From contig NZ_JACHWY010000002.1 of assembly GCF_014191715.1 (NCBI RefSeq), positions 620,001 to 684,000 of the forward strand: a stretch of DNA of 64,000 nucleotides, in the 5' to 3' direction. The stretch comes from Litorivivens lipolytica. Its GTDB lineage: Bacteria; Pseudomonadota; Gammaproteobacteria; Pseudomonadales; Spongiibacteraceae. The notes under the pieces are model-generated. The model ran no database searches, had not been told where the DNA came from, and was given only the letters and a program-made list of their open reading frames with translations. Made by a program: the position numbers and the translations under genes. Positions 1 through 64,000 of the stretch are shown one piece after another; the stretch's first letter is position 1, and each line of letters starts with the position of its first letter.

Positions 1-72
1 GAGTTCTTCCGTGGTACGCGCATTATTGGCGTGGCGGGCAAGCCCGGCAATGGGGAGTCTGCGCATGGCTGA
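1..72 (+). CDS. C-terminal tail of an upstream gene (partial)
   Basis: Frame 1 is open from the first base to a TGA at 70-72 and encodes 23 residues, including IIGVAGKPGNG. It overlaps the next start codon (ATG at 65) by 8 bases, as expected for a co-transcribed neighbour. The GGGGAG at 52-57, inside this tail, serves as the ribosome binding site of the next gene. The product cannot be identified from so short a tail. Confidence 0.4.
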   Translation, partial: EFFRGTRIIGVAGKPGNGESAHG

Positions 73-1507
73 TTTCTACAAAAGCGAGCTGCTGATTGCC
101 GGTGTTGAAACGAAAGCCCAAGGTGGTGAGTACTTTGATGTACTGGCGCCTGCTACCGAACAAGTGATTGGCAAAGCCGCCCGTGCCGGTGCAGCTGATG
201 TGGATCTGGCAGTCGCAGCTGCGCGCAAGGGTTTTGCCAGCTGGTCGGCCATGGCGCCGAAGGAGCGGGAAGCGATTCTGCTCCGCGCTGCTGAAATTAT
301 CGCCAGCACCGGCGAGCAGCGGTATCTCGATCTCTTAATGGATGAAAGCGGCTCCGTGGTTAACAAGGCCCGCTACGAAATCCATTACACGGTTGATCTG
401 CTGCGCACCGCTGCCGGTGAAGTGCGCCGTCTCTATGGCGACACCTTCCCCAATGATAATCCTGCGCGAATCAGCATGGTTTTTCGTGAGCCGCTGGGTG
501 TGGTGGGCATTGTTTCTCCTTACAACGCTCCCTTGGCCCTGTTGGCCAAGATGACCGCGTTTCCGCTGGCCGCAGGCAACAGTGTGGTGATCAAACCTTC
601 TGAAGAAACCCCGCTGATCGCTGTCGCCTTTGCCAAATTATTAGTCGAAGCGGGCGTACCTGCTGACGCCGTTAATGTGCTGACAGGATTCGGTCAAGAA
701 TGCGGCGCACCGCTGGTAACTCATCCGGATGTTGATGCTATTGCCTTAACCGGTTCGACGGCCACAGGGCAGGCCATCGGTGCCAGTGCGATGCAACAGA
801 TGAAGCGTGTGCAGCTGGAACTGGGCGGCAAAAGTGCATTGGTTGTACTGAAAGATTTCGATCCTGTCGAAGCGGCCAATATCGCCGTACAAGGCATGTT
901 TAATCACGCCGGCCAGATCTGTATGGCCAACTCTCGCATTGTGGTGGAAGCCCCGGTATACGATGCCTTTTGTGCGGCCATGAAAACAGCCTGTGAAAAT
1001 CTCAAAATTGGTGAACAGCGCGACACCGAGAGTGTGTATGGCCCCCTGATTAATCGCCGCGCGGTTGAGAAAGTGGAAGGCCATCTGCAAGACGCGCTGG
1101 ATCGCGGCGCAAGCCTGCTCACCGGCGGCAAGGTAAAAAATGGCTTGGTGTTTGAGCCAACGGTTCTATTGGAACCACCGCGCGACAGCACCGCTTGGCG
1201 CGACGAAAGCTTTGGCCCCATGACCAGCATCGTGAAAGCGGCGGATTTTGATGAAGCCATCGTGCTGGCCAACGACAGCGACTATGGTCTCTCAGCCGGT
1301 GTGCTGACTCATAATATCCAGCTCGGTTTTAAAGCGGCTAAAGCCATTCGCAGCGGCGCGGTGCATATCGGCATGCACGCCTTTCAAAGCAATGCGATGG
1401 CACCGGTTGGCGGTTTGGGTCTTTCTGGCATGGGCCGCAGCGGCGGTCACTACAGCACCGAAGAATTTACCGAGCTGAAATGGATCAGTGTGGAGCTGGG
1501 GCAGTGA
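65..1507 (+). CDS. NAD(P)-dependent aldehyde dehydrogenase
   Basis: A 480-residue member of the aldehyde dehydrogenase superfamily, which oxidises an aldehyde to its acid. The cofactor loop GSTATG is followed by the general-base motif ELGGK (Glu about residue 252) and the nucleophile in GQICM (Cys about 286). The open frame reaches back to 11, but the ATG at 65 has GGGGAG eight bases upstream and opens with the normal N-terminus MADFYKSELL. The stop overlaps the next gene's GTG (GTGA), so the two are probably translationally coupled. Its place before a hydrolase and an amidase suggests it oxidises an aldehyde intermediate of the same catabolic pathway. The substrate cannot be read from sequence. 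Confidence 0.93.
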   Translation: MADFYKSELLIAGVETKAQGGEYFDVLAPATEQVIGKAARAGAADVDLAVAAARKGFASWSAMAPKEREAILLRAAEIIASTGEQRYLDLLMDESGSVVNKARYEIHYTVDLLRTAAGEVRRLYGDTFPNDNPARISMVFREPLGVVGIVSPYNAPLALLAKMTAFPLAAGNSVVIKPSEETPLIAVAFAKLLVEAGVPADAVNVLTGFGQECGAPLVTHPDVDAIALTGSTATGQAIGASAMQQMKRVQLELGGKSALVVLKDFDPVEAANIAVQGMFNHAGQICMANSRIVVEAPVYDAFCAAMKTACENLKIGEQRDTESVYGPLINRRAVEKVEGHLQDALDRGASLLTGGKVKNGLVFEPTVLLEPPRDSTAWRDESFGPMTSIVKAADFDEAIVLANDSDYGLSAGVLTHNIQLGFKAAKAIRSGAVHIGMHAFQSNAMAPVGGLGLSGMGRSGGHYSTEEFTELKWISVELGQ

Positions 1508-2301
1508 TTCGTCGCGCTTACTGTGACATCGCCAGTGGACAGATACATTACCGCTACGCCGGTGATGCGAGTAAAACGCCACTGATTCTACTGCATCAAA
1601 GCCCCAGTAGCTCGATCATGTATGAAACCCTGATGCGCGAGCTGGGCAATGACTACTGGCTGCTGGCGCCCGATACACCGGGTTTTGGTCAGAGCGATCC
1701 ACTGGCGGAGCCGGTTTCCATTGCTGCTTACGCCGATGCGATCCAACAGTTTTGCACAGCGTTGCGTATTGAGCAGGCCCTCTTGTTTGGCCACCACACC
1801 GGCGCCTCGGTGGCGGTGCAACTGGCTTACGACAATCCCGAACTTTCTCTGGCAATGGCACTCTCCGGCCCCACGCTGTTAAGCGATGCCTTGAAAGCCG
1901 CCTTGCCTGGAAAAGCCAAGCCTTTTCCGCTGACCGAAGACGGCAGTCACCTGTTGGGTATGTGGCAGCGAATGCGCGACAAGGAGCCGGATGCCCCCCT
2001 GGCTTTGAGTCTGCGCGAAACCTTGCTGGGTCTGGAGGTAGGTGATGCCTATCCGGAAGCCTATCGTGCGGTAATTGATCAGCCCTTTGGTGATCAGCTA
2101 AAGGCATTGGAATGCCCCGTACTGGTTTTTGCCGGTACCGGCGATCCGCTCTACGGCATGCTGGATGAGGCCGCCCAATTACTGAAACACGGTGAGAAGC
2201 AGGAAATTGACGGCGCCCGAACTTACGCCTGCGATCTCCACGCCAAAACCATTGGCGACATGTTGAAAGACTTTTTTCGCCGAAATGCAGGGAAGGCCTG
2301 A
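1504..2301 (+). CDS. alpha/beta hydrolase with His at the nucleophile position
   Basis: A 265-residue alpha/beta-hydrolase-fold protein. It shows the HQSP oxyanion-type turn near residue 30, a nucleophile-elbow region LLFGHHTGAS, an acid-bearing strand VLVFAGTGDPLYG and a late His in CDLHAKT. In the usual G-x-Ser/Asp/Cys-x-G elbow, the nucleophile position here is His (about residue 98, GHHTG), so ordinary esterase chemistry is unlikely. The start chosen is the GTG at 1504, which overlaps the previous stop. The neighbours are an aldehyde dehydrogenase and an isochorismatase-type amidase, an arrangement that recalls the deformylase/amidase steps of N-heterocycle breakdown. That role is inference. 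Confidence 0.85.
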   Translation: MIRRAYCDIASGQIHYRYAGDASKTPLILLHQSPSSSIMYETLMRELGNDYWLLAPDTPGFGQSDPLAEPVSIAAYADAIQQFCTALRIEQALLFGHHTGASVAVQLAYDNPELSLAMALSGPTLLSDALKAALPGKAKPFPLTEDGSHLLGMWQRMRDKEPDAPLALSLRETLLGLEVGDAYPEAYRAVIDQPFGDQLKALECPVLVFAGTGDPLYGMLDEAAQLLKHGEKQEIDGARTYACDLHAKTIGDMLKDFFRRNAGKA

Positions 2302-2302
2302 G

Positions 2303-2896
2303 ATGGATTTGCAGCGCAACAGTGTCGGCATTGGTCAGCGCCCCGCGCTGATTCTGGTCGATATGATTAACGGCTTTACCAGCTCGGCCTGCCCGCTGGG
2401 CACCGATTGTCCGGAGGTGGTCGAGGCCAATGCCCAATTGCTTGCCGCGTTCCGTGAACAGAAACTGCCGGTGTTTTTTACCACGGTGGTGTATCACAAC
2501 GATGATCAGGCCTCGGTTTTTCGCAACCGTATTCAGGCTCTCAACTGCCTGACGCCAGACTCGGAGTGGGTACAGGTTGACCCTGCACTCGCCCCGGTCG
2601 AAGGCGAATCCCTGATCGAAAAGCAGTGGGCCAGTAGCTTTTTCGGCACCGATTTGAACGCTCAACTGGAGCAGGCGGGCGCGGATTCACTGGTGGTTAC
2701 CGGCCTGACCACCAGCGGCTGCGTTCGCGCTACGGTGGTGGACGGTCTGCAACACAATTTCCCGGTGGCGGTGCCACGTGAAGCGGTTGGTGACCGCAAC
2801 CCCCAGGCGCACGAGGCCAACCTCCACGATATGCACGCCAAATACGCCGATGTGATGGCATTGCAAGATGTGTTGGCGTCGTTGAGAAGTTTGTAA
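2303..2896 (+). CDS. isochorismatase-fold amidase (cysteine hydrolase)
   Basis: A 197-residue isochorismatase-superfamily enzyme. The expected triad is visible: Asp in LVDMINGF, Lys in LIEKQWASSFFGT and Cys in TTSGCVRATVVDG. The TTSGCVRAT loop resembles N-carbamoylsarcosine amidase and maleamate amidase relatives rather than true isochorismatases. The ATG at 2303 has GGAAGG upstream and follows the previous stop by one base. An upstream in-frame ATG at 2285 is possible but would lie inside the previous gene. It probably hydrolyses an amide or carbamoyl group in the local pathway. A second family member lies at 5126. Confidence 0.9.
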   Translation: MDLQRNSVGIGQRPALILVDMINGFTSSACPLGTDCPEVVEANAQLLAAFREQKLPVFFTTVVYHNDDQASVFRNRIQALNCLTPDSEWVQVDPALAPVEGESLIEKQWASSFFGTDLNAQLEQAGADSLVVTGLTTSGCVRATVVDGLQHNFPVAVPREAVGDRNPQAHEANLHDMHAKYADVMALQDVLASLRSL

Positions 2897-2925
2897 AAAA
2901 GGACAGGCGAGATCAGAATGTCTTC

Positions 2926-2945
2926 AAGCTATAATGATATAGCTT
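2926..2945. promoter_or_regulatory. palindrome overlapping a -10, candidate GntR operator
   Basis: AAGCTATA, a 4-base spacer and TATAGCTT form a perfect inverted repeat with 8-base arms, about 55 bases before the GntR gene. A consensus -10 hexamer TATAAT lies inside it at 2930-2935, with no good -35 at the right distance. A repressor bound here would cover the promoter, consistent with autoregulation by the adjacent GntR protein. The assignment is inference. Confidence 0.45.
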
Positions 2946-3001
2946 TTGGGTGAGGCGACATTGGCTGCCGCACCCTCCGGGAGACAAGGAGACGCAATAC
3001 C

Positions 3002-3787
3002 ATGAGCGCAGTGGAACCACTGTTCAGCAAACGCGATCTGGAACTGATGCAGGGCGATACACCCACGCCCCTGTACCACCAGATGTATACCCTGCTGAAA
3101 AGCCGGATTATGGACGGCAGTATTGCTCACGGCACCCAGATGCCGACCGAGCAGCAGCTCGCCGAGATGTTTGGTGTTTCGCGGATCACCGCCAAGCGTG
3201 CGATGGATGAACTGGCCGCCGAAGAACTGGTTGAACGTCGTCGCGGTAAGGGCACCCATGTCACCCATCACTACGAGCCAGAGCCGGTTCAGGCCCCGCT
3301 GGTGGGCATGCTGGAAAAGCTCGCCAGCATGGGACGTCACACCAAGGTCAAGGTGATGGACGTGGAAAAAATGGTGCCGCCCGGCGATATTCGCGCCGAG
3401 CTGAAGCTGGAGCCCGGCGAAAAGGCTCATCGCATTATCCGCGTGCGCAGCAGCGAAGAGGGTGAACCTTTTGCCTACTACATCAGCTGGACGGTGGGTA
3501 TCGAAAAAGGTTTTACCAAGCGCGAGCTCGAGAAAGCGGTGCGGCTGGATATCATCAAGGAAAACGGCCTCAACCTGACCAAGGTGGAACAGTACCTTGG
3601 CGCAGACAAGGCCTCACTGGAAGTGGCTCGTGAGCTGGAGATGAAACCCGGTGAGCCCACACTGACACTGGTGCGACATTCCTACACCAGCGACGGCAAA
3701 TTGGTGGATATTCTTTACTGTCAGTACAACCCCAAGCGATTCCAGTACCGGATGAGCTTGAGTATGGATGAGTACAAGGGCGATTAG
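3002..3787 (+). CDS. GntR-family regulator, HutC/UTRA type
   Basis: A 261-residue transcription factor. The N-terminal winged-helix domain (about residues 20-90) carries the GntR signature region PTEQQLAEMFGVSRITAKRA and the wing RRRGKGTHV. The rest matches the UTRA effector domain of the HutC subfamily, ending with a strand rich in YRM. AAGGAG lies about 9 bases before the ATG. It sits between the aldehyde dehydrogenase genes and the monooxygenase/amidase genes and most likely represses both in the absence of a pathway intermediate. A palindrome overlapping a -10 just upstream is its best candidate operator. Confidence 0.92.
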   Translation: MSAVEPLFSKRDLELMQGDTPTPLYHQMYTLLKSRIMDGSIAHGTQMPTEQQLAEMFGVSRITAKRAMDELAAEELVERRRGKGTHVTHHYEPEPVQAPLVGMLEKLASMGRHTKVKVMDVEKMVPPGDIRAELKLEPGEKAHRIIRVRSSEEGEPFAYYISWTVGIEKGFTKRELEKAVRLDIIKENGLNLTKVEQYLGADKASLEVARELEMKPGEPTLTLVRHSYTSDGKLVDILYCQYNPKRFQYRMSLSMDEYKGD

Positions 3788-3794
3788 ATAACCA

Positions 3795-3839
3795 CCCTCA
3801 CCCCGGCCCTCTCCCAGTGGGAGAGGGCTAGGGTGAGGG
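3795..3839. repeat. family B palindromic repeat, short copy (B1)
   Basis: A single near-perfect hairpin running from CCCTCACCCC to GGGTGAGGG with a CCCAGTGGG tip. It begins 8 bases after the GntR stop codon. The six other family B copies in the window are about twice as long and contain two inner hairpins, so this looks like a half-length version. Confidence 0.9.
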
Positions 3840-3911
3840 AGCAGCACTTCCCAAGGCAGGCGGGGGCGGCCACCGGGAAATGCTAAAGCGAACAACCAAC
3901 GAGAGAGTACA

Positions 3912-5114
3912 ATGCAACACAACAACCCGATTATCGTTGCCGGTTCAGGCCCCGCCGGCTCGCTGCTGACCCTCTATCTGGCGCAGCACAATATCCCCGT
4001 TATCCTGCTGGAAAAGGCAGACTCCCTGCCCATCGATCTGCGCGCCTCAACCTTCCATCCGCCCTCGCTTGAAATGCTGGCTGACGTCGGACTCACCGAC
4101 GATATGTTCGCCAAGGGCCTCAAGGTAGATAAATACGCCTACCGCGATCGTCGCACCAATGAAGTGGCCGAGTTCGATATGAACCTGATTGCCGACGAAA
4201 CGCCGTTTCCGTTTCGCCTGCAACTGGAACAGTACGAAATGACGCATATTGTAGGCGAAAAGCTGAAGGCCTTTCCCCATGTGGATGTGCGCTTCGGTCA
4301 TGAAGTGATTTCCGTGCAGAACGTCGATGGCGGCGTTGAAGTGGGTGTACGCACGGCCAAAGGCCTCGATACCCTGAAGGGCGCCTATTGCGTTGGCACT
4401 GATGGCGCCTCCAGCAACGTACGTAAATCCGCCGGTATCGGCTTCGGTGGTTTTACCTACGACGAAAAGTTTCTGGTCGCCAGCACCTCCTTCCCCTTTG
4501 AAGAGGTGTTCGACAATCTGGCCTATGTGAATTACGTCTCTGATCCCGATGAGTGGTGCGTAATCCTGCGCACCGAGAAAATCTGGCGCGTGCTGTGGCC
4601 CACTGAGCCAGGCGATACCGACGAAAAACTCCTCTCTGACGAGTACATTCAATCGCGCCTGAAACACCTGTATGACAAGGGCAGCGACTATGAGATTGGT
4701 CACCGCACCCTGTACAACGTGCATCAGCGCGTCTCAGAAACCTATTTTAAAGATCGCATCGTACTGGCTGGTGACGCCTGCCATATCAACAACCCGCTGG
4801 GTGGTATGGGCATGAACGGCGGTTTGCACGATGCCTATAATCTGGCCCAGCGTTTGGTGCGTTTGATGACAGAGGGTGGCGATCACCTAGCGGAGTTTGG
4901 TCAGTACGACCGACAACGCCGTGAGCTGGCGGTAGAGTTCGTGCAGAAGCACACCATTGAAAACAAAAAGCTGATGGAATCTACCGATCCGGATATTCAG
5001 CAGAAGCGTCAGGCCATGTTGATGGAAACCGCTGCCGATCCGGAGAAGGCCAAAGCCTTCCTGATGGAGCGCGCCATGCTCAACTGTCTGCGCGACAGCC
5101 TTGCGGTTCAGTAA
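3912..5114 (+). CDS. FAD-dependent aromatic-ring-type monooxygenase
   Basis: A 400-residue flavoprotein of the PHBH/UbiH class. It has the N-terminal dinucleotide-binding motif GSGPAGSLL, the middle motif GTDGASSNVRKSAGI and the C-terminal FAD ribose motif LAGDACHINNPLGGMGMNGG. These enzymes use NAD(P)H and oxygen to hydroxylate, and sometimes open, an activated ring. GAGAG precedes the ATG. The gene is followed 11 bases later by an amidase and then two PuuE-like deacetylases, so its product probably feeds C-N bond hydrolysis. The substrate is unknown. Confidence 0.92.
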   Translation: MQHNNPIIVAGSGPAGSLLTLYLAQHNIPVILLEKADSLPIDLRASTFHPPSLEMLADVGLTDDMFAKGLKVDKYAYRDRRTNEVAEFDMNLIADETPFPFRLQLEQYEMTHIVGEKLKAFPHVDVRFGHEVISVQNVDGGVEVGVRTAKGLDTLKGAYCVGTDGASSNVRKSAGIGFGGFTYDEKFLVASTSFPFEEVFDNLAYVNYVSDPDEWCVILRTEKIWRVLWPTEPGDTDEKLLSDEYIQSRLKHLYDKGSDYEIGHRTLYNVHQRVSETYFKDRIVLAGDACHINNPLGGMGMNGGLHDAYNLAQRLVRLMTEGGDHLAEFGQYDRQRRELAVEFVQKHTIENKKLMESTDPDIQQKRQAMLMETAADPEKAKAFLMERAMLNCLRDSLAVQ

Positions 5115-5125
5115 CGGAGGGGAAG

Positions 5126-5794
5126 ATGGAAACGACAACGAAAACTGCCAAAGAAATCTATCAGGAAGTCAAAGCCAACCCTGCGCGCAAGCGCTTCGGC
5201 TTTGGTGAGAAAGCCATTCTGGTCAACATCGATCCGCAAAAGGCCTACACCCGCACCGACCTTTTTAAAACCGCCTACGAAACTGACCCCCGCCAAATGG
5301 AATACATCAATACCTTGGCAAAAAAGTTTCGCGCCATTGGCTGGCCGGTGGTTTGGACCCATGTAGCGTATATGGAATCTGGCGAAGACGCTGGCATCTG
5401 GGGCACCCGAACGGATACGCCCGATAGCCTGCAAAATATCAAGTTTGGCAGCGAGCGCAGCGAGTTCGACGACCGTCTTGAAATCGACAAGGTCAAAGAC
5501 GTTATCTATCTGAAGAAAATGCCCTCGGCCTTTTTTGAAACCCAACTGCAATCCCTCTGTGTATGGCACAAAGTGGACACGGTCATCCTGACGGGTGGCT
5601 CCACTTCGGGCTGTATTCGCGCCACCGCCGTGGAATCCCTGTCCCGCGGTTACCGCACCATCGTGCCGGAAGAGTGCGTAGCGGATAAGCACGAGAGCTA
5701 TCACTACGCCAATCTTACCGACCTCTCGTTGAAGTACGCAGACGTGCTGGATGTGCAGGAAGTATTCGACTGGCTGGATTCACAAAAAGGCTGA
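5126..5794 (+). CDS. isochorismatase-fold amidase, second copy
   Basis: A 222-residue cysteine hydrolase of the N-carbamoylsarcosine amidase-like branch. The triad candidates are Asp in LVNIDPQKAY, Lys in YLKKMPSAFFET and Cys in GSTSGCIRATAVES. The strong site GGAGGGGAAG precedes the ATG, and the next gene starts 3 bases after its stop. It is only a distant relative of the copy at 2303, so the two probably act on different amide intermediates of one pathway. Confidence 0.9.
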   Translation: METTTKTAKEIYQEVKANPARKRFGFGEKAILVNIDPQKAYTRTDLFKTAYETDPRQMEYINTLAKKFRAIGWPVVWTHVAYMESGEDAGIWGTRTDTPDSLQNIKFGSERSEFDDRLEIDKVKDVIYLKKMPSAFFETQLQSLCVWHKVDTVILTGGSTSGCIRATAVESLSRGYRTIVPEECVADKHESYHYANLTDLSLKYADVLDVQEVFDWLDSQKG

Positions 5795-5797
5795 GCC

Positions 5798-6742
5798 ATG
5801 AAGGAAGATCCCGGATTCTACGATTACTGGGCTTACCATAACCGCCCGAAAATTGAATGGCCCAACGGCGCTAAAGTAGCGTTCTGGGTCGCTCCCAATA
5901 TCGAGTTCTACGAACTGAATCCGCCGGATAATCCCCAGCGCAAACCCTGGCCACAAGCCGCACCTGCGGTCGCCGGTTACAGCATCCGTGATTACGGCAA
6001 CCGCGTCGGCCATATGCGCCAGATGCAGGTGCTGGATAAATACGGGGTGCGCGGTTCGATTTCCCTGAGCACGGCCTTGTGCGAACACCACCCGGAAATT
6101 ATCGAGTTGTGCAAAGAGCGCAACTGGGAGTTCTTCAGTCACGGTATCTACAACACCCGTTATACCTACGGTATGAGTGAGCAGCAGGAGCGCGACATGA
6201 TTCGCGACTCCATGGAAACGATCTACAAACACACCGGCCAGAAATGTGCCGGTTATCTGGCGCCGGCGCTGTCCCATTCCGAGTTAACCCTTGATCTATT
6301 TGCCGAGGTCGGTACTGAACTGTTTGGTGATGAGGGTGGTATTTATACCTGCGACCTCTTTCACGACGATCAGCCCACGCCGATTCATCTGCGCAGCGGC
6401 AAAAAGTTTGTGTCCATTCCCTACTCACTAGAAATGAATGACACCATTGCTTACGTGGTCAACAAGATCGAACCGCGTCGCTACGGTCAGAATATCAAGG
6501 ACAACTTTGATCGCCTGTACCAGGAAGGCGCAGACAGTGGCACCATCATGTGCATCCCCACCCATAACTATCAGGTCAGCTGCCCTCACCGGTTGAAAGC
6601 CTTTGAAGAAGCGCTGGAATACATCACCGGTCACGACGATGTATGGGTCACCACCGGGCGGGAAATTGCCGAATACTTTTTAGAGAATTATTACGATAGT
6701 GCGTTGGCTGATATCGCCAAGCAAAGCGGAGGTGAAATATGA
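5798..6742 (+). CDS. PuuE-like polysaccharide-deacetylase-fold hydrolase, copy 1
   Basis: A 314-residue NodB-fold protein of the PuuE (cofactor-independent allantoinase) type, marked by YSIRDYGNRVGHMR, a FSHGIYNTRY segment and PALSHSELTLD. The acidic residue in APNIEFYE (about residue 36) and the His of FSHG (about 113) are plausible metal or catalytic residues. PuuE relatives open cyclic amides or remove N-acyl groups rather than acting on polysaccharide. The 3' end overlaps the paralogous next gene by 4 bases (ATGA). No signal peptide is visible, so it is probably cytoplasmic. Confidence 0.85.
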   Translation: MKEDPGFYDYWAYHNRPKIEWPNGAKVAFWVAPNIEFYELNPPDNPQRKPWPQAAPAVAGYSIRDYGNRVGHMRQMQVLDKYGVRGSISLSTALCEHHPEIIELCKERNWEFFSHGIYNTRYTYGMSEQQERDMIRDSMETIYKHTGQKCAGYLAPALSHSELTLDLFAEVGTELFGDEGGIYTCDLFHDDQPTPIHLRSGKKFVSIPYSLEMNDTIAYVVNKIEPRRYGQNIKDNFDRLYQEGADSGTIMCIPTHNYQVSCPHRLKAFEEALEYITGHDDVWVTTGREIAEYFLENYYDSALADIAKQSGGEI

Positions 6743-7662
6743 GCCTCGACAAAACATATCTCGAATATCCCGAGCGCAGCTACGGTATGGATCACGACCG
6801 CTATGACTGGTCCATGCTCACCGACCGCAAACCCGTTGAATGGCCCAACGGCAATAAACTCGCCCTGTGGGTGAATGTCGGTCTGCAGTTCTTTCCGCTG
6901 AACCAGCAAGGCAAGCCTTTCAAAGTCCCCGGTGGCATGACCATGCCGTACCCGGACCTGCGTCACTACTCCCTGCGCGATTATGGCAACCGGGTTGGTA
7001 TCTACCGCTTTCTGAAGGCCTTCGACCGTTTCAACATCACGCCGACTTTCGCGCTCAACAGTCGCCTCGCCGAGCGCACGCCCTATCTGATGGATGTGCT
7101 GAAAGAACGCGGCAATGAAATTCTTTGCCACGGCGAACATATGGATGCTCTGCACTACGGCGGGCAGGATAAAGCTGAAGAAGCCGCACAGATCGAGCGT
7201 GCGTTGGAAAGCTTGCGAACGCTTAGCGGACAAAACGTACGCGGCTGGATCTCGCCGGCCAAAAGCGAATCCGCCAGTACACCCGATCTGCTCGCCGCCA
7301 ATGGCATCGAGTATTTCTGTGATTGGGTAAACGATGATATGCCTTATCAATTCCGTACAGAAAATGGTGAGCTCACGGCCATGCCACTCTCCACGGAGCT
7401 AGAAGATTTCTTTGTGATCCAGAACAACGGTCACTCGGAAGATAGCTGGGTGGAGCAGGTGTGTGATGCTTGCGATTTTCTGCTGAACGAAGCGAAAAAG
7501 CAGGGCGGGCGTATTCTAGCGTTGAACATTCACCCCTGGCTCTTGGGTCAGCCGCACCGGATAGCGCGACTGGAAAGAGCGCTGGACTACATTACGTCAC
7601 AGGATGGTGTGTGGAGTGCGGGGGCGGGTGAGATTCTGGATTGCTGGAAGGGGCAGCAGTAA
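6739..7662 (+). CDS. PuuE-like polysaccharide-deacetylase-fold hydrolase, copy 2
   Basis: A 307-residue paralogue of the preceding gene, sharing EWPNG near the start and the YSLRDYGNRVGIYR signature. It differs at likely functional sites. The acidic residue of the NIE motif in copy 1 is replaced in the corresponding NVGLQFF segment, and the His region reads LCHGEHMDALHYG. GGAGGT precedes the ATG, which overlaps the previous stop. A tandem pair of diverged copies suggests a heteromer or two successive steps. Confidence 0.85.
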   Translation: MSLDKTYLEYPERSYGMDHDRYDWSMLTDRKPVEWPNGNKLALWVNVGLQFFPLNQQGKPFKVPGGMTMPYPDLRHYSLRDYGNRVGIYRFLKAFDRFNITPTFALNSRLAERTPYLMDVLKERGNEILCHGEHMDALHYGGQDKAEEAAQIERALESLRTLSGQNVRGWISPAKSESASTPDLLAANGIEYFCDWVNDDMPYQFRTENGELTAMPLSTELEDFFVIQNNGHSEDSWVEQVCDACDFLLNEAKKQGGRILALNIHPWLLGQPHRIARLERALDYITSQDGVWSAGAGEILDCWKGQQ

Positions 7663-7681
7663 CCAAGCTCTCAAGTAATCC

Positions 7682-7772
7682 CCGTCATTGCGAGGAGCGC
7701 AGCGACGCGGCAAGCTCGTGATGCCGCTGCGATAGTTGGAGATTGCTTCGTCGTACCTCCTCGCAATGACGG
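7682..7772. repeat. family A palindromic repeat (A1)
   Basis: A 91-base element running from CCGTCATTGCGAGG to CCTCGCAATGACGG, with inner arms containing GATTGCTTCG. It fills the gap between convergent genes, 19 bases after the deacetylase stop and 5 bases before the end of the HMG-CoA-lyase-like gene. It is longer and more diverged inside than the other four A copies. It may act as a bidirectional terminator. Confidence 0.88.
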
Positions 7773-7777
7773 TGGTT

Positions 7778-8716
7778 TTATGACCCAGTCGCAGCCACAA
7801 ATCCCTTAGGCAACCCAGCCTCCGGCGTAAACCCATACATTTCCTCTTCCGGCAGCGCCTTTTGCACCAACTCTCTCACCGCCAGCAATTTCTCAATATC
7901 AATCCCGGTCTTCAGCCCCATCGCTTCCAGCATAAACACCAGATCTTCCGTCACAATATTGCCACTGGCACCCGGTGCAAAAGGGCAGCCGCCAATCCCA
8001 CCGAGCGAACTGTCGATTGTCGTCAAGCCAATATCCACAGCCGCCAGCGCATTCGCTAACCCCTGACCGCGGGTGTTATGCAAGTGCACGCCATTCAGCT
8101 TCTCGCGGCCGCAATTTTCCCAAATGCGTTTGGTCAAACGCTTCAACTGGGCAGGGTTACCATAGCCGGTGGTATCGGAAAGACCGACTTCATCCACACC
8201 CAGCGCCACAGCTTTTACCGCCAACTGAACCACCAAATCTTCCGACACCGGCCCTTCAATCGTGCAGCCAAAGGCCGTCGAAAGCCCCACCTCAAACTTG
8301 GGGCGCTCACCTTCGGGCAGCTCGCGAATGCGCTGTACGATTAGGTCGATTTCTTCCAGCATCTGCACATGGCTGCGCTTCACATTCTTCAGGCTGTGGG
8401 TCTCGCTCACAGACAGCGGAATGGAAATCTTGTGGGCGCCAGCGGCAATCGCATTCTCTGCCCCGCGCAGGTTCGGCACCAACGCCGCCACAGCCAGACC
8501 GGGGATAGTCCGGGCATAAGCCACCACTTCGGCGGTATCCGCCAATTGTGGAATCACGCTGGGTGGCACAAAGGAGCCCACCTCGATTTCCGGTACGCCA
8601 GCGGCGGCTTCGGCGGCAATCCAGGCCTTTTTGTCCTCGGTGGACATAATGGTTTTGATGCTCTGCAGGCCGTCGCGGGGGCCCACTTCACTGATTTCAA
8701 TATCAATATTTGTCAT
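7778..8716 (-). CDS. hydroxymethylglutaryl-CoA-lyase-like enzyme
   Basis: A 312-residue TIM-barrel enzyme of the HMG-CoA lyase/DRE family. It has the catalytic Arg-Asp in VGPRDGLQ, the metal-binding segment HLHNTRGQG and the lyase signature GGIGGCPFAPGASGNIVTED with its conserved Cys. HMG-CoA lyase splits HMG-CoA into acetoacetate and acetyl-CoA; close relatives cleave citramalyl-CoA-type substrates. It is divergent from a CaiB-type CoA-transferase, which could make its CoA thioester. The exact substrate is not certain. Confidence 0.88.
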   Translation of the reverse strand: MTNIDIEISEVGPRDGLQSIKTIMSTEDKKAWIAAEAAAGVPEIEVGSFVPPSVIPQLADTAEVVAYARTIPGLAVAALVPNLRGAENAIAAGAHKISIPLSVSETHSLKNVKRSHVQMLEEIDLIVQRIRELPEGERPKFEVGLSTAFGCTIEGPVSEDLVVQLAVKAVALGVDEVGLSDTTGYGNPAQLKRLTKRIWENCGREKLNGVHLHNTRGQGLANALAAVDIGLTTIDSSLGGIGGCPFAPGASGNIVTEDLVFMLEAMGLKTGIDIEKLLAVRELVQKALPEEEMYGFTPEAGLPKGFVAATGS

Positions 8717-8735
8717 CGGAAAACAATGTGCTCGG

Positions 8736-8764
8736 TTGAATCAAAAGATATAAAGATATAACAT
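8736..8764 (+). promoter_or_regulatory. candidate promoter of the CoA-transferase
   Basis: TTGAAT (8736-8741) and TAACAT (8759-8764) are separated by 17 bases in the AT-rich divergent region, which also carries a short direct repeat of AGATATA. This is a plausible sigma-70-type promoter for the plus-strand gene; the match is only moderate. Confidence 0.35.
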
Positions 8765-8835
8765 AATAGCAATTGTAGCCCTTGCGGCAGGCAAATGCCA
8801 CCCGCAGGCCACTCAGAACAAGACAGGTGAATCGC

Positions 8836-10026
8836 GTGACAGAACAAGCCACTCTGCCGTTGTCCGGTATCAAAGTCGTAGAATTTACCCATATGGTCAT
8901 GGGCCCCACCGTCGGCCTGATACTGGCCGACCTCGGCGCCGAGGTGATCAAGGTTGAACCCCTCAAGGGCGACAACACCCGCCGCCTGATGGGCTCCGGC
9001 GCCGGTTACTTCCCCATGTACAACCGCAACAAGCAGAGCCTGTGCATCGACCTGAAAAACGAAAAGGGTCATGTGGTGGCGGAGAAGTTGATCGAAGGCG
9101 CCGATGTACTGATCGAGAACTTCCGTCCCGGCGCCATGGATAAACTCGGCTTTGGTTATGAGGCCATGAGCGCGAAAAATTCCGGCCTGATTTACTGTTC
9201 CCTGAAAGGCTTTCTGGATGGCCCTTACCAACACCGCACCGCGCTCGACGAAGTTACCCAGATGATGGGCGGCCTCGCCTATATGACCGGCTTGCCCGGC
9301 AAACCCATGCGCGCCGGTTCCTCGGTAATTGATATAGCCGGCGGCATGTTTGGCGTGATCGCGGTATTGGCTGCGCTGGAAGAGCGCCACCGCACCGGCA
9401 AGGGGCAGGAAGTAAAAAGCTCCCTGTTTGAAAGTACCGCCTTTATGGTCGGGCAGCATATGGCCCAGCAGGCGGTGAGCGGTAACGAGCCCCAGCCCAT
9501 GTCGGTGCGTACTTCAGCCTGGGCTGTTTACGACATCTTCGACAGCGCCGACGGTGAGCAAGTGTTTGTCGGCGTGGTCAGCGATACCCAATGGCGCCTA
9601 TTCTGCGAAGCCTTTGAGCTTACCGAATTCGCCGAAGACCGTTCACTGGACGCCAACACCGAGCGGGTAAAACAGCGGGACCGTATCCTGCCGGTAATCC
9701 GCGAGCGCTTCTCGGCGCTAAGCAAAACCGACCTGATGGCGAAACTGGACCAAACCGGTTTGCCCTTTGCTCCCATCAACAAACCCTCGGATCTGTTTGA
9801 CGATGTGCATCTAAATGAATCCGGTGGCCTGCTGGATCTCACTCTGCCGGGCGGCGAGAAAACCAAACTTCCCGGCCTGCCCGTGAATATGGCGGGGCGC
9901 CGTTTTGGTGTGCGTCAGGATTTACCCAAAGAGGGCGAGCATTCAGAAGCAGCGCTCAAGCTTGCAGGACTTTCGGAGGTAGAGGTTCAGGAGTTGATTG
10001 AAGCCGGTGTAATCCGGCGCGCCTGA
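8836..10026 (+). CDS. CaiB/BaiF family (class III) CoA-transferase
   Basis: A 396-residue family III CoA-transferase with the N-terminal GIKVVEFTHMVMGPTVGLI, LADLGAEVIKVE and the catalytic Asp in SSVIDIAGGMFG. The frame is open from 8782, but the GTG at 8836 has AGGT about 7 bases upstream and gives the usual short N-terminus. The divergent partner is an HMG-CoA-lyase-like gene, so a cycle of acid activation by CoA transfer then lyase cleavage (as for 3-hydroxy-3-methylglutarate or citramalate) is a reasonable inference. Confidence 0.88.
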   Translation: MTEQATLPLSGIKVVEFTHMVMGPTVGLILADLGAEVIKVEPLKGDNTRRLMGSGAGYFPMYNRNKQSLCIDLKNEKGHVVAEKLIEGADVLIENFRPGAMDKLGFGYEAMSAKNSGLIYCSLKGFLDGPYQHRTALDEVTQMMGGLAYMTGLPGKPMRAGSSVIDIAGGMFGVIAVLAALEERHRTGKGQEVKSSLFESTAFMVGQHMAQQAVSGNEPQPMSVRTSAWAVYDIFDSADGEQVFVGVVSDTQWRLFCEAFELTEFAEDRSLDANTERVKQRDRILPVIRERFSALSKTDLMAKLDQTGLPFAPINKPSDLFDDVHLNESGGLLDLTLPGGEKTKLPGLPVNMAGRRFGVRQDLPKEGEHSEAALKLAGLSEVEVQELIEAGVIRRA

Positions 10027-10064
10027 GCTGCGGAAATTTTCTTAACAGCTCAAGCGGCTTCTGG

Positions 10065-10089
10065 GAAAATTGAGGGCGGTTAGCCCTCA
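10065..10089 (-). terminator. hairpin spanning the gcvP stop codon
   Basis: On the minus strand TGAGGGC, a 5-base loop and GCCCTCA are followed by ATTTTCC. The loop contains the gcvP TAA. The U tract is short, so termination may be inefficient. Confidence 0.45.
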
Positions 10090-12950
10090 TAACTCTCAAT
10101 CGGTGGGCACGCGCAGAAGAGGTTGCGATCCCCATATACATTATCGATGCGGTTAACCGCAGGCCAGTACTTGTAGGTTTTCAAACCGGGTACGGGCGTG
10201 CCGGCTTGTTCCCGCGTGTAAGCACGGTTCCAGTCTGCATCCAGCATATCGGCCATGGTGTGTGGCGCGTTGACCAGCGGATTGTCTTCCAGTGACCACT
10301 CGCCGCTTTCCACTTTGGCGGCTTCTTCGCGAATGCTGATCATGGCTTCGCAGAAGCGATCCAGCTCTTCCTGGGCTTCACTTTCCGTAGGCTCAATCAT
10401 CAGTGTGCCGGCAACCGGGAAGGACATGGTCGGGGCGTGGAAGCCGTAGTCCATTAGTCGTTTGGCGATATCTTCTTCGGTAATACCGCTGCTTTCCTTC
10501 AGCGGTCGCAGGTCGATAATGCACTCGTGGGCAACGCGGTCATTGCGGCCGGTATACAGCACCGGGTAGTGGCCGCTGAGGCGGTTGGCAATGTAGTTGG
10601 CATTGAGAATTGCCACTTCGGTTGCACGGGTCAGACCACGTGCACCCATCAGTGCGATGTAAGTCCAGGAGATTGGCAGAATACCTGCGCTGCCGTACGT
10701 GGCGGCAGATACGGTAACGTTGTCTTCACTCAAACCATCGATATCCAGCACCGGATGGTTGGGCAGGAAGGGCGCGAGGTGGGATTTCACACCAATCGGG
10801 CCCATGCCGGGGCCGCCACCACCGTGGGGAATACAGAAGGTTTTATGCAGGTTCAAGTGAGAGACGTCGGCGCCGAATTCACCGGGCGCGGCGAGGCCGA
10901 CCAATGCGTTCATATTGGCGCCATCCACGTAAACCTGACCGCCGTGTTGATGAATGATGTCGCAGATTTCGCGAATACCTTCTTCAAACACGCCGTGGGT
11001 TGAGGGGTAGGTAACCATCAGCGCGGCCAGCTCGTTGCTGTGGCGCTCGGCTTTTTCACGCAGATCGTCGATATCCACGTTGCCCTTGTCGTCGCAGGCA
11101 ACAATCACAACCTTCATGTCGACCATCGCTGCCGAGGCCGGGTTGGTGCCGTGAGCGGATTGGGGGATCAGGCAGATATTGCGCTGATGATCGCCATTGC
11201 TGTCGTGGTATTTCTGAATGGCTAGCAAGCCCGCGTATTCCCCCTGAGAGCCCGCGTTAGGCTGCATGGAGAAGGCGTCGTAGCCGGTACACTGAATCAG
11301 TTGTTGCTCCAGCTCATCGATCATCGCCAGATAGCCCTGCACCTGCGACTTGGGTGCAAAGGGGTGAATGCGACCGAATTCGGGCCAGGTCACCGGAATC
11401 ATTTCGGCGGTGGCGTTAAGCTTCATGGTGCAGGAACCCAGCGCAATCATGCTGTGGTTCAATGCGATATCACGGCTTTCCAGCTGCTTCATGTAGCGCA
11501 GCATTTCAGTTTCGCTGTGATGGGTATTGAATATCGGGTGAGTCAGATAGGCACTCTGACGCTTCAGCTCAGCGGGGATAGCGGGGTCTTCATCCAGCTC
11601 AGCATCAATCGCCACAAGATCCGGTTTGAAGTCGTTTTCCAGTAAATCCCACAGGGCTTCTACATCTGCGCGGGTAGTGGTTTCATCAAAACTGATGCCC
11701 AGCGCCCCGTCGAGCTTGCGCAGGTTGATGGCGCGTTCCTGAGCGCGTTCGAAAATCATATCGGTGTTGTCGCCGGTTTCGAGCACGATGGTGTCGAAAA
11801 AGCTGTCAAAGCGCAGTTTCAAACCGAGCTGTTCAAAACCCTTGCCGGCAATGGCCGCCAGACGGTGGCAGCGGGCGGCGATAGTGCGCAGACCTTCCGG
11901 ACCGTGATAGATGGCGTAAAACACAGACATGATGGCCAGCAGAGCCTGCGAGGTACAAATATTGGAGGTCGCTTTCTCTCGGCGGATGTGCTGCTCGCGG
12001 GTTTGCATCGCCATGCGCAGCGCCTTGTTGCCGCGCTTGTCGACGGAGACACCGATAATGCGGCCGGGCACCGAGCGCTTGAAGCTGTCTTTGGTGGCAA
12101 AGAAAGCGGCGTGTGGGCCGCCGAAGCCCATGGGTACGCCAAAGCGCTGGGCGCAGCCGACGACCACATCGGCCCCCATCTCGCCGGGCGGGGTGAGCAT
12201 TGTCAGACTCAGCAGATCAGCCGCAACCACCACCAGTGTGTCGGCGTTGTGGGCCTTTTCAATCAGAGAGGTGAGGTCGACCACTTCGCCGGTGGAGCCG
12301 GGGTATTGCAACAGAGCTGCAAAGGCGGGTTGGTCGGCCAGCGCCTCACGCGGGCCTACAGTAATTTCCAAGCCGAGCGGGCGAGCGCGGGTTTCCAGTA
12401 CTGCGATGGTTTGCGGATGACAGTTTTCATCCACAAAGAATACGTTGCTTTTGTTTTTGCGCGCTGAGCGCTTGCACAGCGTCATGGCTTCGGCGGCGGC
12501 AGTGCCCTCGTCCAGTAGGGAGGCGTTGGCCAGCTCCATGCCGGTCAGGTCCATCACCATTTGCTGGAAGTTGAGCAGGGCTTCGAGGCGGCCCTGAGCG
12601 ATTTCCGGCTGATAGGGGGTATAGGCGGTGTACCAGCCCGGATTTTCCAACACGTTGCGCAGAATCACGGGCGGGGTGATGGTGTCGTAGTAGCCCATGC
12701 CGATATGGGTGCGCGCTACCACATTTTTCTTAGCCAGGCTTCGGAGGTAATCCAGAACCCGCGTTTCCGACTGAGGTTCCGGCAGATCCATGGGCTGGCG
12801 GCGGATGCTGGCGGGCACGGTCTGGCCGATCAGGTCTTCCAGGGTGCTTACCCCCAGAGTCTCCAGCATGCTTGCAATCTGCGCGTCGTCGGGGCCAATA
12901 TGGCGGCGCAGAAAATCGTCCTGTTGTTCAAGTGCGGACAGTGTTGCCAT
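10080..12950 (-). CDS. gcvP: glycine dehydrogenase (decarboxylating), P protein
   Basis: A 956-residue full-length P protein of the glycine cleavage system, which decarboxylates glycine and passes the aminomethyl group to the H protein. It shows the HIGPDD start region, HIGMGYYDT, the PLP-lysine segment [18 protein letters not shown] and the C-terminal ACPP. The open frame extends 89 codons upstream, but the extension overlaps the divergent glycosylase gene and is not P-protein-like. The ATG at 12950 gives the standard [10 protein letters not shown]-terminus and has GGAG upstream. The gcvT and gcvH genes are not nearby, and no glycine riboswitch is visible in the 70-base divergent gap. Confidence 0.97.
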
Positions 12951-13020
12951 GGATGATAAATCTCCGAAATAGCGCAGTCTGAAAAGGCGCGTATTAAAGC
13001 ATATTGGGGGCCGATTTTCC

Positions 13021-13635
13021 TTGGCTGACAAAGGTAGCAAAGTTATCGCCCGTGATACCGGCCATAAGCTGGCTAAATTATTGGCAGAGGTTCGGGCCTG
13101 CAATCTCTGCGAGGCGCAGCTGCCGCTCGGGCCTAACCCGGTTGTTCGCGCCAGCACCACAGCGCGGCTACTAATAGTGGGGCAGGCGCCCGGAACCCGG
13201 GTGCACAATACCGGCATTCCCTGGAATGATCCCTCCGGTGACAGGCTGCGCGACTGGCTGGGCTGGAGCCGCGAGCAGTTCTACGACGAGTCACTGGCCG
13301 CCATTGTCCCCATGGGGTTTTGCTACCCCGGCAAGGGGAAAAGTGGCGATCTGCCGCCGCGCCCGGAATGTGCACCTGCTTGGCACGATAAACTGCTGGC
13401 GCTGATGCCGCAGATTGAGTTAGTGCTATTGGTGGGTCAATACGCGCAGAAATACTATCTGGATGCACCGCGCCCGACCTTGACTGAAACTGTCAGGCAG
13501 TATGCGGATTATGGTCCTCGCTTCCTGCCGCTGCCTCACCCCTCGCCTCGCAATCAGCTCTGGTTAAAGCGCAATCCCTGGTTTGAGCGCGAGGTGGTGC
13601 CGGCGTTGCGCGAACGCGTGAAGCACTTCTCTTAA
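13021..13635 (+). CDS. uracil-DNA glycosylase family protein
   Basis: A 204-residue UDG-superfamily protein. The water-activating loop [24 protein letters not shown] (in part) and the C-terminal intercalation motif PHPSPRN are clear. CNLC near residue 27 and later Cys residues recall the iron-sulfur-bearing families, but the full four-Cys set of family 4 is not evident. It probably removes deaminated bases. The start is a TTG at 13021 with GGGGG ten bases upstream, and no in-frame ATG or GTG fits. Confidence 0.87.
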
Positions 13636-13696
13636 CCCCCGTACGACCGATTCTGACTACACTGTATTTAAGTGCCGTCGCCTTGTGGAGGTGTGA

Positions 13697-14803
13697 GTGA
13701 TTGTCGGTTTGCCTAAGGAAATCAAAGCTCAGGAGCATCGCGTTGCGCTGATGCCGGAACAGGTCGAGCGCTTGCGGAAGGTCGGGCATCAGGTGCTGGT
13801 GCAATGCGGGGCCGGAGTGGGCAGCGGCTTCAGTGACGAAGATTATCAAGCGGCTGGTGCAGAACTGCTGGCCACGGCTGGCGAGGTATTCACGCGCGCG
13901 GAGCTGATTGTCAAGGTCAAGGAGCCTCAGCCTGCTGAATGTGATTTGCTGCATGAGGGGCAGATTCTCTTCACCTACCTTCATCTGGCGCCGGATAACG
14001 GGTTGGTGAATCGCCTGCTACGCAGTGGCGTTACCGCGATAGCCTATGAAACCGTGCGCGACGGCGAGGGTCGATTACCGCTGTTGTTCCCCATGAGTGA
14101 AATTGCCGGCCGCGTCGCGGCTCAGGCGGCAGCCCGGTGTTTGGAGAAAACGCTTGGCGGACGGGGTGTGCTGCTGGCGGGAGCAACCGGCGTTGGTCCT
14201 GCCAGCGCGCTGGTCCTGGGCGGTGGCGTCGTGGGCGTAAACGCGGCGCGTATTCTGGCGGGAATGGGGGCAAAGGTTACGGTACTGGAGAGTGCAGAGC
14301 AGAAGCGAGATCAGCTGCGGCAAGACTGGGCAGGGGTGTTTGATGTTGAGCCCTCGACGGGGCGGGAGTTGGAAACGCATTTGCCGGAGGCGGATGTAAT
14401 TATTGGAGCCGTGCTGGTGCCGGGTGATGCCAGCCCCAAGCTACTCACGCGCGCCGATCTGACTAAAATGAGAGCTGGCGCAGTGCTTGTGGATGTGGCG
14501 ATTGATCAAGGAGGCTGCTTTGAGAGCAGTCGCCCCACCACCCACGATCAGCCCACCTATATAGAGCAAGGTATCGTGCATTATTGCGTTGCCAATATCC
14601 CGGGGGCTGTGCCGCGGACGGCAACGGCGGCCTTGTCCCGGGCTACTTTCCCCTTTATTGAAGCAATTGCCAGCCGGGGCTGGCGGGCAGCCCTAGCCGC
14701 CGATGCCGGGCTGGCTGCAGGTCTCAGTGTAAGTGAGGGCAAACTTTATTGCCCTGCGGTGGCGCGGGCGCAGGATAGGAACTGCACGCCTTTGCCCTTT
14801 TGA
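13697..14803 (+). CDS. ald: alanine dehydrogenase
   Basis: A 368-residue enzyme matching alanine dehydrogenase along its whole length. The N-terminus reads IVGLPKEIKAQEHRVAL. The substrate Lys lies in KVKEPQ, the catalytic His in YLHLAPD, the NAD-binding fold in LGGGVVGVNAARI and the late catalytic Asp in VDVAIDQGG. It interconverts L-alanine and pyruvate with NAD. The GTG start is supported by GTGGAGG six bases upstream. The last 25 residues are less typical. It precedes the steroid cluster but is separated from it by a promoter-bearing gap. Confidence 0.93.
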   Translation: MIVGLPKEIKAQEHRVALMPEQVERLRKVGHQVLVQCGAGVGSGFSDEDYQAAGAELLATAGEVFTRAELIVKVKEPQPAECDLLHEGQILFTYLHLAPDNGLVNRLLRSGVTAIAYETVRDGEGRLPLLFPMSEIAGRVAAQAAARCLEKTLGGRGVLLAGATGVGPASALVLGGGVVGVNAARILAGMGAKVTVLESAEQKRDQLRQDWAGVFDVEPSTGRELETHLPEADVIIGAVLVPGDASPKLLTRADLTKMRAGAVLVDVAIDQGGCFESSRPTTHDQPTYIEQGIVHYCVANIPGAVPRTATAALSRATFPFIEAIASRGWRAALAADAGLAAGLSVSEGKLYCPAVARAQDRNCTPLPF

Positions 14804-14873
14804 GCACTTTAGGTGGGGCTTATAGCGCCAAATCGTATGAGAATAGTGATCAATATACGCTGATTGTATAAAA

Positions 14874-14905
14874 ATGCGTAAATATCATCCCTTGGGATTA
14901 CGCAT
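14874..14905. promoter_or_regulatory. inverted repeat, candidate operator of the steroid operon
   Basis: ATGCGTAA (14874-14881) and TTACGCAT (14898-14905) are perfect inverted 8-base arms with a 16-base spacer. They end 5 bases before the -35 of the predicted promoter. The position suits a regulator controlling the downstream ligase-ipd operon; the two Lrp/AsnC proteins encoded there are the obvious candidates. Confidence 0.5.
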
Positions 14906-14910
14906 ATTGC

Positions 14911-14939
14911 TTGCGAAAGCCTTTTCCCCTGACTACACT
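14911..14939 (+). promoter_or_regulatory. predicted promoter of the steroid-ring operon
   Basis: TTGCGA (14911-14916), a 17-base spacer and TACACT (14934-14939) form a good sigma-70-type promoter. Transcription would begin near 14946, so the ATG at 14978 rather than the one at 14942 would be used by the ligase. Confidence 0.55.
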
Positions 14940-14977
14940 TAATGCCCAATTCTTCTGGCAGAGCACGTGAATCAGGC

Positions 14978-16567
14978 ATGTCACAGAGCCCATCACTCCC
15001 GTTGAGTCTGCCCGCGCTAATAGCCTGGGCGGCCGACGAATACAACGATAAAACAGCGATCAAGGAAGGGGATCGCCGGGTCAGCTATGACGAGCTGGCC
15101 CAGCTGGGTTGCCGTGCGGCCGCAGCCTTTGTAGCGGCTGGCATCGAGAAGGGCGACCGGGTTGCCATCTGGGCGCCCAATATGACGGAGTGGATTGAGG
15201 CGGCTATTGGCCTTGAGTCCGTCGGCGCCGTGCTAGTGCCGCTGAACAATCGGCTGCAGGGCAATGAGGCGGCGGATATTTTGCGTCGCAGTGGTGCCCG
15301 CATTCTGCTCACGTATACCCGCCTGGAAAAAGGCGAGCCATTGGCTATGTTGGCCAGCGAAGATCTGCCAGCGCTGGAGCACCGTGTGCTGTTGCGTGGC
15401 AGTGCTGAACGCGCCGAGAGCTGGGATGCTTTTTTGGACCGCGCTGACGGTGTAGATATCGAGGTGTTGGAAGCGCGCTTGGCGAGCGTTGAGCCCGACG
15501 ATGTCGCCGATATGCTGTTTACCTCCGGCACCACCGGCAAGCCCAAGGGCGTGCTCTGCACCCATCGCCAGAATATTCAGGTGTTCAAAACCTGGGGCGA
15601 TACGGTTGGCCTGCGCAGCAGCGACAATTATCTGATTATCAATCCCTTCTTTCATACCTTCGGTTACAAGGCCGGCTGGCTGGCGGCGATTATTTTCGGC
15701 AGCACCATTTTGCCGGTGATGGCTTTTGACAAAGAGGCCGCGATGAAGCAGATCGAGGCCGACAAGGTCACCATGCTGCCCGGTGCGCCCTCGCTCTATG
15801 AAATGCTGCTGGCCGATCCCGCCCGTGACAACTACGACCTCTCCAGCTTACGCCTCGGCGTAACCGGCGCGGCCTCGGTGCCCGTCAAGCTGGTAAAAGA
15901 CATGCGCGACGTGCTCGGTTTTGAAACGGTCGTCACTGCTTACGGACTGACCGAATCCACGGGTGTGGTGAGTATCTGTCGCCCCGACGACGATGCGGAA
16001 ACCATCGCCACTACCTCTGGTCGTGCGATCGAAGGCGTTGAAGTGAAATGCGCCAACCCGGAAACCGGGGATGAAGTGCCTCGCGGCAGCGAAGGAGAAA
16101 TCTGGGTGCGCGGCTATAACGTGATGCTCGGCTATTTTGATATGCCTGAGGCCACGCAGGAAACCATTACCGAAGAGGGCTGGCTGCGAACGGGCGATAT
16201 TGGGGTGATGGACGAGCGCGGTTATTTGCGCATCACCGATCGCTTGAAAGACATGTACATCATGAACGGCGAAAACGTCTATCCGGCCGAAGTTGAGAAA
16301 ACGCTCTATGGTTTGGAAGGTGTTGCCCAGGTTGCCGTAATTGGCGTCCCTAAGGCGCCTCAGGGCGAAGTGGGTATGGCCTTTGTGGTGCTGAAGCCGG
16401 GAGCTTCCTTGGATAAAGACGCGGTGGCGGCCTATGCCGCTGCCAATCTCGCACGCTACAAAGTGCCAATGCACGTGGCCTTTGTCGACTCACTACCGCT
16501 GAATGCCTCGGGCAAAGTGGTTAAGCCCGAACTGAAAAAGCTGGCCAGAGAACAGGGCCTTGGCTGA
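14978..16567 (+). CDS. fadD3: acyl-CoA synthetase, FadD3-like (HIP-CoA ligase)
   Basis: A 529-residue ANL-superfamily ligase. It has the P-loop motif LFTSGTTGKPKGVLCTH (about residue 190), the A8 hinge region RTGDIGVMDERGYLRITDR and the adenylation Lys in LNASGKVVKPELKK. Its neighbours are ipdA, ipdB, ipdC, an EchA20-like gene, paired acyl-CoA dehydrogenases and thiolases. It therefore most likely plays the FadD3 role: activating the steroid-derived indanedione propionate (HIP) with ATP and CoA. An upstream ATG at 14942 is in frame but lies at the predicted transcription start and has no ribosome site. Confidence 0.82.
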   Translation: MSQSPSLPLSLPALIAWAADEYNDKTAIKEGDRRVSYDELAQLGCRAAAAFVAAGIEKGDRVAIWAPNMTEWIEAAIGLESVGAVLVPLNNRLQGNEAADILRRSGARILLTYTRLEKGEPLAMLASEDLPALEHRVLLRGSAERAESWDAFLDRADGVDIEVLEARLASVEPDDVADMLFTSGTTGKPKGVLCTHRQNIQVFKTWGDTVGLRSSDNYLIINPFFHTFGYKAGWLAAIIFGSTILPVMAFDKEAAMKQIEADKVTMLPGAPSLYEMLLADPARDNYDLSSLRLGVTGAASVPVKLVKDMRDVLGFETVVTAYGLTESTGVVSICRPDDDAETIATTSGRAIEGVEVKCANPETGDEVPRGSEGEIWVRGYNVMLGYFDMPEATQETITEEGWLRTGDIGVMDERGYLRITDRLKDMYIMNGENVYPAEVEKTLYGLEGVAQVAVIGVPKAPQGEVGMAFVVLKPGASLDKDAVAAYAAANLARYKVPMHVAFVDSLPLNASGKVVKPELKKLAREQGLG

Positions 16568-17096
16568 GGGCGTATTGAAAGACGCGGTGGCCGAACGCAT
16601 CCCCATGCACTCGCTGCAGATGGATGAAGCCGACCACAAGCTGGTGTCACTGCTGCGGCAGGATGGGCGAATGCCTTTCAAGACACTGGCAGAAAAAACC
16701 GGGCTGACCGAAAACACGGTTCGCAGTCGGCTGCGCCGGCTTGAAGAGCAGGACCTGCTCAGAGTGGTTGCAGTCACCGATTTCGAGGCGGCCGGGTTTT
16801 CACTCATGCTGGCCGTGGGTGTGCAGGTAGAAGGGCGCAGTGCTGCCGAGGTAGCGGCAGATTTGGCTAACTTCCCGGAAGTGTTTTCCGTGTGTCAGGT
16901 GGTGGGTAGCCACGATATTGAGTGTCTGATGGTGGCGGAAGATCAGGAAGCGGTATCGCAATTGATCACTCAACGCCTTGCCGCGGTACCCGGTGTGCGA
17001 AGACTACTGCCGGCGATGGCGATCGATGTGCTGAAAAATCAGCCGAACTGGGTGTTGTTCGACAAGTCGCGAACTGCCGAGGGGAAGGACGCATGA
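16560..17096 (+). CDS. Lrp/AsnC-family regulator, first of a pair
   Basis: A protein of up to 178 residues: an N-terminal helix-turn-helix (MDEADHKLVSLLRQDGRM, then LAEKTGLTENTVRSRLRRL) followed by a RAM-type ligand/oligomer domain. The start is uncertain. A TTG at 16560 overlaps the ligase stop by 8 bases; ATGs at 16605 and 16620 lie nearer the domain edge but lack clear ribosome sites. The stop overlaps the next regulator's ATG. Its location inside the steroid operon suggests it senses a CoA-ester or acid intermediate. Confidence 0.85.
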   Translation: MAEGVLKDAVAERIPMHSLQMDEADHKLVSLLRQDGRMPFKTLAEKTGLTENTVRSRLRRLEEQDLLRVVAVTDFEAAGFSLMLAVGVQVEGRSAAEVAADLANFPEVFSVCQVVGSHDIECLMVAEDQEAVSQLITQRLAAVPGVRRLLPAMAIDVLKNQPNWVLFDKSRTAEGKDA

Positions 17097-17560
17097 GCAA
17101 GCGTCGCCTCGATGAACTGGATCAGAAGATTGTTGAGGTGCTGGCGGAAGATGCCCGCACCAGCAATCGCAAGATAGCTGCAGAGTTAGGTGTAACCGAA
17201 GGCACCGTGCGTGGCCGCATCAAGCGCATGGAAGATGAAGGTCAGATTCGCATTACCGCGGTGACCAATATCGATCACCTGCGCAATCCGACACTGGCTT
17301 ACATCTGGATTGAGGTCGACAGTGCCGCCGAAGTCAAAGCGGTAGCGCAGGCCTTGGCCGACACGCCGCAGATTGGTTTTGTGGCGGTAACGCTGGGGCG
17401 TTTTGACATTCTGGCGATCACGCTGGTGCAGAACAATGGCCAGCTGGCGGATTTTTTGAATACGAAAGTTAGTGTGATTCCCGGTGTGCGAAGAACGGAG
17501 TGCTCGCTGGGAGTGACCTTTGTTAAACACGATTATCGGATGTCGAAGATACTCGGATAG
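17093..17560 (+). CDS. Lrp/AsnC-family regulator, second of a pair
   Basis: A 155-residue protein with the complete Lrp/AsnC plan. LDELDQKIVEVLAEDART opens the DNA-binding domain, LGVTEGTVRGRIKRM is the recognition region and the rest is a beta-rich RAM domain. GAGGGGAAGG precedes the ATG, which overlaps the previous stop in ATGA. It is clearly related to the gene before it but diverged, so the two may form hetero-oligomers. They stand where actinobacterial clusters carry the unrelated TetR regulator KstR2. Confidence 0.9.
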   Translation: MSKRRLDELDQKIVEVLAEDARTSNRKIAAELGVTEGTVRGRIKRMEDEGQIRITAVTNIDHLRNPTLAYIWIEVDSAAEVKAVAQALADTPQIGFVAVTLGRFDILAITLVQNNGQLADFLNTKVSVIPGVRRTECSLGVTFVKHDYRMSKILG

Positions 17561-17561
17561 A

Positions 17562-17643
17562 CCGTCATTGCGAGCGCAGCGAAGCAATCTGTTCAAATGT
17601 GGCAGAGGCTAATCGAGATTGCTTCGCTGCGCTCGCAATGACA
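17562..17643. repeat. family A palindromic repeat (A2)
   Basis: An element of about 82 bases from CCGTCATTGCGAGCGCAGCG to CGCTCGCAATGACA, with GAAGCAATCT/AGATTGCTTC inner arms. It starts one base after the AsnC stop and ends 28 bases before ipdA. Confidence 0.92.
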
Positions 17644-17671
17644 GATGGATATTAGAGAGGAAGGAGAATTT

Positions 17672-18547
17672 ATGAACAAGCAAATGAGCCTGCAGGACGT
17701 GGTCGGCCAATTGCGCGATGGTATGACCATCGGCATTGGCGGCTGGGGCCCGCGTCGTAAACCGATGGCGTTGATCCGCGAAATCCTGAAGTCCGATCTG
17801 AAAGATCTGACCATTGTCGCGTACGGCGGTGCCGATGTGGGCATGCTGTGCGCGGCAGGCAAAGTGAAAAAGGTCGTGTTTGCTTTTGTGTCACTCGACT
17901 TTATTCCGCTGGAGCCTTACTTCCGTCAGGCGCGGCAGAACGGTGACATCGAAGTGATGGAAATTGATGAGGGCATGATGCTGCTCGGTCTGCGCGCTGC
18001 GGCCTGGGATTGCCCCTTTATCCCGACCAAAGTCGGTCTGGGCACCGACGTTATCAAGTACAACGCCGATATCAAAGTGATCGACAGCCCTTACGATGAC
18101 AAAGAGTGGGTGGCGATGCCGGCGCTGAAACTCGACGCCGCGCTGATTCACGCTAACCGCGCCGATACCCGCGGTGTCTGTCAGATCACCAGCCCGGACC
18201 ATCATATGGACGATTGGTTTGCCCGCGCTGCGGAGAAAACCTTCGTGACGACCGAAGAAATTGTCGACACAGAATTCTTCGCCGACGAAGCAGAAGCTCG
18301 CATGGTGTTCTGGGAGCGTAGCCAAACCACAGGCGTCGTTCACGTGCCCGGTGGTGCCCACCCGACGTCTTGTGCGCCGAACTACGGCTTTGATGTGCCG
18401 CACTTCCAGGAATACAACGCGTCAGCGAAAGACGGTGGCTTCGCGGCTTACGCCGATAAGTTCATCACTGGCAAGAGCGAAGACGAATACCAGCAAGCAG
18501 TTGGTGGACTCGACGCCATTCAGAAACTGCCGAAACCGGTTTACTAA
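17672..18547 (+). CDS. ipdA: IpdA, steroid ring-C hydrolase alpha subunit
   Basis: A 291-residue class I CoA-transferase-fold protein. The N-terminal segment GMTIGIGGWGPRRKPMAL, followed by VAYGGADVGMLCAAGKVK, and the late PGGAHPTSCAPNYGFD are as I recall them for mycobacterial IpdA, which is almost the same length. IpdA and IpdB together hydrolyse the cyclohexenone ring of COCHEA-CoA, opening the last steroid ring. GGAAGGAG lies before the ATG at 17672; an in-frame ATG at 17645 sits at the repeat edge and is less likely. ipdB follows 10 bases later. Confidence 0.88.
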   Translation: MNKQMSLQDVVGQLRDGMTIGIGGWGPRRKPMALIREILKSDLKDLTIVAYGGADVGMLCAAGKVKKVVFAFVSLDFIPLEPYFRQARQNGDIEVMEIDEGMMLLGLRAAAWDCPFIPTKVGLGTDVIKYNADIKVIDSPYDDKEWVAMPALKLDAALIHANRADTRGVCQITSPDHHMDDWFARAAEKTFVTTEEIVDTEFFADEAEARMVFWERSQTTGVVHVPGGAHPTSCAPNYGFDVPHFQEYNASAKDGGFAAYADKFITGKSEDEYQQAVGGLDAIQKLPKPVY

Positions 18548-18557
18548 GGAGACGACA

Positions 18558-19358
18558 ATGGCTACGCCTGCAAAAGACTACACTCTGGCGGAACTGATTA
18601 TCTGCGCCAATGCCGCCGCCTACGAAAACGACGGCGAAGTACTGATCACCGGCATCGGTGTGCTGCCGCGCATTGCCGCCAGCTTGGCAATGAAAACCTG
18701 CAACACCGATATCATGATGACCGACAGCGAATGCTGGTTGTTGTCCGAGCCGAATCCGCTGACTCGCGGCAAGGACTATAAACAGATGAATGAAACCTGG
18801 ATGGGTTTCTCACGCATCTTTGACAACGTTTGGAGCGGTCGTCGTCACCTTACCGGTGGTCCAACTCAGATTGACCGCTTTGGTCAGACCAATATTTCTG
18901 CTCTGGGCGGCACCTACGAAAGGCCGAAAGTTCAGATGCTGGGCACCCGTGGTTTCCCGGGTAACTCCATTTCGCATGCGAACTCCTACTTTGTGCCTTC
19001 ACACACCACCCGTGTATTTGTAGAAGGTGAAGTGGATGTGGTCTGCACCATCGGTTACAACCCCGAGCGCATGCCGAAGGGATATACCAACGACGATATT
19101 GATCTGCGCATGATATTTACCGATCTATGTGTGATGGATTTCGGCGGCCCCAACAACCAGATCCGTCTGGTCAGTTTGCACCCCGGCATTAGCGTTGAGC
19201 AGGTCGTTGAAAACACCGGTTTCGAAATCTGCATTCCGGATAACGTGCCGACGACGCCGGCACCGACGGAAGAGCAGCTCGCGATCATTCGCGAAATCGA
19301 TCCGAAGGATCTGCGCAGCAAGCAATTGAAAGATAACCCTCCGGGCGACCGGAGCTGA
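18558..19358 (+). CDS. ipdB: IpdB, steroid ring-C hydrolase beta subunit
   Basis: A 266-residue partner subunit of the CoA-transferase fold, beginning YTLAELIICANAAAYENDG with a GIGVLPRIAASLA motif and SECWLLSEPNP. In M. tuberculosis IpdA and IpdB form a heterotetramer that hydrolyses rather than transfers CoA esters. AAGGAG is 7 bases before the ATG at 18558. The frame is open much further upstream, but that stretch overlaps ipdA and reads as a shadow. The repeat B2 begins 9 bases after its stop. Confidence 0.88.
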   Translation: MATPAKDYTLAELIICANAAAYENDGEVLITGIGVLPRIAASLAMKTCNTDIMMTDSECWLLSEPNPLTRGKDYKQMNETWMGFSRIFDNVWSGRRHLTGGPTQIDRFGQTNISALGGTYERPKVQMLGTRGFPGNSISHANSYFVPSHTTRVFVEGEVDVVCTIGYNPERMPKGYTNDDIDLRMIFTDLCVMDFGGPNNQIRLVSLHPGISVEQVVENTGFEICIPDNVPTTPAPTEEQLAIIREIDPKDLRSKQLKDNPPGDRS

Positions 19359-19367
19359 TGCGGCAAA

Positions 19368-19458
19368 CCCTCACCCCAGCCCTCTCCCCAAGGGAGAGGG
19401 GGCGCACAGGGCTGACTAGTCGGTACCCTCTCCCGTTAGGAGAGGGACAGGGTGAGGG
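19368..19458. repeat. family B palindromic repeat (B2)
   Basis: A 91-base element with outer arms CCCTCACCCC and GGGTGAGGG and two inner hairpins built on CCTCTCCC/GGGAGAGG. It begins 9 bases after the ipdB stop and precedes ipdC by 26 bases. Confidence 0.93.
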
Positions 19459-19484
19459 TGGTTTTCAGCAAAACAGAGCAAACT

Positions 19485-20552
19485 ATGTCTAATCCATTAA
19501 AAACACGCATCACCGACCTGCTCGGCTGCAAATACCCAATCATTCAGACCGCGATGGGTTGGGTGGCTGATCCGCAGCTGGTGGCCGGTACCTGTAACGC
19601 AGGTGGTTTTGGTTTTCTCGCAGGCGCGACGATTCCGCCCGAGGAAATGGAGCGCGATATCCTGCGGGTGAAGGAACTCACTGATAAGCCTTTCGGTGTG
19701 AACTTTCATATGTATCAGCCCAACGCCGCCGAGATTGTCGAACTCGTGATCAAACACGGTGTGCGTGCGGTCAGCTATTCCCGCTCGCCCGGCCCTGAGT
19801 TTATTAAAAAGCTTAAGGACGCCGGTGTGGTCTGCATGCCGACCGTGGGCTTGCCCAAGCATGCCATCAAAGCGGTTGAGCTGGGTGCCGATGCGGTAAC
19901 CGTTCAAGGCGGTGAAGGTGGAGGTCATACGGGCTCTGTTCCCACGACGCTGCTGTTGCCACAGGTTGTTGATGCCGTTGGCGACAAGGTTCCGGTGTTA
20001 GGTGCGGGTGGTTTCAAGGATGGTCGAGGTCTGCTCGCTGCGATGAGCTACGGTGCAGATGGTATTGCCATGGGCACGCGCTTTTTGCTGACCAAGGAGA
20101 GTCCGGTACCCGAGGCCACTAAAGCGCGCTATATCGACTGCAAAAATCCGGGCGATATTGTGGTCTCGACCGCAATGGATGGTCTGCCGCAGCGCATGAT
20201 CATGAATAAGGTTTTGAAGGAGCTGGAGTCTGCCAGCGCCCTGAAGAAACTGATTATTGCCCTGCGCAACGGTTTGGCCTTTCGCAAGTTTACTGGCGCC
20301 AGTTTGTTTGGCCTGTTGAAGTCTGCCATGGCCATGACCAAGTCCGGCGATCTCACACTGGCCCAAGCCATTATGTCGGCGAATGCGCCGATGATTATTC
20401 AGAAAGCGATGGTTGACGGACAGCCGGAGGAGGGGGTTTTGCCCTCCGGTCAGGTGGCCGGTGTCATCGATCAGTTGTTGAGCTGTGAAGAATTGATCAG
20501 CCAGATTATCAGTGAGGCCGAAGCCGGCCTGCAGAAATTTCAGAAGGATTGA
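19485..20552 (+). CDS. ipdC: IpdC-like flavin-dependent reductase (NMO/NPD fold)
   Basis: A 355-residue nitronate-monooxygenase-fold flavoprotein. The start YPIIQTAMGWVADPQLVA, the flavin loop VQGGEGGGHTG and the phosphate-binding GAGGFKDGRGL followed by GADGIAMGTRFL are visible. The fold is often annotated nitronate monooxygenase. Next to ipdA, ipdB and an EchA20-like gene, and with the length of mycobacterial IpdC, the better reading is the reductase of the HIP pathway that prepares the bicyclic CoA ester for ring D cleavage. The upstream in-frame ATG at 19452 lies inside repeat B2. Confidence 0.83.
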   Translation: MSNPLKTRITDLLGCKYPIIQTAMGWVADPQLVAGTCNAGGFGFLAGATIPPEEMERDILRVKELTDKPFGVNFHMYQPNAAEIVELVIKHGVRAVSYSRSPGPEFIKKLKDAGVVCMPTVGLPKHAIKAVELGADAVTVQGGEGGGHTGSVPTTLLLPQVVDAVGDKVPVLGAGGFKDGRGLLAAMSYGADGIAMGTRFLLTKESPVPEATKARYIDCKNPGDIVVSTAMDGLPQRMIMNKVLKELESASALKKLIIALRNGLAFRKFTGASLFGLLKSAMAMTKSGDLTLAQAIMSANAPMIIQKAMVDGQPEEGVLPSGQVAGVIDQLLSCEELISQIISEAEAGLQKFQKD

Positions 20553-20562
20553 GGACAGGAAC

Positions 20563-21318
20563 ATGAGCAAGCCTTTTAGCCTGAATATTTCCGAAAGCGG
20601 TATCGCGGAAATGATTTTCAACAAACCGCCCGTCAATGCTTTTGATAGTGCAGGCTGGTTTGCCATTGCCAATGAAATTGAAGCGCTCGGCAAAAATGAC
20701 AAGGTGCGCGTGATCATTATCGCCGCCGAAGGCAAAGGCTTCTGTGCCGGTGTGGATATCAAAGAGCTGCAGGCGGATGCCGGCAAGATCACAGCGGTTA
20801 ACAAAGGCAACTACGACACCTTTAAAGCGATCCATCGCAATGAGAAACCCGTGATCGTTGCTGTTCACGGGTTCGTGTTGGGTGGTGGTATCGGTATCAG
20901 CGGTGCGGCTGACATTATTGTTGCCTCCGAGTGTGCGACCTTTGCAGTTCCGGAAGTGGATCGCGGTGCGATGGGCGGTGGCGCTCACCTGCAGCGCATG
21001 TTCCCGGTACAGAAAGTCCGTTACATGTACTTTACCGGCGAAGGCATTGATGCACAGGAAGCTTACCGACTGGGTGCAGTAGAAAAGGTGGTTCCGCGCG
21101 ATCAGCTGCTCGCCACAGCGCGCGAGATGGCCGAGAAGATCGCCGAAAAATCGCCGCGCATGATTCAGCTCGCCAAAGAAGCGCTGACGGGTATTGAAGA
21201 CGGCAATCTCGAAGATAAATACCGCTGGGAGCAGGGTTTTACCCAGGAGGCCTATGCTTCCAAAGATTCCCAGGAAGCGCGTGACGCCTTTGTTGAAAAG
21301 CGCGACGCCAGTTTCTGA
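20563..21318 (+). CDS. echA20: enoyl-CoA hydratase family, EchA20-like ring-D hydrolase
   Basis: A 251-residue crotonase-fold protein with the oxyanion-hole segments AAEGKGFCAGVDIKEL and HGFVLGGGIGISGAADI. The second block, PEVDRGAMGGGAHLQRM, holds Asp rather than the hydratase Glu pair. That is consistent with C-C hydrolysis, as for EchA20, which cleaves ring D of the HIP-derived CoA ester. It follows ipdC by 10 bases with GAGGACAGG before the ATG, repeating the ipdC-echA20-ipdAB grouping known from steroid degraders. Confidence 0.8.
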   Translation: MSKPFSLNISESGIAEMIFNKPPVNAFDSAGWFAIANEIEALGKNDKVRVIIIAAEGKGFCAGVDIKELQADAGKITAVNKGNYDTFKAIHRNEKPVIVAVHGFVLGGGIGISGAADIIVASECATFAVPEVDRGAMGGGAHLQRMFPVQKVRYMYFTGEGIDAQEAYRLGAVEKVVPRDQLLATAREMAEKIAEKSPRMIQLAKEALTGIEDGNLEDKYRWEQGFTQEAYASKDSQEARDAFVEKRDASF

Positions 21319-21356
21319 TTTGAGTGCATGCACGCATAAAACACAGGTAAAGAACT

Positions 21357-22529
21357 ATGCAATTGGAATTTACTGCCGAACACCAAGCATTTCGCAAGGA
21401 AGTCCGCGAATGGCTGGCGGCTAACGTTCCCGCCGAGCCGCTGAAGACTTTTGATACCGAAGAAGGTTTTCAACAGCACCGCGAGTGGGAAAAGAAACTC
21501 TACGAAGGTCGCTGGGGCATGATTACCTGGCCAGAAGAAATGGGTGGCCGCGGTGCCGACCTGATTCAATGGCTGATCTTTGAAGAAGAATACTACGCCG
21601 CGCGCGCCCCACTGCGTGTTAACCAAAACGGTATTTTTCTGCTTGGCCCGACCCTGATGGAGTACGGCACTGAAGAGCAGAAGAAGAAATTTCTGACCGG
21701 TATGGCGACAGGTGAAGATATCTGGTGTCAGGGGTGGTCTGAGCCCAATGCCGGTTCGGATATGGCTGCTATTCGCTCCAAGGCGGAACTGAGCGACGAC
21801 GGCAGCCACTACGTGATCAACGGCCAGAAAACCTGGTCGACTCGCGCCGTCTGGGCGGACTGGTGCTTTGGCATGTTCCGCACCGAGCCCGATTCACAGC
21901 GCCACCACGGGCTGACTTTTATTCTGGTGCCGCTCGATCTTGAAGGCATTACGGTGCGCCCCATCCCGCAGTTGGATGGTCTGCCCGGCTTTGCGGAAAT
22001 CTTTTTCGATAACGTGAAAGTGCCTGCCGAATACCGTTTGGGCGGTGAAGGCGAGGGCTGGAAAGTGGCGATGGCCACGGCTGGTTTTGAGCGTGGATTG
22101 ATGCTGCGCTCGCCGGCACGCTTTCAGGAAACCGCCAAACGTTTGGTTGAGCTGTATCAGGCGAACCGAGAATCGGCGGATCGTGACCCAGCGAATCGCG
22201 AAGCGGTATTGCGCGCTTATATGGATGCGGAAGCCTACACACTGACGACTTATCAAACCGCGTGTCGTTTGATTAAAGGCGGCAAGATTGGTGCAGAAGC
22301 CTCGACCAACAAGATTTTCTGGTCTGAGCTCGATCAGCAGATGCATGCCACCGCGCTCAGCATCTTGGGCGCTCGTGCCGAGTTGCAACCCCACGCGCCG
22401 GATGCCGCTGGTGTTGGTACCTGGCTCGATGGCTGGATGTTCGCCCAGTCGGGCCCGATTTATGCCGGTACCAACGAAATTCAGCGCAATATTATCGCGG
22501 AACGCATGTTGGGTATGCCCCGCAAGTAA
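21357..22529 (+). CDS. acyl-CoA dehydrogenase, catalytic-type subunit (pair 1)
   Basis: A 390-residue FAD-dependent acyl-CoA dehydrogenase. The FAD/substrate segment WCQGWSEPNAGSD, the QKTWST motif and the C-terminal IYAGTNEIQRNIIAERMLGMP are typical. The C-terminal position of the short-chain catalytic Glu holds Ala (YAGT). A Glu in AGFERGL sits where isovaleryl- and long-chain-type enzymes carry theirs. It is followed by a smaller homologue at 22642; steroid-type dehydrogenases commonly work as such alpha2beta2 pairs. Confidence 0.9.
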   Translation: MQLEFTAEHQAFRKEVREWLAANVPAEPLKTFDTEEGFQQHREWEKKLYEGRWGMITWPEEMGGRGADLIQWLIFEEEYYAARAPLRVNQNGIFLLGPTLMEYGTEEQKKKFLTGMATGEDIWCQGWSEPNAGSDMAAIRSKAELSDDGSHYVINGQKTWSTRAVWADWCFGMFRTEPDSQRHHGLTFILVPLDLEGITVRPIPQLDGLPGFAEIFFDNVKVPAEYRLGGEGEGWKVAMATAGFERGLMLRSPARFQETAKRLVELYQANRESADRDPANREAVLRAYMDAEAYTLTTYQTACRLIKGGKIGAEASTNKIFWSELDQQMHATALSILGARAELQPHAPDAAGVGTWLDGWMFAQSGPIYAGTNEIQRNIIAERMLGMPRK

Positions 22530-22530
22530 C

Positions 22531-22620
22531 CCCTCACCCCGACCCTCTCCCCAAGGAGAGGGGGCGCAACGAACGCGCAGCTCCGTAGCCTCTCCCGTTG
22601 GGAGAGGGACAGGGTGAGGG
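22531..22620. repeat. family B palindromic repeat (B3)
   Basis: A 90-base element from CCCTCACCCC to GGGTGAGGG with two inner hairpins. It begins one base after the acyl-CoA dehydrogenase stop codon and separates the two subunit genes of this pair. Confidence 0.93.
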
Positions 22621-22641
22621 AAAGGTAGCGAGAGAAATGAT

Positions 22642-23691
22642 ATGGATTTTACTTTTTCAGAAGACCAACTCCTTTTTCAGGAATCCGTCCGTGATTTTCT
22701 GGTCAATGAAATCACGCCAGAAAAAATCCGCGAGCTGTGGGAAACCGACAGCGGTCGCAGTCCGGAATTATGGTCGCAACTGGCAGAGTTGGGCTTAACC
22801 GGTATTACCGTGCCGGAAGACTTCGGCGGTCTCGGCATGCACATGCTGGACTTTGTGCTGCTGGCTCAGGAATGCGGTTATGTTGCGCTGCCCGCGCCAC
22901 TGGTTCATACCGCCATGGTTGCTGTGCCGCTGATCGTAAACAGCGCAAATGACAACTTGCAACAGACCTGGCTGCCGAAAATCGCTTCGGGCGAAGCGGT
23001 GGTAATGGTCGGTCTCGAGCAGAATATCTTTGTCGAAGATGCGCATATTGCTGACCTGTTGATTCTTGAGAAGGCTGGAGCCTTGTATGCGGTAGAGCCG
23101 GGCAACGCGACGCTTCGTGCGAATGAGTCTGTGGATCTGTCTCGCAAACTGTTTGTGGTTGAGTTTGATGAAGCCAAGGCCGACAAAATTGCCGAGGGTG
23201 ATGCGGCGCAATCATTGATCGACGCGGCATTGAACGGTGGTGCTTTGGGTGTCGCAGCTGAAGCCCTGGGCCTCGCCCAGCGCATGGTCGATATTTCGGT
23301 TCAATACACCAGCGAGCGCAAACAGTTTGGTGTGGCGATTGGTACTTTCCAGGCGGTTAAACATCATATGGCTAACATCGCCTACCGTCTCGAATATGCC
23401 AAAGCCCCGGCTGCGCGTGCGGCCTATGCGATTGACCACGGGCAGGACAAAATTGCGATGGCGGTAAGTCATGTGAAATTGGCTGCCAGTGAAGTTGCGA
23501 ATCTTGCGGCCAAAAATTGCATTCAGGTGCACGGCGCGATGGGTTACACCTGGGAAGTGGATCTGCATATTTACATGAAGCGCGCCTGGGCCTATGCCAG
23601 TACGTGGGGTGATGCAGCTTTTCACAAGCAGCGTGTTGCGGATTATGTGTTGGCGAATGATGCCAAGCTGGGGGCGGGGAATACGTTCTAA
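22642..23691 (+). CDS. acyl-CoA dehydrogenase, partner subunit (pair 1)
   Basis: A 349-residue acyl-CoA dehydrogenase homologue, shorter than the usual 380-390 residues. The N-terminal helices MDFTFSEDQLLFQESVRDF, the Arg-containing segment TSERKQFGVAIGTFQAVKHH and the C-terminal HGAMGYTWEVDLHIYMKRAW are clear. The middle beta domain is reduced, and the usual FAD-binding YCxSEPxxGS motif is missing (VVMVGLEQNIFVED instead). This is the pattern of the beta subunit in heteromeric steroid dehydrogenases. Repeats B3 and B4 flank it. Confidence 0.87.
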   Translation: MDFTFSEDQLLFQESVRDFLVNEITPEKIRELWETDSGRSPELWSQLAELGLTGITVPEDFGGLGMHMLDFVLLAQECGYVALPAPLVHTAMVAVPLIVNSANDNLQQTWLPKIASGEAVVMVGLEQNIFVEDAHIADLLILEKAGALYAVEPGNATLRANESVDLSRKLFVVEFDEAKADKIAEGDAAQSLIDAALNGGALGVAAEALGLAQRMVDISVQYTSERKQFGVAIGTFQAVKHHMANIAYRLEYAKAPAARAAYAIDHGQDKIAMAVSHVKLAASEVANLAAKNCIQVHGAMGYTWEVDLHIYMKRAWAYASTWGDAAFHKQRVADYVLANDAKLGAGNTF

Positions 23692-23698
23692 AAAATAA

Positions 23699-23789
23699 CC
23701 CTCACCCCGTCTCTCTCCCAAAGGGAGAGGGTGCGCACTGAGCTTGCCGAGAGGTTCCCTCTCCCTCAGGGAGAGGGTTAGGGTGAGGG
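23699..23789. repeat. family B palindromic repeat (B4)
   Basis: A 91-base two-hairpin copy, from CCCTCACCCC to GGGTGAGGG, starting 7 bases after the dehydrogenase stop. It is the left-hand copy of the pair that brackets the DUF559 gene. Confidence 0.93.
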
Positions 23790-23808
23790 AAATTTTAAAG
23801 GGAAAACA

Positions 23809-24171
23809 ATGTCACGGATGACAAAATGCGCCCGCTTACTGCGGCACAATCAGACCGATGCGGAACGGTTGCTTTGGTCGAAGTTAAGAAATCGACGGCT
23901 GCTTGGCTATAAGTTTCGACGCCAGCAACCGATTGGAAATTTCATCGCAGATTTTGTCTGTGAGGATATGAAGTTGATTGTCGAGCTGGATGGCGGTCAG
24001 CACAGTGAACAAGTCGGGAGCGATGAAAGCCGCACTCGAGTTTTGGAATCGCGGGGTTATGCCGTGGTGAGGTTTTGGAATAACGAACTACTGGATCAGA
24101 CAGATTCGGTGCTTCAATCCCTCACCCTAACCCTCTCCCAGAGGGAGAGAGAACTGGACAGAACTCCGTAG
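23809..24171 (+). CDS. DUF559 nuclease-like protein between two repeats
   Basis: A 120-residue DUF559 protein related to Vsr-type PD-(D/E)XK endonucleases. It opens MSRMTKCARLLRHNQTDAER, then shows the FRRQQPIGNFIADFVC strand and the probable catalytic core IVELDGGQH. AAGGGA precedes the ATG. The core domain ends near residue 104; the last 16 residues (LTLTLSQRERELDRTP) are encoded by repeat B5. The gene stands alone in a catabolic operon and interrupts the dehydrogenase-thiolase junction, which suggests arrival as a unit with its flanking repeats. It has no evident role in steroid breakdown. Confidence 0.88.
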   Translation: MSRMTKCARLLRHNQTDAERLLWSKLRNRRLLGYKFRRQQPIGNFIADFVCEDMKLIVELDGGQHSEQVGSDESRTRVLESRGYAVVRFWNNELLDQTDSVLQSLTLTLSQRERELDRTP

Positions 24172-24218
24172 TGAAACGTTACGCCCCCTCTCCCTCCGGG
24201 AGAGGGCCGGGGTGAGGG
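24119..24218. repeat. family B palindromic repeat (B5)
   Basis: A 100-base two-hairpin copy from CCCTCACCCT to GGGTGAGGG. Its first half encodes the C-terminus of the DUF559 protein, whose TAG lies inside the element. It ends 29 bases before the thiolase start. Confidence 0.92.
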
Positions 24219-24247
24219 TAATCCCTCCCAATAAATCGGAGGCAACC

Positions 24248-25396
24248 ATGCCAGAAGCTTACATAGTAGACGCAGTAAGAACGCCAACCGGTCGTCGTAA
24301 AGGCGGTTTGGCCCATGTACACGGTGCTGACCTTGGCGCCCACGTATTGAAAGCCATCGTTGAGCGCAACGGGATTCCCGACAACGAATATGACGACGTT
24401 ATCTTCGGTTGTGTCGACACCATCGGACCGTTGGCCGGTGATATTGCCCGCACCTGTTGGCTTGCCGCTGGTTTGTCTGATGAAGTGCCGGGAACAACCA
24501 TTGATCGTCAATGTGGTTCTTCTCAGCAGTCGGTTCACTTTGCCGCGCAGGCAGTCATGTCCGGCACCCAAGACGTCGTGGTTGCGGGTGGTGTTCAGAC
24601 TATGACCCAGATTCCGATTTCTTCGGCCATGACCGCGGCGATCCCGATGGGCTTTAAAGATCCTTTCTCGGGTTCCACTGGCTGGGTTGAGCGCTATGGT
24701 GCCGAGCCGCCGACCCAGTTCAAATCCGCGCAGATGATTGCCGATAAGTGGGGCTTCTCTCGCCGTGATCTGGAAGTGTACTCGCTCGAGTCTCACACCC
24801 GCGCATTGAAGGCCATCGAAGAAGGACGCTTTGATCGCGAGATCATTCCGCTGGAAGGCGTAACCATGGACGAGACCCCACGTCAGTCCACGCTGGAAAA
24901 AATGGCCGAGCTGGATTTTCTGTTTGGTTGCGACAAGGTAACCGCCGCGGTGTCCAGTCAGACCTGTGATGGTGCGAGTGCCATGCTGGTCGTCAGCGAA
25001 GACGCGCTGAAGCGCTACAACCTGACCCCGCGTGCCCGCATTCACCATATCAGTGTGCGTGCTGAAGATCCGATCTGGATGCTGACGGCACCGATTCCGG
25101 CAACGCAATATGCCCTCAAGAAAGCGGGCATGACCCTGAACGACATTGATGTTGTTGAAATCAACGAAGCCTTTGCCTCGGTGGTGATGGCTTGGTTGAA
25201 GGAAACCGGGTATGACCACGCCAAAACCAACGTCAACGGTGGAGCGATTGCACTGGGCCATCCGCTGGGTGCGACTGGTACCAAACTAATGACGACCCTG
25301 CTGCACGAGCTTGAGCGCAGCGGTGGACGCTATGGTCTTCAGACCATGTGTGAAGGCGGTGGTCAGGCGAACGTAACGATTATTGAGAGGTTGTAA
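24248..25396 (+). CDS. thiolase (acetyl-CoA acyltransferase), FadA5/FadA6 style
   Basis: A 382-residue thiolase. The nucleophile is the Cys in TTIDRQCGSSQQSVHFAAQ (about residue 90), with the His in GGAIALGHPLGATG and the C-terminal Cys in QTMCEGGGQANVTIIERL. The DRQCGSSQQ form around the nucleophile resembles the steroid-pathway thiolases FadA5/FadA6 more than the generic one at 30419. It would cleave a beta-keto acyl-CoA formed after ring opening. CGGAGG precedes the ATG at 24248; the upstream in-frame ATG lies in repeat B5. Confidence 0.9.
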   Translation: MPEAYIVDAVRTPTGRRKGGLAHVHGADLGAHVLKAIVERNGIPDNEYDDVIFGCVDTIGPLAGDIARTCWLAAGLSDEVPGTTIDRQCGSSQQSVHFAAQAVMSGTQDVVVAGGVQTMTQIPISSAMTAAIPMGFKDPFSGSTGWVERYGAEPPTQFKSAQMIADKWGFSRRDLEVYSLESHTRALKAIEEGRFDREIIPLEGVTMDETPRQSTLEKMAELDFLFGCDKVTAAVSSQTCDGASAMLVVSEDALKRYNLTPRARIHHISVRAEDPIWMLTAPIPATQYALKKAGMTLNDIDVVEINEAFASVVMAWLKETGYDHAKTNVNGGAIALGHPLGATGTKLMTTLLHELERSGGRYGLQTMCEGGGQANVTIIERL

Positions 25397-25397
25397 A

Positions 25398-25489
25398 CCC
25401 TCACCCTGTCCCTCTCCCAAAGGGAGAGGGGACCTATATAGCGGGTTCCCCGCGCCCCCTCTCCCAGTGGGAGAGGGCTGGGGTGAGGG
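25398..25489. repeat. family B palindromic repeat (B6)
   Basis: A 92-base two-hairpin copy from CCCTCACCCT to GGGTGAGGG, starting one base after the thiolase stop and ending 27 bases before the next gene. Confidence 0.93.
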
Positions 25490-25516
25490 GTCGCGAACTT
25501 GATTCGGAGAAATAAC

Positions 25517-26401
25517 ATGGGAATTCTGGATAACAGAGTAGCAATCATCACCGGTGCCGGTGGTGGCCTCGGTGCGGCGCACGCCCGCGTTTTTGCCAGC
25601 GAAGGCTGCTCGGTGGTGGTGAACGACATCAATCAGGAAGCTGCACAGAAAGTGGTCGACGAGATAGCGGCCGCTGGCGGCAAGGCCATCGTCAACACCT
25701 CGGATATCACCAACTACGACGACAGCCTCAACGCGGTAAAACAGGCTATCGATACTTTTGGTGACCTGAATATCGTACTGAACAACGCCGGTGTTAACCG
25801 CGACCGCATGTTTGCCTCCATGACCGAGCAGGAATGGGACACCATTATGGCGGTTCACCTGAAAGGGCATTTCTGCATCAGCTCTCATGCCGTTCACTAT
25901 TGGCGTGGTCAGAGCAAGGAAGGCAAACTCGTCTCTGGTCGCATTATCAACACGACTTCCGGTGCCGGCCTGCAGGGCTCAATTGGTCAGAGCAACTATG
26001 CCGCGGCAAAAGCCGGTATTGCGGCACTGACCCTGAATCAGGCCGCAGAACTGGGCCGCTACGGCATTACCGCTAACGCTGTTGCGCCTTCAGCGCGTAC
26101 AGGCATGACCATGGGCGTACCGGAAATGGCCCAACGCATGGCAGCGCCCGAAGATGGCAGCTTTGACCACTTTGCCCCGGAAAATGTGTCGGTATTGCTG
26201 GCCTGGCTGGGCTCTGAGGAATCCTCCCACGTGACAGGGCGTGTATTTGAGTCAGAAGGCGGTAGAATCTGCATAGCCGATGGCTGGAGAACCACTGAGG
26301 GCGTTGATAAAGGCGCACAGTGGAAGCCCGCAGAAATCGGCTCTGCGATGGAGGAGCTGTTGAAAAAAGAAGTCCCCGCGCAGAAAGTCTGGGGAACCTG
26401 A
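25517..26401 (+). CDS. short-chain dehydrogenase (3-hydroxyacyl-CoA type)
   Basis: A 294-residue SDR. The cofactor loop TGAGGGLG follows VAIITG, NNAG is present, and the catalytic Ser/Tyr/Lys region is TTSGAGLQGSIGQSNYAAAK. The length and the C-terminal extension beyond the core resemble the (3R)-hydroxyacyl-CoA dehydrogenase domain of multifunctional beta-oxidation enzymes and the Rv3548c-type SDR of the mycobacterial HIP cluster. CGGAGA precedes the ATG at 25517. It probably oxidises a hydroxyacyl-CoA intermediate before thiolysis. Confidence 0.85.
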   Translation: MGILDNRVAIITGAGGGLGAAHARVFASEGCSVVVNDINQEAAQKVVDEIAAAGGKAIVNTSDITNYDDSLNAVKQAIDTFGDLNIVLNNAGVNRDRMFASMTEQEWDTIMAVHLKGHFCISSHAVHYWRGQSKEGKLVSGRIINTTSGAGLQGSIGQSNYAAAKAGIAALTLNQAAELGRYGITANAVAPSARTGMTMGVPEMAQRMAAPEDGSFDHFAPENVSVLLAWLGSEESSHVTGRVFESEGGRICIADGWRTTEGVDKGAQWKPAEIGSAMEELLKKEVPAQKVWGT

Positions 26402-26437
26402 TCCCCGCCAATTTTTGATTTGCACAGGGGTAACACC

Positions 26438-26983
26438 ATGAAGAAAGCGCTTTTCCTGCTGGCAGCAACGGCAACTCTGACGGCACCTGCGGCCTTGGCC
26501 AACGATGTCAGCTTCCGCTTCAGTGATGATGTGGCGGGTTTGTCTTTCAATGCCAATTCACCGGATGGAAAAGCGTCGGTGGAAATCGGGGCAAACCACA
26601 ATGAAGACGACGACGTAGAAATCTACAACGCCGGATTCTATGCCAACGGCAAACGTGGTCGTCTGCAAGGTCGCGTCGGCGTGAAAGGCTTTTATGCTGA
26701 TCTGGATGGGGTAGAAGGTCCCGGTTTGGCTTTCGGTATCGATTTGAAGGTTCCGACCAGCGATGTCTTCAGTTTGGTGGCTTCTTATTTCTATGGCCCG
26801 TCTTCTACGTCATTTGACGATATGGATGGCTACCGCGACTGGAAGATTGGTGCCCAGTTGATGTTGTTTGAAAACTCCGCGCTGGAGTTTGGTCTGTCGG
26901 ATATTGAAGTTCAGATCGAAGACGTGCGCGGGGACTATGATTTTCAGGATGGCGCTTACGTAGAGCTGAAACTGCTCTTCTAA
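26438..26983 (+). CDS. YfaZ-like outer membrane beta-barrel protein
   Basis: A 181-residue protein with a signal peptide (MKKALFLLAATATLTAP, likely cut after AALA). It is made of alternating beta strands and ends in Phe, as outer membrane barrels do. The pattern fits the YfaZ family, whose function is unknown. AGGGG lies before the ATG at 26438. It is sandwiched between SDR and acyl-CoA dehydrogenase genes of the steroid cluster, so a role in uptake, efflux or envelope adaptation to a hydrophobic substrate is possible but unproven. Confidence 0.8.
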   Translation: MKKALFLLAATATLTAPAALANDVSFRFSDDVAGLSFNANSPDGKASVEIGANHNEDDDVEIYNAGFYANGKRGRLQGRVGVKGFYADLDGVEGPGLAFGIDLKVPTSDVFSLVASYFYGPSSTSFDDMDGYRDWKIGAQLMLFENSALEFGLSDIEVQIEDVRGDYDFQDGAYVELKLLF

Positions 26984-27024
26984 AACTGCTTTTTCCGGCA
27001 GGGCGCCTTTAATCGAGGCTGCGA

Positions 27025-28182
27025 ATGGATTTTGTATTTACCGAAGAACAGCAGATGATCCGCGATACTGCGGAATCTTTTCTGGCTGAGGTGTCGACCA
27101 GTGAAGCCGTGCGCAAGGCAATGGCTTCCGACACCGGTTTTGACGAGGCGCTCTGGCAGCAGATTTGTGCCGAGATGTACTGGCAGGCCATCCATATCCC
27201 CGAGGAATTCGGAGGTATGGGGCTGGGCTATGTCGAGTTGGTTGCCATGATGGAACAGATGGGGCGCTACCTCTTGTGCGCACCTTTCTACTCCACGGTC
27301 TGCCTCGGCGTAAATACCTTGTTGCTCGCAGCGAGCGATGAACAGAAAGCGGAATACCTGGCGGCTATCTGTGAAGGCAGTCTGACCGCAACCCTGGCCT
27401 ACTGTGGCGCTCGAGGCGGTCGCACGGCTGATGCTATAACCGCGACGTGGCGCGAAGACGGCGACGGTTTTGTCCTCAATGGCGACAGTAGTTTTGTCGT
27501 AGACGGTATGACCGCTGGCTTGATTTTAGTTGCCGCTCGCGGTGAGGGCAGCAGCGGTGAAGAAGGTATCAGTCTGTTTGCGGTACCGGTGGATTCCTCG
27601 GGCCTTGAACGCAAGGCGCAGCCGATGCTGGATCAAACCCGCAAAATGGCTTCGCTGTCTTTCAATAATTTCAAACTTTCTGCTGCTAGCCTTCTTGGAG
27701 AATCCGGCAAGGCCTGGCCGGTATTGGACAAGGTGCTGGATCTGGCCTCTATCGCGCTTGCAGCCGAACAGATGGGCGGCAGTCAGCAATTGCTGGATAG
27801 CACGGTTGAGTACACCAAGGAACGCGTTCAGTTCAATCGTCCCATTGCCAGCTTCCAATCTATTAAGCACAAGGCGGCCGATATGATGCTGCGCGTGGAA
27901 GCTGCACGTTCCGCTGTTTACTACGCCGCCTGTGTTGCCGATGAGGCCTTGCAGGGCGGTGGTCTGGCGGACGAGCTGTCGGAAGCTGCGAGCATTGCTA
28001 AAGCCTATTGCTCTGATGCCTACTTCAAAAATGCCGGAGAGAGCATTCAGATGCACGGCGGCGTCGGTTTTACCTGGGAATACGACGTGCACTTGTACTT
28101 CAAGCGTGCCAAGGGTTCTGAACACATGCTCGGCAATGCAGCTTTCCATCGCGAACGTCTTGCCGGCGTGATTTTGGATTAA
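27025..28182 (+). CDS. acyl-CoA dehydrogenase, partner subunit (pair 2)
   Basis: A 385-residue acyl-CoA dehydrogenase homologue with the N-terminal helices MDFVFTEEQQMIRDTAESF, TKERVQFNRPIASFQSIKHK and the C-terminal HGGVGFTWEYDVHLYFKRAK. The usual FAD-contact motif is altered (AYCGARGGRTADAITA), as in non-catalytic-type partner subunits. It is followed 23 bases later by a catalytic-type subunit. This mirrors pair 1 in reverse order. Confidence 0.88.
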   Translation: MDFVFTEEQQMIRDTAESFLAEVSTSEAVRKAMASDTGFDEALWQQICAEMYWQAIHIPEEFGGMGLGYVELVAMMEQMGRYLLCAPFYSTVCLGVNTLLLAASDEQKAEYLAAICEGSLTATLAYCGARGGRTADAITATWREDGDGFVLNGDSSFVVDGMTAGLILVAARGEGSSGEEGISLFAVPVDSSGLERKAQPMLDQTRKMASLSFNNFKLSAASLLGESGKAWPVLDKVLDLASIALAAEQMGGSQQLLDSTVEYTKERVQFNRPIASFQSIKHKAADMMLRVEAARSAVYYAACVADEALQGGGLADELSEAASIAKAYCSDAYFKNAGESIQMHGGVGFTWEYDVHLYFKRAKGSEHMLGNAAFHRERLAGVILD

Positions 28183-28205
28183 GTACTGGACTGAGGAGAT
28201 AGACG

Positions 28206-29396
28206 ATGAAATTAAGTTTCAGTCCGGAAGACGAAAAATTCCGTGAGGAAATTGCCGGTTGGCTGAAAGCCAATCTCACCGGTGAATTTGAAAAGCTCAA
28301 GTTTCGTGGCGGCCCCGGTGACGAGCACACCTATCCCGACGAGCGGGTAAAGTGGGAGCAGAAACTGGCCGAGGGCAAGTGGACCTGCGTGGGGTGGCCG
28401 AAAGAATACGGCGGCCGTGGTCTGTCCATCGAGCAGCAAGTGATCTTCTTCGAAGAATACGCCCGTGCCGGTGCGCCGGGACGTATGGGCCATATTGGCG
28501 AGGGCCTTGCCGGCCCAACCATCATTGCCTTTGGCAGTGAGCACCAGAAGCAAAAGTACCTGCCGGGCATTGTTGCGGGTACCGAGCTGTGGTGTCAGGG
28601 CTATTCCGAACCGGGTGCTGGGTCGGATCTGGCTAACGTCAAAACCAAAGCGCGTTTTGATGAAGCGAAGGGCAAGTGGATACTCAATGGTCAGAAAGTC
28701 TGGACCTCTCTGGCCCACGAGTCTCACTACTGCTTTGTGATTGCCCGCACGGACCCCGAATCCAAGGCCCATAAAGGCCTCGGCTTCTTTCTGGTAAAAA
28801 TGGATCAGCCCGGTATCACCGTGCGTCCGATTGAACAGATTACCGGTACCTCGGAATTCAACGAAGTCTTCTTCGATGACGCCGAGTGCGACGCCGAAGA
28901 TATTGTCGGCGAACCCGGTGATGGCTGGAAGGTCGCAATGGGCCTGCTCGGCTACGAGCGCGGCGTCTCGACCCTTGGGCAGCAAATGGCTTTCCAGAAT
29001 GAACTGGATGAAGTCGTTAAGGTCGCCAAGGAAAACGGTGCAGCCAAAGACCCGGTGATTCGTCAGCGCATAGCTGATCTTTACCTGCGTTTGAAGATCA
29101 TGCGCTACAACAGCATGCGCATGCTCAGCGACGATGCCGGTGATGGCAGCCTGCAAAAAGAGGCACTGATCTACAAGCTGTACTGGGCGACCTGGCATCG
29201 AGAGCTGGGCGAGTTGGCTGTGGACGTACAAGGTGAAATGGGGCAGGTGATTGCCGCGGAGCCCTATGAGCTTACGCGCTTGCAGTCCCTGTATCTGTTT
29301 GTGCGTTCAGATACGATTTATGGCGGTACTAACCAGGTTCAGCGGAATATTATTGCTGAACGGGGATTAGGTATGCCCAAAGAGCCCAAATGGTAG
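28206..29396 (+). CDS. acyl-CoA dehydrogenase, catalytic-type subunit (pair 2)
   Basis: A 396-residue acyl-CoA dehydrogenase. The FAD-binding WCQGYSEPGAGSDLA, the QKVWTS motif and the C-terminal IYGGTNQVQRNIIAERGLGMP are intact. The C-terminal Glu position is Gly (YGGT), while GYERGV carries the alternative Glu. It is similar in plan to the gene at 21357. With its upstream neighbour it probably makes the second heteromeric dehydrogenase of the cluster. GAGGAG lies before the ATG. Confidence 0.9.
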   Translation: MKLSFSPEDEKFREEIAGWLKANLTGEFEKLKFRGGPGDEHTYPDERVKWEQKLAEGKWTCVGWPKEYGGRGLSIEQQVIFFEEYARAGAPGRMGHIGEGLAGPTIIAFGSEHQKQKYLPGIVAGTELWCQGYSEPGAGSDLANVKTKARFDEAKGKWILNGQKVWTSLAHESHYCFVIARTDPESKAHKGLGFFLVKMDQPGITVRPIEQITGTSEFNEVFFDDAECDAEDIVGEPGDGWKVAMGLLGYERGVSTLGQQMAFQNELDEVVKVAKENGAAKDPVIRQRIADLYLRLKIMRYNSMRMLSDDAGDGSLQKEALIYKLYWATWHRELGELAVDVQGEMGQVIAAEPYELTRLQSLYLFVRSDTIYGGTNQVQRNIIAERGLGMPKEPKW

Positions 29397-29409
29397 TGGA
29401 TTTTTAGTC

Positions 29410-29487
29410 TGTCATTGCGAGCACAGCGAAGCAATCTTCTTCCAAGTGCGACGCACAAGATTGCTTCGCTGCGCTTCGCAATGACGG
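29410..29487. repeat. family A palindromic repeat (A3)
   Basis: A copy of about 78 bases from TGTCATTGCGAGCACAGCG to CGCTTCGCAATGACGG, 13 bases after the dehydrogenase stop and 24 bases before the SDR gene. Confidence 0.9.
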
Positions 29488-29511
29488 AAAAAGTGAATTA
29501 AAGAGAACATT

Positions 29512-30300
29512 ATGGATATCAAAAACCCAAGCTACGTCCCCGGCCACGGCCTGCTGAAAGACAAATCAGTGCTGATCACCGCCGCTGCAGGTGCCGGTAT
29601 CGGTTTTGCAGCCGCCAAGAAGGCTGTTGAAGAAGGCTGCCGGGCCATCGTTATCAGCGATATTCACGAAGGTCGTCTCGATGCTTCGGTTGCAAAGCTG
29701 AAGGAAGAAACCGGCCTGCAAAACGTGTGGGGCAAGACCTGCAATGTGGCGGTCGAAGACGATGTGCAGGCGCTGATTAACTTCGCCGAGAAAAAACTCG
29801 GTGGTGTGGATATTCTGATTAACAACGCTGGCCTGGGAACGTCCAAACTGCTGATCGAGATGGAAGACGATGAGTGGAACAAGGTCATCGACGTGACCCT
29901 GAACGGCACCATGCGCATGACCCGTTACATGATGAAAGTCATGAAAACGCGCGGCACCGGTGTGATTGTAAATAACGCCTCCGTACTTGGCTGGCGCGCC
30001 CAGAAAGAGCAGGCACACTACGCTGCGGCCAAAGCCGGGGTGATGGCTCTGACTCGCTGCGCAGCCGTAGAAGCGGCGGATTTTGGCGTTCGTATTAATG
30101 CGGTATCGCCGTCGCTGGCGGTTCACCCCATGCTGAAAAAATCAGCACCGGAAGAATTGCTGGCTGAACTGGAAGGTCGCGAGGCCTATGGTCGCGGCGC
30201 AGAAGTGTGGGAAGTGGCCAATGTGATGATGTTCCTCGCGTCGGATTATTCGTCTTATCTGACGGGTGAAACCATTAGCTGCAGTTCACAGCGTTCGTAA
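29512..30300 (+). CDS. ipdF: short-chain dehydrogenase, IpdF-like
   Basis: A 262-residue SDR. The cofactor loop reads TAAAGAGIG after SVLIT, NNAG is present, and the active site runs through NNASVLGWRAQKEQAHYAAAK. The N-terminal lead GHGLLKDKSVLIT and the 262-residue length match my recollection of mycobacterial Rv3559c (IpdF), which oxidises a hydroxyl on the HIP-derived CoA ester. The name is an inference from context and length, not from an alignment. Repeats A3 and A4 flank it. Confidence 0.78.
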   Translation: MDIKNPSYVPGHGLLKDKSVLITAAAGAGIGFAAAKKAVEEGCRAIVISDIHEGRLDASVAKLKEETGLQNVWGKTCNVAVEDDVQALINFAEKKLGGVDILINNAGLGTSKLLIEMEDDEWNKVIDVTLNGTMRMTRYMMKVMKTRGTGVIVNNASVLGWRAQKEQAHYAAAKAGVMALTRCAAVEAADFGVRINAVSPSLAVHPMLKKSAPEELLAELEGREAYGRGAEVWEVANVMMFLASDYSSYLTGETISCSSQRS

Positions 30301-30306
30301 AAACTC

Positions 30307-30384
30307 CCGTCATTGCGAGCGCAGCGAAGCAATCTACATCGAAGTGTGACGGAACGAGATTGCTTCGCTAGGCTCGCAATGACA
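30307..30384. repeat. family A palindromic repeat (A4)
   Basis: A 78-base copy from CCGTCATTGCGAGCGCAGCG to GGCTCGCAATGACA, 6 bases after the SDR stop and 34 bases before the thiolase start. Confidence 0.92.
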
Positions 30385-30418
30385 GTTACATTCAAGACAT
30401 TAAGGAAGGGAAAAGATC

Positions 30419-31621
30419 ATGAAAGAAGCCGTAATCGTATCAACCGCCCGTACCGCTATGGGCAAAGCCTTTCGCGGCGCCTTTAACGACACCGATGCTC
30501 CAGTGCTGGGTGGCCACGTTATTCGTCACGCCGTTGAGCGCGCCGGTATTGAAGGCGGAGAAGTCGACGACGTATTGATGGGTGCCGCTGCGCAGCAGGG
30601 TAACCAGGGCTACAACATCGCGCGTCTGAGTGCGATGGCGGCAGGTTTGCCAGTGACTGTGTCTGGCGCGTCGCTGGATCGTATGTGCTCTTCCGGTCTG
30701 ATGACGATCGGCTATGCCGCCAAAGCCATCATGACCAATGAGATTGATGTCGCTGTGGCTGGTGGTCTGGAGTCCATCTCGCTGACCCAGAACAAGCACA
30801 AAAACAGCTACCGCAATGTATCCAAAGCGGTTACCGATCACACGCCTTACATGCACATGGCGATGATCGAAACGGCTGAAATAGTGGCCGATCGCTACAA
30901 CATCTCCCGCGATGCCCAGGATGAGTTTTCTTACCAGAGCCAAATGCGTACGGCGGCAGGTCAGGAAGCGGGTAAGTTTGATGATGAAATTGTGCCGCTG
31001 ACCACCACCAAGGCGGTGTTCAACAAGGAAACCAAGGAAACCACTTACGAAGAAGTGACCCTGACCAAGGATGAAGGCAACCGTCCTTCGACGACGCTGG
31101 AAAGCCTGCAAGGTTTGGAGCCCGTATTCAAAGACGGCATGCTGATCAAGGAAGGTAAACACATCACGGCCGGTAACGCGTCGCAGCTGTCCGACGGTGC
31201 CTCTGCGGTGTGTCTGATGGAAGCCTCGCTGGCTGAGAAGAAAGGTCTGCAGCCGCTGGGTGCTTACCGCGGTATGGCTGTGGCCGGTCTGGCGCCTGAA
31301 GAAATGGGCATTGGTCCGGTCTTCGCAATTCCCAAACTGCTGGATCGTCACGGTTTGAAAATGGACGATATCGGTTTGTGGGAGCTGAACGAAGCCTTTG
31401 CCTGTCAGGCTTTGTACTGCCGCGACAAACTGGGCATTCCCAACGAGCTGATGAATGTGAATGGCGGCGCCATTTCTATTGGCCACCCCTTCGGTATGAG
31501 CGGTGCGCGCATGGTGGGTCACGCCCTGATCGAAGGCAAACGCCGCGGCGTGAAATACGTGGTCGTGTCCATGTGTGTGGGCGGCGGCATGGGCGCTGCG
31601 GGTCTGTTCGAAGTACTGTAA
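30419..31621 (+). CDS. thiolase (acetyl-CoA C-acyltransferase)
   Basis: A 400-residue thiolase. The nucleophile Cys lies in [19 protein letters not shown] (about residue 90), with the His in [14 protein letters not shown] and the C-terminal Cys in [29 protein letters not shown] precedes the ATG. It is the last gene of the cluster, followed by a strong terminator. It probably cleaves a beta-keto acyl-CoA late in ring-fragment breakdown; together with the thiolase at 24248 it gives the cluster two thiolytic steps. Confidence 0.93.
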
Positions 31622-31676
31622 GCTTGGTATAAGCAGCACATTTAAAAGTGCTGTAAAATACCGCATCTTGTTTCAG

Positions 31677-31700
31677 ACGGGGCCAATTGGCCCCGTTTTT
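31677..31700 (+). terminator. rho-independent terminator of the steroid cluster
   Basis: ACGGGGCC, an AATT loop and GGCCCCGT form a perfect 8-base-pair stem followed by TTTTT. A weaker hairpin (CAGCAC/GTGCTG, 31634-31653) precedes it. It lies 56 bases after the thiolase stop. Confidence 0.9.
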
Positions 31701-31723
31701 CATTTCTCGGGAAAGCCACAGGC

Positions 31724-32908
31724 ATGAAAAGCCTCGATCCTCAATCGCGCTGGACGCTCTGGCTAATGTCGGCTTTTGTCGCCTTTGGTCCGCTTTCCAC
31801 CGACATGTACCTGCCGGCGCTACCCTCATTGGTGGCCTACTTCGATACCACGCTGCCCGCCGTGCAGTGGACTTTGAGTGCCTATCTGATTGGCTTTGCG
31901 GTGTTTCATTTGGTCTGCGGGCCGCTGGCTGACCGTTTCGGGCGCAAACCGATTTTGCTCGGCGGTATTGGCTTATTTACCGTCGCCTGTGTGGGTTGTG
32001 CCTTGGCGGAGTCGGTTGAGTCGCTGGTGATATGGCGCTTTATTCAGGGTGTGTCGGCCTGTGTTGGTCCAACCCTGGGACGGGCGATGGCGCGCGATAT
32101 TTACGGTCCAACTCAGGCCGCGAAAGCGCTGGGTTATATGGCGGCCATTATGGCGATCGCGCCGGTTATTGCTCCGCTGCTGGGTGGCTGGATGATGACC
32201 TTTACTGGTTGGCAGGCAATTTTCTGGAGCCTGGCGGTTTATGGACTGCTGGCCTTTACCACCGTCTGGCTGGTGCTCCCGGAAACGCTGGTAAAACCGA
32301 CTGAGCTGAAGCTGGCCGTGATCCTCGCCAACTATAGGGTGCTGTTGACCCATCGGCATTTTCTGGTGGCGGCATTGGGTATCGCCACAATGTATTCCGG
32401 CGCGTTCGCCTTTATATCCGGTAGCAGCTTTGTGCTGATCGACTTCATGGGCGTACCCCCGGAGCAGTTTGGCTGGTGGTTTATGCTGATCGTTGCCGGG
32501 TATATGGGAGGCAGCCTGTATACGGCGCGGATGGCCCATCAGCTGGATCCGATGCAGACCATGATGGGCGGCGCACTGCTGGCGGGTGTGTCGGCGGGAG
32601 TGATGGCCTTGCTGAGCGCACTGGGCTGGCATCATCCGCTGGCGGTTGTTTTACCGATGGTGTTCTATACTGCCGCGGTTGGCATTACCATGCCGCAGGC
32701 CATGTCGGTCGCGCTGGCGCCTTTTGCTGATATGGCCGCGACCGCCAGCGCCTTGCTGGGATTCCTGCAAATGGGGACGGCGGCTCTGGCTGGTGCCTTC
32801 GTGGGCATTCATCTGGATGGAACGGCCGCGCCGATGGCGCTGACCATGATGCTGGGCGGCCTGATAGCGGCGTTTGGGTTCTGGTTGTTGCGGCGTCGGA
32901 TGGATTGA
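31724..32908 (+). CDS. Bcr/CflA-type MFS drug-efflux transporter
   Basis: A 394-residue, twelve-helix major facilitator of the DHA1 family. STDMYLPALPSL in helix 1, LADRFGRKP in the loop 2-3 motif and the helix 5 antiporter segment APVIAPLLGGWM are characteristic of Bcr/CflA exporters. It is an inner-membrane proton antiporter. It begins 24 bases after the terminator of the steroid cluster, so it is probably transcribed separately. The export substrate is unknown. Confidence 0.9.
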   Translation: MKSLDPQSRWTLWLMSAFVAFGPLSTDMYLPALPSLVAYFDTTLPAVQWTLSAYLIGFAVFHLVCGPLADRFGRKPILLGGIGLFTVACVGCALAESVESLVIWRFIQGVSACVGPTLGRAMARDIYGPTQAAKALGYMAAIMAIAPVIAPLLGGWMMTFTGWQAIFWSLAVYGLLAFTTVWLVLPETLVKPTELKLAVILANYRVLLTHRHFLVAALGIATMYSGAFAFISGSSFVLIDFMGVPPEQFGWWFMLIVAGYMGGSLYTARMAHQLDPMQTMMGGALLAGVSAGVMALLSALGWHHPLAVVLPMVFYTAAVGITMPQAMSVALAPFADMAATASALLGFLQMGTAALAGAFVGIHLDGTAAPMALTMMLGGLIAAFGFWLLRRRMD

Positions 32909-32976
32909 AGCTTTGCTATGATTAGGGCAGCTCACGACTTCCCTGTATTAAACGCAGATGATAAAAAGGTTTTAAA

Positions 32977-35472
32977 ATGAAGTGGTTACGGCGATTGGCC
33001 TTTGTTTTTGTGCGGATTCTGCTGCGTCCAGTGCTGTGGGCCGTCAAACCGCAGGTCATTCCGGAAAACCTCGATGCCTTGCGTGAGCGCCTTCAGGGGC
33101 AGCCGGTCTGTTATGTTCTGCGCCAACACAGTTGGTCCGACCGCATTGTTCTGGAGCGGCTCTGTCGACAGCTGGATCTACCACTTATCACCACGCCTTC
33201 GGGAGATTTGCCCTCAATCGAGCGGGCAGCCTGCCTTTACTTGCCGGTGATTGCCGAGGTGGACGAGCAGAACTCACCGCAACAGTTGATTCAGTTAATT
33301 GCTGGAGCTGCGGAAGAGCACGATGTTGGCATTCAGTTTCTGCCGGTTTCCATTTTCTGGGGGCGTGACCCCGGCAGTGAAACCTCCATACTGAAACTGC
33401 TGGTGGGTGATGCCGAGTTTGCTGGCGGGCTGCGCAAGTTACTGATCATGTTGGTTCAGGGGCGCTCGGCGCTGGTGAATTTTGCCGACCCGGTCGACTT
33501 TGATTCCATTCTCGAGCGCCAGACCAATCACTTGCGCGCAGCAGAACTTCTGCATCGCGGCCTGTCGTTTCACTTTTTGCGGCAAAAAACCGCTACGCTG
33601 GGGCCGAGCCTGCTGTCGCGCCAGCACATGATTTATACGACGCTGCGACGACCACTGGTACAGCAAGCGCTGGACGAGGAGGTCCAAGAACAGAATATCA
33701 GTCGCGATCAAGCCTATAAGCGCGCCCGAAAAATGGCCAATGAGGTAGCGGCCAACTTTGACCCGCGCATGATCCGTTTTCTGGATATTGTACTGAGTTG
33801 GGTGTTCCGCAAAATTTTTAGTGGCGTGAAACCCTACAACGTAGATCGCCTGCGCTCGGTGGCAAACAAATACCATGTTATCTACATGCCGTCGCACCGC
33901 AGCCATCTGGATTATCTGCTGATTTCATGGACGCTCTACTATCAGGGCCTCGTGCCGCCGCACATAGCTGCCGGGGTAAACCTGAATTTCTGGCCCGTGG
34001 GCGGTTTGCTGCGTCGTGGCGGCGCTTTTTATATCCGTCGCAGTTTTGCCGGGCAGCAATTGTATTCGGCCATTTTCCGATCTTATCTGGATGTACTGTT
34101 GGGCCGCGGTTACCCGGTAGAGTTTTTTCCGGAAGGTGGTCGCAGCCGCACCGGTCGCTTGCTTCCGGCCAAGCGCGGCATGCTGAGCATGGTGGTGGAA
34201 AGCTTTCTGGCCCAGCCCAGTCGGGCCGCAGCGCTGGTGCCGGTTTATGTGGGCTATGACAAGCTGGTAGAAGGCGGCAGTTACGCCAAGGAGCTGCGCG
34301 GTGCGGGTAAAAAGAAAGAGTCCGCCGGTGAGCTGCTCAAGGCCCGTAAAATTTTCAAATCCTCTTACGGCAGCCCGCATGTTGCGTTTGGTGAACCCAT
34401 TATCTTGTCAGAGGCTTTAAACCGGCTTGAGCCTCAGTGGCGAAGCCGGTGGCAGGAGGGTGATAAAACCTGGTTGCCAGTGGCAATTGAACGTCTAGCG
34501 CGCATGAATATGGAGCGGGTGAACCAGTCCGCGGTAGTGAATCCCATCGGGTTGGTGTCTGCTATTCTTCTGGCCAGCCCGCAACGAGCGATGGCAGAAA
34601 ATGAACTGCTGGAACAGATCGAACGCTTTCTCGGTCTGATGCGAAAACTGCCCTATAGCCGTGACATCGTCTTGCCGGAACAGTCGGCTCCGGAAATCTT
34701 TGAAGCCGCCGCCCGCACCGCAGGTTTGTCGCGAATCGAACACGCGTGGGGACCGATTATCACCGTGACCGGTAACGAAGCGGTGATGCTGACCTACTAC
34801 CGCAATTCCGTCATGCATGTGCTGGCCCTGCCGTCACTGATCGCACGCTTTTTACGGCATACCGAATCCATAGAGGAAGAGTTGCTGGTGCAGCGCTGCG
34901 TGGGGCTTTATCCCTTCCTTAAGCGTGAGTTGTTTCTGCATTGGCCCGTTCGCGAAGCCGAAGAACGCGTGCGTGAACTGATTGGCGGTATGGTTGAGCT
35001 TGGCCTGTTGAAGCGTGATGGCAGTAAATTGAAGCGTCCGGAAATAGGTACGTCCGAATACAGTGCCGTGATTGGTCTTGGGCGGTTGCTGCGCGAAACC
35101 CTTGAGCGCTACACCATGTGCAGTCTGCTCCTTGTATACCAACTGAGTGAGCGTCCCACCCAGCGCCCGGCGATTGAGCAGCACATTATTTATATGGTGC
35201 AGCGACTGGCAATTCTTACCGGCCGTGAAGCGCCGGAATACTTCGATAAAACTCTGTTCCGAATCTACATTGATGCATTGGTGGATCAAGGGCTGCTCGA
35301 AGAAGAACGCGTCAACGATACGATTCTGTTGCGGGTAAATCCGCGTTTGCAGGAACTTGCGGAACAGTGGGTCTGGCTGCTGGGGCCTGCGGTACAGCAG
35401 GGTATGCAGCAATTGGTGCGCGATCCGCGCCTGTCACTGCAGGAACTGGAAAACGGTGAGAGCAAAGACTGA
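32977..35472 (+). CDS. plsB: glycerol-3-phosphate 1-O-acyltransferase PlsB
   Basis: An 831-residue PlsB, the inner-membrane enzyme that acylates sn-glycerol-3-phosphate, first step of phospholipid synthesis. The block I motif is MPSHRSHLDYLLISW, followed by RRGGAFYIRRSF and FPEGGRSRTGRLLPAKRG. The length is normal for gammaproteobacteria. AAAAGG precedes the ATG. It stands next to the phosphate-starvation lipid genes but is separated from them by the Pho boxes. A weak AGACT/AGTCT hairpin spans the stop codon. Confidence 0.96.
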   Translation: MKWLRRLAFVFVRILLRPVLWAVKPQVIPENLDALRERLQGQPVCYVLRQHSWSDRIVLERLCRQLDLPLITTPSGDLPSIERAACLYLPVIAEVDEQNSPQQLIQLIAGAAEEHDVGIQFLPVSIFWGRDPGSETSILKLLVGDAEFAGGLRKLLIMLVQGRSALVNFADPVDFDSILERQTNHLRAAELLHRGLSFHFLRQKTATLGPSLLSRQHMIYTTLRRPLVQQALDEEVQEQNISRDQAYKRARKMANEVAANFDPRMIRFLDIVLSWVFRKIFSGVKPYNVDRLRSVANKYHVIYMPSHRSHLDYLLISWTLYYQGLVPPHIAAGVNLNFWPVGGLLRRGGAFYIRRSFAGQQLYSAIFRSYLDVLLGRGYPVEFFPEGGRSRTGRLLPAKRGMLSMVVESFLAQPSRAAALVPVYVGYDKLVEGGSYAKELRGAGKKKESAGELLKARKIFKSSYGSPHVAFGEPIILSEALNRLEPQWRSRWQEGDKTWLPVAIERLARMNMERVNQSAVVNPIGLVSAILLASPQRAMAENELLEQIERFLGLMRKLPYSRDIVLPEQSAPEIFEAAARTAGLSRIEHAWGPIITVTGNEAVMLTYYRNSVMHVLALPSLIARFLRHTESIEEELLVQRCVGLYPFLKRELFLHWPVREAEERVRELIGGMVELGLLKRDGSKLKRPEIGTSEYSAVIGLGRLLRETLERYTMCSLLLVYQLSERPTQRPAIEQHIIYMVQRLAILTGREAPEYFDKTLFRIYIDALVDQGLLEEERVNDTILLRVNPRLQELAEQWVWLLGPAVQQGMQQLVRDPRLSLQELENGESKD

Positions 35473-35499
35473 TAAAGTCTGTCTTCCCTAAACCACTAG

Positions 35500-35555
35500 C
35501 TGTCATAAAACTGTTGCACAACTGACTTTTGGCTGTCACCGCGGCTGGTTAGTCT
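35500..35555 (+). promoter_or_regulatory. tandem Pho boxes with -10, promoter of plcP-olsF
   Basis: Four 7-base direct repeats begin at 35500, 35511, 35522 and 35533 (CTGTCAT, CTGTTGC, CTGACTT, CTGTCAC), exactly 11 bases apart. This is the arrangement of PhoB boxes (consensus CTGTCAT, 11-base period). A TAGTCT -10 lies at 35550-35555, 10 bases after the last repeat, where a PhoB-activated promoter needs it. There is no -35 hexamer. Confidence 0.85.
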
Positions 35556-35585
35556 GGCTCCGTGTTAGAGCATGGAGCCAAACCC

Positions 35586-36407
35586 TTGAGTCCTCCACTA
35601 CTGCAATACAAGACAGTATGGTTGTCTGATATCCACCTCGGGTTCCGAGATTGCCGGGCCGATTATCTACTGGACTTTCTCAACAGCGTCGAATGCGAAA
35701 CCCTTTATCTGGTTGGCGATGTTGTTGACCTCTGGGCGCTGAAAAAACGCTTCTTCTGGCCCGCCGCGCACTATGACGTACTGCGCGCCATTCTGAAAAA
35801 ATCCCGTCATGGCACCCGCGTGGTTTACATTCCCGGTAACCACGACGAGCCCCTGCGTGACTACGTGGGTGAAACCGTCGGTGCCGTCGAGATTAAGCAC
35901 GAGGTCATTCACCAAACCGCGGATGGTCGCAAGCTGCTCGTGTTTCACGGCGATGTGCTCGACCCCCATATCCGGCTCAACAAACTGGAACATCTGGTGG
36001 GTGACGTCGCCTACGATTTTCTGCTGTTCCTGAATCGCTGGGGTAACGTTATCCGCAGCCGCCTTGGGTTGGGTTACTGGTCTCTTGCCACCTACATCAA
36101 AAAGCGCGTCAAAAATGCGCGTCAGGTCATTGATATCTACGAACAGGCTGCGGCGGAAGAAGCGATGCGCCGGGGGCTGGATGGCGTCGTCTGCGGCCAC
36201 ATTCACCAGCCGGGCATGCGCATGATCGATGGCATTGTGTACTGCAACGATGGCGACTGGATTGAAAGCTGCAGTGCACTCACCGAAACCGACAGTGGCG
36301 AGCTTCAACTTCTGCACTGGAGTGATCGGCAGCGCGTGTTGCGCGAATTTGATTCACAGGTAGACCTTCATCAGGCGGAAGTTATTCCGCTGCGCAAGGC
36401 AGGGTAG
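35586..36407 (+). CDS. plcP: PlcP-like metallophosphoesterase (phospholipid remodelling)
   Basis: A 273-residue calcineurin-like phosphoesterase of the COG2908 group. The metal-binding set is visible: SDIHLG, VGDVVDLW, GNHDE, FHGDVLD and the late CGHIHQPG plus NDGDWIES. The sequence plan fits PlcP, a manganese-dependent phospholipase C that removes head groups from phospholipids during phosphate starvation, better than LpxH. The Pho boxes upstream and the OlsF-like gene 8 bases downstream support this. The start is probably the TTG at 35586 (GGAG 8 bases before); a GTG at 35562 falls at the predicted transcription start. Confidence 0.83.
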   Translation: MSPPLLQYKTVWLSDIHLGFRDCRADYLLDFLNSVECETLYLVGDVVDLWALKKRFFWPAAHYDVLRAILKKSRHGTRVVYIPGNHDEPLRDYVGETVGAVEIKHEVIHQTADGRKLLVFHGDVLDPHIRLNKLEHLVGDVAYDFLLFLNRWGNVIRSRLGLGYWSLATYIKKRVKNARQVIDIYEQAAAEEAMRRGLDGVVCGHIHQPGMRMIDGIVYCNDGDWIESCSALTETDSGELQLLHWSDRQRVLREFDSQVDLHQAEVIPLRKAG

Positions 36408-36415
36408 GGTGTAGG

Positions 36416-38137
36416 ATGATCTGCGTCGATTCCGTTGTTAAAGAGCGTTTTCCCGCGATTGCGGAAAAACACCCACATATTCGCAGCACGCTGGTGACCC
36501 TGTTTCGCTATCTGTTTCATGAAAGTGAATTCAAACAGTTCGAGCGCGATTACCCTCACCTTGTCGGCATCGATTTTGTCGACAAGGCTTTGGAGTATTT
36601 TGACTTTGACTACAGCATCAAAGCCTGGGAGCGAGAACGGATTCCGGTAAGCGGCAAGGTGGTGATTGTGGCCAACCATCCAATTGGTAGCTTGGATGGG
36701 CTGGCACTACTGAAAATGCTGAGCGAAATCCGCCCGGATGTAAAAGTCGTCGCCAACGAGTTGCTCTACAGTCTCAAGCCCCTGCGCCCACTTTTATTGC
36801 CGGTCGATAATATGAACGGCAATACCCCCAAGCAGAATCTGAAGAATATTGAGGGCCATCTCAACGAAGGCGGCGCGCTGATTATTTTCCCGGCAGGGGA
36901 AGTGTCTCGACTGGGACCGACCGGTGTTAAAGACAGCCGCTGGCGCACCGGATTTCTGCGCTTTGCCAGCAAGACCTCGGCGCCGATTCTGCCAGTGCAT
37001 GTGAACGCAAGAAATTCCCTGTTTTTCTATGCGCTTTCCCTATTGGCCAAGCCGATCTCAACCCTCTGGCTGATTCGCGAGATGTTTAAGCAGCATCATC
37101 GCAGCGCGCGCCTGACGATCGGACCGATTGTGGAAACCGCCAGCTATGAATCCCTGCCGCTGACACCGCGCGCTAAGGCGCAGCTGTTTAGACGGCATGT
37201 GTACAAGTTGGGTGCTCGGCAACAGCGCGGCGAGAAACATTTCATGCCGCAGATGCAATCTGTGGCCCACCCGGAAGACCGCCGCTTGCTTCGACAAGCG
37301 CTACGATCCAGCGAAAGACTGGGAACAACCTGCGATGGTATGGAGATTTTTTGCTTTCGGGCCTCAGGCGATAGTGTGATTATGCGTGAGCTCGGTCGTT
37401 TGCGGGAAATCAGTTTCCGTGCGGTGGGGGAGGGCACCGGCAATCGCCGGGATACCGATATCTACGACACCTACTACGACCACATACTGCTGTGGGACGA
37501 TAATCAACTTGAGCTGGTAGGTGCGTACCGTCTTGCGCGCTGTGCGGCACTGAACGCTGACCAAACCTTGTACACGTCTACGTTATTTAACTTTTCTGAT
37601 CAGGCCGCGCCGTATCTGCAGCAGGGCGTGGAGCTGGGTAGAAGTTTTGTTCAGCCCCAATACTGGGGCAAAGCGGCGCTGGATTATCTTTGGCAAGGCG
37701 TCGGAGCTTACCTTTCCCGCTACCCGGATGTGCGCTATCTGTTCGGTCCGGTCAGTATCAGTAACGAACTGCCCTCTGGGGCGCGTGAACTGCTGGTTGA
37801 ATTTTACCGCAAGCATTTTCCGCCGGCGTCCGACTGGGCGATTGCGAAATTGCCTTACGCGCCGGGCACAGGGAATACCTTCGAAGGCAGAGACTACTCG
37901 CAGGAATTTATCGAGTTAAAAGCGCGACTGGCTGAGATGGGGGCTAGCGTTCCGCCTTTGTATAAACAGTATTCAGAGCTGTGCGAAACCGGTGGCGTAC
38001 AGTTTGCCGCCTACAATATTGACCCGGATTTTGCGGATTGCGTGGATGGTTTGGTGCTGGTGGATATCTCCAAAATGAAGCCCGCCCGCCGTAAGCGTTA
38101 TCTGGGCGCCTCAACGATAACGACAACTGCATCGTAA
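36416..38137 (+). CDS. olsF: OlsF-like bifunctional acyltransferase (aminolipid synthesis)
   Basis: A 573-residue fusion. The first half (to about residue 290) is a lysophospholipid-acyltransferase domain with VANHPIGSLDGLAL, FPAGEVSRLG and LPVHVNARN. The second half is a GNAT-like N-acyltransferase domain with RELGRLREISFRAVGEGTG, GAYRLARC and VELGRSFVQPQYWG. This OlsA-plus-OlsB order is that of OlsF, which makes ornithine-type phosphorus-free lipids. It lies directly behind plcP under the Pho boxes. Which amino acid is acylated cannot be told from sequence. Confidence 0.82.
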   Translation: MICVDSVVKERFPAIAEKHPHIRSTLVTLFRYLFHESEFKQFERDYPHLVGIDFVDKALEYFDFDYSIKAWERERIPVSGKVVIVANHPIGSLDGLALLKMLSEIRPDVKVVANELLYSLKPLRPLLLPVDNMNGNTPKQNLKNIEGHLNEGGALIIFPAGEVSRLGPTGVKDSRWRTGFLRFASKTSAPILPVHVNARNSLFFYALSLLAKPISTLWLIREMFKQHHRSARLTIGPIVETASYESLPLTPRAKAQLFRRHVYKLGARQQRGEKHFMPQMQSVAHPEDRRLLRQALRSSERLGTTCDGMEIFCFRASGDSVIMRELGRLREISFRAVGEGTGNRRDTDIYDTYYDHILLWDDNQLELVGAYRLARCAALNADQTLYTSTLFNFSDQAAPYLQQGVELGRSFVQPQYWGKAALDYLWQGVGAYLSRYPDVRYLFGPVSISNELPSGARELLVEFYRKHFPPASDWAIAKLPYAPGTGNTFEGRDYSQEFIELKARLAEMGASVPPLYKQYSELCETGGVQFAAYNIDPDFADCVDGLVLVDISKMKPARRKRYLGASTITTTAS

Positions 38138-38239
38138 CAATGGGCAAGCCTGCCCCTGTAATACCAATAATAAAAATACGGATAATAAAAATAGACTTGT
38201 GACCGAGGTTGGCTGGCGGGATTGGGTAGGGAAGCCTGA

Positions 38240-39268
38240 TCAGGCCAGCCGGGTTTTCTTCCAGAGGTCTTTGCTGAGCGACTCGGTATTGTGCCATTCA
38301 CCGGATAGAACCCAATCTACCAGTGCTGCAGCAACGTCGGGGTAGGTCACGGGTGTGCGCACTGGGAGCGCATTTAACCAGTTCGCTATTGGTTTATGTT
38401 CCAGGCTGTGCAGGATATCGGCGTAGTTCAGTTGCGACAAAGCCATTGCGTTCGCGATCTGTTCGCCTTGCCCTGTCACCGGTTTGGCCAGCACGGCCTT
38501 GCCCAGATAGAGGCATTCGCTGATCAGTTCGAAACCGGCATTGCAGATGACGGCGCGGCTGGACTGCAGATCTTGTTTGAAACCAGCAAGGCTGGTTTTG
38601 CGGGTGTCGACATTGTCGTCCCGCCCATCGACAAGATCCGGTGAATACTGAATAAAACGGGTGTCGGGTATCTGTTTCAGCAAGCGGGTAACGCGGCTCT
38701 GATCCTCGAAGGGCAGATAGACAAGCACGCTGTTACCGACTCGACTGGAAACGGCGGGATTAATGATGGGCGGTACAATGGGCCCACCGAAGTCCGACCA
38801 GTGCAGACCGAGCCCGGTGGTCACAGGCGCAAAACAGCGCAGTATGAATCGGCTCAGAATGTCACCCTTGCTGCGCGGAACACCGGGATGGTGGAAGGCG
38901 TACTGATGACCAATACCAATTACCGGACGGTTTTGCAGTTTGCCCGCCCAGGCGGTGATCGGCTCAAAGTCGGTGAGGATAACGTCGTACCCGGACACAT
39001 CCAGTTCACGAATTTCCTGCAGAAAGCGTATCGGGTGACTTTGCGCGACGGTGCGCAGGTAGCTGATAGAGCCCTGATGGCTGACGAAGCTGAGGCCGGT
39101 GCGAGTTTGGTAGTGGCCGAAGCACTCCATATCAAAGTAGCGCTCGGGCGCACGCCCCGAGAATAGAAAGTCGACCTGAACGCCGCGCCGAGTGAAGTGG
39201 CTGGCCATCATACGGGCACGGCTGACGTGGCCGTTGCCGGTGCCTTGCACGCCGTAGAGAATCTTCAT
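38240..39268 (-). CDS. MJ1255/VC2487-type glycosyltransferase
   Basis: A 342-residue GT-B-fold glycosyltransferase. The N-terminus MKILYGVQGTGNGHVSRAR and the C-terminal donor-site region ICNAGFELISECLYLGKAVL fit the MJ1255/VC2487 group, relatives of the GT28 enzymes that include MurG and galactolipid synthases. Its start overlaps the stop of the PAP2 gene (ATGA), so the pair is one transcript. That transcript has Pho-box repeats in front. Glycosylation of diacylglycerol during phosphate starvation is a reasonable inference; the acceptor is not known. Confidence 0.82.
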   Translation of the reverse strand: MKILYGVQGTGNGHVSRARMMASHFTRRGVQVDFLFSGRAPERYFDMECFGHYQTRTGLSFVSHQGSISYLRTVAQSHPIRFLQEIRELDVSGYDVILTDFEPITAWAGKLQNRPVIGIGHQYAFHHPGVPRSKGDILSRFILRCFAPVTTGLGLHWSDFGGPIVPPIINPAVSSRVGNSVLVYLPFEDQSRVTRLLKQIPDTRFIQYSPDLVDGRDDNVDTRKTSLAGFKQDLQSSRAVICNAGFELISECLYLGKAVLAKPVTGQGEQIANAMALSQLNYADILHSLEHKPIANWLNALPVRTPVTYPDVAAALVDWVLSGEWHNTESLSKDLWKKTRLA

Positions 39269-39792
39269 ATCACAACGATACTGAAGCTCGCATAGGCCAG
39301 CGTTGCACCGAGTGTGGCGCCCGCCAGAATATCGGTTGGGAAGTGAACCCCGAGAATCACGCGCGAGGCGCCGACCATCGCTGCCCAGATCATCAAGGGC
39401 AGGGCGACCAGTCCAAAGCTCAGGTAGACCAGTGTGGCCAACATCACCGCAGCTGCGGTGTGTCCGGAGGGAAAGCTGAACTTGTCCGACGCGGTGATAA
39501 CACTGGAGAAACTGGGTATGGCTTCAGGTGGTCGGCGTCGCTGAAAACTGTTTTTCAGCACCCAATACAGTGGCAGCTCGATAGCAAAGGCCAGTAAAGT
39601 AGCCAGCAGAAGGTGCTGTCCTGCTTCCCCAGCGATCAGGGCGAGCCCGACAGGGATAAGAATTTGAAGATAACCGTCGCCGCTGCGGGAAACCTGCTTC
39701 GCGGTTTTGGCCAGCACGCTCTGGTGGCGACTGTTGACACACCAGAGGAACATGCGCGTATCGTATTGAGTAAGTGTCGTAAGTATCTGCAT
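39265..39792 (-). CDS. PAP2-family membrane phosphatase
   Basis: A 175-residue polytopic protein with the three PAP2 phosphatase motifs: KNSFQRRRPPEA, FPSGHTAAA and SRVILGVHFPTD. Such enzymes dephosphorylate lipid phosphates such as phosphatidate or undecaprenyl pyrophosphate. AGGAG precedes the ATG. As first gene of a Pho-box-led operon with a glycosyltransferase, it may supply diacylglycerol from phosphatidate, releasing phosphate as well. Confidence 0.9.
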   Translation of the reverse strand: MQILTTLTQYDTRMFLWCVNSRHQSVLAKTAKQVSRSGDGYLQILIPVGLALIAGEAGQHLLLATLLAFAIELPLYWVLKNSFQRRRPPEAIPSFSSVITASDKFSFPSGHTAAAVMLATLVYLSFGLVALPLMIWAAMVGASRVILGVHFPTDILAGATLGATLAYASFSIVVI

Positions 39793-39838
39793 AGTGTTCT
39801 CCTGACTATGCAGTCTGTGCCTGATGCGTGTACTAACT

Positions 39839-39867
39839 GTGACAGTATTGTGATTTTTTTATGACAG
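39839..39867 (-). promoter_or_regulatory. Pho-box array upstream of the PAP2-glycosyltransferase operon
   Basis: Read on the minus strand, CTGTCAT (39867-39861), AAATCAC (39856-39850) and CTGTCAC (39845-39839) follow each other with an exact 11-base period and AT-rich 4-base spacers. The outer repeats match the PhoB consensus at all or all but one position; the middle one is degenerate. The array ends 46 bases before the PAP2 start. Confidence 0.62.
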
Positions 39868-40070
39868 CGTCCGATCCGAAGCCGGCTCCGAGCCGCAGTA
39901 TTATTCAGTGCCCGCTGTGCGGATTTAAGGTGACTGAGCGCTTGCCTGCCGGCAAAGCTCCTTCGACAGCGGACTGTGTTGCCTGTGGCAAAGCGATGCA
40001 GGCGAGAGGCTGTTGTGTGTTTTGCGATTTTGGTTCAGTGCGCTGCCGGGCGGCTAGCTGTTCTCTATAA
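39861..40070 (+). CDS. small Cys-rich zinc-ribbon-like protein
   Basis: A 69-residue protein with paired cysteines: CPLC near residue 17, CVAC near 39 and ARGCCVFCDFGSVRC near 50. The last block resembles the GDCCVFCSYGSVPCPP ending of a common small proteobacterial protein of unknown function, but the terminal proline part is changed (RCRAASCSL). No ribosome site precedes the ATG, which lies inside the minus-strand Pho-box array, so translation is uncertain. Its 3' end overlaps the convergent methyltransferase gene by 17 bases. Confidence 0.6.
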   Translation: MTASDPKPAPSRSIIQCPLCGFKVTERLPAGKAPSTADCVACGKAMQARGCCVFCDFGSVRCRAASCSL

Positions 40071-40680
40071 CCAGCGCAGTGCCGGTAAAGCGACGCGGTT
40101 CTATCGTTTCTATCTGAAAGGCTTCGGCAAAGTGTTCCTCAACGCAGCGGTCAGCCAGCGCGTTAAAGGGTGGGCGTTGGGGGTCTGTCAGAATGATGCG
40201 ACTGACGCCGGCCTCAACCGCGCGGTCAATCAGGTCGGAAACGTCGTTGGCCAAGGCGTCCCAGAAACAGATATCGGCGCCAATAATCACGTCAAAGCAG
40301 GCCAGATAGTCGGCTCTCAGTTCGTCAAAGCGTGCAACCTGTTCAGTGATCTCGACGCCATTGTGCTCTGCCAGCAACTGCAGGAAGGGAAAGACCGCCG
40401 GGTCTGCGTCCATGGCGGTTACCTCGGCGCCAAAGGTTTTAGCGCAATAAATACCGCCCAGCCCCCAGCCGCAACCGATATCCAGTATTCGACACCCTTT
40501 GGGCAGCGGAGCCTGTTCCAGATAGTCCATTAACAGATAGCAAGCGCCCCAGAGTTTGTTGCCGTGGATATTGGGGGTGGCCTGCTCGCGCTTCAGTCGG
40601 CGCAGATCGGGATGGCGGCTGGTGAGTGCAATAACGCCGTAGGCTTCTCTTATCTGTGGGTTCGGAATTGGCTTGGGCAT
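40054..40680 (-). CDS. class I SAM-dependent methyltransferase
   Basis: A 208-residue methyltransferase. The SAM-binding motif I is ILDIGCGWGLGGIY, the acidic motif II end is AMDADP, and DVIIGADICFWD is motif IV. The plan resembles the METTL/nicotinamide-N-methyltransferase-like proteins that act on lysine residues of other proteins. The substrate is unknown. It is divergent from sthA. Confidence 0.83.
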   Translation of the reverse strand: MPKPIPNPQIREAYGVIALTSRHPDLRRLKREQATPNIHGNKLWGACYLLMDYLEQAPLPKGCRILDIGCGWGLGGIYCAKTFGAEVTAMDADPAVFPFLQLLAEHNGVEITEQVARFDELRADYLACFDVIIGADICFWDALANDVSDLIDRAVEAGVSRIILTDPQRPPFNALADRCVEEHFAEAFQIETIEPRRFTGTALVIENS

Positions 40681-40789
40681 TGTTTTAGCGTTCGGGCATC
40701 CTTTTAAGGCCCCGGGATTCTACACAGCGAACGACAGAAAGTCCCCGGATGAGGTAGAATCCATTTTGCTTGTTGTCAACGACGAGCAA

Positions 40790-40797
40790 GGGGGGGG
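40790..40797. repeat. eight-base G tract upstream of sthA
   Basis: A run of eight G residues lies 65 bases before the sthA start and directly before a small leader reading frame. It could serve as its ribosome site or vary in length by slippage. Confidence 0.5.
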
Positions 40798-40799
40798 AT

Positions 40800-40865
40800 A
40801 TGATGATCGAAGCCGTTTTGCTGTTTCGAAGTAGAATCTTGTCCCGGAGAAAGTACACTGTATGA
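40800..40865 (+). CDS. possible 21-residue leader peptide coupled to sthA
   Basis: ATG at 40800, preceded by the G tract, opens a frame for [20 protein letters not shown] plus one residue. It stops with a TGA overlapping the sthA start (ATGA). The overlap would couple translation of the two. There is no family evidence, so it may be chance. Confidence 0.3.
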
Positions 40866-42250
40866 CTGAATCCCATTACGACCTTTTGGTGATTGGCAGC
40901 GGCCCTGCTGGCGAAAGTGCGGCGCTCAATGCCGTCAAACACGATCAGCGCGTAGCTATTGTCGAACAGCAGCGCTGGGTGGGTGGCGCCTGCACTCATC
41001 AGGGCACAGTGCCTTCCAAGGCCTTGCGTCACACTGTCCGCCAGGTCATGCGCTTCAATCGCAATCAGATCTTTCGTGATCTGGGTGACCCCAGAACCCT
41101 GACCTTTCCCAGACTACTGACCGCCGCTGACGATGTGATCAAACGGCAGGTCACCATGCGCAGCAAGTTCTATCAGCGCAATCGCATTGAGGTGATTATT
41201 GGCCGGGCGCATTTTGTTGACGCTCACACCTTAGCTGTTAGCCACGAAGGGCGCGAGCACCGCCTCACTGCTGACCAGATTGTTATCGCGACCGGTTCAA
41301 GACCCTATCGTCCAGAGAATATCGATTTTTATCATCCACGGGTGTACGACAGTGACACCATCCTCAAAATGTCACATACCCCGCGCAAGATCCTGATTTA
41401 TGGTGCGGGTGTAATTGGCTGTGAGTATGCATCGATCTTTTCCGGATTGGGTATCAAGGTCGAGCTGATCAATACGCGAGATCGGCTGCTGGAGTTTCTG
41501 GACGACGAGATTTCCGATGCTCTTAGTTATCACCTGCGCAACCTCGGCGTGATGATTCGTGACCGGGAGGAATATAGAGAGGTGAAAGCCTCGGACCGTG
41601 GGGTGGAAGTGACCCTCGAATCCGGCAAGAGGCTGCGCGGCGATGCCTTGTTGTGGTGTAACGGTCGAACCGGCAATACCGATCAGCTCGATCTGGACGC
41701 TGTGGGCTTGCAGGCGGATCACCGGGGCCAGTTGGAAGTCGATGAGCACTATGAAACCAGCGTAGAGGGCATCTTTGCCGCCGGCGACGTTATCGGCTGG
41801 CCGAGTCTTGCCAGTGCCGCTTATGATCAGGGCCGCTCTGCCGCAGCTTCGGCCCGCGGAAAGGAAAATTGCCGCTTTGTCGATGACGTGCCCACCGGCA
41901 TTTATACCCTGCCTGAGATCAGCTCAGTGGGGGCCACCGAACGCGAACTGACCCAGGCGCGAGTGCCCTACGAAGTCGGGAGGGCGCTGTTCAAGGATAC
42001 CGCTAGAGCCCAGATCAGTGGCGAGACCGTGGGGATGCTCAAACTCCTCTTTCATGTTGAGACGCTGGAGATACTCGGTATTCATTGCTTTGGTGCCGAA
42101 GCCGCCGAGATCGTTCATATCGGCCAAGCCATTATGAAGCAGAGGGGCGAAGGCAATTCCCTGCGGTATTTTATTACCACGACCTTTAATTACCCGACTA
42201 TGGCCGAGGCCTATCGAACCGCCGCATTAAATGGCATCAATCGGCTTTAG
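40862..42250 (+). CDS. sthA: soluble pyridine nucleotide transhydrogenase
   Basis: A 462-residue flavoprotein of the disulfide-oxidoreductase fold. It has FAD motifs [15 protein letters not shown] and [20 protein letters not shown] and the NAD(P) motif [19 protein letters not shown]. The segment [14 protein letters not shown] has the single-Cys form of SthA in place of the redox-active CxxxxC, which separates it from lipoamide dehydrogenase. It passes reducing equivalents between NADPH and NADH, which suits an organism with heavy catabolic NAD(P)H flux. GGAGA precedes the ATG. Confidence 0.95.
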
Positions 42251-42553
42251 GTGAGTTTAGAGGTAGGGTGGAAAAGTACTCACCTGTTACATAGGGCCGC
42301 GTCACTAATTTTGAATAACTGAGAATTAAGGGTTGACGCTTGGATATATACAGATATACAGTCATCCCTCGTTCAGAAGGAATCTGTAACGTAAGCCAAA
42401 GGGATTTGGATGCCACTTCTTCGACATTCTTCCCCCTGCAGATTTCTTCAGAACGCGTCAACGGCGCCGGTTCGCTGTCGTCCGTAGACAATCTGCAATG
42501 GGGCTTTCAGGGATGAAAGATTTGGCGAGGGATCGCCTTTCCCCACCCATTCC

Positions 42554-42589
42554 AGCGCGGCGGTGGAGATTGCACCCCGCCGTCGCGCT
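42554..42589. other. GC-rich stem-loop of unknown role
   Basis: AGCGCG pairs with CGCGCT and the stem continues through CGG/CCG with two G-U wobbles, about 13 pairs with a 10-base loop. A T-rich run follows 17 bases later. It may be a weak terminator or part of a leader RNA. Confidence 0.4.
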
Positions 42590-42616
42590 GATCATCATTT
42601 GTTAATGTTTTTTTTG

Positions 42617-42645
42617 TTGACACCCCCCCCAATAAATCATAAATA
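42617..42645 (+). promoter_or_regulatory. promoter with a poly-C spacer
   Basis: A perfect -35 TTGACA (42617-42622) is followed by eight C residues and then AATAAATCATAAATA. TAAATA (42640-42645) at 17 bases is the best -10. The C tract lies inside the spacer, so slippage there would change promoter spacing. Confidence 0.5.
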
Positions 42646-42718
42646 GGCGCTGACGAGCCGGTTCCGGCAAGTCGTTATTTCAGGTTTATCTCTATCGCAT
42701 TTAAGAGGAGTGATAGTT

Positions 42719-42919
42719 ATGGCGAAAGACCTGTCTGACGCGGCGACTGACGATTTCGACGATGCCTTCGAAGACGATTCCCAGGATTCCGACGGTTATG
42801 ACCGCGGCGTGTTTATGGGAGGTCGGGATAACTCCATCCGCAGAAAAATCGAAGAGCGCATGGAGCGCCGACGCCTGATGGAAGATCTCGGGATGGATGA
42901 TATGGAGTTGGATTTCTGA
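42719..42919 (+). CDS. small acidic PA3496-like protein
   Basis: A 66-residue protein, acidic in its first half (DDFDDAFEDDSQDSDGYD) and with a basic charged helix RRKIEERMERRRLMEDLGMD. It ends in LDF. It resembles the PA3496 family of short proteins (described as putative envelope-integrity factors; function not established). AAGAGGAG is 8 bases before the ATG. It stands alone, followed by a hairpin. Confidence 0.8.
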   Translation: MAKDLSDAATDDFDDAFEDDSQDSDGYDRGVFMGGRDNSIRRKIEERMERRRLMEDLGMDDMELDF

Positions 42920-42933
42920 GTTCAGGGCGCATG

Positions 42934-42954
42934 GGGTGACAAATTGTGTCACCC
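42934..42954. terminator. hairpin after the PA3496-like gene
   Basis: GGGTGACA, a 5-base loop and TGTCACCC form a perfect 8-pair stem, 15 bases after the stop. No T tract follows, so it may protect the transcript's 3' end rather than terminate on its own. Confidence 0.45.
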
Positions 42955-43058
42955 TTGGGGGCGAGGATTGTCAGCTTTGGTTTGAAGTTATCTTTCGAAT
43001 TGCGACGGATTATTCTTAAGTTATTGAAAATAAATAACTAATAATAGCTTGTGGGTGT

Positions 43059-43074
43059 TGGCACGCCCTCTGCA
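43059..43074 (+). promoter_or_regulatory. sigma-54 promoter of pilA
   Basis: TGGCAC (43059-43064), five bases and CTGCA (43070-43074) match the -24/-12 sigma-54 consensus (TGGCAC-N5-TTGCA) at all but one position. Pilin genes are classically driven by RpoN with PilS/PilR. Confidence 0.85.
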
Positions 43075-43144
43075 TTACTCCAAATGCACAAAAGCGGCTC
43101 TCTGTGAGAACCGCTGAAGCACATAAAATGATCTGGAGATTATC

Positions 43145-43621
43145 ATGAAGAAAGTTCAACAAGGTTTTACTTTGATCGAACTGATGATCGTTGTGGCGAT
43201 TATCGGTATTCTTGCCGCGGTGGCTCTGCCTGCTTATCAGGATTACACCACGCGCGCTAAAGTTTCAGAAATCGTACTTGCTGCCTCTGCCTGTAGAACA
43301 ACTATTACTGAAGTTTATCAATCTGGTACAAATGCACCAGGAGCGGACGGTTGGGGTTGTGAAAGTAGCACTGCTTCCTCTCAATACGTAGAAAGCATAG
43401 CTACTACTGCAAATGGCCGTATCGTTATTACTGGACAGAATATCGCTCAGCTCACAGACGGTTCTGCCGATGTGCTGACCTTGAGCCCGACTACAGATGG
43501 TTCTACCGAAATGACTTGGGCTGCCAACCAAGGAGACGCGGTATTTGAATGGGTTTGTGGTGACTCTACTAAAGGAACTACTATTCCTTCTCAATATCTG
43601 CCAGGTTCTTGCCGCGGCTAA
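43145..43621 (+). CDS. pilA: type IV pilin major subunit PilA
   Basis: A 158-residue type IVa prepilin. The six-residue leader ends in Gly and is followed by [20 protein letters not shown] with the conserved Glu5. The globular part carries four cysteines, the last two bounding a C-terminal loop ([19 protein letters not shown]). A sigma-54 promoter lies 71 bases upstream and a terminator 22 bases downstream. The two following genes look like a modification cassette that may decorate this pilin. The head domain is more AT-rich than the rest of the window. Confidence 0.96.
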
Positions 43622-43642
43622 GTTTCGGGGCAGTAAAAATAG

Positions 43643-43665
43643 GGCGCTCAATTGAGCGCCTTTTT
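43643..43665 (+). terminator. rho-independent terminator of pilA
   Basis: GGCGCTC, an AATT loop and GAGCGCC followed by TTTTT, 22 bases after the pilA stop. Confidence 0.9.
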
Positions 43666-43685
43666 CATTTCGGAATGCTCAGTTG

Positions 43686-45623
43686 GTGAGATTTTTGAGT
43701 TACTTAGGGAAGCATTTTTTATACGCAATCCTTGCTTTTTCAGTGATCGCTGGCTTTTCTTACTTTGGGGCGTTAAACCCTCATCCCTCGGGTCTGCTGA
43801 GTAGTCTGCATATTCTGTTTGGTAGTTTGATTTTATTGCTTTTAGCTAGTTTTATAAGCTTTAAAGTGTACGCTACTGTGCTGATCTCTCTTTGTATCTT
43901 TTCGCTTTCGTTAACAGTTTCTAACTGGTGGTATTTCCAATATTTCCAAACTTATTTTAATTATGAAGTACTTGCGCTTGCATTTGAGTCTCTCGATAGT
44001 TTTCGCTCATTCTCTACATTTGAGTCAAAAACGTCGGCAGTCACTCTGGCACTAGCAAGTTTTTTGTTAGCGTTGTTGTCAGTTTTTAACTATAAAAAAA
44101 TAGAATTTCCTAGTAAGTCTGCAAATATAGGCGTTGTTTTTTTGCTGTTCGCATTTGTGACTAGCGGAGCCATTCTTTCCAAATCGTTCAATCACTATCG
44201 GCAATTGTCGATGTTTACGCTCGCTCCTTCTTATGTCAGCCCCATACATGCTTTTTTTGTATCGAGTCAGTCGACTAGTCCACGCGGAACCGAAGGTCAG
44301 AGTAAGGCTGAATTGTTGTTTGAGAGTCTTAATCGCGTCTCTATTGATGATGGTGATTTCGAAGCCGACAAGCCAACAACAAGAAACAACTTTAATGTTG
44401 TTGTGATTGCGATCGAATCAATGCGCGCATCACTCTTAGGAATGTACGGTACATTACCTAGCGTCACTCCAGCATTAGATAAGTTCGGCGAGCAGAATAT
44501 TTCTGTCCGAAACTTTTATGCGAATACGAATTTTACGGTCAAAGGAGAGACTGCAATTTGGTGCGGAATCTTTGATCAAAGTGTCAAGCCTCCTTACTCG
44601 AAATTTAGCTCTGAAATAAAAAATCTTAGGTGCTTGCCTGAAATTCTTGCCGAAAATGGATATGACACACTCTATTTTCATGGGAATAGCGGACGTTTTT
44701 ACAGTCGGAATGAGTATCTTCCAATCGTCGGTTTTGACACATTGGAGTTTTTCGATTCGGATCGACGTGCTCTATTGAACATGCCTGAAATAGGATGGGG
44801 TGCTTCTGATGAATCTATATACAAGTATATGTTGGAGGAACTTAAGAAAAGGGATGGGGGTTCTCCATTCTTTGCTCACTTTACTACTATTACAAGTCAC
44901 TACCCTTTTCATTGGGATTGGGGCGTAGATACCCCAAATTTTATTGATCAATTAGATGAAAGTACCCTGTATAAAAATTATCTTAAGTCCGCGAGCTATA
45001 ACGATTATGCGTTTTCGCAATTTTTAAAAGCTTTTCAGGAATCGCCTTTGGTTGAAAATACTATTCTTGTTGTGACTGCAGATCATGGTATTTGGTATTT
45101 TCCCGAAAGCCTTCAGTCCTCCTCTATTGTCAAAAGAAATGAAACTTTCTTTCGTATGCCGTTGTTTATATATCACCCTGATATAGTGGGTGGTGTTGAA
45201 ATCGATCAGGTGAGCAGTCAAATTGATATTCCTCCGACTTTATTGGGGCTGCTGGGAATGGATCAGTACAAAGATCAATTCATTGGTAAGGATATGATGC
45301 GGCCAGTAGCAAAGCCTTGGGCTGTAATGATGAAGAGCGGTGAATTAACAATTCGGGTTGGTGAGCAGCTCTGCTCGATGAGTGTTGAAGACTGTTCGGG
45401 GGCGCATCAAGAGTGTGCAGCGAAGAATTACGGAGAGATATTTTTAGAAGATGTTTCTGATCTTGAATACTGTGAGCGCGTAAAGGGGGATATCCTTCTG
45501 GGGGGTGTCGTTGAGCCGGTTGAGAGTCAAAAAGGATGGTTGGCAGCCGGACTTGATTTAGTGGCGTCGCATAACGCAAGAGTGTTTGGTGGCCCCGAAA
45601 GTGGTCGGGTCGACTTGGAGTAG
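43686..45623 (+). CDS. membrane AlkP-superfamily transferase (sulfatase/LtaS-like)
   Basis: A 645-residue protein with about five N-terminal membrane helices (residues 10-170) and a periplasmic alkaline-phosphatase-superfamily domain. The domain begins VVVIAIESMRAS (metal Glu), has the nucleophile Thr in NTNFTVKGETA and the metal site VVTADHG. Such enzymes move phosphoethanolamine or phosphoglycerol onto lipids, glycans or proteins. Start codons TTG 43683 and GTG 43686 are both possible; GTG is preferred. It is AT-rich relative to its surroundings and lies between pilA and a Wzy_C-type ligase, so pilin or glycan modification is a fair guess. Confidence 0.83.
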   Translation: MRFLSYLGKHFLYAILAFSVIAGFSYFGALNPHPSGLLSSLHILFGSLILLLLASFISFKVYATVLISLCIFSLSLTVSNWWYFQYFQTYFNYEVLALAFESLDSFRSFSTFESKTSAVTLALASFLLALLSVFNYKKIEFPSKSANIGVVFLLFAFVTSGAILSKSFNHYRQLSMFTLAPSYVSPIHAFFVSSQSTSPRGTEGQSKAELLFESLNRVSIDDGDFEADKPTTRNNFNVVVIAIESMRASLLGMYGTLPSVTPALDKFGEQNISVRNFYANTNFTVKGETAIWCGIFDQSVKPPYSKFSSEIKNLRCLPEILAENGYDTLYFHGNSGRFYSRNEYLPIVGFDTLEFFDSDRRALLNMPEIGWGASDESIYKYMLEELKKRDGGSPFFAHFTTITSHYPFHWDWGVDTPNFIDQLDESTLYKNYLKSASYNDYAFSQFLKAFQESPLVENTILVVTADHGIWYFPESLQSSSIVKRNETFFRMPLFIYHPDIVGGVEIDQVSSQIDIPPTLLGLLGMDQYKDQFIGKDMMRPVAKPWAVMMKSGELTIRVGEQLCSMSVEDCSGAHQECAAKNYGEIFLEDVSDLEYCERVKGDILLGGVVEPVESQKGWLAAGLDLVASHNARVFGGPESGRVDLE

Positions 45624-45626
45624 CTT

Positions 45627-46889
45627 GTGGATTTCTTGTTAGGTCAAAATTCGGTGGAGGGTAAAATATCTGGTTATTTGGATAGGTTTGCATCACTTTT
45701 GATATTGTTGGCTATCTTGTTGCCGTTTCTCGCGACCATTTCTTATATTTCCGTAACAGTTAATCGTGTCGCATCGTTTATTCAGTTTCTGTTCGTGCTT
45801 GTTTATACCCTGCCGACGATTCACTTTTATAAGGAATTATATTCAGTAAGTATTACAGCGAGAGTAGTTGCAGTCTTACTAGTAATTACCAGTATTGGCT
45901 GGCTAGTCAATTACATTCCGGTATATGGGATCTATCAATCTTGGTTCTACGCAGTTCAGGTCTTATTTGTGGGTGCGGCTGTAGTCTGGTTTGAGCGGTG
46001 TGGAATTTCTTCTTTTAAGTGGCTTTTCTTTTCTAAAATTATCATCTTCGGAATAACGCTAGCACTATTTGTAATCTATTTTTTGTCTTTGGGAGAGGGG
46101 GGTAATCCTGCGGCCATAAAAGGCAATCCTCCGGTGTTTCGTCATTTACGTCACTTTAATTACGAGCTGGCCTTTCTCTCGATGTTGGCTGTCGGCATGT
46201 TCTTTGTGTGGAGAGTGAGGTCAGTACATTATAGTTTTTGGGGTGGGTTATTCCTGGTGCTTGGCTTCGTTTCAGTATGGTCCGGTGGCAGGGGGCAATT
46301 GCTGGCGTTGTGTTTTTTTCTTTTATGCTTGGCTGTGTTCTCTCGCAAAATATTATTTGATCGCTCGGTTTTAATTTCTGTGCTTTGTTTTGTTGTCGGT
46401 GGATTGTTGGTGTTCTGCACTGATTGGACGTATCTTGTCGACTCGCCTCTTAAAAGAACCGTAGAGTTCTCATCAGTAAATAGCGTGTCTAGCGGGCGAA
46501 TAGCGATCTGGACGGAGGCTATTCAGCATTTGGAGCGATCTGTGTTTTTTGGTTTTGGCCCAGACGCATTTTTAAGGCTGCCTATGAAAAGCGGTCCGGT
46601 ACAGCCGCATAGCTTTTTATTTCAATGGCTTCTTGAGTTCGGAATAGTTGGCTCTTTGGCCTTATTTATTGCTTTGTATAAGATCGTACGGCACTGTTTG
46701 CGGGTTTTGCGGGGAGATGATTCCTTGGCAGTTATCACAGCTGCATCTTTTCTATCAGGTTTAGTGTTTGCGCTTGTAGACGGGATTCTCTATCACGCTT
46801 TGCCCTCGATTATGATGGGGTTGCTGCTGGCATTTCTTTATTCCAGCCGCTGCAACCCACGCCGTGATAAGACAGTGAATGGTGGGTAG
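45627..46889 (+). CDS. O-antigen-ligase-like (Wzy_C) membrane protein
   Basis: A 420-residue protein with ten or more predicted membrane helices and a large loop with FRHLRHFNYELAFLS and SSGRIAIWTEAIQHLERSVFFGFGPDAF followed by QPHSFLFQWLLEFG, the Wzy_C/WaaL/PglL pattern. These ligases move a lipid-linked glycan onto lipid A or onto pilin. The GTG start has GGAG upstream and follows the previous stop by 3 bases. A glycan ligase downstream of pilA recalls TfpO (PilO) of Pseudomonas, which glycosylates pilin. The same low GC as its neighbour suggests the two arrived together. Confidence 0.82.
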   Translation: MDFLLGQNSVEGKISGYLDRFASLLILLAILLPFLATISYISVTVNRVASFIQFLFVLVYTLPTIHFYKELYSVSITARVVAVLLVITSIGWLVNYIPVYGIYQSWFYAVQVLFVGAAVVWFERCGISSFKWLFFSKIIIFGITLALFVIYFLSLGEGGNPAAIKGNPPVFRHLRHFNYELAFLSMLAVGMFFVWRVRSVHYSFWGGLFLVLGFVSVWSGGRGQLLALCFFLLCLAVFSRKILFDRSVLISVLCFVVGGLLVFCTDWTYLVDSPLKRTVEFSSVNSVSSGRIAIWTEAIQHLERSVFFGFGPDAFLRLPMKSGPVQPHSFLFQWLLEFGIVGSLALFIALYKIVRHCLRVLRGDDSLAVITAASFLSGLVFALVDGILYHALPSIMMGLLLAFLYSSRCNPRRDKTVNGG

Positions 46890-46892
46890 TTC

Positions 46893-47729
46893 TTAGATCC
46901 TCATCGACAAATCCACAGCCCGGCAGTCCTTGGTTAAAGTCCCCAGCGAAATATAATCCACGCCAGTCACCGCAATCTGCTTAAGGTTCGCCGAGGTAAT
47001 CCCCCCAGACGCCTCTATCTTGGCCTTGCCAGAGTTCAGGGCTACAGCCCGCACCATATCCCCGGTGCTGAAGTTATCCAGCATGATAATATCGGCCCCG
47101 CCTTCAAGGGCTTCATCAAACTGCTTCAGGTTCTCTACTTCAACCTCAACCGGCTTGCCGGGGGCGATTTCGTGAGCGGCTTCAATGGCTTGGGAGATGC
47201 CTCCACAGGCGGCGATGTGGTTTTCCTTGATCAGGAAGGCGTCGTACAGGCCGATGCGGTGGTTGTAGCAGCCCCCCTGGGTCACGGCGTATTTCTGGGC
47301 GGTGCGCAGGCCGGGGATGGTTTTGCGGGTGTCGAGTAGTTTCACGCCGGTACCTTCAACCAGATCTGCGTATTGGCGGCAGGTGGTGGCGGTGCCTGAG
47401 AGCAGTTGCAGGAAGTTGAGTGCACTGCGCTCGCCGGTCAGGAGGCTGCGGGCGGGGCCTTGCAGGGTAAACAGTGGTTGGTTGGGCTCAACCTTGTCGC
47501 CGTCTTTTACCTTCCAGCTGACTTCAACGCGCTCGTCCAGCTGGGCGAAGACTTCATTTACCCAGGCCTGACCGCATACGATCGCATGTTCGCGGGTGAT
47601 GATCGTGGCCTTGGCGCTGGCGCTTTCGGCCACTAGCATGGCGGTGATATCGCCGCTGCCAACGTCTTCTTCAAGGGCCTGCTTTACGCTGCGGGTGATA
47701 TCGGCTTGGAGGGTTTCCTGATTTAACAT
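46893..47729 (-). CDS. nadC: nicotinate-nucleotide pyrophosphorylase (carboxylating)
   Basis: A 278-residue quinolinate phosphoribosyltransferase, which converts quinolinate and PRPP to nicotinate mononucleotide in NAD synthesis. [38 protein letters not shown] and [11 protein letters not shown] are signature blocks. It converges on the Wzy_C-type gene with only 3 bases between the two stops. A CRP-like palindrome sits 42 bases upstream of its start. Confidence 0.96.
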
Positions 47730-48111
47730 TGAGGTCCTGTTGGGTTTGCAGTGCGCGTTGCGCCTTCAAAGGTGATCTGTGTCACAAGTCTGGTTTGAGT
47801 CGGGCTTTTATCCGTATATTCACTTATAGGCATAACAATGTAGGCACGACGTCACACTGTGCGATTTCTTACTGGAAAAACCAGCTGCTTTTCAGTAATT
47901 TAAAGGGAAATAGTCACGCTGTGGCGGGTCGCTATGTGACGCTATTCTCAATTTGCGAAATAGTTGACCCGCTGCAAAGGCTTGGATAACCTGCTCCGAC
48001 AGGTTTACGGCAAGTGACCTTTAGTGGCGTATTGTCCTGCACCGATTGATTCGGAGCAAGGGCTGTTTTGCGTGTTTGCGGTTGCCACGATTAACAGAGA
48101 TGTAGCCAACA
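47730..48111. other. 382-base divergent regulatory gap, nadC / DUF1631
   Basis: No coding region is convincing here. It holds a CRP-like site (47771-47786) near nadC and a possible promoter towards the DUF1631 gene: TTGACC (47964-47969) and TAACCT (47987-47992), 17 bases apart. The -10 match is weak. Confidence 0.5.
47771..47786. promoter_or_regulatory. CRP/Vfr-like binding site
   Basis: GGTGA, six bases and TCACA differ from the TGTGA-N6-TCACA consensus at one position. It lies 42 bases upstream of nadC. This is a single site found by eye. Confidence 0.4.
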
Positions 48112-50355
48112 ATGAGTAACGATAACAAGGTAGTGCCTTTGCGAACCGGCCGTGTAGCGCCCGGCGCTTTACCGCAGGTTTTGGCCGATTTGCAGAATCG
48201 TGGCTGGCTGTATCTCTCTGATTGTGCTCAAAAATTACTCGACAACGCCGACGATGCCCTGTTTGAGCTGGCAGATCGAGCGCTCCATGCAAATGAACAG
48301 AATCTGTATTTTGAGGCGATGCGGGAAATCCGCGTTCACCGCCGCCGTATTGAAGAGGCCTTCCGCATTCAGTTGGGCAGTCCCTTTCAGGCCTTGATCC
48401 AAGCTGATCGCAATGCCCGAACTTCAGCACAGCCCCTTGAACTGCTCGACTACGAGGATATGGAAGAGCAGGTAGCGGTTGAGTCGATGGCCAGTAAGGC
48501 GAGCAAGCGCTATGCTCAGGCCCTGTCGGCGCTGACCGCGAGTTTTCAGGCTTGGGCTGATTCTCAGGGTGTTGGCCTGACCGCGAATGAAAACCTTCTT
48601 CCTTTTACCCCACTAAGCATTTGCGACGCCTTTGCGCAGTCGACCCGTGATATTGAACTGAATATCAAACCCAAGCTGGTCTTGTTCAAACTGTTCGACC
48701 GGCATGTTGTTTCCGAGCTGGGTGGTCTTTACCTCGAACTGTCCACCGTGCTGAAGTCAGCAGGCCTTTATCGCGAAGGCGATAGTGTGTTGCGGCCGCG
48801 GGCTGATGAGCTTGATCCTCCCGCAGAAGCACCAGCGGCGGTTGAAGCCGAGTCTGAGCCTGTTGATATCGAAGAGCTGGCCCAACAGACCGGCGGTACC
48901 GTATTTGATGTGCTCAAGGGCCTGCTGGCGGCGGGGGGTGACAGCGGCGGTAAGATCCAGTTGTCCCGTGGCTCGCTATTGAAAGTGTTGCAGGAACTGC
49001 AAGGCTCGCAGCTTGAGCGCATGAATGTGGTTTCGCTGTCATCGGCTTCGCCGGTGGCGCAGCTTCCCCCTGATCTGGCTGACCGGCTGCGCAATGTTCA
49101 GCGCGACGTCTTGGATGAGTCAGATGAGACCGTCGCCCAGCGTGACTTTGATGTGATCAATCTGGTTTCGCTGCTTTTTCAATATGTACTGGAAGACGAT
49201 AGCCTTGCCAGCCCGATGCGGGCCCTGATCGCTCACCTGCAAATTCCCGTGTTAAAAGCGGCAATGCTCGACAAGCGTTTCTTCAGCAAGGAAGGTCATC
49301 CTGCGCGCCTTTTGCTTAATACAATCGCCGATGCCTGTATCGGATGGCAGCCCACGGGTGATTTGGACAATGACCCGCTGTATGCGGAAGTCGATAGTCT
49401 GGTGCGCGATGTGCTGGCAAGAGCCGATGGCCAGGCGCGGGTTTTCCAAGAAGCCCTGGATGATTTTAAAGCCTATCTGGAGCAAGAGCGCCGGCGGGCC
49501 GATTTGGTTACCCAGCGAGTACTGAATGCGGACGACAGTAAGCAGGTTGCCGCACAAGCGCGCGAGCTGGTCGATAGCCTGTTGCAGTCCAAACTTAAAG
49601 AAGTTGAGTGCCCGGAAGTATTGACCGCGCTGTTGACCAATGGCTGGAGCAAAGTGCTTTTCCTGCAGTATATCCAGCAGGGCGAAGGCAGTGATGCATG
49701 GAAAGACGCGGTATCTGTGGTGGACGACCTGCTGTGGAGCGTACAACCTGTCAGCAGCATTGCGCACCGTGATAAGTTACTGACTGATCTGCCCTCCATA
49801 TTGGAGCGCCTGCGCGCAGGCCTTAATCAGATCGGTTACAACCCCTACGATCTCAAGGAACAGCTACAACAGCTGGAGACCGTACACATGGGCCTGCTTA
49901 AAAAGAGCAGGGACGTGAACAACAATAATAATCAAGCTGTGAAAGAGCCCCCGATGAGTCCGAAACCGGTGGAGAGTTTCCCGGAAAAGGATATCGATTT
50001 GGATGCTCTGGATGCCTCGCTGGCGGCATCACTGGGTGAGGGGCCGACGGCGACAGATTCTGAGTTGGCCGATGCCGAGCGTCGATTGTCACGATTGCAA
50101 GTGGGTAACTGGGTGGAGTTCCTGCAGGACGACGGCAGTCGTTTGCGCTGTCGTCTGGCCGCGGTGATTGCCAGTACCGGCCGTCATATCTTTGTGAACC
50201 GTTCCGGCATGAAGGTCGCTGAGCACGAGAAAGATCACCTGTTGCACAAGCTGGTCGATCAAAAGATGACGATGCTGGACGATGGCATGTTGTTCGACCG
50301 GGCGCTGGAATCCGTGATCAGTAATCTGCGTGATATGAAAGACAAGCCGGTCTGA
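48112..50355 (+). CDS. DUF1631 family protein
   Basis: A 747-residue mostly helical cytoplasmic protein matching the DUF1631 plan, with the start segment LPQVLADLQNRGWLYL and EQNLYFEAMREIR. Residues about 660-735 (VGNWVEFLQDDGSRLRCRLA, then IFVNRSGMKV) look like a PilZ-type beta barrel but lack the RxxxR and D/NxSxxG c-di-GMP residues. A polar linker with an Asn run (NNNNN) precedes it. Some relatives are misannotated thymidine phosphorylase. Function is unknown; a degenerate second-messenger or scaffold role is speculation. Confidence 0.85.
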   Translation: MSNDNKVVPLRTGRVAPGALPQVLADLQNRGWLYLSDCAQKLLDNADDALFELADRALHANEQNLYFEAMREIRVHRRRIEEAFRIQLGSPFQALIQADRNARTSAQPLELLDYEDMEEQVAVESMASKASKRYAQALSALTASFQAWADSQGVGLTANENLLPFTPLSICDAFAQSTRDIELNIKPKLVLFKLFDRHVVSELGGLYLELSTVLKSAGLYREGDSVLRPRADELDPPAEAPAAVEAESEPVDIEELAQQTGGTVFDVLKGLLAAGGDSGGKIQLSRGSLLKVLQELQGSQLERMNVVSLSSASPVAQLPPDLADRLRNVQRDVLDESDETVAQRDFDVINLVSLLFQYVLEDDSLASPMRALIAHLQIPVLKAAMLDKRFFSKEGHPARLLLNTIADACIGWQPTGDLDNDPLYAEVDSLVRDVLARADGQARVFQEALDDFKAYLEQERRRADLVTQRVLNADDSKQVAAQARELVDSLLQSKLKEVECPEVLTALLTNGWSKVLFLQYIQQGEGSDAWKDAVSVVDDLLWSVQPVSSIAHRDKLLTDLPSILERLRAGLNQIGYNPYDLKEQLQQLETVHMGLLKKSRDVNNNNNQAVKEPPMSPKPVESFPEKDIDLDALDASLAASLGEGPTATDSELADAERRLSRLQVGNWVEFLQDDGSRLRCRLAAVIASTGRHIFVNRSGMKVAEHEKDHLLHKLVDQKMTMLDDGMLFDRALESVISNLRDMKDKPV

Positions 50356-50373
50356 TCTGGCCGGCTACCTGCT

Positions 50374-50934
50374 GTGAAGTACCCTTCATTCAATCTTGCT
50401 TCAGATGGCTGGCTGTCTGATGTGGAGGTCTGTGCCTCACCCAACTTCAACCAGCGTCCGGCGGGAGCCGAAATCAGCTTGCTAGTGATTCACAATATCA
50501 GTTTGCCGCCTGGCCAGTTTGGTGGGCGTGAGGTGCATAAGTTTTTTACCAACTGTCTCGATTGCAGCGCGCACCCGGCGCTGGCTGATCTCCACGGTGT
50601 GAAAGTCTCCTCTCACCTTTTGATTGATCGCGAGGGCGCCGTGACCCAGTTCGTACCGTTGACTGAGCGTGCCTGGCATGCCGGGCAGTCCTGTTTTGAG
50701 GGGCGCGACAACTGCAACGATTTCAGTATCGGCATTGAGCTGGAAGGAACCGATATTGAACCCTACACTGAAGCTCAGTATGGCGTGTTGGCTGAGGTGA
50801 CAAAAACCCTGCTGGCACACTATCCTTTACTATCCCCGGCGCGGATCGTCGGGCACAGCGATATCGCGCCAGGGCGCAAAACTGATCCAGGCCCGGCATT
50901 CGATTGGCATAACTACAAAAAACGGCTGAGTTAA
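50374..50934 (+). CDS. ampD: 1,6-anhydro-MurNAc-L-alanine amidase AmpD
   Basis: A 186-residue cytoplasmic zinc amidase of peptidoglycan recycling, which removes the peptide from anhydro-muropeptides and so keeps AmpR-type induction low. The zinc ligands lie in VIHNISLPPG (His) and GHSDIAPGRKTDPG (His and Asp), with the FGG loop between. The start is a GTG at 50374 with no strong ribosome site. The stop overlaps the ampE ATG by one base. Confidence 0.95.
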   Translation: MKYPSFNLASDGWLSDVEVCASPNFNQRPAGAEISLLVIHNISLPPGQFGGREVHKFFTNCLDCSAHPALADLHGVKVSSHLLIDREGAVTQFVPLTERAWHAGQSCFEGRDNCNDFSIGIELEGTDIEPYTEAQYGVLAEVTKTLLAHYPLLSPARIVGHSDIAPGRKTDPGPAFDWHNYKKRLS

Positions 50935-51785
50935 TGGAATTTCTGGCAATCATCACGGTACTGATCGCGCTGCAGATCTGGGGCTATGGCGCCATTCCCC
51001 AACAGGACGATTGGCTGGCGACCATGCATCAGCGGGTTTCCTCCATTGGTAATTTGCGGCTGCGGCTCGCACTGCTGATCCTGTTGCCAGTGTCTGTGGT
51101 GCTCATCTTGCAGGTTGTTCTGGAGGGTGTGCTTTGGGGATTGCCGCTGCTGCTCTTTTATGTGGCGGTGCTGCTCTATAGTTTGGGGCGCGGAGATTTT
51201 CGTTCTCACATTGCCCTGTATACCGATGCCTGGCACCGGGGTGATTTGCAGGCAGCTACTGAGCAGGCCCGCGAACTGGAAGGCTTCGATCATTCAGCGA
51301 CGCCCACGAATGCGTCGGAGCTGCACGCGCAGGTGCGCAAGGCGGTTTTCTATCAGGGTTTCGAGCGCTGGTTCGCGGTGGTGTTCTGGTTTGTCTTGTT
51401 GGGCCCGGCCGCTGCGTTGGCCTACCGCTTGTTCCGTTTGCTGGGCAGTCGCCCGGAAACCACAACCGAAGAACAGGTCCTGCTCGATCAGGGCGTGCAG
51501 TTTCTGGAATGGCTTCCCGCTCGCTTGCTCGCCTTTACCTTTGCCGTCGTGGGCGACTTTGATCGAGGTATCAGTGCAGTAAGCCCCCACCTAACAGAAT
51601 CCACACCCGCGGCAGATCTGCTGGGCGACAGCGGTCATGCGGCCTTGGCCGAAACGATCAGTGCCGATTGTACGGCAGATAAATTTGCCGGGCAGGCCGA
51701 AGCGGAACTGAGCTGTGCGCAGAAACTGATCTCGCGCAGTGTGGTGTGCTGGGTTGCCGTGCTTGCCGGTCTTCAGTTGTTCTAG
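50934..51785 (+). CDS. ampE: AmpE inner-membrane protein
   Basis: A 283-residue membrane protein with four predicted helices, matching AmpE of the ampDE operon. VLLYSLGRGDF, HAQVRKAVFYQGFERWFAVVF in part and PARLLAFTFAVVGDF are conserved blocks. It has been proposed to act as a sensor in beta-lactamase regulation; its biochemical role is not settled. It is translationally coupled to ampD. Confidence 0.93.
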   Translation: MEFLAIITVLIALQIWGYGAIPQQDDWLATMHQRVSSIGNLRLRLALLILLPVSVVLILQVVLEGVLWGLPLLLFYVAVLLYSLGRGDFRSHIALYTDAWHRGDLQAATEQARELEGFDHSATPTNASELHAQVRKAVFYQGFERWFAVVFWFVLLGPAAALAYRLFRLLGSRPETTTEEQVLLDQGVQFLEWLPARLLAFTFAVVGDFDRGISAVSPHLTESTPAADLLGDSGHAALAETISADCTADKFAGQAEAELSCAQKLISRSVVCWVAVLAGLQLF

Positions 51786-51796
51786 CCCACCTGCCG

Positions 51797-52687
51797 ATGC
51801 GCATTGGTGTTGATCTTGGCGGGACCAAAATCGAAGCCGTGGTGATGGATGACCACGGCAGCATTCTGACTGCCCGTCGCATTTCTACCCCCGTCAACCA
51901 ATATCCTCAAACGCTGCAAGCGATTGCTGATTTGGTTCAATCGCTGGAATCTGATTGTGGTTCGCCTTGTCTGGTGGGTATCGGTACGCCGGGCTCGCCG
52001 CAGCGCAATGGGCTGATGAAAAACTGCAACAGCACCGTATTGAATGGCAAGCCGCTTAAAGCTGACCTTGAGAAGCGTCTGCAGCGAGAAATCCGAATGG
52101 CGAATGATGCTGATTGCTTTGCGCTGTCGGAAGCAATGGATGGCGCCGGCGCGGGCTTTGAAACCGTATTTGGCGTGATTTTGGGCACAGGGGTTGGGGG
52201 TGGGTTGGTGATTCATCAGCGCTTACTGTCTGGTCCCAATGGTCTTGCCGGTGAGTGGGGTCATAATCCCTTGCCGACATCTAATGAGCAGCGCCCCTGT
52301 TATTGCGTTAAGCGCGACTGTATCGAAACCCACCTGAACGGCGCAGGGCTGATGAGCTTGGTGCCGACCGATCAACAAAAGCAATGCCAAAGCGCCGCTG
52401 ACTTGAGTGAACTCGCGCTACAGGGTGATGCGCAGGCTGAAACTATCTTGCGTCTTTATGCGAGCAAGCTCGCGCAAGCGCTGGCGACCGTGATCAATGT
52501 TGTCGATCCCGACGTGATTGTACTCGGTGGTGGCTTATCGAAAATCAAGCCGCTATACGAATGGCTGCCAGCGCTGTTGCCGGAGGCAGTATTTGGCGGT
52601 GAGTGCACAACGCCGGTGGTGCCGGCGCGTTATGGGGATTCTAGCGGGGTTCGAGGCGCAGCGTGGCTGTGGCCTGCAGGGGTTTAA
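51797..52687 (+). CDS. ROK-family sugar kinase
   Basis: A 296-residue ROK protein. It has the phosphate-binding start IGVDLGGTKIEAVVMD, GVILGTGVGGG, the zinc motif CYCVKRDCIETHLNGAG (His and Cys ligands with GEWGHNPL before it) and IVLGGGLSK. The lack of a DNA-binding domain makes it a kinase, probably of fructose or N-acetylglucosamine. The frame is open from 51746, but the ATG at 51797, 12 bases after ampE, fits the family start. It may join amino-sugar recycling with ampD. Confidence 0.9.
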   Translation: MRIGVDLGGTKIEAVVMDDHGSILTARRISTPVNQYPQTLQAIADLVQSLESDCGSPCLVGIGTPGSPQRNGLMKNCNSTVLNGKPLKADLEKRLQREIRMANDADCFALSEAMDGAGAGFETVFGVILGTGVGGGLVIHQRLLSGPNGLAGEWGHNPLPTSNEQRPCYCVKRDCIETHLNGAGLMSLVPTDQQKQCQSAADLSELALQGDAQAETILRLYASKLAQALATVINVVDPDVIVLGGGLSKIKPLYEWLPALLPEAVFGGECTTPVVPARYGDSSGVRGAAWLWPAGV

Positions 52688-53235
52688 GACTTTGCTGGCT
52701 GCCAGAGCACTTCTTCGCCGCCATCGCGGCGCGCGATCAGTCGGGCCATTACAAACAATAGGTCCGACAAGCGATTCAGGTATTTACGAACCGGCGGGTT
52801 CACCTCATCGGTTTTGCTTAGCGTAATCACGCAGCGCTCGGCGCGTCGACAGACCACCCGCGCCAGATGGCATTGGGCGGCGGCCATGCTGCCGCCGGGC
52901 AGAATAAAGTTTTTCAGAGGTGGTAAGGATTCGTTTAATCGATCCAGCTCTTCTTCCAAGGCGGTAATGCGTTCCTCGCTGATTAGGGTATAACCGGGAA
53001 CTGCCAGTTCACCGCCCAAATCGAATAGATCGTGCTGAACCTGCGACAGCAGCGCTTCGTATTCATCGCCTTTGGGCAGGGCCGCAATCAGTACGCCCAC
53101 ATGGCTGTTGACCTCATCTACGGTGCCGATGGCCTCCATGCGCGGCGCATCCTTGTCGATGCGGCTGCCATCGCCCAATCCGGTGGTGCCGTCGTCGCCG
53201 GTGCGGGTGTAAATTTTCGAAAGGCGGTGCCCCAT
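52684..53235 (-). CDS. ATP:cob(I)alamin adenosyltransferase, PduO type
   Basis: A 183-residue PduO-type adenosyltransferase that adds the adenosyl group to corrinoids. The N-terminal IYTRTGDDGTTGLGDGSRIDKD and the late VCRRAERCVITLS with KYLNRLSDLLFVMAR are signature blocks. It converges on the ROK kinase with a 4-base overlap of ends. A second, unrelated adenosyltransferase (CobO) is encoded at 60428, so the two may differ in substrate or regulation. Confidence 0.94.
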   Translation of the reverse strand: MGHRLSKIYTRTGDDGTTGLGDGSRIDKDAPRMEAIGTVDEVNSHVGVLIAALPKGDEYEALLSQVQHDLFDLGGELAVPGYTLISEERITALEEELDRLNESLPPLKNFILPGGSMAAAQCHLARVVCRRAERCVITLSKTDEVNPPVRKYLNRLSDLLFVMARLIARRDGGEEVLWQPAKS

Positions 53236-53345
53236 AGTGTCCTCTTTGCCCTGATTTGCGCTAGGTGCTGCGGTAGAATAGCCATTTTGCCAGAATCAGC
53301 GGCGCGAGTTGAGCCTGAATTCCGCGCTGGTAAGGAATCAAGCCA

Positions 53346-53858
53346 ATGATAGAATTCTTTCTCGGTGGTGCCCGTTCGGGTAAAAGCCGGCTGGCAGAGG
53401 CGGCTGTTGAACGCAGCGGGCTGGAGAAGGTCTATTTGGCGACCGCGCAGGCCCGCGATGGCGAGATGTCGGAGCGAATAGCGCGCCATCAGAATGATCG
53501 GGGTAATCAGTGGCGGACGATTGAGGAACCCTTGGCGCTGACAGAAGCCTTGCGCAAACAGGCCTCAGCGGAGCGCTGCATTCTGGTCGATTGTCTGACA
53601 CTTTGGCTAAGCAATTGGCTGGAAGCCGACGAGGCGGGTTGGACAAAGGTTAAGCAGGAATTTATCCGCACATTGCCCGAGTTGCCGGGCCACATTGTGC
53701 TTGTGAGTAACGAAGTGGGGCAGGGGGTTGTTCCCATAAACACGTTGGCGCGCCGTTTCGTTGATGAAAGCGGCTGGTTGCATCAGGAGTTGATGCCGGT
53801 CTGTCAGCGCGCGGCCTTTGTCGTGGCCGGTATACCAATAACACTTAAGGAGAAATGA
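53346..53858 (+). CDS. cobU: adenosylcobinamide kinase/guanylyltransferase CobU
   Basis: A 170-residue bifunctional enzyme that phosphorylates adenosylcobinamide and adds GMP, the activation step for nucleotide-loop assembly. The P-loop FLGGARSGKSRLAE, the DCLTLWLSNW block and VSNEVGQGVVP are diagnostic. It is followed one base later by cobT. Confidence 0.96.
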   Translation: MIEFFLGGARSGKSRLAEAAVERSGLEKVYLATAQARDGEMSERIARHQNDRGNQWRTIEEPLALTEALRKQASAERCILVDCLTLWLSNWLEADEAGWTKVKQEFIRTLPELPGHIVLVSNEVGQGVVPINTLARRFVDESGWLHQELMPVCQRAAFVVAGIPITLKEK

Positions 53859-53859
53859 G

Positions 53860-54906
53860 GTGGAAGAAGCGTGGTACCTGGAAGAGGCTCCAGCACCTGA
53901 CGAAGAAATTTTGGCGCAGGCTCGCGCACGGCAGGATAACCTGACCAAGCCTAAAGGTGCGCTGGGGCGACTTGAGGAAGTCGCTATTCAGCTGGCCGGT
54001 AATCAGGCCACATTGACTCCATCGATTAGCAAACCCGCGATTGTGGTATTTGCTGGTGACCACGGTGTCGCTGCCGAAGGCGTTTCGGCCTATCCACAAT
54101 CCGTTACCGGTGAAATGGTGCGTAATTTTTCTGCTGGCGGCGCGGCGATAACCGTATTGGCACGCAACTTTGATATTCCCTTCCGGGTGTTCAATATGGG
54201 AACGGTGGACTCACTGGAAGAATTGCCCAACGTAGAGGACCGTCGCGTTGCGCCCGGCACGCAAAACATCTGCAATGCGCCGGCCATGGATGCGCGTCAG
54301 TTGGAAGACTGCATGACCGCTGGTAAAGAGGCGGTAGAGTCGGCCGGCGATATTGATTTGTTTATCGGCGGCGAAATGGGGATCGGCAACAGCACCATCG
54401 CCGCAGCTATTGCGGTGGCGCACACCAAACTCGCAGCACAGGCAATGGTCGGGCGGGGCACCGGTATCACGGATCAAGGCTTGGCGAAAAAGTCAGCGGT
54501 GGTAACGCGAGCTCTGTCCAAGCATCTTCCGCATATGCGCAACGGTATCGATTACCTGCAGCGCATTGGCGGCTTTGAAGTCAATGCCTTGGCTGCGGCC
54601 TATATCCGCGCGGCGCAAAAAGGGATTGCGGTGCTGGTCGATGGTTATATTTGCACGGCGGCGGCGATGGCGGCAGTGAAAGTTAACCCCAGCATTCGGC
54701 CCTGGTTGTTTTTCTCGCACTGCTCCGCAGAACCCGGGCATGAAAAACTGTTGAACAAGCTCGATGCCAAACCACTTCTTTCACTCGAAATGCGATTGGG
54801 CGAAGGTAGTGGTGCGGCCTTGGCGCTGCCGATTTTGCAGTCAGCCTGTGTATTGCACCGGGATATGGCCAGCTTCGATGAAGCGGGAGTCAGTCGCAGT
54901 GACTGA
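53860..54906 (+). CDS. cobT: nicotinate-nucleotide:DMB phosphoribosyltransferase CobT
   Basis: A 348-residue enzyme that makes alpha-ribazole phosphate from dimethylbenzimidazole. Key blocks are LTKPKGALGRLE, VFAGDHGVAAEGVSAYPQ, GEMGIGNSTIAAAI and the C-terminal LRLGEGSGAALALP region (here MRLGEGSGAALAL) with the catalytic Glu. The GTG start has AAGGAG seven bases upstream, overlapping the end of cobU. The dimethylbenzimidazole would come from BluB encoded at 57050. Confidence 0.96.
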   Translation: MEEAWYLEEAPAPDEEILAQARARQDNLTKPKGALGRLEEVAIQLAGNQATLTPSISKPAIVVFAGDHGVAAEGVSAYPQSVTGEMVRNFSAGGAAITVLARNFDIPFRVFNMGTVDSLEELPNVEDRRVAPGTQNICNAPAMDARQLEDCMTAGKEAVESAGDIDLFIGGEMGIGNSTIAAAIAVAHTKLAAQAMVGRGTGITDQGLAKKSAVVTRALSKHLPHMRNGIDYLQRIGGFEVNALAAAYIRAAQKGIAVLVDGYICTAAAMAAVKVNPSIRPWLFFSHCSAEPGHEKLLNKLDAKPLLSLEMRLGEGSGAALALPILQSACVLHRDMASFDEAGVSRSD

Positions 54907-55507
54907 TTTCAAAGTCACCACCATTGATCTGCTGCGCCACGGTGCCTGTGAGGGCGGTGAAATTTTTCGCGGCAGCACTAATGTCGCGCTGAGCGACAAA
55001 GGCTGGGAGCAGATGCGCGCCGCTGTGGCGGATGAAGGTGGCTGGTCGCAGATTGTCAGTTCAGACCTGAAGCGCTGCCGGGAATTTTCTGATTGGTTAG
55101 CGCAGGATCGCGGTATTTCGGTTGAAACGGATGCCCGCCTGCGCGAGATTCACTTCGGCGACTGGGAAGGCAAACTGATTTCCGAGGTGCGCGAACAGTA
55201 CCCGCAGGAATGGAAAACTTTCTTTGGCAAACCGTCGCAGGCCGTTGCCCCTAACGGCGAAACCATGGCTGATTTTCATCGGCGGGTAACGCCGGCCATC
55301 GGTGAATGGGCGGAGCAGCTGCGCGGCCAGCATTTTTTGGTGGTGGCCCACGGGGCGGTCATTCGCTCTATTATGGTGAATTGGCTGCAAATGCCGCTGG
55401 ATGCGATCACCAGCCTTTCAGTGCCCTATGCGGGCATGTCGCGGTTCAAGATTTTTGAAATGAAGGGCAGTGAGCCTTGGGCGCAGTTGGTGTTTCATCG
55501 AGGGTAG
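54899..55507 (+). CDS. cobC: alpha-ribazole phosphatase-like, CobC
   Basis: A 202-residue histidine phosphatase with the catalytic LLRHGACEGG, a second DLKRCREFSDWL block, LREIHFGDWEG and the late VVAHGAVIRS. In a run with cobU and cobT it is most likely CobC, which dephosphorylates the nucleotide-loop precursor. The GTG at 54899 overlaps the cobT stop and has GGGAG upstream. The frame reaches further back inside cobT, but that part is a shadow. Confidence 0.88.
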   Translation: MTDFKVTTIDLLRHGACEGGEIFRGSTNVALSDKGWEQMRAAVADEGGWSQIVSSDLKRCREFSDWLAQDRGISVETDARLREIHFGDWEGKLISEVREQYPQEWKTFFGKPSQAVAPNGETMADFHRRVTPAIGEWAEQLRGQHFLVVAHGAVIRSIMVNWLQMPLDAITSLSVPYAGMSRFKIFEMKGSEPWAQLVFHRG

Positions 55508-55511
55508 ACCG

Positions 55512-55607
55512 CCCTCACCCTGTCCCTCTCCCGGAGGGAGAGGGTACCCTCCATATCGTATTGCCGGTGCTGCTCCCTCTTCCTCAGGGAGAGGATTGGG
55601 GTGAGGG
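55512..55607. repeat. family B palindromic repeat (B7)
   Basis: A 96-base two-hairpin copy from CCCTCACCCT to GGGTGAGGG between the convergent cobC and cobQ genes, starting 4 bases after the cobC stop. Its right end encodes the last seven residues of CobQ on the minus strand. Confidence 0.92.
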
Positions 55608-57065
55608 GGGTGCGAGCAGCGACATAATTTCATCAATATCCAAATGCTCTTCCAAACAATCTGCCAACCTGTCCAGATTGGTTTCCAGCAGGGATTCAAA
55701 ATCAAAGTCGCATTCCTGCGTTAACCCTGCCCACTGCAAAATAGCATCGCGCGCAGATTTCTTATCAAATACGCCGTGCAGGTAAGTTCCCAGTACCTGC
55801 CCGTTCGGTGACAGGTGGCCGTCCTTACCGTAATCCACATCAGCCGCCGCATGTTGCTCCAGCGCTTTGCCGGTGCTGATACCGCAGTGAATCTCGTAGC
55901 CCTTTGCCGCTGCGCCTAATAGCGTGCCTTGGGTGTGCCGCAGGATTTTGGTGTCGGTCATGGTGGTCTCGAATTCTGCGAGACCCAGAGCTGCTGTTGA
56001 GCCGGCTGTGCTTTCAATGCCCTTTGGGTCGTGAATCGCCGAGCCCAGCATCTGAAAACCCCCGCAAATGCCCATCAGCTTTTTGCCACGAGACAAATGC
56101 TTTTGAATCGAGGCTTCCCAGCCTTGTGCGCGCAGAAAATCCAGATCGGTGCGCGTATTCTTGGTGCCGGGGAGAATAATCAAATCGCATTCTGGAATAG
56201 CCTGACCCGGGCGAACGTATTGAAAATCCACCAGCGGATGCAGCCGCAGCGGATCGAAGTCTGTGTGATTGCCAATGCGTGAAAAGACCGGTACGCAGAC
56301 TTTCAACAGGCTTTCATCCAGCACCTGGCTGCGATCTACTGCATCCTCGGCTTCCAGATAAAAATCCTGTAGGTAAGGAATGACGCCAAGTACCGGCTTG
56401 CCGGTGTAGTCTTCCAGCCAATCAAGTCCGCTTTGTAAGAGGGCGATATCACCGCGAAAGCGGTTGATGATAAAACCTTTAACCCGCGCTTGTTCGGATT
56501 CGCTGAGCAGCGCAAGGGTGCCGACCAGATGAGCAAACACGCCGCCGCGATCAATATCGGCGACCAAAACAACCGGGCAGTCTGCTGCTTCGGCAAAGCC
56601 CATATTGGCGATATCACCGGCACGCAAATTGATTTCTGCCGGGCTACCTGCACCTTCGACAACGACGTAGTCGTATTGCGCCGATAGCCGCTGGTGGGAT
56701 TCCAATACCGCTTGCATCGCCCGGGGTTTGTAGTCGTGATAGACGGCCGCATCCATATTGCTGAGGGCCTTGCCGTGGATAATCACTTGCGCGCCGATAT
56801 CAGTATTGGGTTTAAGCAATACCGGGTTCATGTCTGTGTGTGCTTCCAGTCCAGAGGCCCGCGCCTGAACGGCTTGGGCCCGGCCGATCTCGCCGCCATC
56901 CACGGTGACCGCACTGTTTAACGCCATATTCTGGGGTTTGAAAGGCGCGACCGAAAAACCACGGCGTTTCAGCAGACGGCAGAGGCCTGACACCATGACA
57001 CTTTTGCCCGCGTCCGAGGTGGTGCCCTGCACCATCAACGTTTTCGCTGTCACCTGGTCTGCCAT
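55584..57065 (-). CDS. cobQ: cobyric acid synthase CobQ
   Basis: A 493-residue amidotransferase that amidates the corrin ring side chains b, d, e and g. The N-terminal ATP-binding domain starts [15 protein letters not shown]; the C-terminal class I glutaminase has the Cys in [10 protein letters not shown] and a His in [10 protein letters not shown]. It is the last gene of the btuB operon and overlaps bluB by 16 bases. Its last seven residues (PSPQSSP) come from repeat B7 and are not part of the normal fold. Confidence 0.95.
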
Positions 57066-57694
57066 TGGTTTTCCATCACAAAGTCTTCCAGCGGGGCGCG
57101 TTCTGCCCAGTGTTCCTGTTCCAGCATCGGTTTGTCGTAAAAGGCATTTACCGGGCCAAGGCAGAGGATCGCCAGCGGTTCGCTGTCTTCGGGGAGTTTT
57201 AGCAAGTCTTTTAATGCATCGGGTTCAAACAAAGACACCCAGCCCATGCCCAAGCCTTCGGCGCGGGCGGCGAGCCACAGATTCTGAATGGCGCAGGCGG
57301 TGGAGGCGATATCCATATGGGGCATGGTTCTGCGGCCAAAAATATGGGGCTCGCGTTTGTCCATGAGGGTAACCACCAGCAATTCCGCGCAGTCGCGGAT
57401 ACCCTCGACCTTGAGAGCCAGAAATTCTGATTCCCGTTCACCCAGAGCGTTGGCCGTTGCCTGCCTTTCACTTTGAACCAATGAATATAGTTCTTCTCGC
57501 AATGACTCGTCGGATATGCGAATAAAGCGCCAGGGTTGCATCAAGCCCACGCTGGGGGCGGCGTGGGCTGCACCGAGAAGGCGTGCTAGAACGGTCTTAT
57601 CAACACTGCCACCACAAAAGTGACGCATATCCCGACGCTCGTAAATTGCCCGGTAAACGGCCTGCTTGTCCGCGTCGTTATAAGCCTCAGTCAT
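57050..57694 (-). CDS. bluB: 5,6-dimethylbenzimidazole synthase BluB
   Basis: A 214-residue nitroreductase-fold enzyme that turns reduced FMN into dimethylbenzimidazole, the lower ligand of B12. The start [28 protein letters not shown] and [15 protein letters not shown] match BluB rather than generic nitroreductases. The ATG at 57694 overlaps the end of btuD by 8 bases; the open frame extends 13 codons further into btuD. Confidence 0.92.
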
Positions 57695-58469
57695 CGATAC
57701 GATCCGTTGCGGGCACAAAGTAGCGACGGCCATCCACTTGGGTTTCGGTTAGCTGCTGACGATAGAGCTTTTCCAGCGCGGAGCGTTCCAGCATTTTATC
57801 GGCAGCACCCCAACAAGCTCTGCCATCGGGGTACAGCAACAAAATATGAGTACACCAGCGCGCCGCCAAATTCAGATCATGGAGGCAGAGCAGCACGGCA
57901 CGCCCTACGTCGGCTTCATTGGCAAAGAGCTTCATAGCCTCAACCTGATGGCGAAGATCCAAATGGTTGCCCGGCTCGTCTGCCAGCCAGATCGCCGGTT
58001 GCTGACACAGTGCTGTGGCCAATGCCAATCGCTGACGCTCACCGCCGGACAGCGTTGAAACCAGTCGATCTTCCAGCGCTGACAGTTGTGTGCGCTCTAG
58101 CGCTGCGCGGGCGAGTTCAAGGTCTTCGGCGGTTTCTACATCCCAAGGGGCCATATAAGGGTGGCGACCGATCAGCACGGTTTCCAGAACCGTGGCCGGA
58201 AAGCCATCCTGTCGCTCCTGAAACACCACGGCAATTTCGCGAGCGATCTGTTTCCGTCGCAACTGGTTTAGCGACTGATCATTCAGCGCGACTTCGCCTT
58301 TGCGTGGGGCTTTTAATCCCGCCAACGTATGCAGCAGCGTGGTCTTACCGGCGCCATTGGGGCCGAGGATGGCCCAGATTTCGCCGGGCTGAATGGTAAA
58401 GTCTAAAGGCGTGCCGTCTTCCCGCTCGGGAATATCGATCACCAGTTGTCGGGCTGCGAGCGTCGACAT
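57687..58469 (-). CDS. btuD: vitamin B12 ABC transporter, ATP-binding protein
   Basis: A 260-residue ABC ATPase of the FecE/BtuD type. Walker A is GPNGAGKTT, the Q-loop VFQERQDG, the signature LSGGERQRLALA and Walker B IWLADEPGNHLDL. It lies in the riboswitch-led btu/cob operon directly after the permease gene (one-base overlap), so corrinoid import is the likely task. Confidence 0.93.
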   Translation of the reverse strand: MSTLAARQLVIDIPEREDGTPLDFTIQPGEIWAILGPNGAGKTTLLHTLAGLKAPRKGEVALNDQSLNQLRRKQIAREIAVVFQERQDGFPATVLETVLIGRHPYMAPWDVETAEDLELARAALERTQLSALEDRLVSTLSGGERQRLALATALCQQPAIWLADEPGNHLDLRHQVEAMKLFANEADVGRAVLLCLHDLNLAARWCTHILLLYPDGRACWGAADKMLERSALEKLYRQQLTETQVDGRRYFVPATDRIDD

Positions 58470-59455
58470 CAGCGGCTCCGATACAACAAATAGAGAAAGG
58501 TCGGCACCCCGAGCAGGGCGGTAATCACCCCGGCAGGTAATTGTTCTGGCGCAATAATGGTTCTAGCCAGTGTATCGGCCAGCACCAGCAAGGCACCGCC
58601 CGTTAGCGCGGCGGCGGGCAGTATCAGACGCTGATCGTTACCTAATACAAGGCGCAACATATGCGGTACCACGAGCCCAATAAAGCCGATACTGCCAGCG
58701 GTGGTTACCGCGCTAGCGGTTAGCAGGCTGGCGCTGCCATAAATACTCCATTCCAGTGGTCGCACAGCAACACCGAGTGCAGCGGCTTGCATAGGGCCGC
58801 GCGCCAGCACATTCAAACTGCGCCCTAAGGGCAATAGGATTATGCTGGTGAGGGCAAGAATGATCAGTGCGGGCCAGGGGCTGCGTGCGTAGGCGAGATC
58901 GCCCATCAGCCAGTAGAGCATGCCGGGCAGTTGTTCGGTGGGACCGACAGCGAGCATAAAGGTAATGACGGCGCCCCAACCCGATGACACCACCACGCCC
59001 GTTAACAAAAGGCGGGTTGTTGTCCAGCTGCCGCGACCATGGGACAGGCCGAAGACGAGAACCGCTGAACCCAGGGCTCCGCCAAAGGCGGCAATCGAAA
59101 CGATAAAGGGAGGTAGTCCGCTGAGCATGCTTAATAATGCCGCGACTGCTGCGCCACCGGATAGACCGAGCACGTAAGGGTCGGCCAAAGGGTTACGCAA
59201 TAGTACCTGCATCAATGCTCCGGCTACCGCGAGCAATCCACCGGTCGCAAAGGCCGCCAGTGAACGCGGCAGACGCAGTTCCATAATCAACGTTTGGTGA
59301 AGTGGCTCGCCGCCACCGCTAAGTACAGCCCAGAGATCGCTGGCTGAAATAGCCACACTGCCGACGGTGACGCTTAATGCAATACAAAAAAGGGACGCAG
59401 CCGACAGGAATAGCAGCGGCACGCTACGACGGCGCAGTGCCTCAACGGCGGCCAC
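58469..59455 (-). CDS. btuC: vitamin B12 ABC transporter, permease
   Basis: A 328-residue FecCD/BtuC-type permease with about ten membrane helices. LRLPRSLAAFATGGLLAVAG, NPLADPYVLGLSGGA and GFIGLVVPHMLRLVLG are family blocks. It starts with GTG inside the end of btuF (14-base overlap). With btuF and btuD it forms the inner-membrane corrinoid importer. Confidence 0.94.
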   Translation of the reverse strand: MAAVEALRRRSVPLLFLSAASLFCIALSVTVGSVAISASDLWAVLSGGGEPLHQTLIMELRLPRSLAAFATGGLLAVAGALMQVLLRNPLADPYVLGLSGGAAVAALLSMLSGLPPFIVSIAAFGGALGSAVLVFGLSHGRGSWTTTRLLLTGVVVSSGWGAVITFMLAVGPTEQLPGMLYWLMGDLAYARSPWPALIILALTSIILLPLGRSLNVLARGPMQAAALGVAVRPLEWSIYGSASLLTASAVTTAGSIGFIGLVVPHMLRLVLGNDQRLILPAAALTGGALLVLADTLARTIIAPEQLPAGVITALLGVPTFLYLLYRSR

Positions 59456-60428
59456 GGGCCGTCTCCAGATGCTGGCACAAGAGATCTATACCATCGAGCA
59501 GACGCGGGCTTGGACGCTGCAGCGTAGAAGGTGGTACAAAAAACAGATTATCTTTTTGCACCGCCACAATATTGGAGTAGGGGCGCCAGGCATTGAGCCA
59601 GCTAGGATCATCCTCGCCCATACCACCCGCAATAATCACTTCGGGGTTTTCCGCTAGTACCGCTTCGACACCAATTCTGGGCGTCAGCCGATCGAGATCC
59701 GCAAAGATATTGTCGCCGCCACAAAGCGTAATCGCGTGACCAATAAAATGATTGCGATTGGCGGTCATTAATGGGTTGACCCACACCTGATAAAAAGTGC
59801 GTACCGGTGCCTTGGTTTGAAACTGATCGCGATAATGGGCAATACCGTCAAGGAAGCGCGTGGCTTCTGTATTTGCAGATAGTTCTGTGCCCGCAAGGAT
59901 ACCCAAGCGCTGGATAGTGGAAGCGATATCCAGAAAATCGCGTTGATCGCCGTGATAAACCGGAAAGCCCAACTCGCGCAGTTGCTCCACCTGCTCACGC
60001 GGGTTTCCTTCCTTCCACGCAATAATCAAGTCGGGCTGGGCGGCAACGATGGCTTCCATATCAAAGCGGTTGTAACTGCCAATGCGGGGCAGGGCTTTGG
60101 CTTCTTCCGGAAAATCAGAAAAGGTGACGGCTGCGATCACTTTGTGTCCGGCACCTGCGGCAAACAGGAGTTCAGTTGCGCCGGGCGAGAGAGCGATTAT
60201 GCGCTCGGCGGGTTTGGGCAGGCAGACAGTGTGTTCTATATCGTCGACGACGCAGCGCTGATCGCTTGCTTGCGCTGAAGAAAGAAGCAGAGACGCAAAA
60301 ACCGCAGCTGCCAAACGCCATCCACCGTCATTGCGAGCGTAGCGAAGCAATCTCCGGCTGTTGGCGCCACTTTTTACGAGATTGCTTCGCTGCGCTCGCA
60401 ATGACGGGGGGAGTGAGAGTCGCAGCAT
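59442..60428 (-). CDS. btuF: vitamin B12 periplasmic binding protein with a repeat in its leader
   Basis: A 328-residue helical-backbone substrate-binding protein of the BtuF type: ERIIALSPGATELLFAAGAG, DLIIAWKEGNPREQVEQL and VIIAGGMGEDDPSWLNAW. The ATG at 60428 overlaps the cobO stop by one base. Residues 8-35, between MLRLSLP and the hydrophobic signal core (WRLAAAVFASLLLSSAQA), are encoded by palindromic element A5. Without it the N-terminus would be an ordinary signal peptide. An in-frame TTG after the element could be an alternative start. Confidence 0.9.
   Translation of the reverse strand: MLRLSLPPSLRAQRSNLVKSGANSRRLLRYARNDGGWRLAAAVFASLLLSSAQASDQRCVVDDIEHTVCLPKPAERIIALSPGATELLFAAGAGHKVIAAVTFSDFPEEAKALPRIGSYNRFDMEAIVAAQPDLIIAWKEGNPREQVEQLRELGFPVYHGDQRDFLDIASTIQRLGILAGTELSANTEATRFLDGIAHYRDQFQTKAPVRTFYQVWVNPLMTANRNHFIGHAITLCGGDNIFADLDRLTPRIGVEAVLAENPEVIIAGGMGEDDPSWLNAWRPYSNIVAVQKDNLFFVPPSTLQRPSPRLLDGIDLLCQHLETARGRR
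60325..60407. repeat. family A palindromic repeat (A5), inside btuF
   Basis: An 83-base copy from CCGTCATTGCGAGCG to CGCTCGCAATGACGG. It lies 20 bases after the cobO stop and within the first 36 codons of btuF, keeping the frame open. It is the only family A copy within a coding region. Confidence 0.93.
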
Positions 60429-61033
60429 CACCACTCAATGCCTTTACGCGCCTTGATGCCCGCCTGAAAGGCGTGCTTTTCAACATCGACAACTGACACC
60501 GTGTCCGCCAGCTCACACAAGGCTTTAGAGGCTGCTCGACCGGTAACAATCACTGACTGTTCGCGGGGGCGATTCTTAAGAGCTTCAAAAATACGTTCCT
60601 GAGTGACCCAGCCGTACTTTAATACGTAGGTCAGCTCGTCCAGTAGAACGAGGTGGAGGGACTCATCCTTTAGCAAGGCCTCGGCTTTTTCCCAAGCCTG
60701 ACTTGCCGCTTCCATATCCCGTTCTCGGTCCTGAGTTTCCCAAGTAAAGCCGGTGCCCATAATATGAAAGGGCACCTCGGGGCAGCGCTCGAGAATAAAA
60801 TCCCGTTCGCCGCAATCCCAAGTGCCTTTAATAAACTGCACAATGCCAGCTTTGTAACCGTGGCCCAGACAACGGATCACGGTACCAAAACCGGAGCTGG
60901 ATTTTCCCTTGCCGTTGCCAGTGAGCACAATCAGCACGCCGCGCTCTTCCTGAGCCTGGGCCACTTTTTCATCCACCAGCGCCTTGCGGCGTTGCATGGC
61001 TTTTTTATGGCGTTCGTTACGATCTGTGCTCAT
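60428..61033 (-). CDS. cobO: cob(I)yrinic acid a,c-diamide adenosyltransferase CobO
   Basis: A 201-residue BtuR/CobO-type adenosyltransferase. The P-loop variant LTGNGKGKSSS, VQFIKGTWDCGERDFI and LLDELTYVLKYGW are diagnostic. It lies between btuB and btuF in the riboswitch operon, so it is presumably expressed when B12 is scarce, unlike the PduO-type enzyme at 52684, which has no visible riboswitch. Confidence 0.96.
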   Translation of the reverse strand: MSTDRNERHKKAMQRRKALVDEKVAQAQEERGVLIVLTGNGKGKSSSGFGTVIRCLGHGYKAGIVQFIKGTWDCGERDFILERCPEVPFHIMGTGFTWETQDRERDMEAASQAWEKAEALLKDESLHLVLLDELTYVLKYGWVTQERIFEALKNRPREQSVIVTGRAASKALCELADTVSVVDVEKHAFQAGIKARKGIEW

Positions 61034-61074
61034 GGCAAATTCCCTTAGTAGCGAGACGTCAAAGGATACGTTCC

Positions 61075-62880
61075 TTAGCGTGGCTCGTAAACGAGGGTCA
61101 GCATAGAGGTCAGACCTTCGTTGTTAAAACCACGCGCGGTTTCGTAGTTGCGATCAAACAGGTTTTTCACGCTGAGCTGGGCTGAAAGACTGGCATTGAT
61201 CTGATAGCGGGTGCGCAGATCGATCAGGCCAAATCCGGAAAGCTCGGTATTGTTAGCGGCGTCTTCATAGCTGCGACCCTGAATGCGAACCTGGATGCCA
61301 TAGCTGAGGCGATCCAGCTGCCGATCCGCGCTAAAGGTTGCCGAGCGGCGCGCACGACGGCGAATATCGAGTTCCGAGGCTTTATCGATCGGTCGCAGTA
61401 CGGTGTAGTTGCCGTTCAACATCCAGTCGTTGACGCGCACAAAGACGGTCAATTCCGCACCGCGGATTTCAGCTTCGCTGATTTGATCGGTGGTGAAGGT
61501 CGAGGGGTTATATTGAATCAGGTTTTCCACATCGTTCTCAAAACCAGAGAGGGACCAGCCAAAAGTATTCTCGCTGTAGCGTACTTCGACTTCGGTATTT
61601 TCGGATTCCTCCGGAACGAAGTTGGGATTGCCAAAGCCGGGGAAGTAGAGCTGGTTAAAGGTAGGCGCTTTAAAACCGGTACCTTTTGACACGATCAGGC
61701 GAGTGCCTTCAAACAAATCCACGCCGTAACTTGCGGTCCAGGTTTTGAATGAGCCGAATTGCTCGTTGTCTTCGTGGCGCCCGCCAAGGGACAGGTCGTG
61801 GGCGCCGAAGTCGCTCTGTACTTGGGCAAAGCCCGCCTTGTTATAGCGCTCGTCTACGTCGTAGTTGGTGGTACTGTCGACAAACTCGTCATAGTACTCG
61901 GCACCAATCGACACGATGTGGTTGCTGATGTGCAGGTCATTCTGCCACAGAGCGCTGTCGCGACGTGTGGTGAAACGCGTGCGAGTCGCCGGATTGAGGT
62001 CATTCAGATTCAGGCTGTCGTCTTTGGACTTGCCCACACGAAGGGTGCTGACCCAGTTATCAAGGGCCTGAATGCTGGCTTCAGCGCTGGCGCTTTCAAT
62101 GACGGAATCGCTGTACAGGAGAGCATTCGGTGAAAACGCGCTGTCGTATTCATTTTCGGAGTCGGTGCGCTGGTAGCTCAGGGCAAGATCTGCGATACCA
62201 ACCTTGGCGCCACTGCGCAGACTCATACCGGTAGTGCGATAGGCATCGTCATCACCGTTAACGCCGGCATCGCTTTCAAGATTGTCTATGCCCTGGGTAT
62301 CAAAGTGGGTCACCATCAGGTTGGTGTAGGCCGCGTCGTCACCTATCGAAAGGCCCGCAACCGCTTTGCTGGTGTTCTTGTTGCCGTAACCCGCTTTCAG
62401 CAGTGGCGATACACCACCATTCAGGCTTCCTTTGCGGGTAAAGATCTGAATCACCCCGCCAATGGCATCGCTGCCGTAAAGGCTCGAGCGCGGGCCGCGC
62501 ACGATTTCAATCCGCTCGATCTGCTCTGGTTCGAGCATGGACAGATTCGTGCTGCCCAAGGTGGCGCTGCCAACACGCTGGCCGTCGATCAGTACCAGTG
62601 TGTGAGTAGAGGCATTGCCGCGGATAAAGACGCTGCTTGAAGCACCCACACCACCGTTGCGGGTAATGGTTATACCTGTGGTTGTACTCAACAGTTCCAG
62701 CACATCGCGAGCCTGAGCGCGTTCGATATCTTCACGCTCGATGACGGTGACCGGCGCCAGCGTGGCGTCGATCGTCTGCTGGGTGCGAGAGGCAGTCACC
62801 AGTGTGGTTTCCATTGTAGTAGGGCTGGCAAAAGCAGCGGCACTGCTGATGGCGAGTGCAGTTACAGTTAGTTTTTTCAT
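61075..62880 (-). CDS. btuB: TonB-dependent vitamin B12 receptor BtuB
   Basis: A 601-residue outer membrane receptor. The signal peptide is MKKLTVTALAISSAAAFA; a TonB-box-like ETTLVTAS follows. The plug domain has VFIRGNASTHTLVLIDGQRV and IEIVRGPRSSLYGSDAIGGV, and a 22-strand-type barrel ends NLFDRNYETARGFNNEG. The final residues are VYEPR rather than the usual aromatic end. The open frame begins at 63021, but the ATG at 62880 with GGGGAAA upstream gives the signal peptide. A cobalamin riboswitch precedes it. Confidence 0.95.
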   Translation of the reverse strand: MKKLTVTALAISSAAAFASPTTMETTLVTASRTQQTIDATLAPVTVIEREDIERAQARDVLELLSTTTGITITRNGGVGASSSVFIRGNASTHTLVLIDGQRVGSATLGSTNLSMLEPEQIERIEIVRGPRSSLYGSDAIGGVIQIFTRKGSLNGGVSPLLKAGYGNKNTSKAVAGLSIGDDAAYTNLMVTHFDTQGIDNLESDAGVNGDDDAYRTTGMSLRSGAKVGIADLALSYQRTDSENEYDSAFSPNALLYSDSVIESASAEASIQALDNWVSTLRVGKSKDDSLNLNDLNPATRTRFTTRRDSALWQNDLHISNHIVSIGAEYYDEFVDSTTNYDVDERYNKAGFAQVQSDFGAHDLSLGGRHEDNEQFGSFKTWTASYGVDLFEGTRLIVSKGTGFKAPTFNQLYFPGFGNPNFVPEESENTEVEVRYSENTFGWSLSGFENDVENLIQYNPSTFTTDQISEAEIRGAELTVFVRVNDWMLNGNYTVLRPIDKASELDIRRRARRSATFSADRQLDRLSYGIQVRIQGRSYEDAANNTELSGFGLIDLRTRYQINASLSAQLSVKNLFDRNYETARGFNNEGLTSMLTLVYEPR

Positions 62881-62969
62881 GGATTTCCCCAAAGCATTGT
62901 TGTGAACGCAATGAGGGAGGGGTGGGGTGATATGCAAGATATGACCCGATGAAGCCCTCCGCGTCATCG

Positions 62970-63110
62970 TTATATCTGCAAGGGCCGGTTCCGGGCTTTC
63001 AAACGTCTTTGTAAAAGACAATGATTACCGTTGCGGGGGCAGCGCTGGACTGGATGCTTCTGCACCGTCACCAGACTTCCCGTTTAACCCGTGCCAGCAC
63101 TGACGTCCAG
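62970..63110 (-). promoter_or_regulatory. cobalamin riboswitch controlling the btuB operon
   Basis: On the minus strand the order of conserved elements is GGGAAGTCTGGTGACGG, then the core GCTGCCCCCGCAACGGTAA, then the B12-box region GAAAGCCCGGAACCGGCC. These are the hallmarks of the cobalamin aptamer. About 90 bases separate it from the btuB start, including a hairpin-prone stretch that may mask the GGGGAAA ribosome site when B12 is bound. The outer boundaries are approximate. Confidence 0.92.
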
Positions 63111-63169
63111 TCAGGCCCACGGGCACCCAAGGCAGGTGCCGCGCACTCTACTGACTACGCGCCATGCTG

Positions 63170-64000
63170 TCAATGTGGTGAGTGGGTGCTAACAACCTCT
63201 TGGAAGAGGGATTCATTGACGGGGGTGGGAATAGCGAGGCGTTTGGCTTCACGACACAGGTAGCCGGTAATGGCTTCTATCTCGGTGCGCTGACCGGCTT
63301 CGACATCCTGCAGCATGGATGAACGATTGTTACCGGTTTGTTCGGCGACCTGTGTGACGGTTGCCAACAGATTTGGCACCCAGTCTGCTCGCCCCAGCGC
63401 CTCGCTGACCTCGGTAAATTCGCTGCAGATGGCGGCCATGTCCTCTCGTGCAGCCTCAATATCGAGTAGCTCGCCGTTGTGACAGCGATAGCGCACCGTC
63501 AGCGGGTTGATTGCGCAGTTGATGGCGAGCTTACGCCAGAGCAGAGCTTGAATGGTGTCGCTTGCGGCAACCGGAAATGCTTCGCAGGACAAACTGTCGG
63601 CTATCGTTTTTAACTCTCTGACCGATCCGTCAAAAGCACCGATCAGGGTTTCACCCTCACCCGCCGGGCGGATGGTAAAACGATCAAGGCGATTGGCGCC
63701 GGCGGTGGTGGTGCCGCAATAGAGCTTGATACGGGGGTATAGGGCTTTGATTTCCTCGGCAATGCCGAGGCCATTCTGTACCAATACCAGCGAAGTCTCG
63801 TTGTGAAAGTAAGGTGCCAGTGGCGACAGGGCATCAAGTGTTTGATAACTCTTGCAGCATACCAGCAGGCGATCAATTGGCCGGTTCAGCTGTGAAGGTG
63901 TGGCAGCGGCTACCGGCACTATACCTTCGCCATCAATCGTCAGGCCACGATAGTCGGCAAAGGCGTCTTCCTTTAGCAGCAGTGTCGGCGCACGCAGCGC
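63170..64000 (-). CDS. panE: 2-dehydropantoate 2-reductase, partial
   Basis: The C-terminal 276 residues of a ketopantoate reductase family protein; the N-terminal part of the Rossmann domain lies beyond the window. Visible blocks are VCCKSYQTLDAL, VLVQNGLGIAEEI, the catalytic Lys in LLWRKLAINCAINPLT and the Ser-rich SSMLQDVEAGQRTEIEAITGY in part. The frame is open to the last base of the window, upstream of a GTG at 63919. PanE makes pantoate for coenzyme A synthesis. Its 3' end lies just before the cobalamin riboswitch. Confidence 0.93.
   Translation of the reverse strand, partial: ALRAPTLLLKEDAFADYRGLTIDGEGIVPVAAATPSQLNRPIDRLLVCCKSYQTLDALSPLAPYFHNETSLVLVQNGLGIAEEIKALYPRIKLYCGTTTAGANRLDRFTIRPAGEGETLIGAFDGSVRELKTIADSLSCEAFPVAASDTIQALLWRKLAINCAINPLTVRYRCHNGELLDIEAAREDMAAICSEFTEVSEALGRADWVPNLLATVTQVAEQTGNNRSSMLQDVEAGQRTEIEAITGYLCREAKRLAIPTPVNESLFQEVVSTHSPH

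Follow-up and report, generated by a model that had tools for sequence, protein, structure and literature searches.

The stretch of DNA analysed here, referred to as the window, comprises 64,000 nucleotides of Litorivivens lipolytica. Within it, a predicted Pho box and a -10-like hexamer stand upstream of two forward-strand genes, plcP and olsF, and a gene pair encoding a PAP2-family phosphatase and a glycosyltransferase (38240-39792) is convergent to olsF (Table 1). The promoter motif, its conservation, the gene families and the operon layout were computed for this locus and its relatives.

Table 1. Features of the plcP-olsF locus, with positions in the window
Feature	Positions	Strand	Evidence or remark
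plsB	32977..35472	+	upstream, same strand; not counted in the operon
Pho box, four 7-mers at 11-base spacing	35500..35539	+	repeats, shuffles, pattern search, PhoB matrix
-10-like hexamer TAGTCT	35550..35555	+	10 bases past the last repeat of the Pho box
plcP, predicted phospholipase C-type metallophosphoesterase	35586..36407	+	TTG start proposed; longer ORF from GTG 35562
olsF, fused O-acyltransferase/N-acyltransferase, predicted ornithine lipid synthase	36416..38137	+	NF052615, PF19576, PF13444
MJ1255/VC2487-family glycosyltransferase, candidate lipid glycosyltransferase	38240..39268	-	overlaps the PAP2 gene
PAP2-family phosphatase, three catalytic motifs	39265..39792	-	domain search, motifs
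Second, weaker Pho-box-like tandem upstream of the PAP2-glycosyltransferase pair	39828..39867	-	tandem rank 2 of 127,922

The Pho box and the two genes behind it

The four 7-mers of the box start at 35500 (CTGTCAT), 35511 (CTGTTGC), 35522 (CTGACTT) and 35533 (CTGTCAC). Together they agree with CTGTCAT at 22 of 28 letters, a value that 200 first-order shuffles of the upstream region never reached. The repeat layout and the ten bases to the -10 are those of a Pho box, and a predicted PhoB-type box lies at activating distance from a -10, upstream of plcP. The site was scored with a PhoB matrix built from seven E. coli K-12 promoters (phoA, phoB, phoE, pstS, ugpB, phnC and phoH, which we take to be PhoB targets), the site in each being the best-matching sequence in the 250 bases before the gene, iteratively refined and not derived from footprints. 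The 18-mer at 35500 ranked first of 127,966 positions in the window, and the tandem 40-mer starting there first of 127,922, with a score of 20.97 vs 10.25 for the second; the 18-mers at 35511 and 35522 ranked merely 177 and 193. As a control, the matrix gave 12.2 to the P. aeruginosa plcP promoter, the top score in its 8.7 kb, and this promoter is reported to bear a Pho box (PMC8528852). Coordinates, shuffles and matrix rank thus confirm the four CTGTCAT-like repeats at exact 11-base spacing and the well-placed -10 described in an earlier, sequence-only reading, and the weight-matrix scoring that it had proposed put the plcP site at the top of the window.

For a three-repeat Pho pattern, drawn up after inspection of the host-family promoters, the plcP site is the one exact match in the whole 3.49-Mb genome; the other 20 matches carry three mismatches, and a reversed control pattern gave 17 matches. 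The plain consensus CTGTCATNNNNCTGTCAT, allowing up to three mismatches, was not enriched in the window (7 occurrences vs 4.07 expected, with 7 reached in 11 of 100 shuffles). Since this consensus is unenriched and the two inner 18-mers rank low, the case for the box is carried by the layout of four repeats, by the first 18-mer and by conservation. A general repeat search of the window did not pick up the array. A generic sigma-70 scan (2 matches in the region vs 2.6 expected) missed the plcP promoter, which might be what an activator-dependent promoter shows.

The listed start of plcP, GTG 35562, falls about at the expected transcript start. TTG 35586, which has GGAG (35574-35577) eight bases upstream and yields a product of 273 residues, is the likelier start. 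The stop codon occupies 36405-36407 and the olsF ATG follows 8 bases later, the gene ends being as previously claimed.

Public annotation names PlcP-type proteins such as this one UDP-2,3-diacylglucosamine diphosphatase. Together with the nearest solved structure to our model of the phosphoesterase (pLDDT 83.6), which is LpxH, this name would fit a lipid A enzyme of LpxH type, or some other metallophosphoesterase, merely placed before olsF. We consider such a reading very improbable. An LpxH-like fold is to be expected in a model of a related protein, the LpxH family models score the window protein at 38.9 and 42.4 bits, far below their cut-offs of 190.35 and 134, and a separate LpxH equivalog (309.9 bits) is encoded elsewhere in the host genome. 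In a maximum-likelihood tree of 77 rows (23 of the 80 named loci, 42 PlcPs from other genomes, the window PlcP, three from a plasmids collection and eight LpxH), the window protein falls together with the S. meliloti and P. aeruginosa PlcPs, and all eight LpxH rows, including that of E. coli, lie on the opposite side of a branch of length 2.93 supported at 100/100. Identity is 42% to S. meliloti PlcP and 49% to P. aeruginosa PlcP, vs 21-25% to three LpxH rows. Moreover, the window protein and the PlcPs have in common the motifs GNHDE, YWS and a GDWVESC-type motif, where LpxH has GNRDF/GHTHRP. The LpxH identity was rejected on these grounds, namely the sub-cut-off scores, the genome's own LpxH, the tree and the motifs. 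The PlcP-like assignment of the sequence-only reading is borne out by the split and the motifs, the tree that it had suggested showing no grouping with LpxH.

The protein is thus assigned to PlcP, with a predicted activity on phospholipids that would release diacylglycerol. Because it belongs to a gammaproteobacterial subclade beside, not inside, that of the two reference PlcPs, we infer its substrate from theirs. As to these references, the S. meliloti row was assigned by its LuxR and AHL-synthase neighbours (presumably sinR/sinI, the row being, we assume, SMc00171). The P. aeruginosa PlcP groups with two genomes of the order, and the next gene in its row encodes a glycosyltransferase, matching PA3219-PA3218, described as plcP followed by a glycosyltransferase gene (PMC8528852).

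The olsF product scores 804.8 bits with the NCBIfam OlsF model NF052615 (cut-off 620) and has both PF19576 and PF13444, in agreement with the fusion acyltransferase recognised earlier. The glycine-lipid models remain below their cut-offs (GlsA, 161.8 bits vs 260; GlsB, 157.9 vs 300). With OlsF above and GlsA/GlsB below, ornithine is the best guess and most likely the amino acid used, as judged from these family scores. The family name leaves room for others, since lysine lipids have been suggested, speculatively, as the product of OlsF homologues elsewhere (PMC11631085).

Conservation of the promoter and of gene order

We examined the 21 plcP loci of the host family (the host genome and 20 relatives). 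The four-step array lies upstream of plcP in all 21, unmatched in each case by 200 shuffles of the locus. The tandem score reaches at least 10.2, a threshold fixed by the window's own PAP2-glycosyltransferase site, in 19 of the 21, and TAnnnT stands ten bases past the box in 19; the two loci below the threshold, L019 and L022, nonetheless outdo all their 200 shuffles. Among all 44 plcP loci fetched for the order, 30 pass 10.2, 27 have TAnnnT at +10 and 22 have both. For the named loci, 80 in total, six of the 12 plcP promoters listed pass. Where a named locus has olsF directly after plcP (six cases), only one, L099, passes, its site lying 203 bases from plcP, and the three Alteromonas loci among them have weaker repeats with TATAGT at +10. 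The plcP Pho box is less regular outside the host family, which counts against a PhoB-controlled operon.

The host genome encodes PhoB (341.5 bits, cut-off 296.2), with phoB, a kinase-like open reading frame and PstS in a row. Pho-like boxes precede its phoB and pstS; we counted it against the PhoB reading that their best 18-mers score 9.91 and 8.35, below the plcP site.

Gene order is constant in the family, plcP and olsF being adjacent in 21 of 21 genomes. Across 293 sampled genomes of the order, PlcP is found in 111, OlsF in 77 (74 above cut-off plus three partial matches, G071, G104 and G200; the other sub-cut-off matches were dropped, 129 genomes having some match) and both in 57. In 27 of these 57, olsF begins 11-122 aligned bases past plcP; they represent nine families, 13 belonging to the host family and 14 to eight others, and the PlcP match of one (G070) is partial. 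One further genome (G059) has the two genes in reversed order, another (G037) has the PAP2-glycosyltransferase pair between them, and in the remaining 28 they lie apart. In six of the 80 named loci, too, olsF comes immediately after plcP; these belong to Alteromonas portus, Alteromonas KUL42 and IB21, an uncultured Thalassotalea and two Alteromonadaceae. Mapped on the PlcP tree, the linkage requires at least eight changes and has therefore been gained or lost repeatedly. The plcP-olsF pair is a recurrent gammaproteobacterial arrangement: the genes are joined in this lineage as had been claimed, but the nine families of the order and the loci from Alteromonas and relatives show that the joining is not peculiar to it.

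plsB was rejected as an operon member, because the Pho promoter stands between it and plcP and it is directly upstream of plcP in only 3 of the 21 family loci; in three further family stretches it lies 1.5-2.7 kb upstream.

Taken with the gene families, these features make it highly probable, in our judgement, that plcP and olsF form a PhoB-activated operon that replaces the phospholipids of the membrane under phosphate shortage. PhoB would bind the four-repeat box, with transcription starting at the -10 element. PlcP would then cut the head-group phosphates off phospholipids, yielding diacylglycerol and phosphorus for reuse, and OlsF would fill the membrane with acyl-amino-acid lipids that lack phosphorus, ornithine lipids being the most likely kind. 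The families are the basis on which we predict the two enzyme activities, ornithine as the head group and induction in low phosphate. The substrates of OlsF are acyl-ACP and an amino acid, and the product of PlcP is diacylglycerol. As the two enzymes have no common intermediate, the operon alone is an incomplete switch and diacylglycerol needs another outlet; co-expression would couple phospholipid removal with replacement, leaving diacylglycerol to be used. The compact lipid-replacement switch of the sequence-only reading therefore holds as to the two predicted functions under one Pho promoter, but not as to its completeness. We counted against the proposal a study of marine metagenomes in which the abundance of olsF did not follow the nitrogen-phosphate measure used (PMC6298996). 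One cultured Microbulbifer is described as having an aminolipid alongside PE and PG (PMC12472934).

The convergent PAP2-glycosyltransferase pair

The earlier picture of a single operon, sound for plcP-olsF, overlooked the convergent pair and its Pho-box-like promoter. The phosphatase carries all three motifs that we take to be the PAP2 catalytic ones, and the glycosyltransferase passes TIGR00661 (222.3 bits, cut-off 195.9). Their promoter holds the second-best tandem site of the window. We scored the same promoter at 29 loci (the window and 28 chosen from two sets of 20 hand-picked, not random, stretches; L105 and L123, which have no PAP2 gene beside the glycosyltransferase gene, are outside the 29). 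The tandem reaches at least 10.2 in 24 of the 29 (15/15 in the family, 9/14 outside; L076, L080, L201, L203 and L208 fall below), and TAnnnT occurs at +10 in 20 (12/15 and 8/14). By comparison, none of 28 control upstream regions (PlsB, SthA, MT, ThlA, MFS and GT) and one of 16 OlsF upstream regions reached 10.2. In Aeromonas caviae the Pho site of the pair scores 29.3 and is followed by TAGTCT at +10, the next best score in the 7-kb stretch being 2.1; the record holds no PlcP at E 1e-5, and its OlsF gene has a weaker Pho site of 8.2. At two Nitrosomonas loci the glycosyltransferase gene, with its own box and TAAACT at +10, comes one gene after plcP, and the OlsF gene is about 3 kb from plcP; at one of them (L105) a patatin-like gene separates plcP from the glycosyltransferase gene and a lipid kinase gene follows the latter. 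The PAP2-glycosyltransferase pair is likely a Pho-regulon lipid module, as these promoters and the linkage described next suggest.

The glycosyltransferase gene is also linked to the two genes of the first operon. Outside the host family, 9 of 54 genomes have it no more than 20 kb from plcP, and 7 of 57 no more than 20 kb from olsF, vs a chance expectation of about 1 in 100 (an estimate based on genome size). In four non-family genomes (G037, G110, G140 and G151) it is at most 130 bases from plcP. The family has a match in 111 of the 293 order genomes, of which 107 were retained (G127, G197, G217 and G236, with weak matches only, and second copies in G082 and G103 were set aside). It is present in 70 of the 77 OlsF genomes vs 37 of the 216 others, counts that ignore kinship.

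In the host genome, a search with one query, P. aeruginosa Agt1, found no clear Agt (best match E 2.2e-4 over 116 residues), and the BtaA family had no match at E 0.001. The PAP2-glycosyltransferase pair may therefore take up the diacylglycerol of PlcP. We tentatively extend the proposal to a full module of plcP-olsF and the pair, in which the glycosyltransferase would convert diacylglycerol from PAP2 and PlcP into a phosphorus-free glycolipid, replacing Agt. The promoter scores relative to the controls, the linkage and co-occurrence, the Aeromonas pair, the Nitrosomonas loci with their lipid-kinase gene and the searches for Agt and BtaA all favour this extension, which we nevertheless hold at a little under even confidence. 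The structure model of the glycosyltransferase is weak (pLDDT 62.2) and its fold matches are to GT-B-like enzymes with quite different acceptors, so that naming an acceptor from the structure was rejected. Moreover, the 10.2 threshold derives from the window's own site, where the +10 hexamer is CAGACT, not TAnnnT; five of the 29 promoters fail; the loci were hand-chosen and the co-occurrence counts disregard kinship; in one family genome the glycosyltransferase gene is 16-18 kb away; and Agt was sought with a single query protein.

The pair could instead be a neighbour only, which saves phosphate by trimming or decorating lipid A or undecaprenyl-linked glycans and has no role in diacylglycerol use. 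The PAP2 protein does score 62.8 bits with an undecaprenyl-diphosphatase model, though below the cut-off of 250, and the glycosyltransferase model resembles MurG among many others. We find this rather unlikely given the linkage to plcP and olsF, including the four genomes where the glycosyltransferase gene is so near plcP.

On the glycolipid reading, the MJ1255/VC2487 glycosyltransferases, often paired with PAP2, might form a widespread PhoB-regulated route to phosphorus-free glycolipids in proteobacteria, beside OlsF and, where it is present, beside PlcP, taking the place of Agt; the four genes here would then be one two-operon low-phosphate lipid module. We put this forward as a possibility that falls just short of an even chance. 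A literature search for the MJ1255 glycosyltransferase found no paper, and wider searches found none on a PAP2-glycosyltransferase pair of this kind. VC2487 was found in one paper, which calls it no more than a putative glycosyltransferase; a ChIP peak lies upstream of it.

Known systems and low-phosphate lipid remodelling

Pho control of PlcP and PhoB dependence of OlsF have each been published, as has the control of PlcP together with OlsA/OlsB by PhoBR. In the PlcP-Agt and PlcP-BtaAB operons of Phaeobacter MED193, SAR11 and P. aeruginosa, plcP likewise comes first behind a Pho box, with a gene for a phosphorus-free lipid next, and PlcP has also been characterised in S. meliloti (PMC4796936, PMC8528852). 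The window operon has olsF in place of agt or btaAB. The diacylglycerol outlet of plcP-agt and plcP-btaAB bacteria is a glycolipid or a betaine lipid, and olsF is named in none of the six context types that the main text of PMC4796936 gives for plcP.

The OlsF of Vibrio cholerae (VC0489) is likewise PhoB-dependent in low phosphate, but PlcP is unmentioned in the main text of that report (PMC12186959), whereas the window olsF lies 8 bases after plcP behind one Pho promoter. A low-phosphate lipid study of V. cholerae identified only phospholipids and ornithine lipids through its databases, and therefore neither supports nor excludes a glycolipid there (PMC13157583). In Pseudomonas putida BIRD-1, proteins for phospholipid breakdown and for ornithine lipids are both PhoBR-dependent (PMC5082522), as predicted for the window; however, its plcP and olsAB have widely separated locus numbers (1390 vs 974-975), and its OlsB and OlsA are two proteins where the window has a single fusion protein, OlsF, encoded in the plcP operon. 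We found no statement of a joint plcP-olsF operon in the open-access main texts searched.

With the plcP-olsF pair, a recurrent operon that couples phospholipid breakdown with aminolipid synthesis takes its place beside plcP-agt and plcP-btaAB, the known types. Because this arrangement recurs, plcP by itself should not be taken to indicate glycolipids or betaine lipids in metagenomes. For a common glycosyltransferase family that is still uncharacterised, the evidence on the PAP2-glycosyltransferase pair suggests a probable function. In L. lipolytica itself, low phosphate probably switches on the plcP-olsF operon, and the neighbouring PAP2-glycosyltransferase operon appears to belong to the same response.

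The PAP2-glycosyltransferase pair near olsF

Beside the predicted plcP-olsF operon lies a second gene pair, which encodes a PAP2-family phosphatase and an MJ1255/VC2487-family glycosyltransferase and has a Pho-box-like promoter of its own. The pair recurs in additional families of the same order as well as in Aeromonas.

Features of the window and of a Nitrosomonas comparison locus (L105, counted within the locus)
Feature	Coordinates	Strand	Position
PAP2-glycosyltransferase pair	38240-39792	-	convergent to olsF
Pho-box-like promoter of the pair	39828-39867	-	
Patatin-like gene	L105:6877-7791		between plcP and glycosyltransferase

Gene neighbourhoods in comparison loci

In a related genus (locus L072, 10335-12294), two genes follow that of the glycosyltransferase, one zinc-carboxypeptidase-like and one encoding an alpha/beta-hydrolase; genes of the same two Pfam families adjoin plcP in Nitrosomonas (L105, 4000-5771), the likeness being at the Pfam-family level. 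The Nitrosomonas patatin-like gene scored 130.8 bits against the CBASS phospholipase model, below the cut-off of 200.

Replicon labels and public annotation of PlcP homologues

The 3.7-Mb PlcP-bearing S. meliloti record (L172) is labelled plasmid pSymB and a 4.9-Mb Aeromonas record (L210) is labelled plasmid; judged from their size, both look like mislabelled chromosomes. The pair of plcP and the glycosyltransferase gene agt in P. aeruginosa HPA0698 (L173) lies on a 96-kb record termed plasmid.

Among the 25 listed PlcP homologues on plasmid-labelled records (H1-H25), 20 are publicly annotated as UDP-2,3-diacylglucosamine diphosphatase and the remaining five have no annotated feature under the match, so that name-based surveys miss such homologues.
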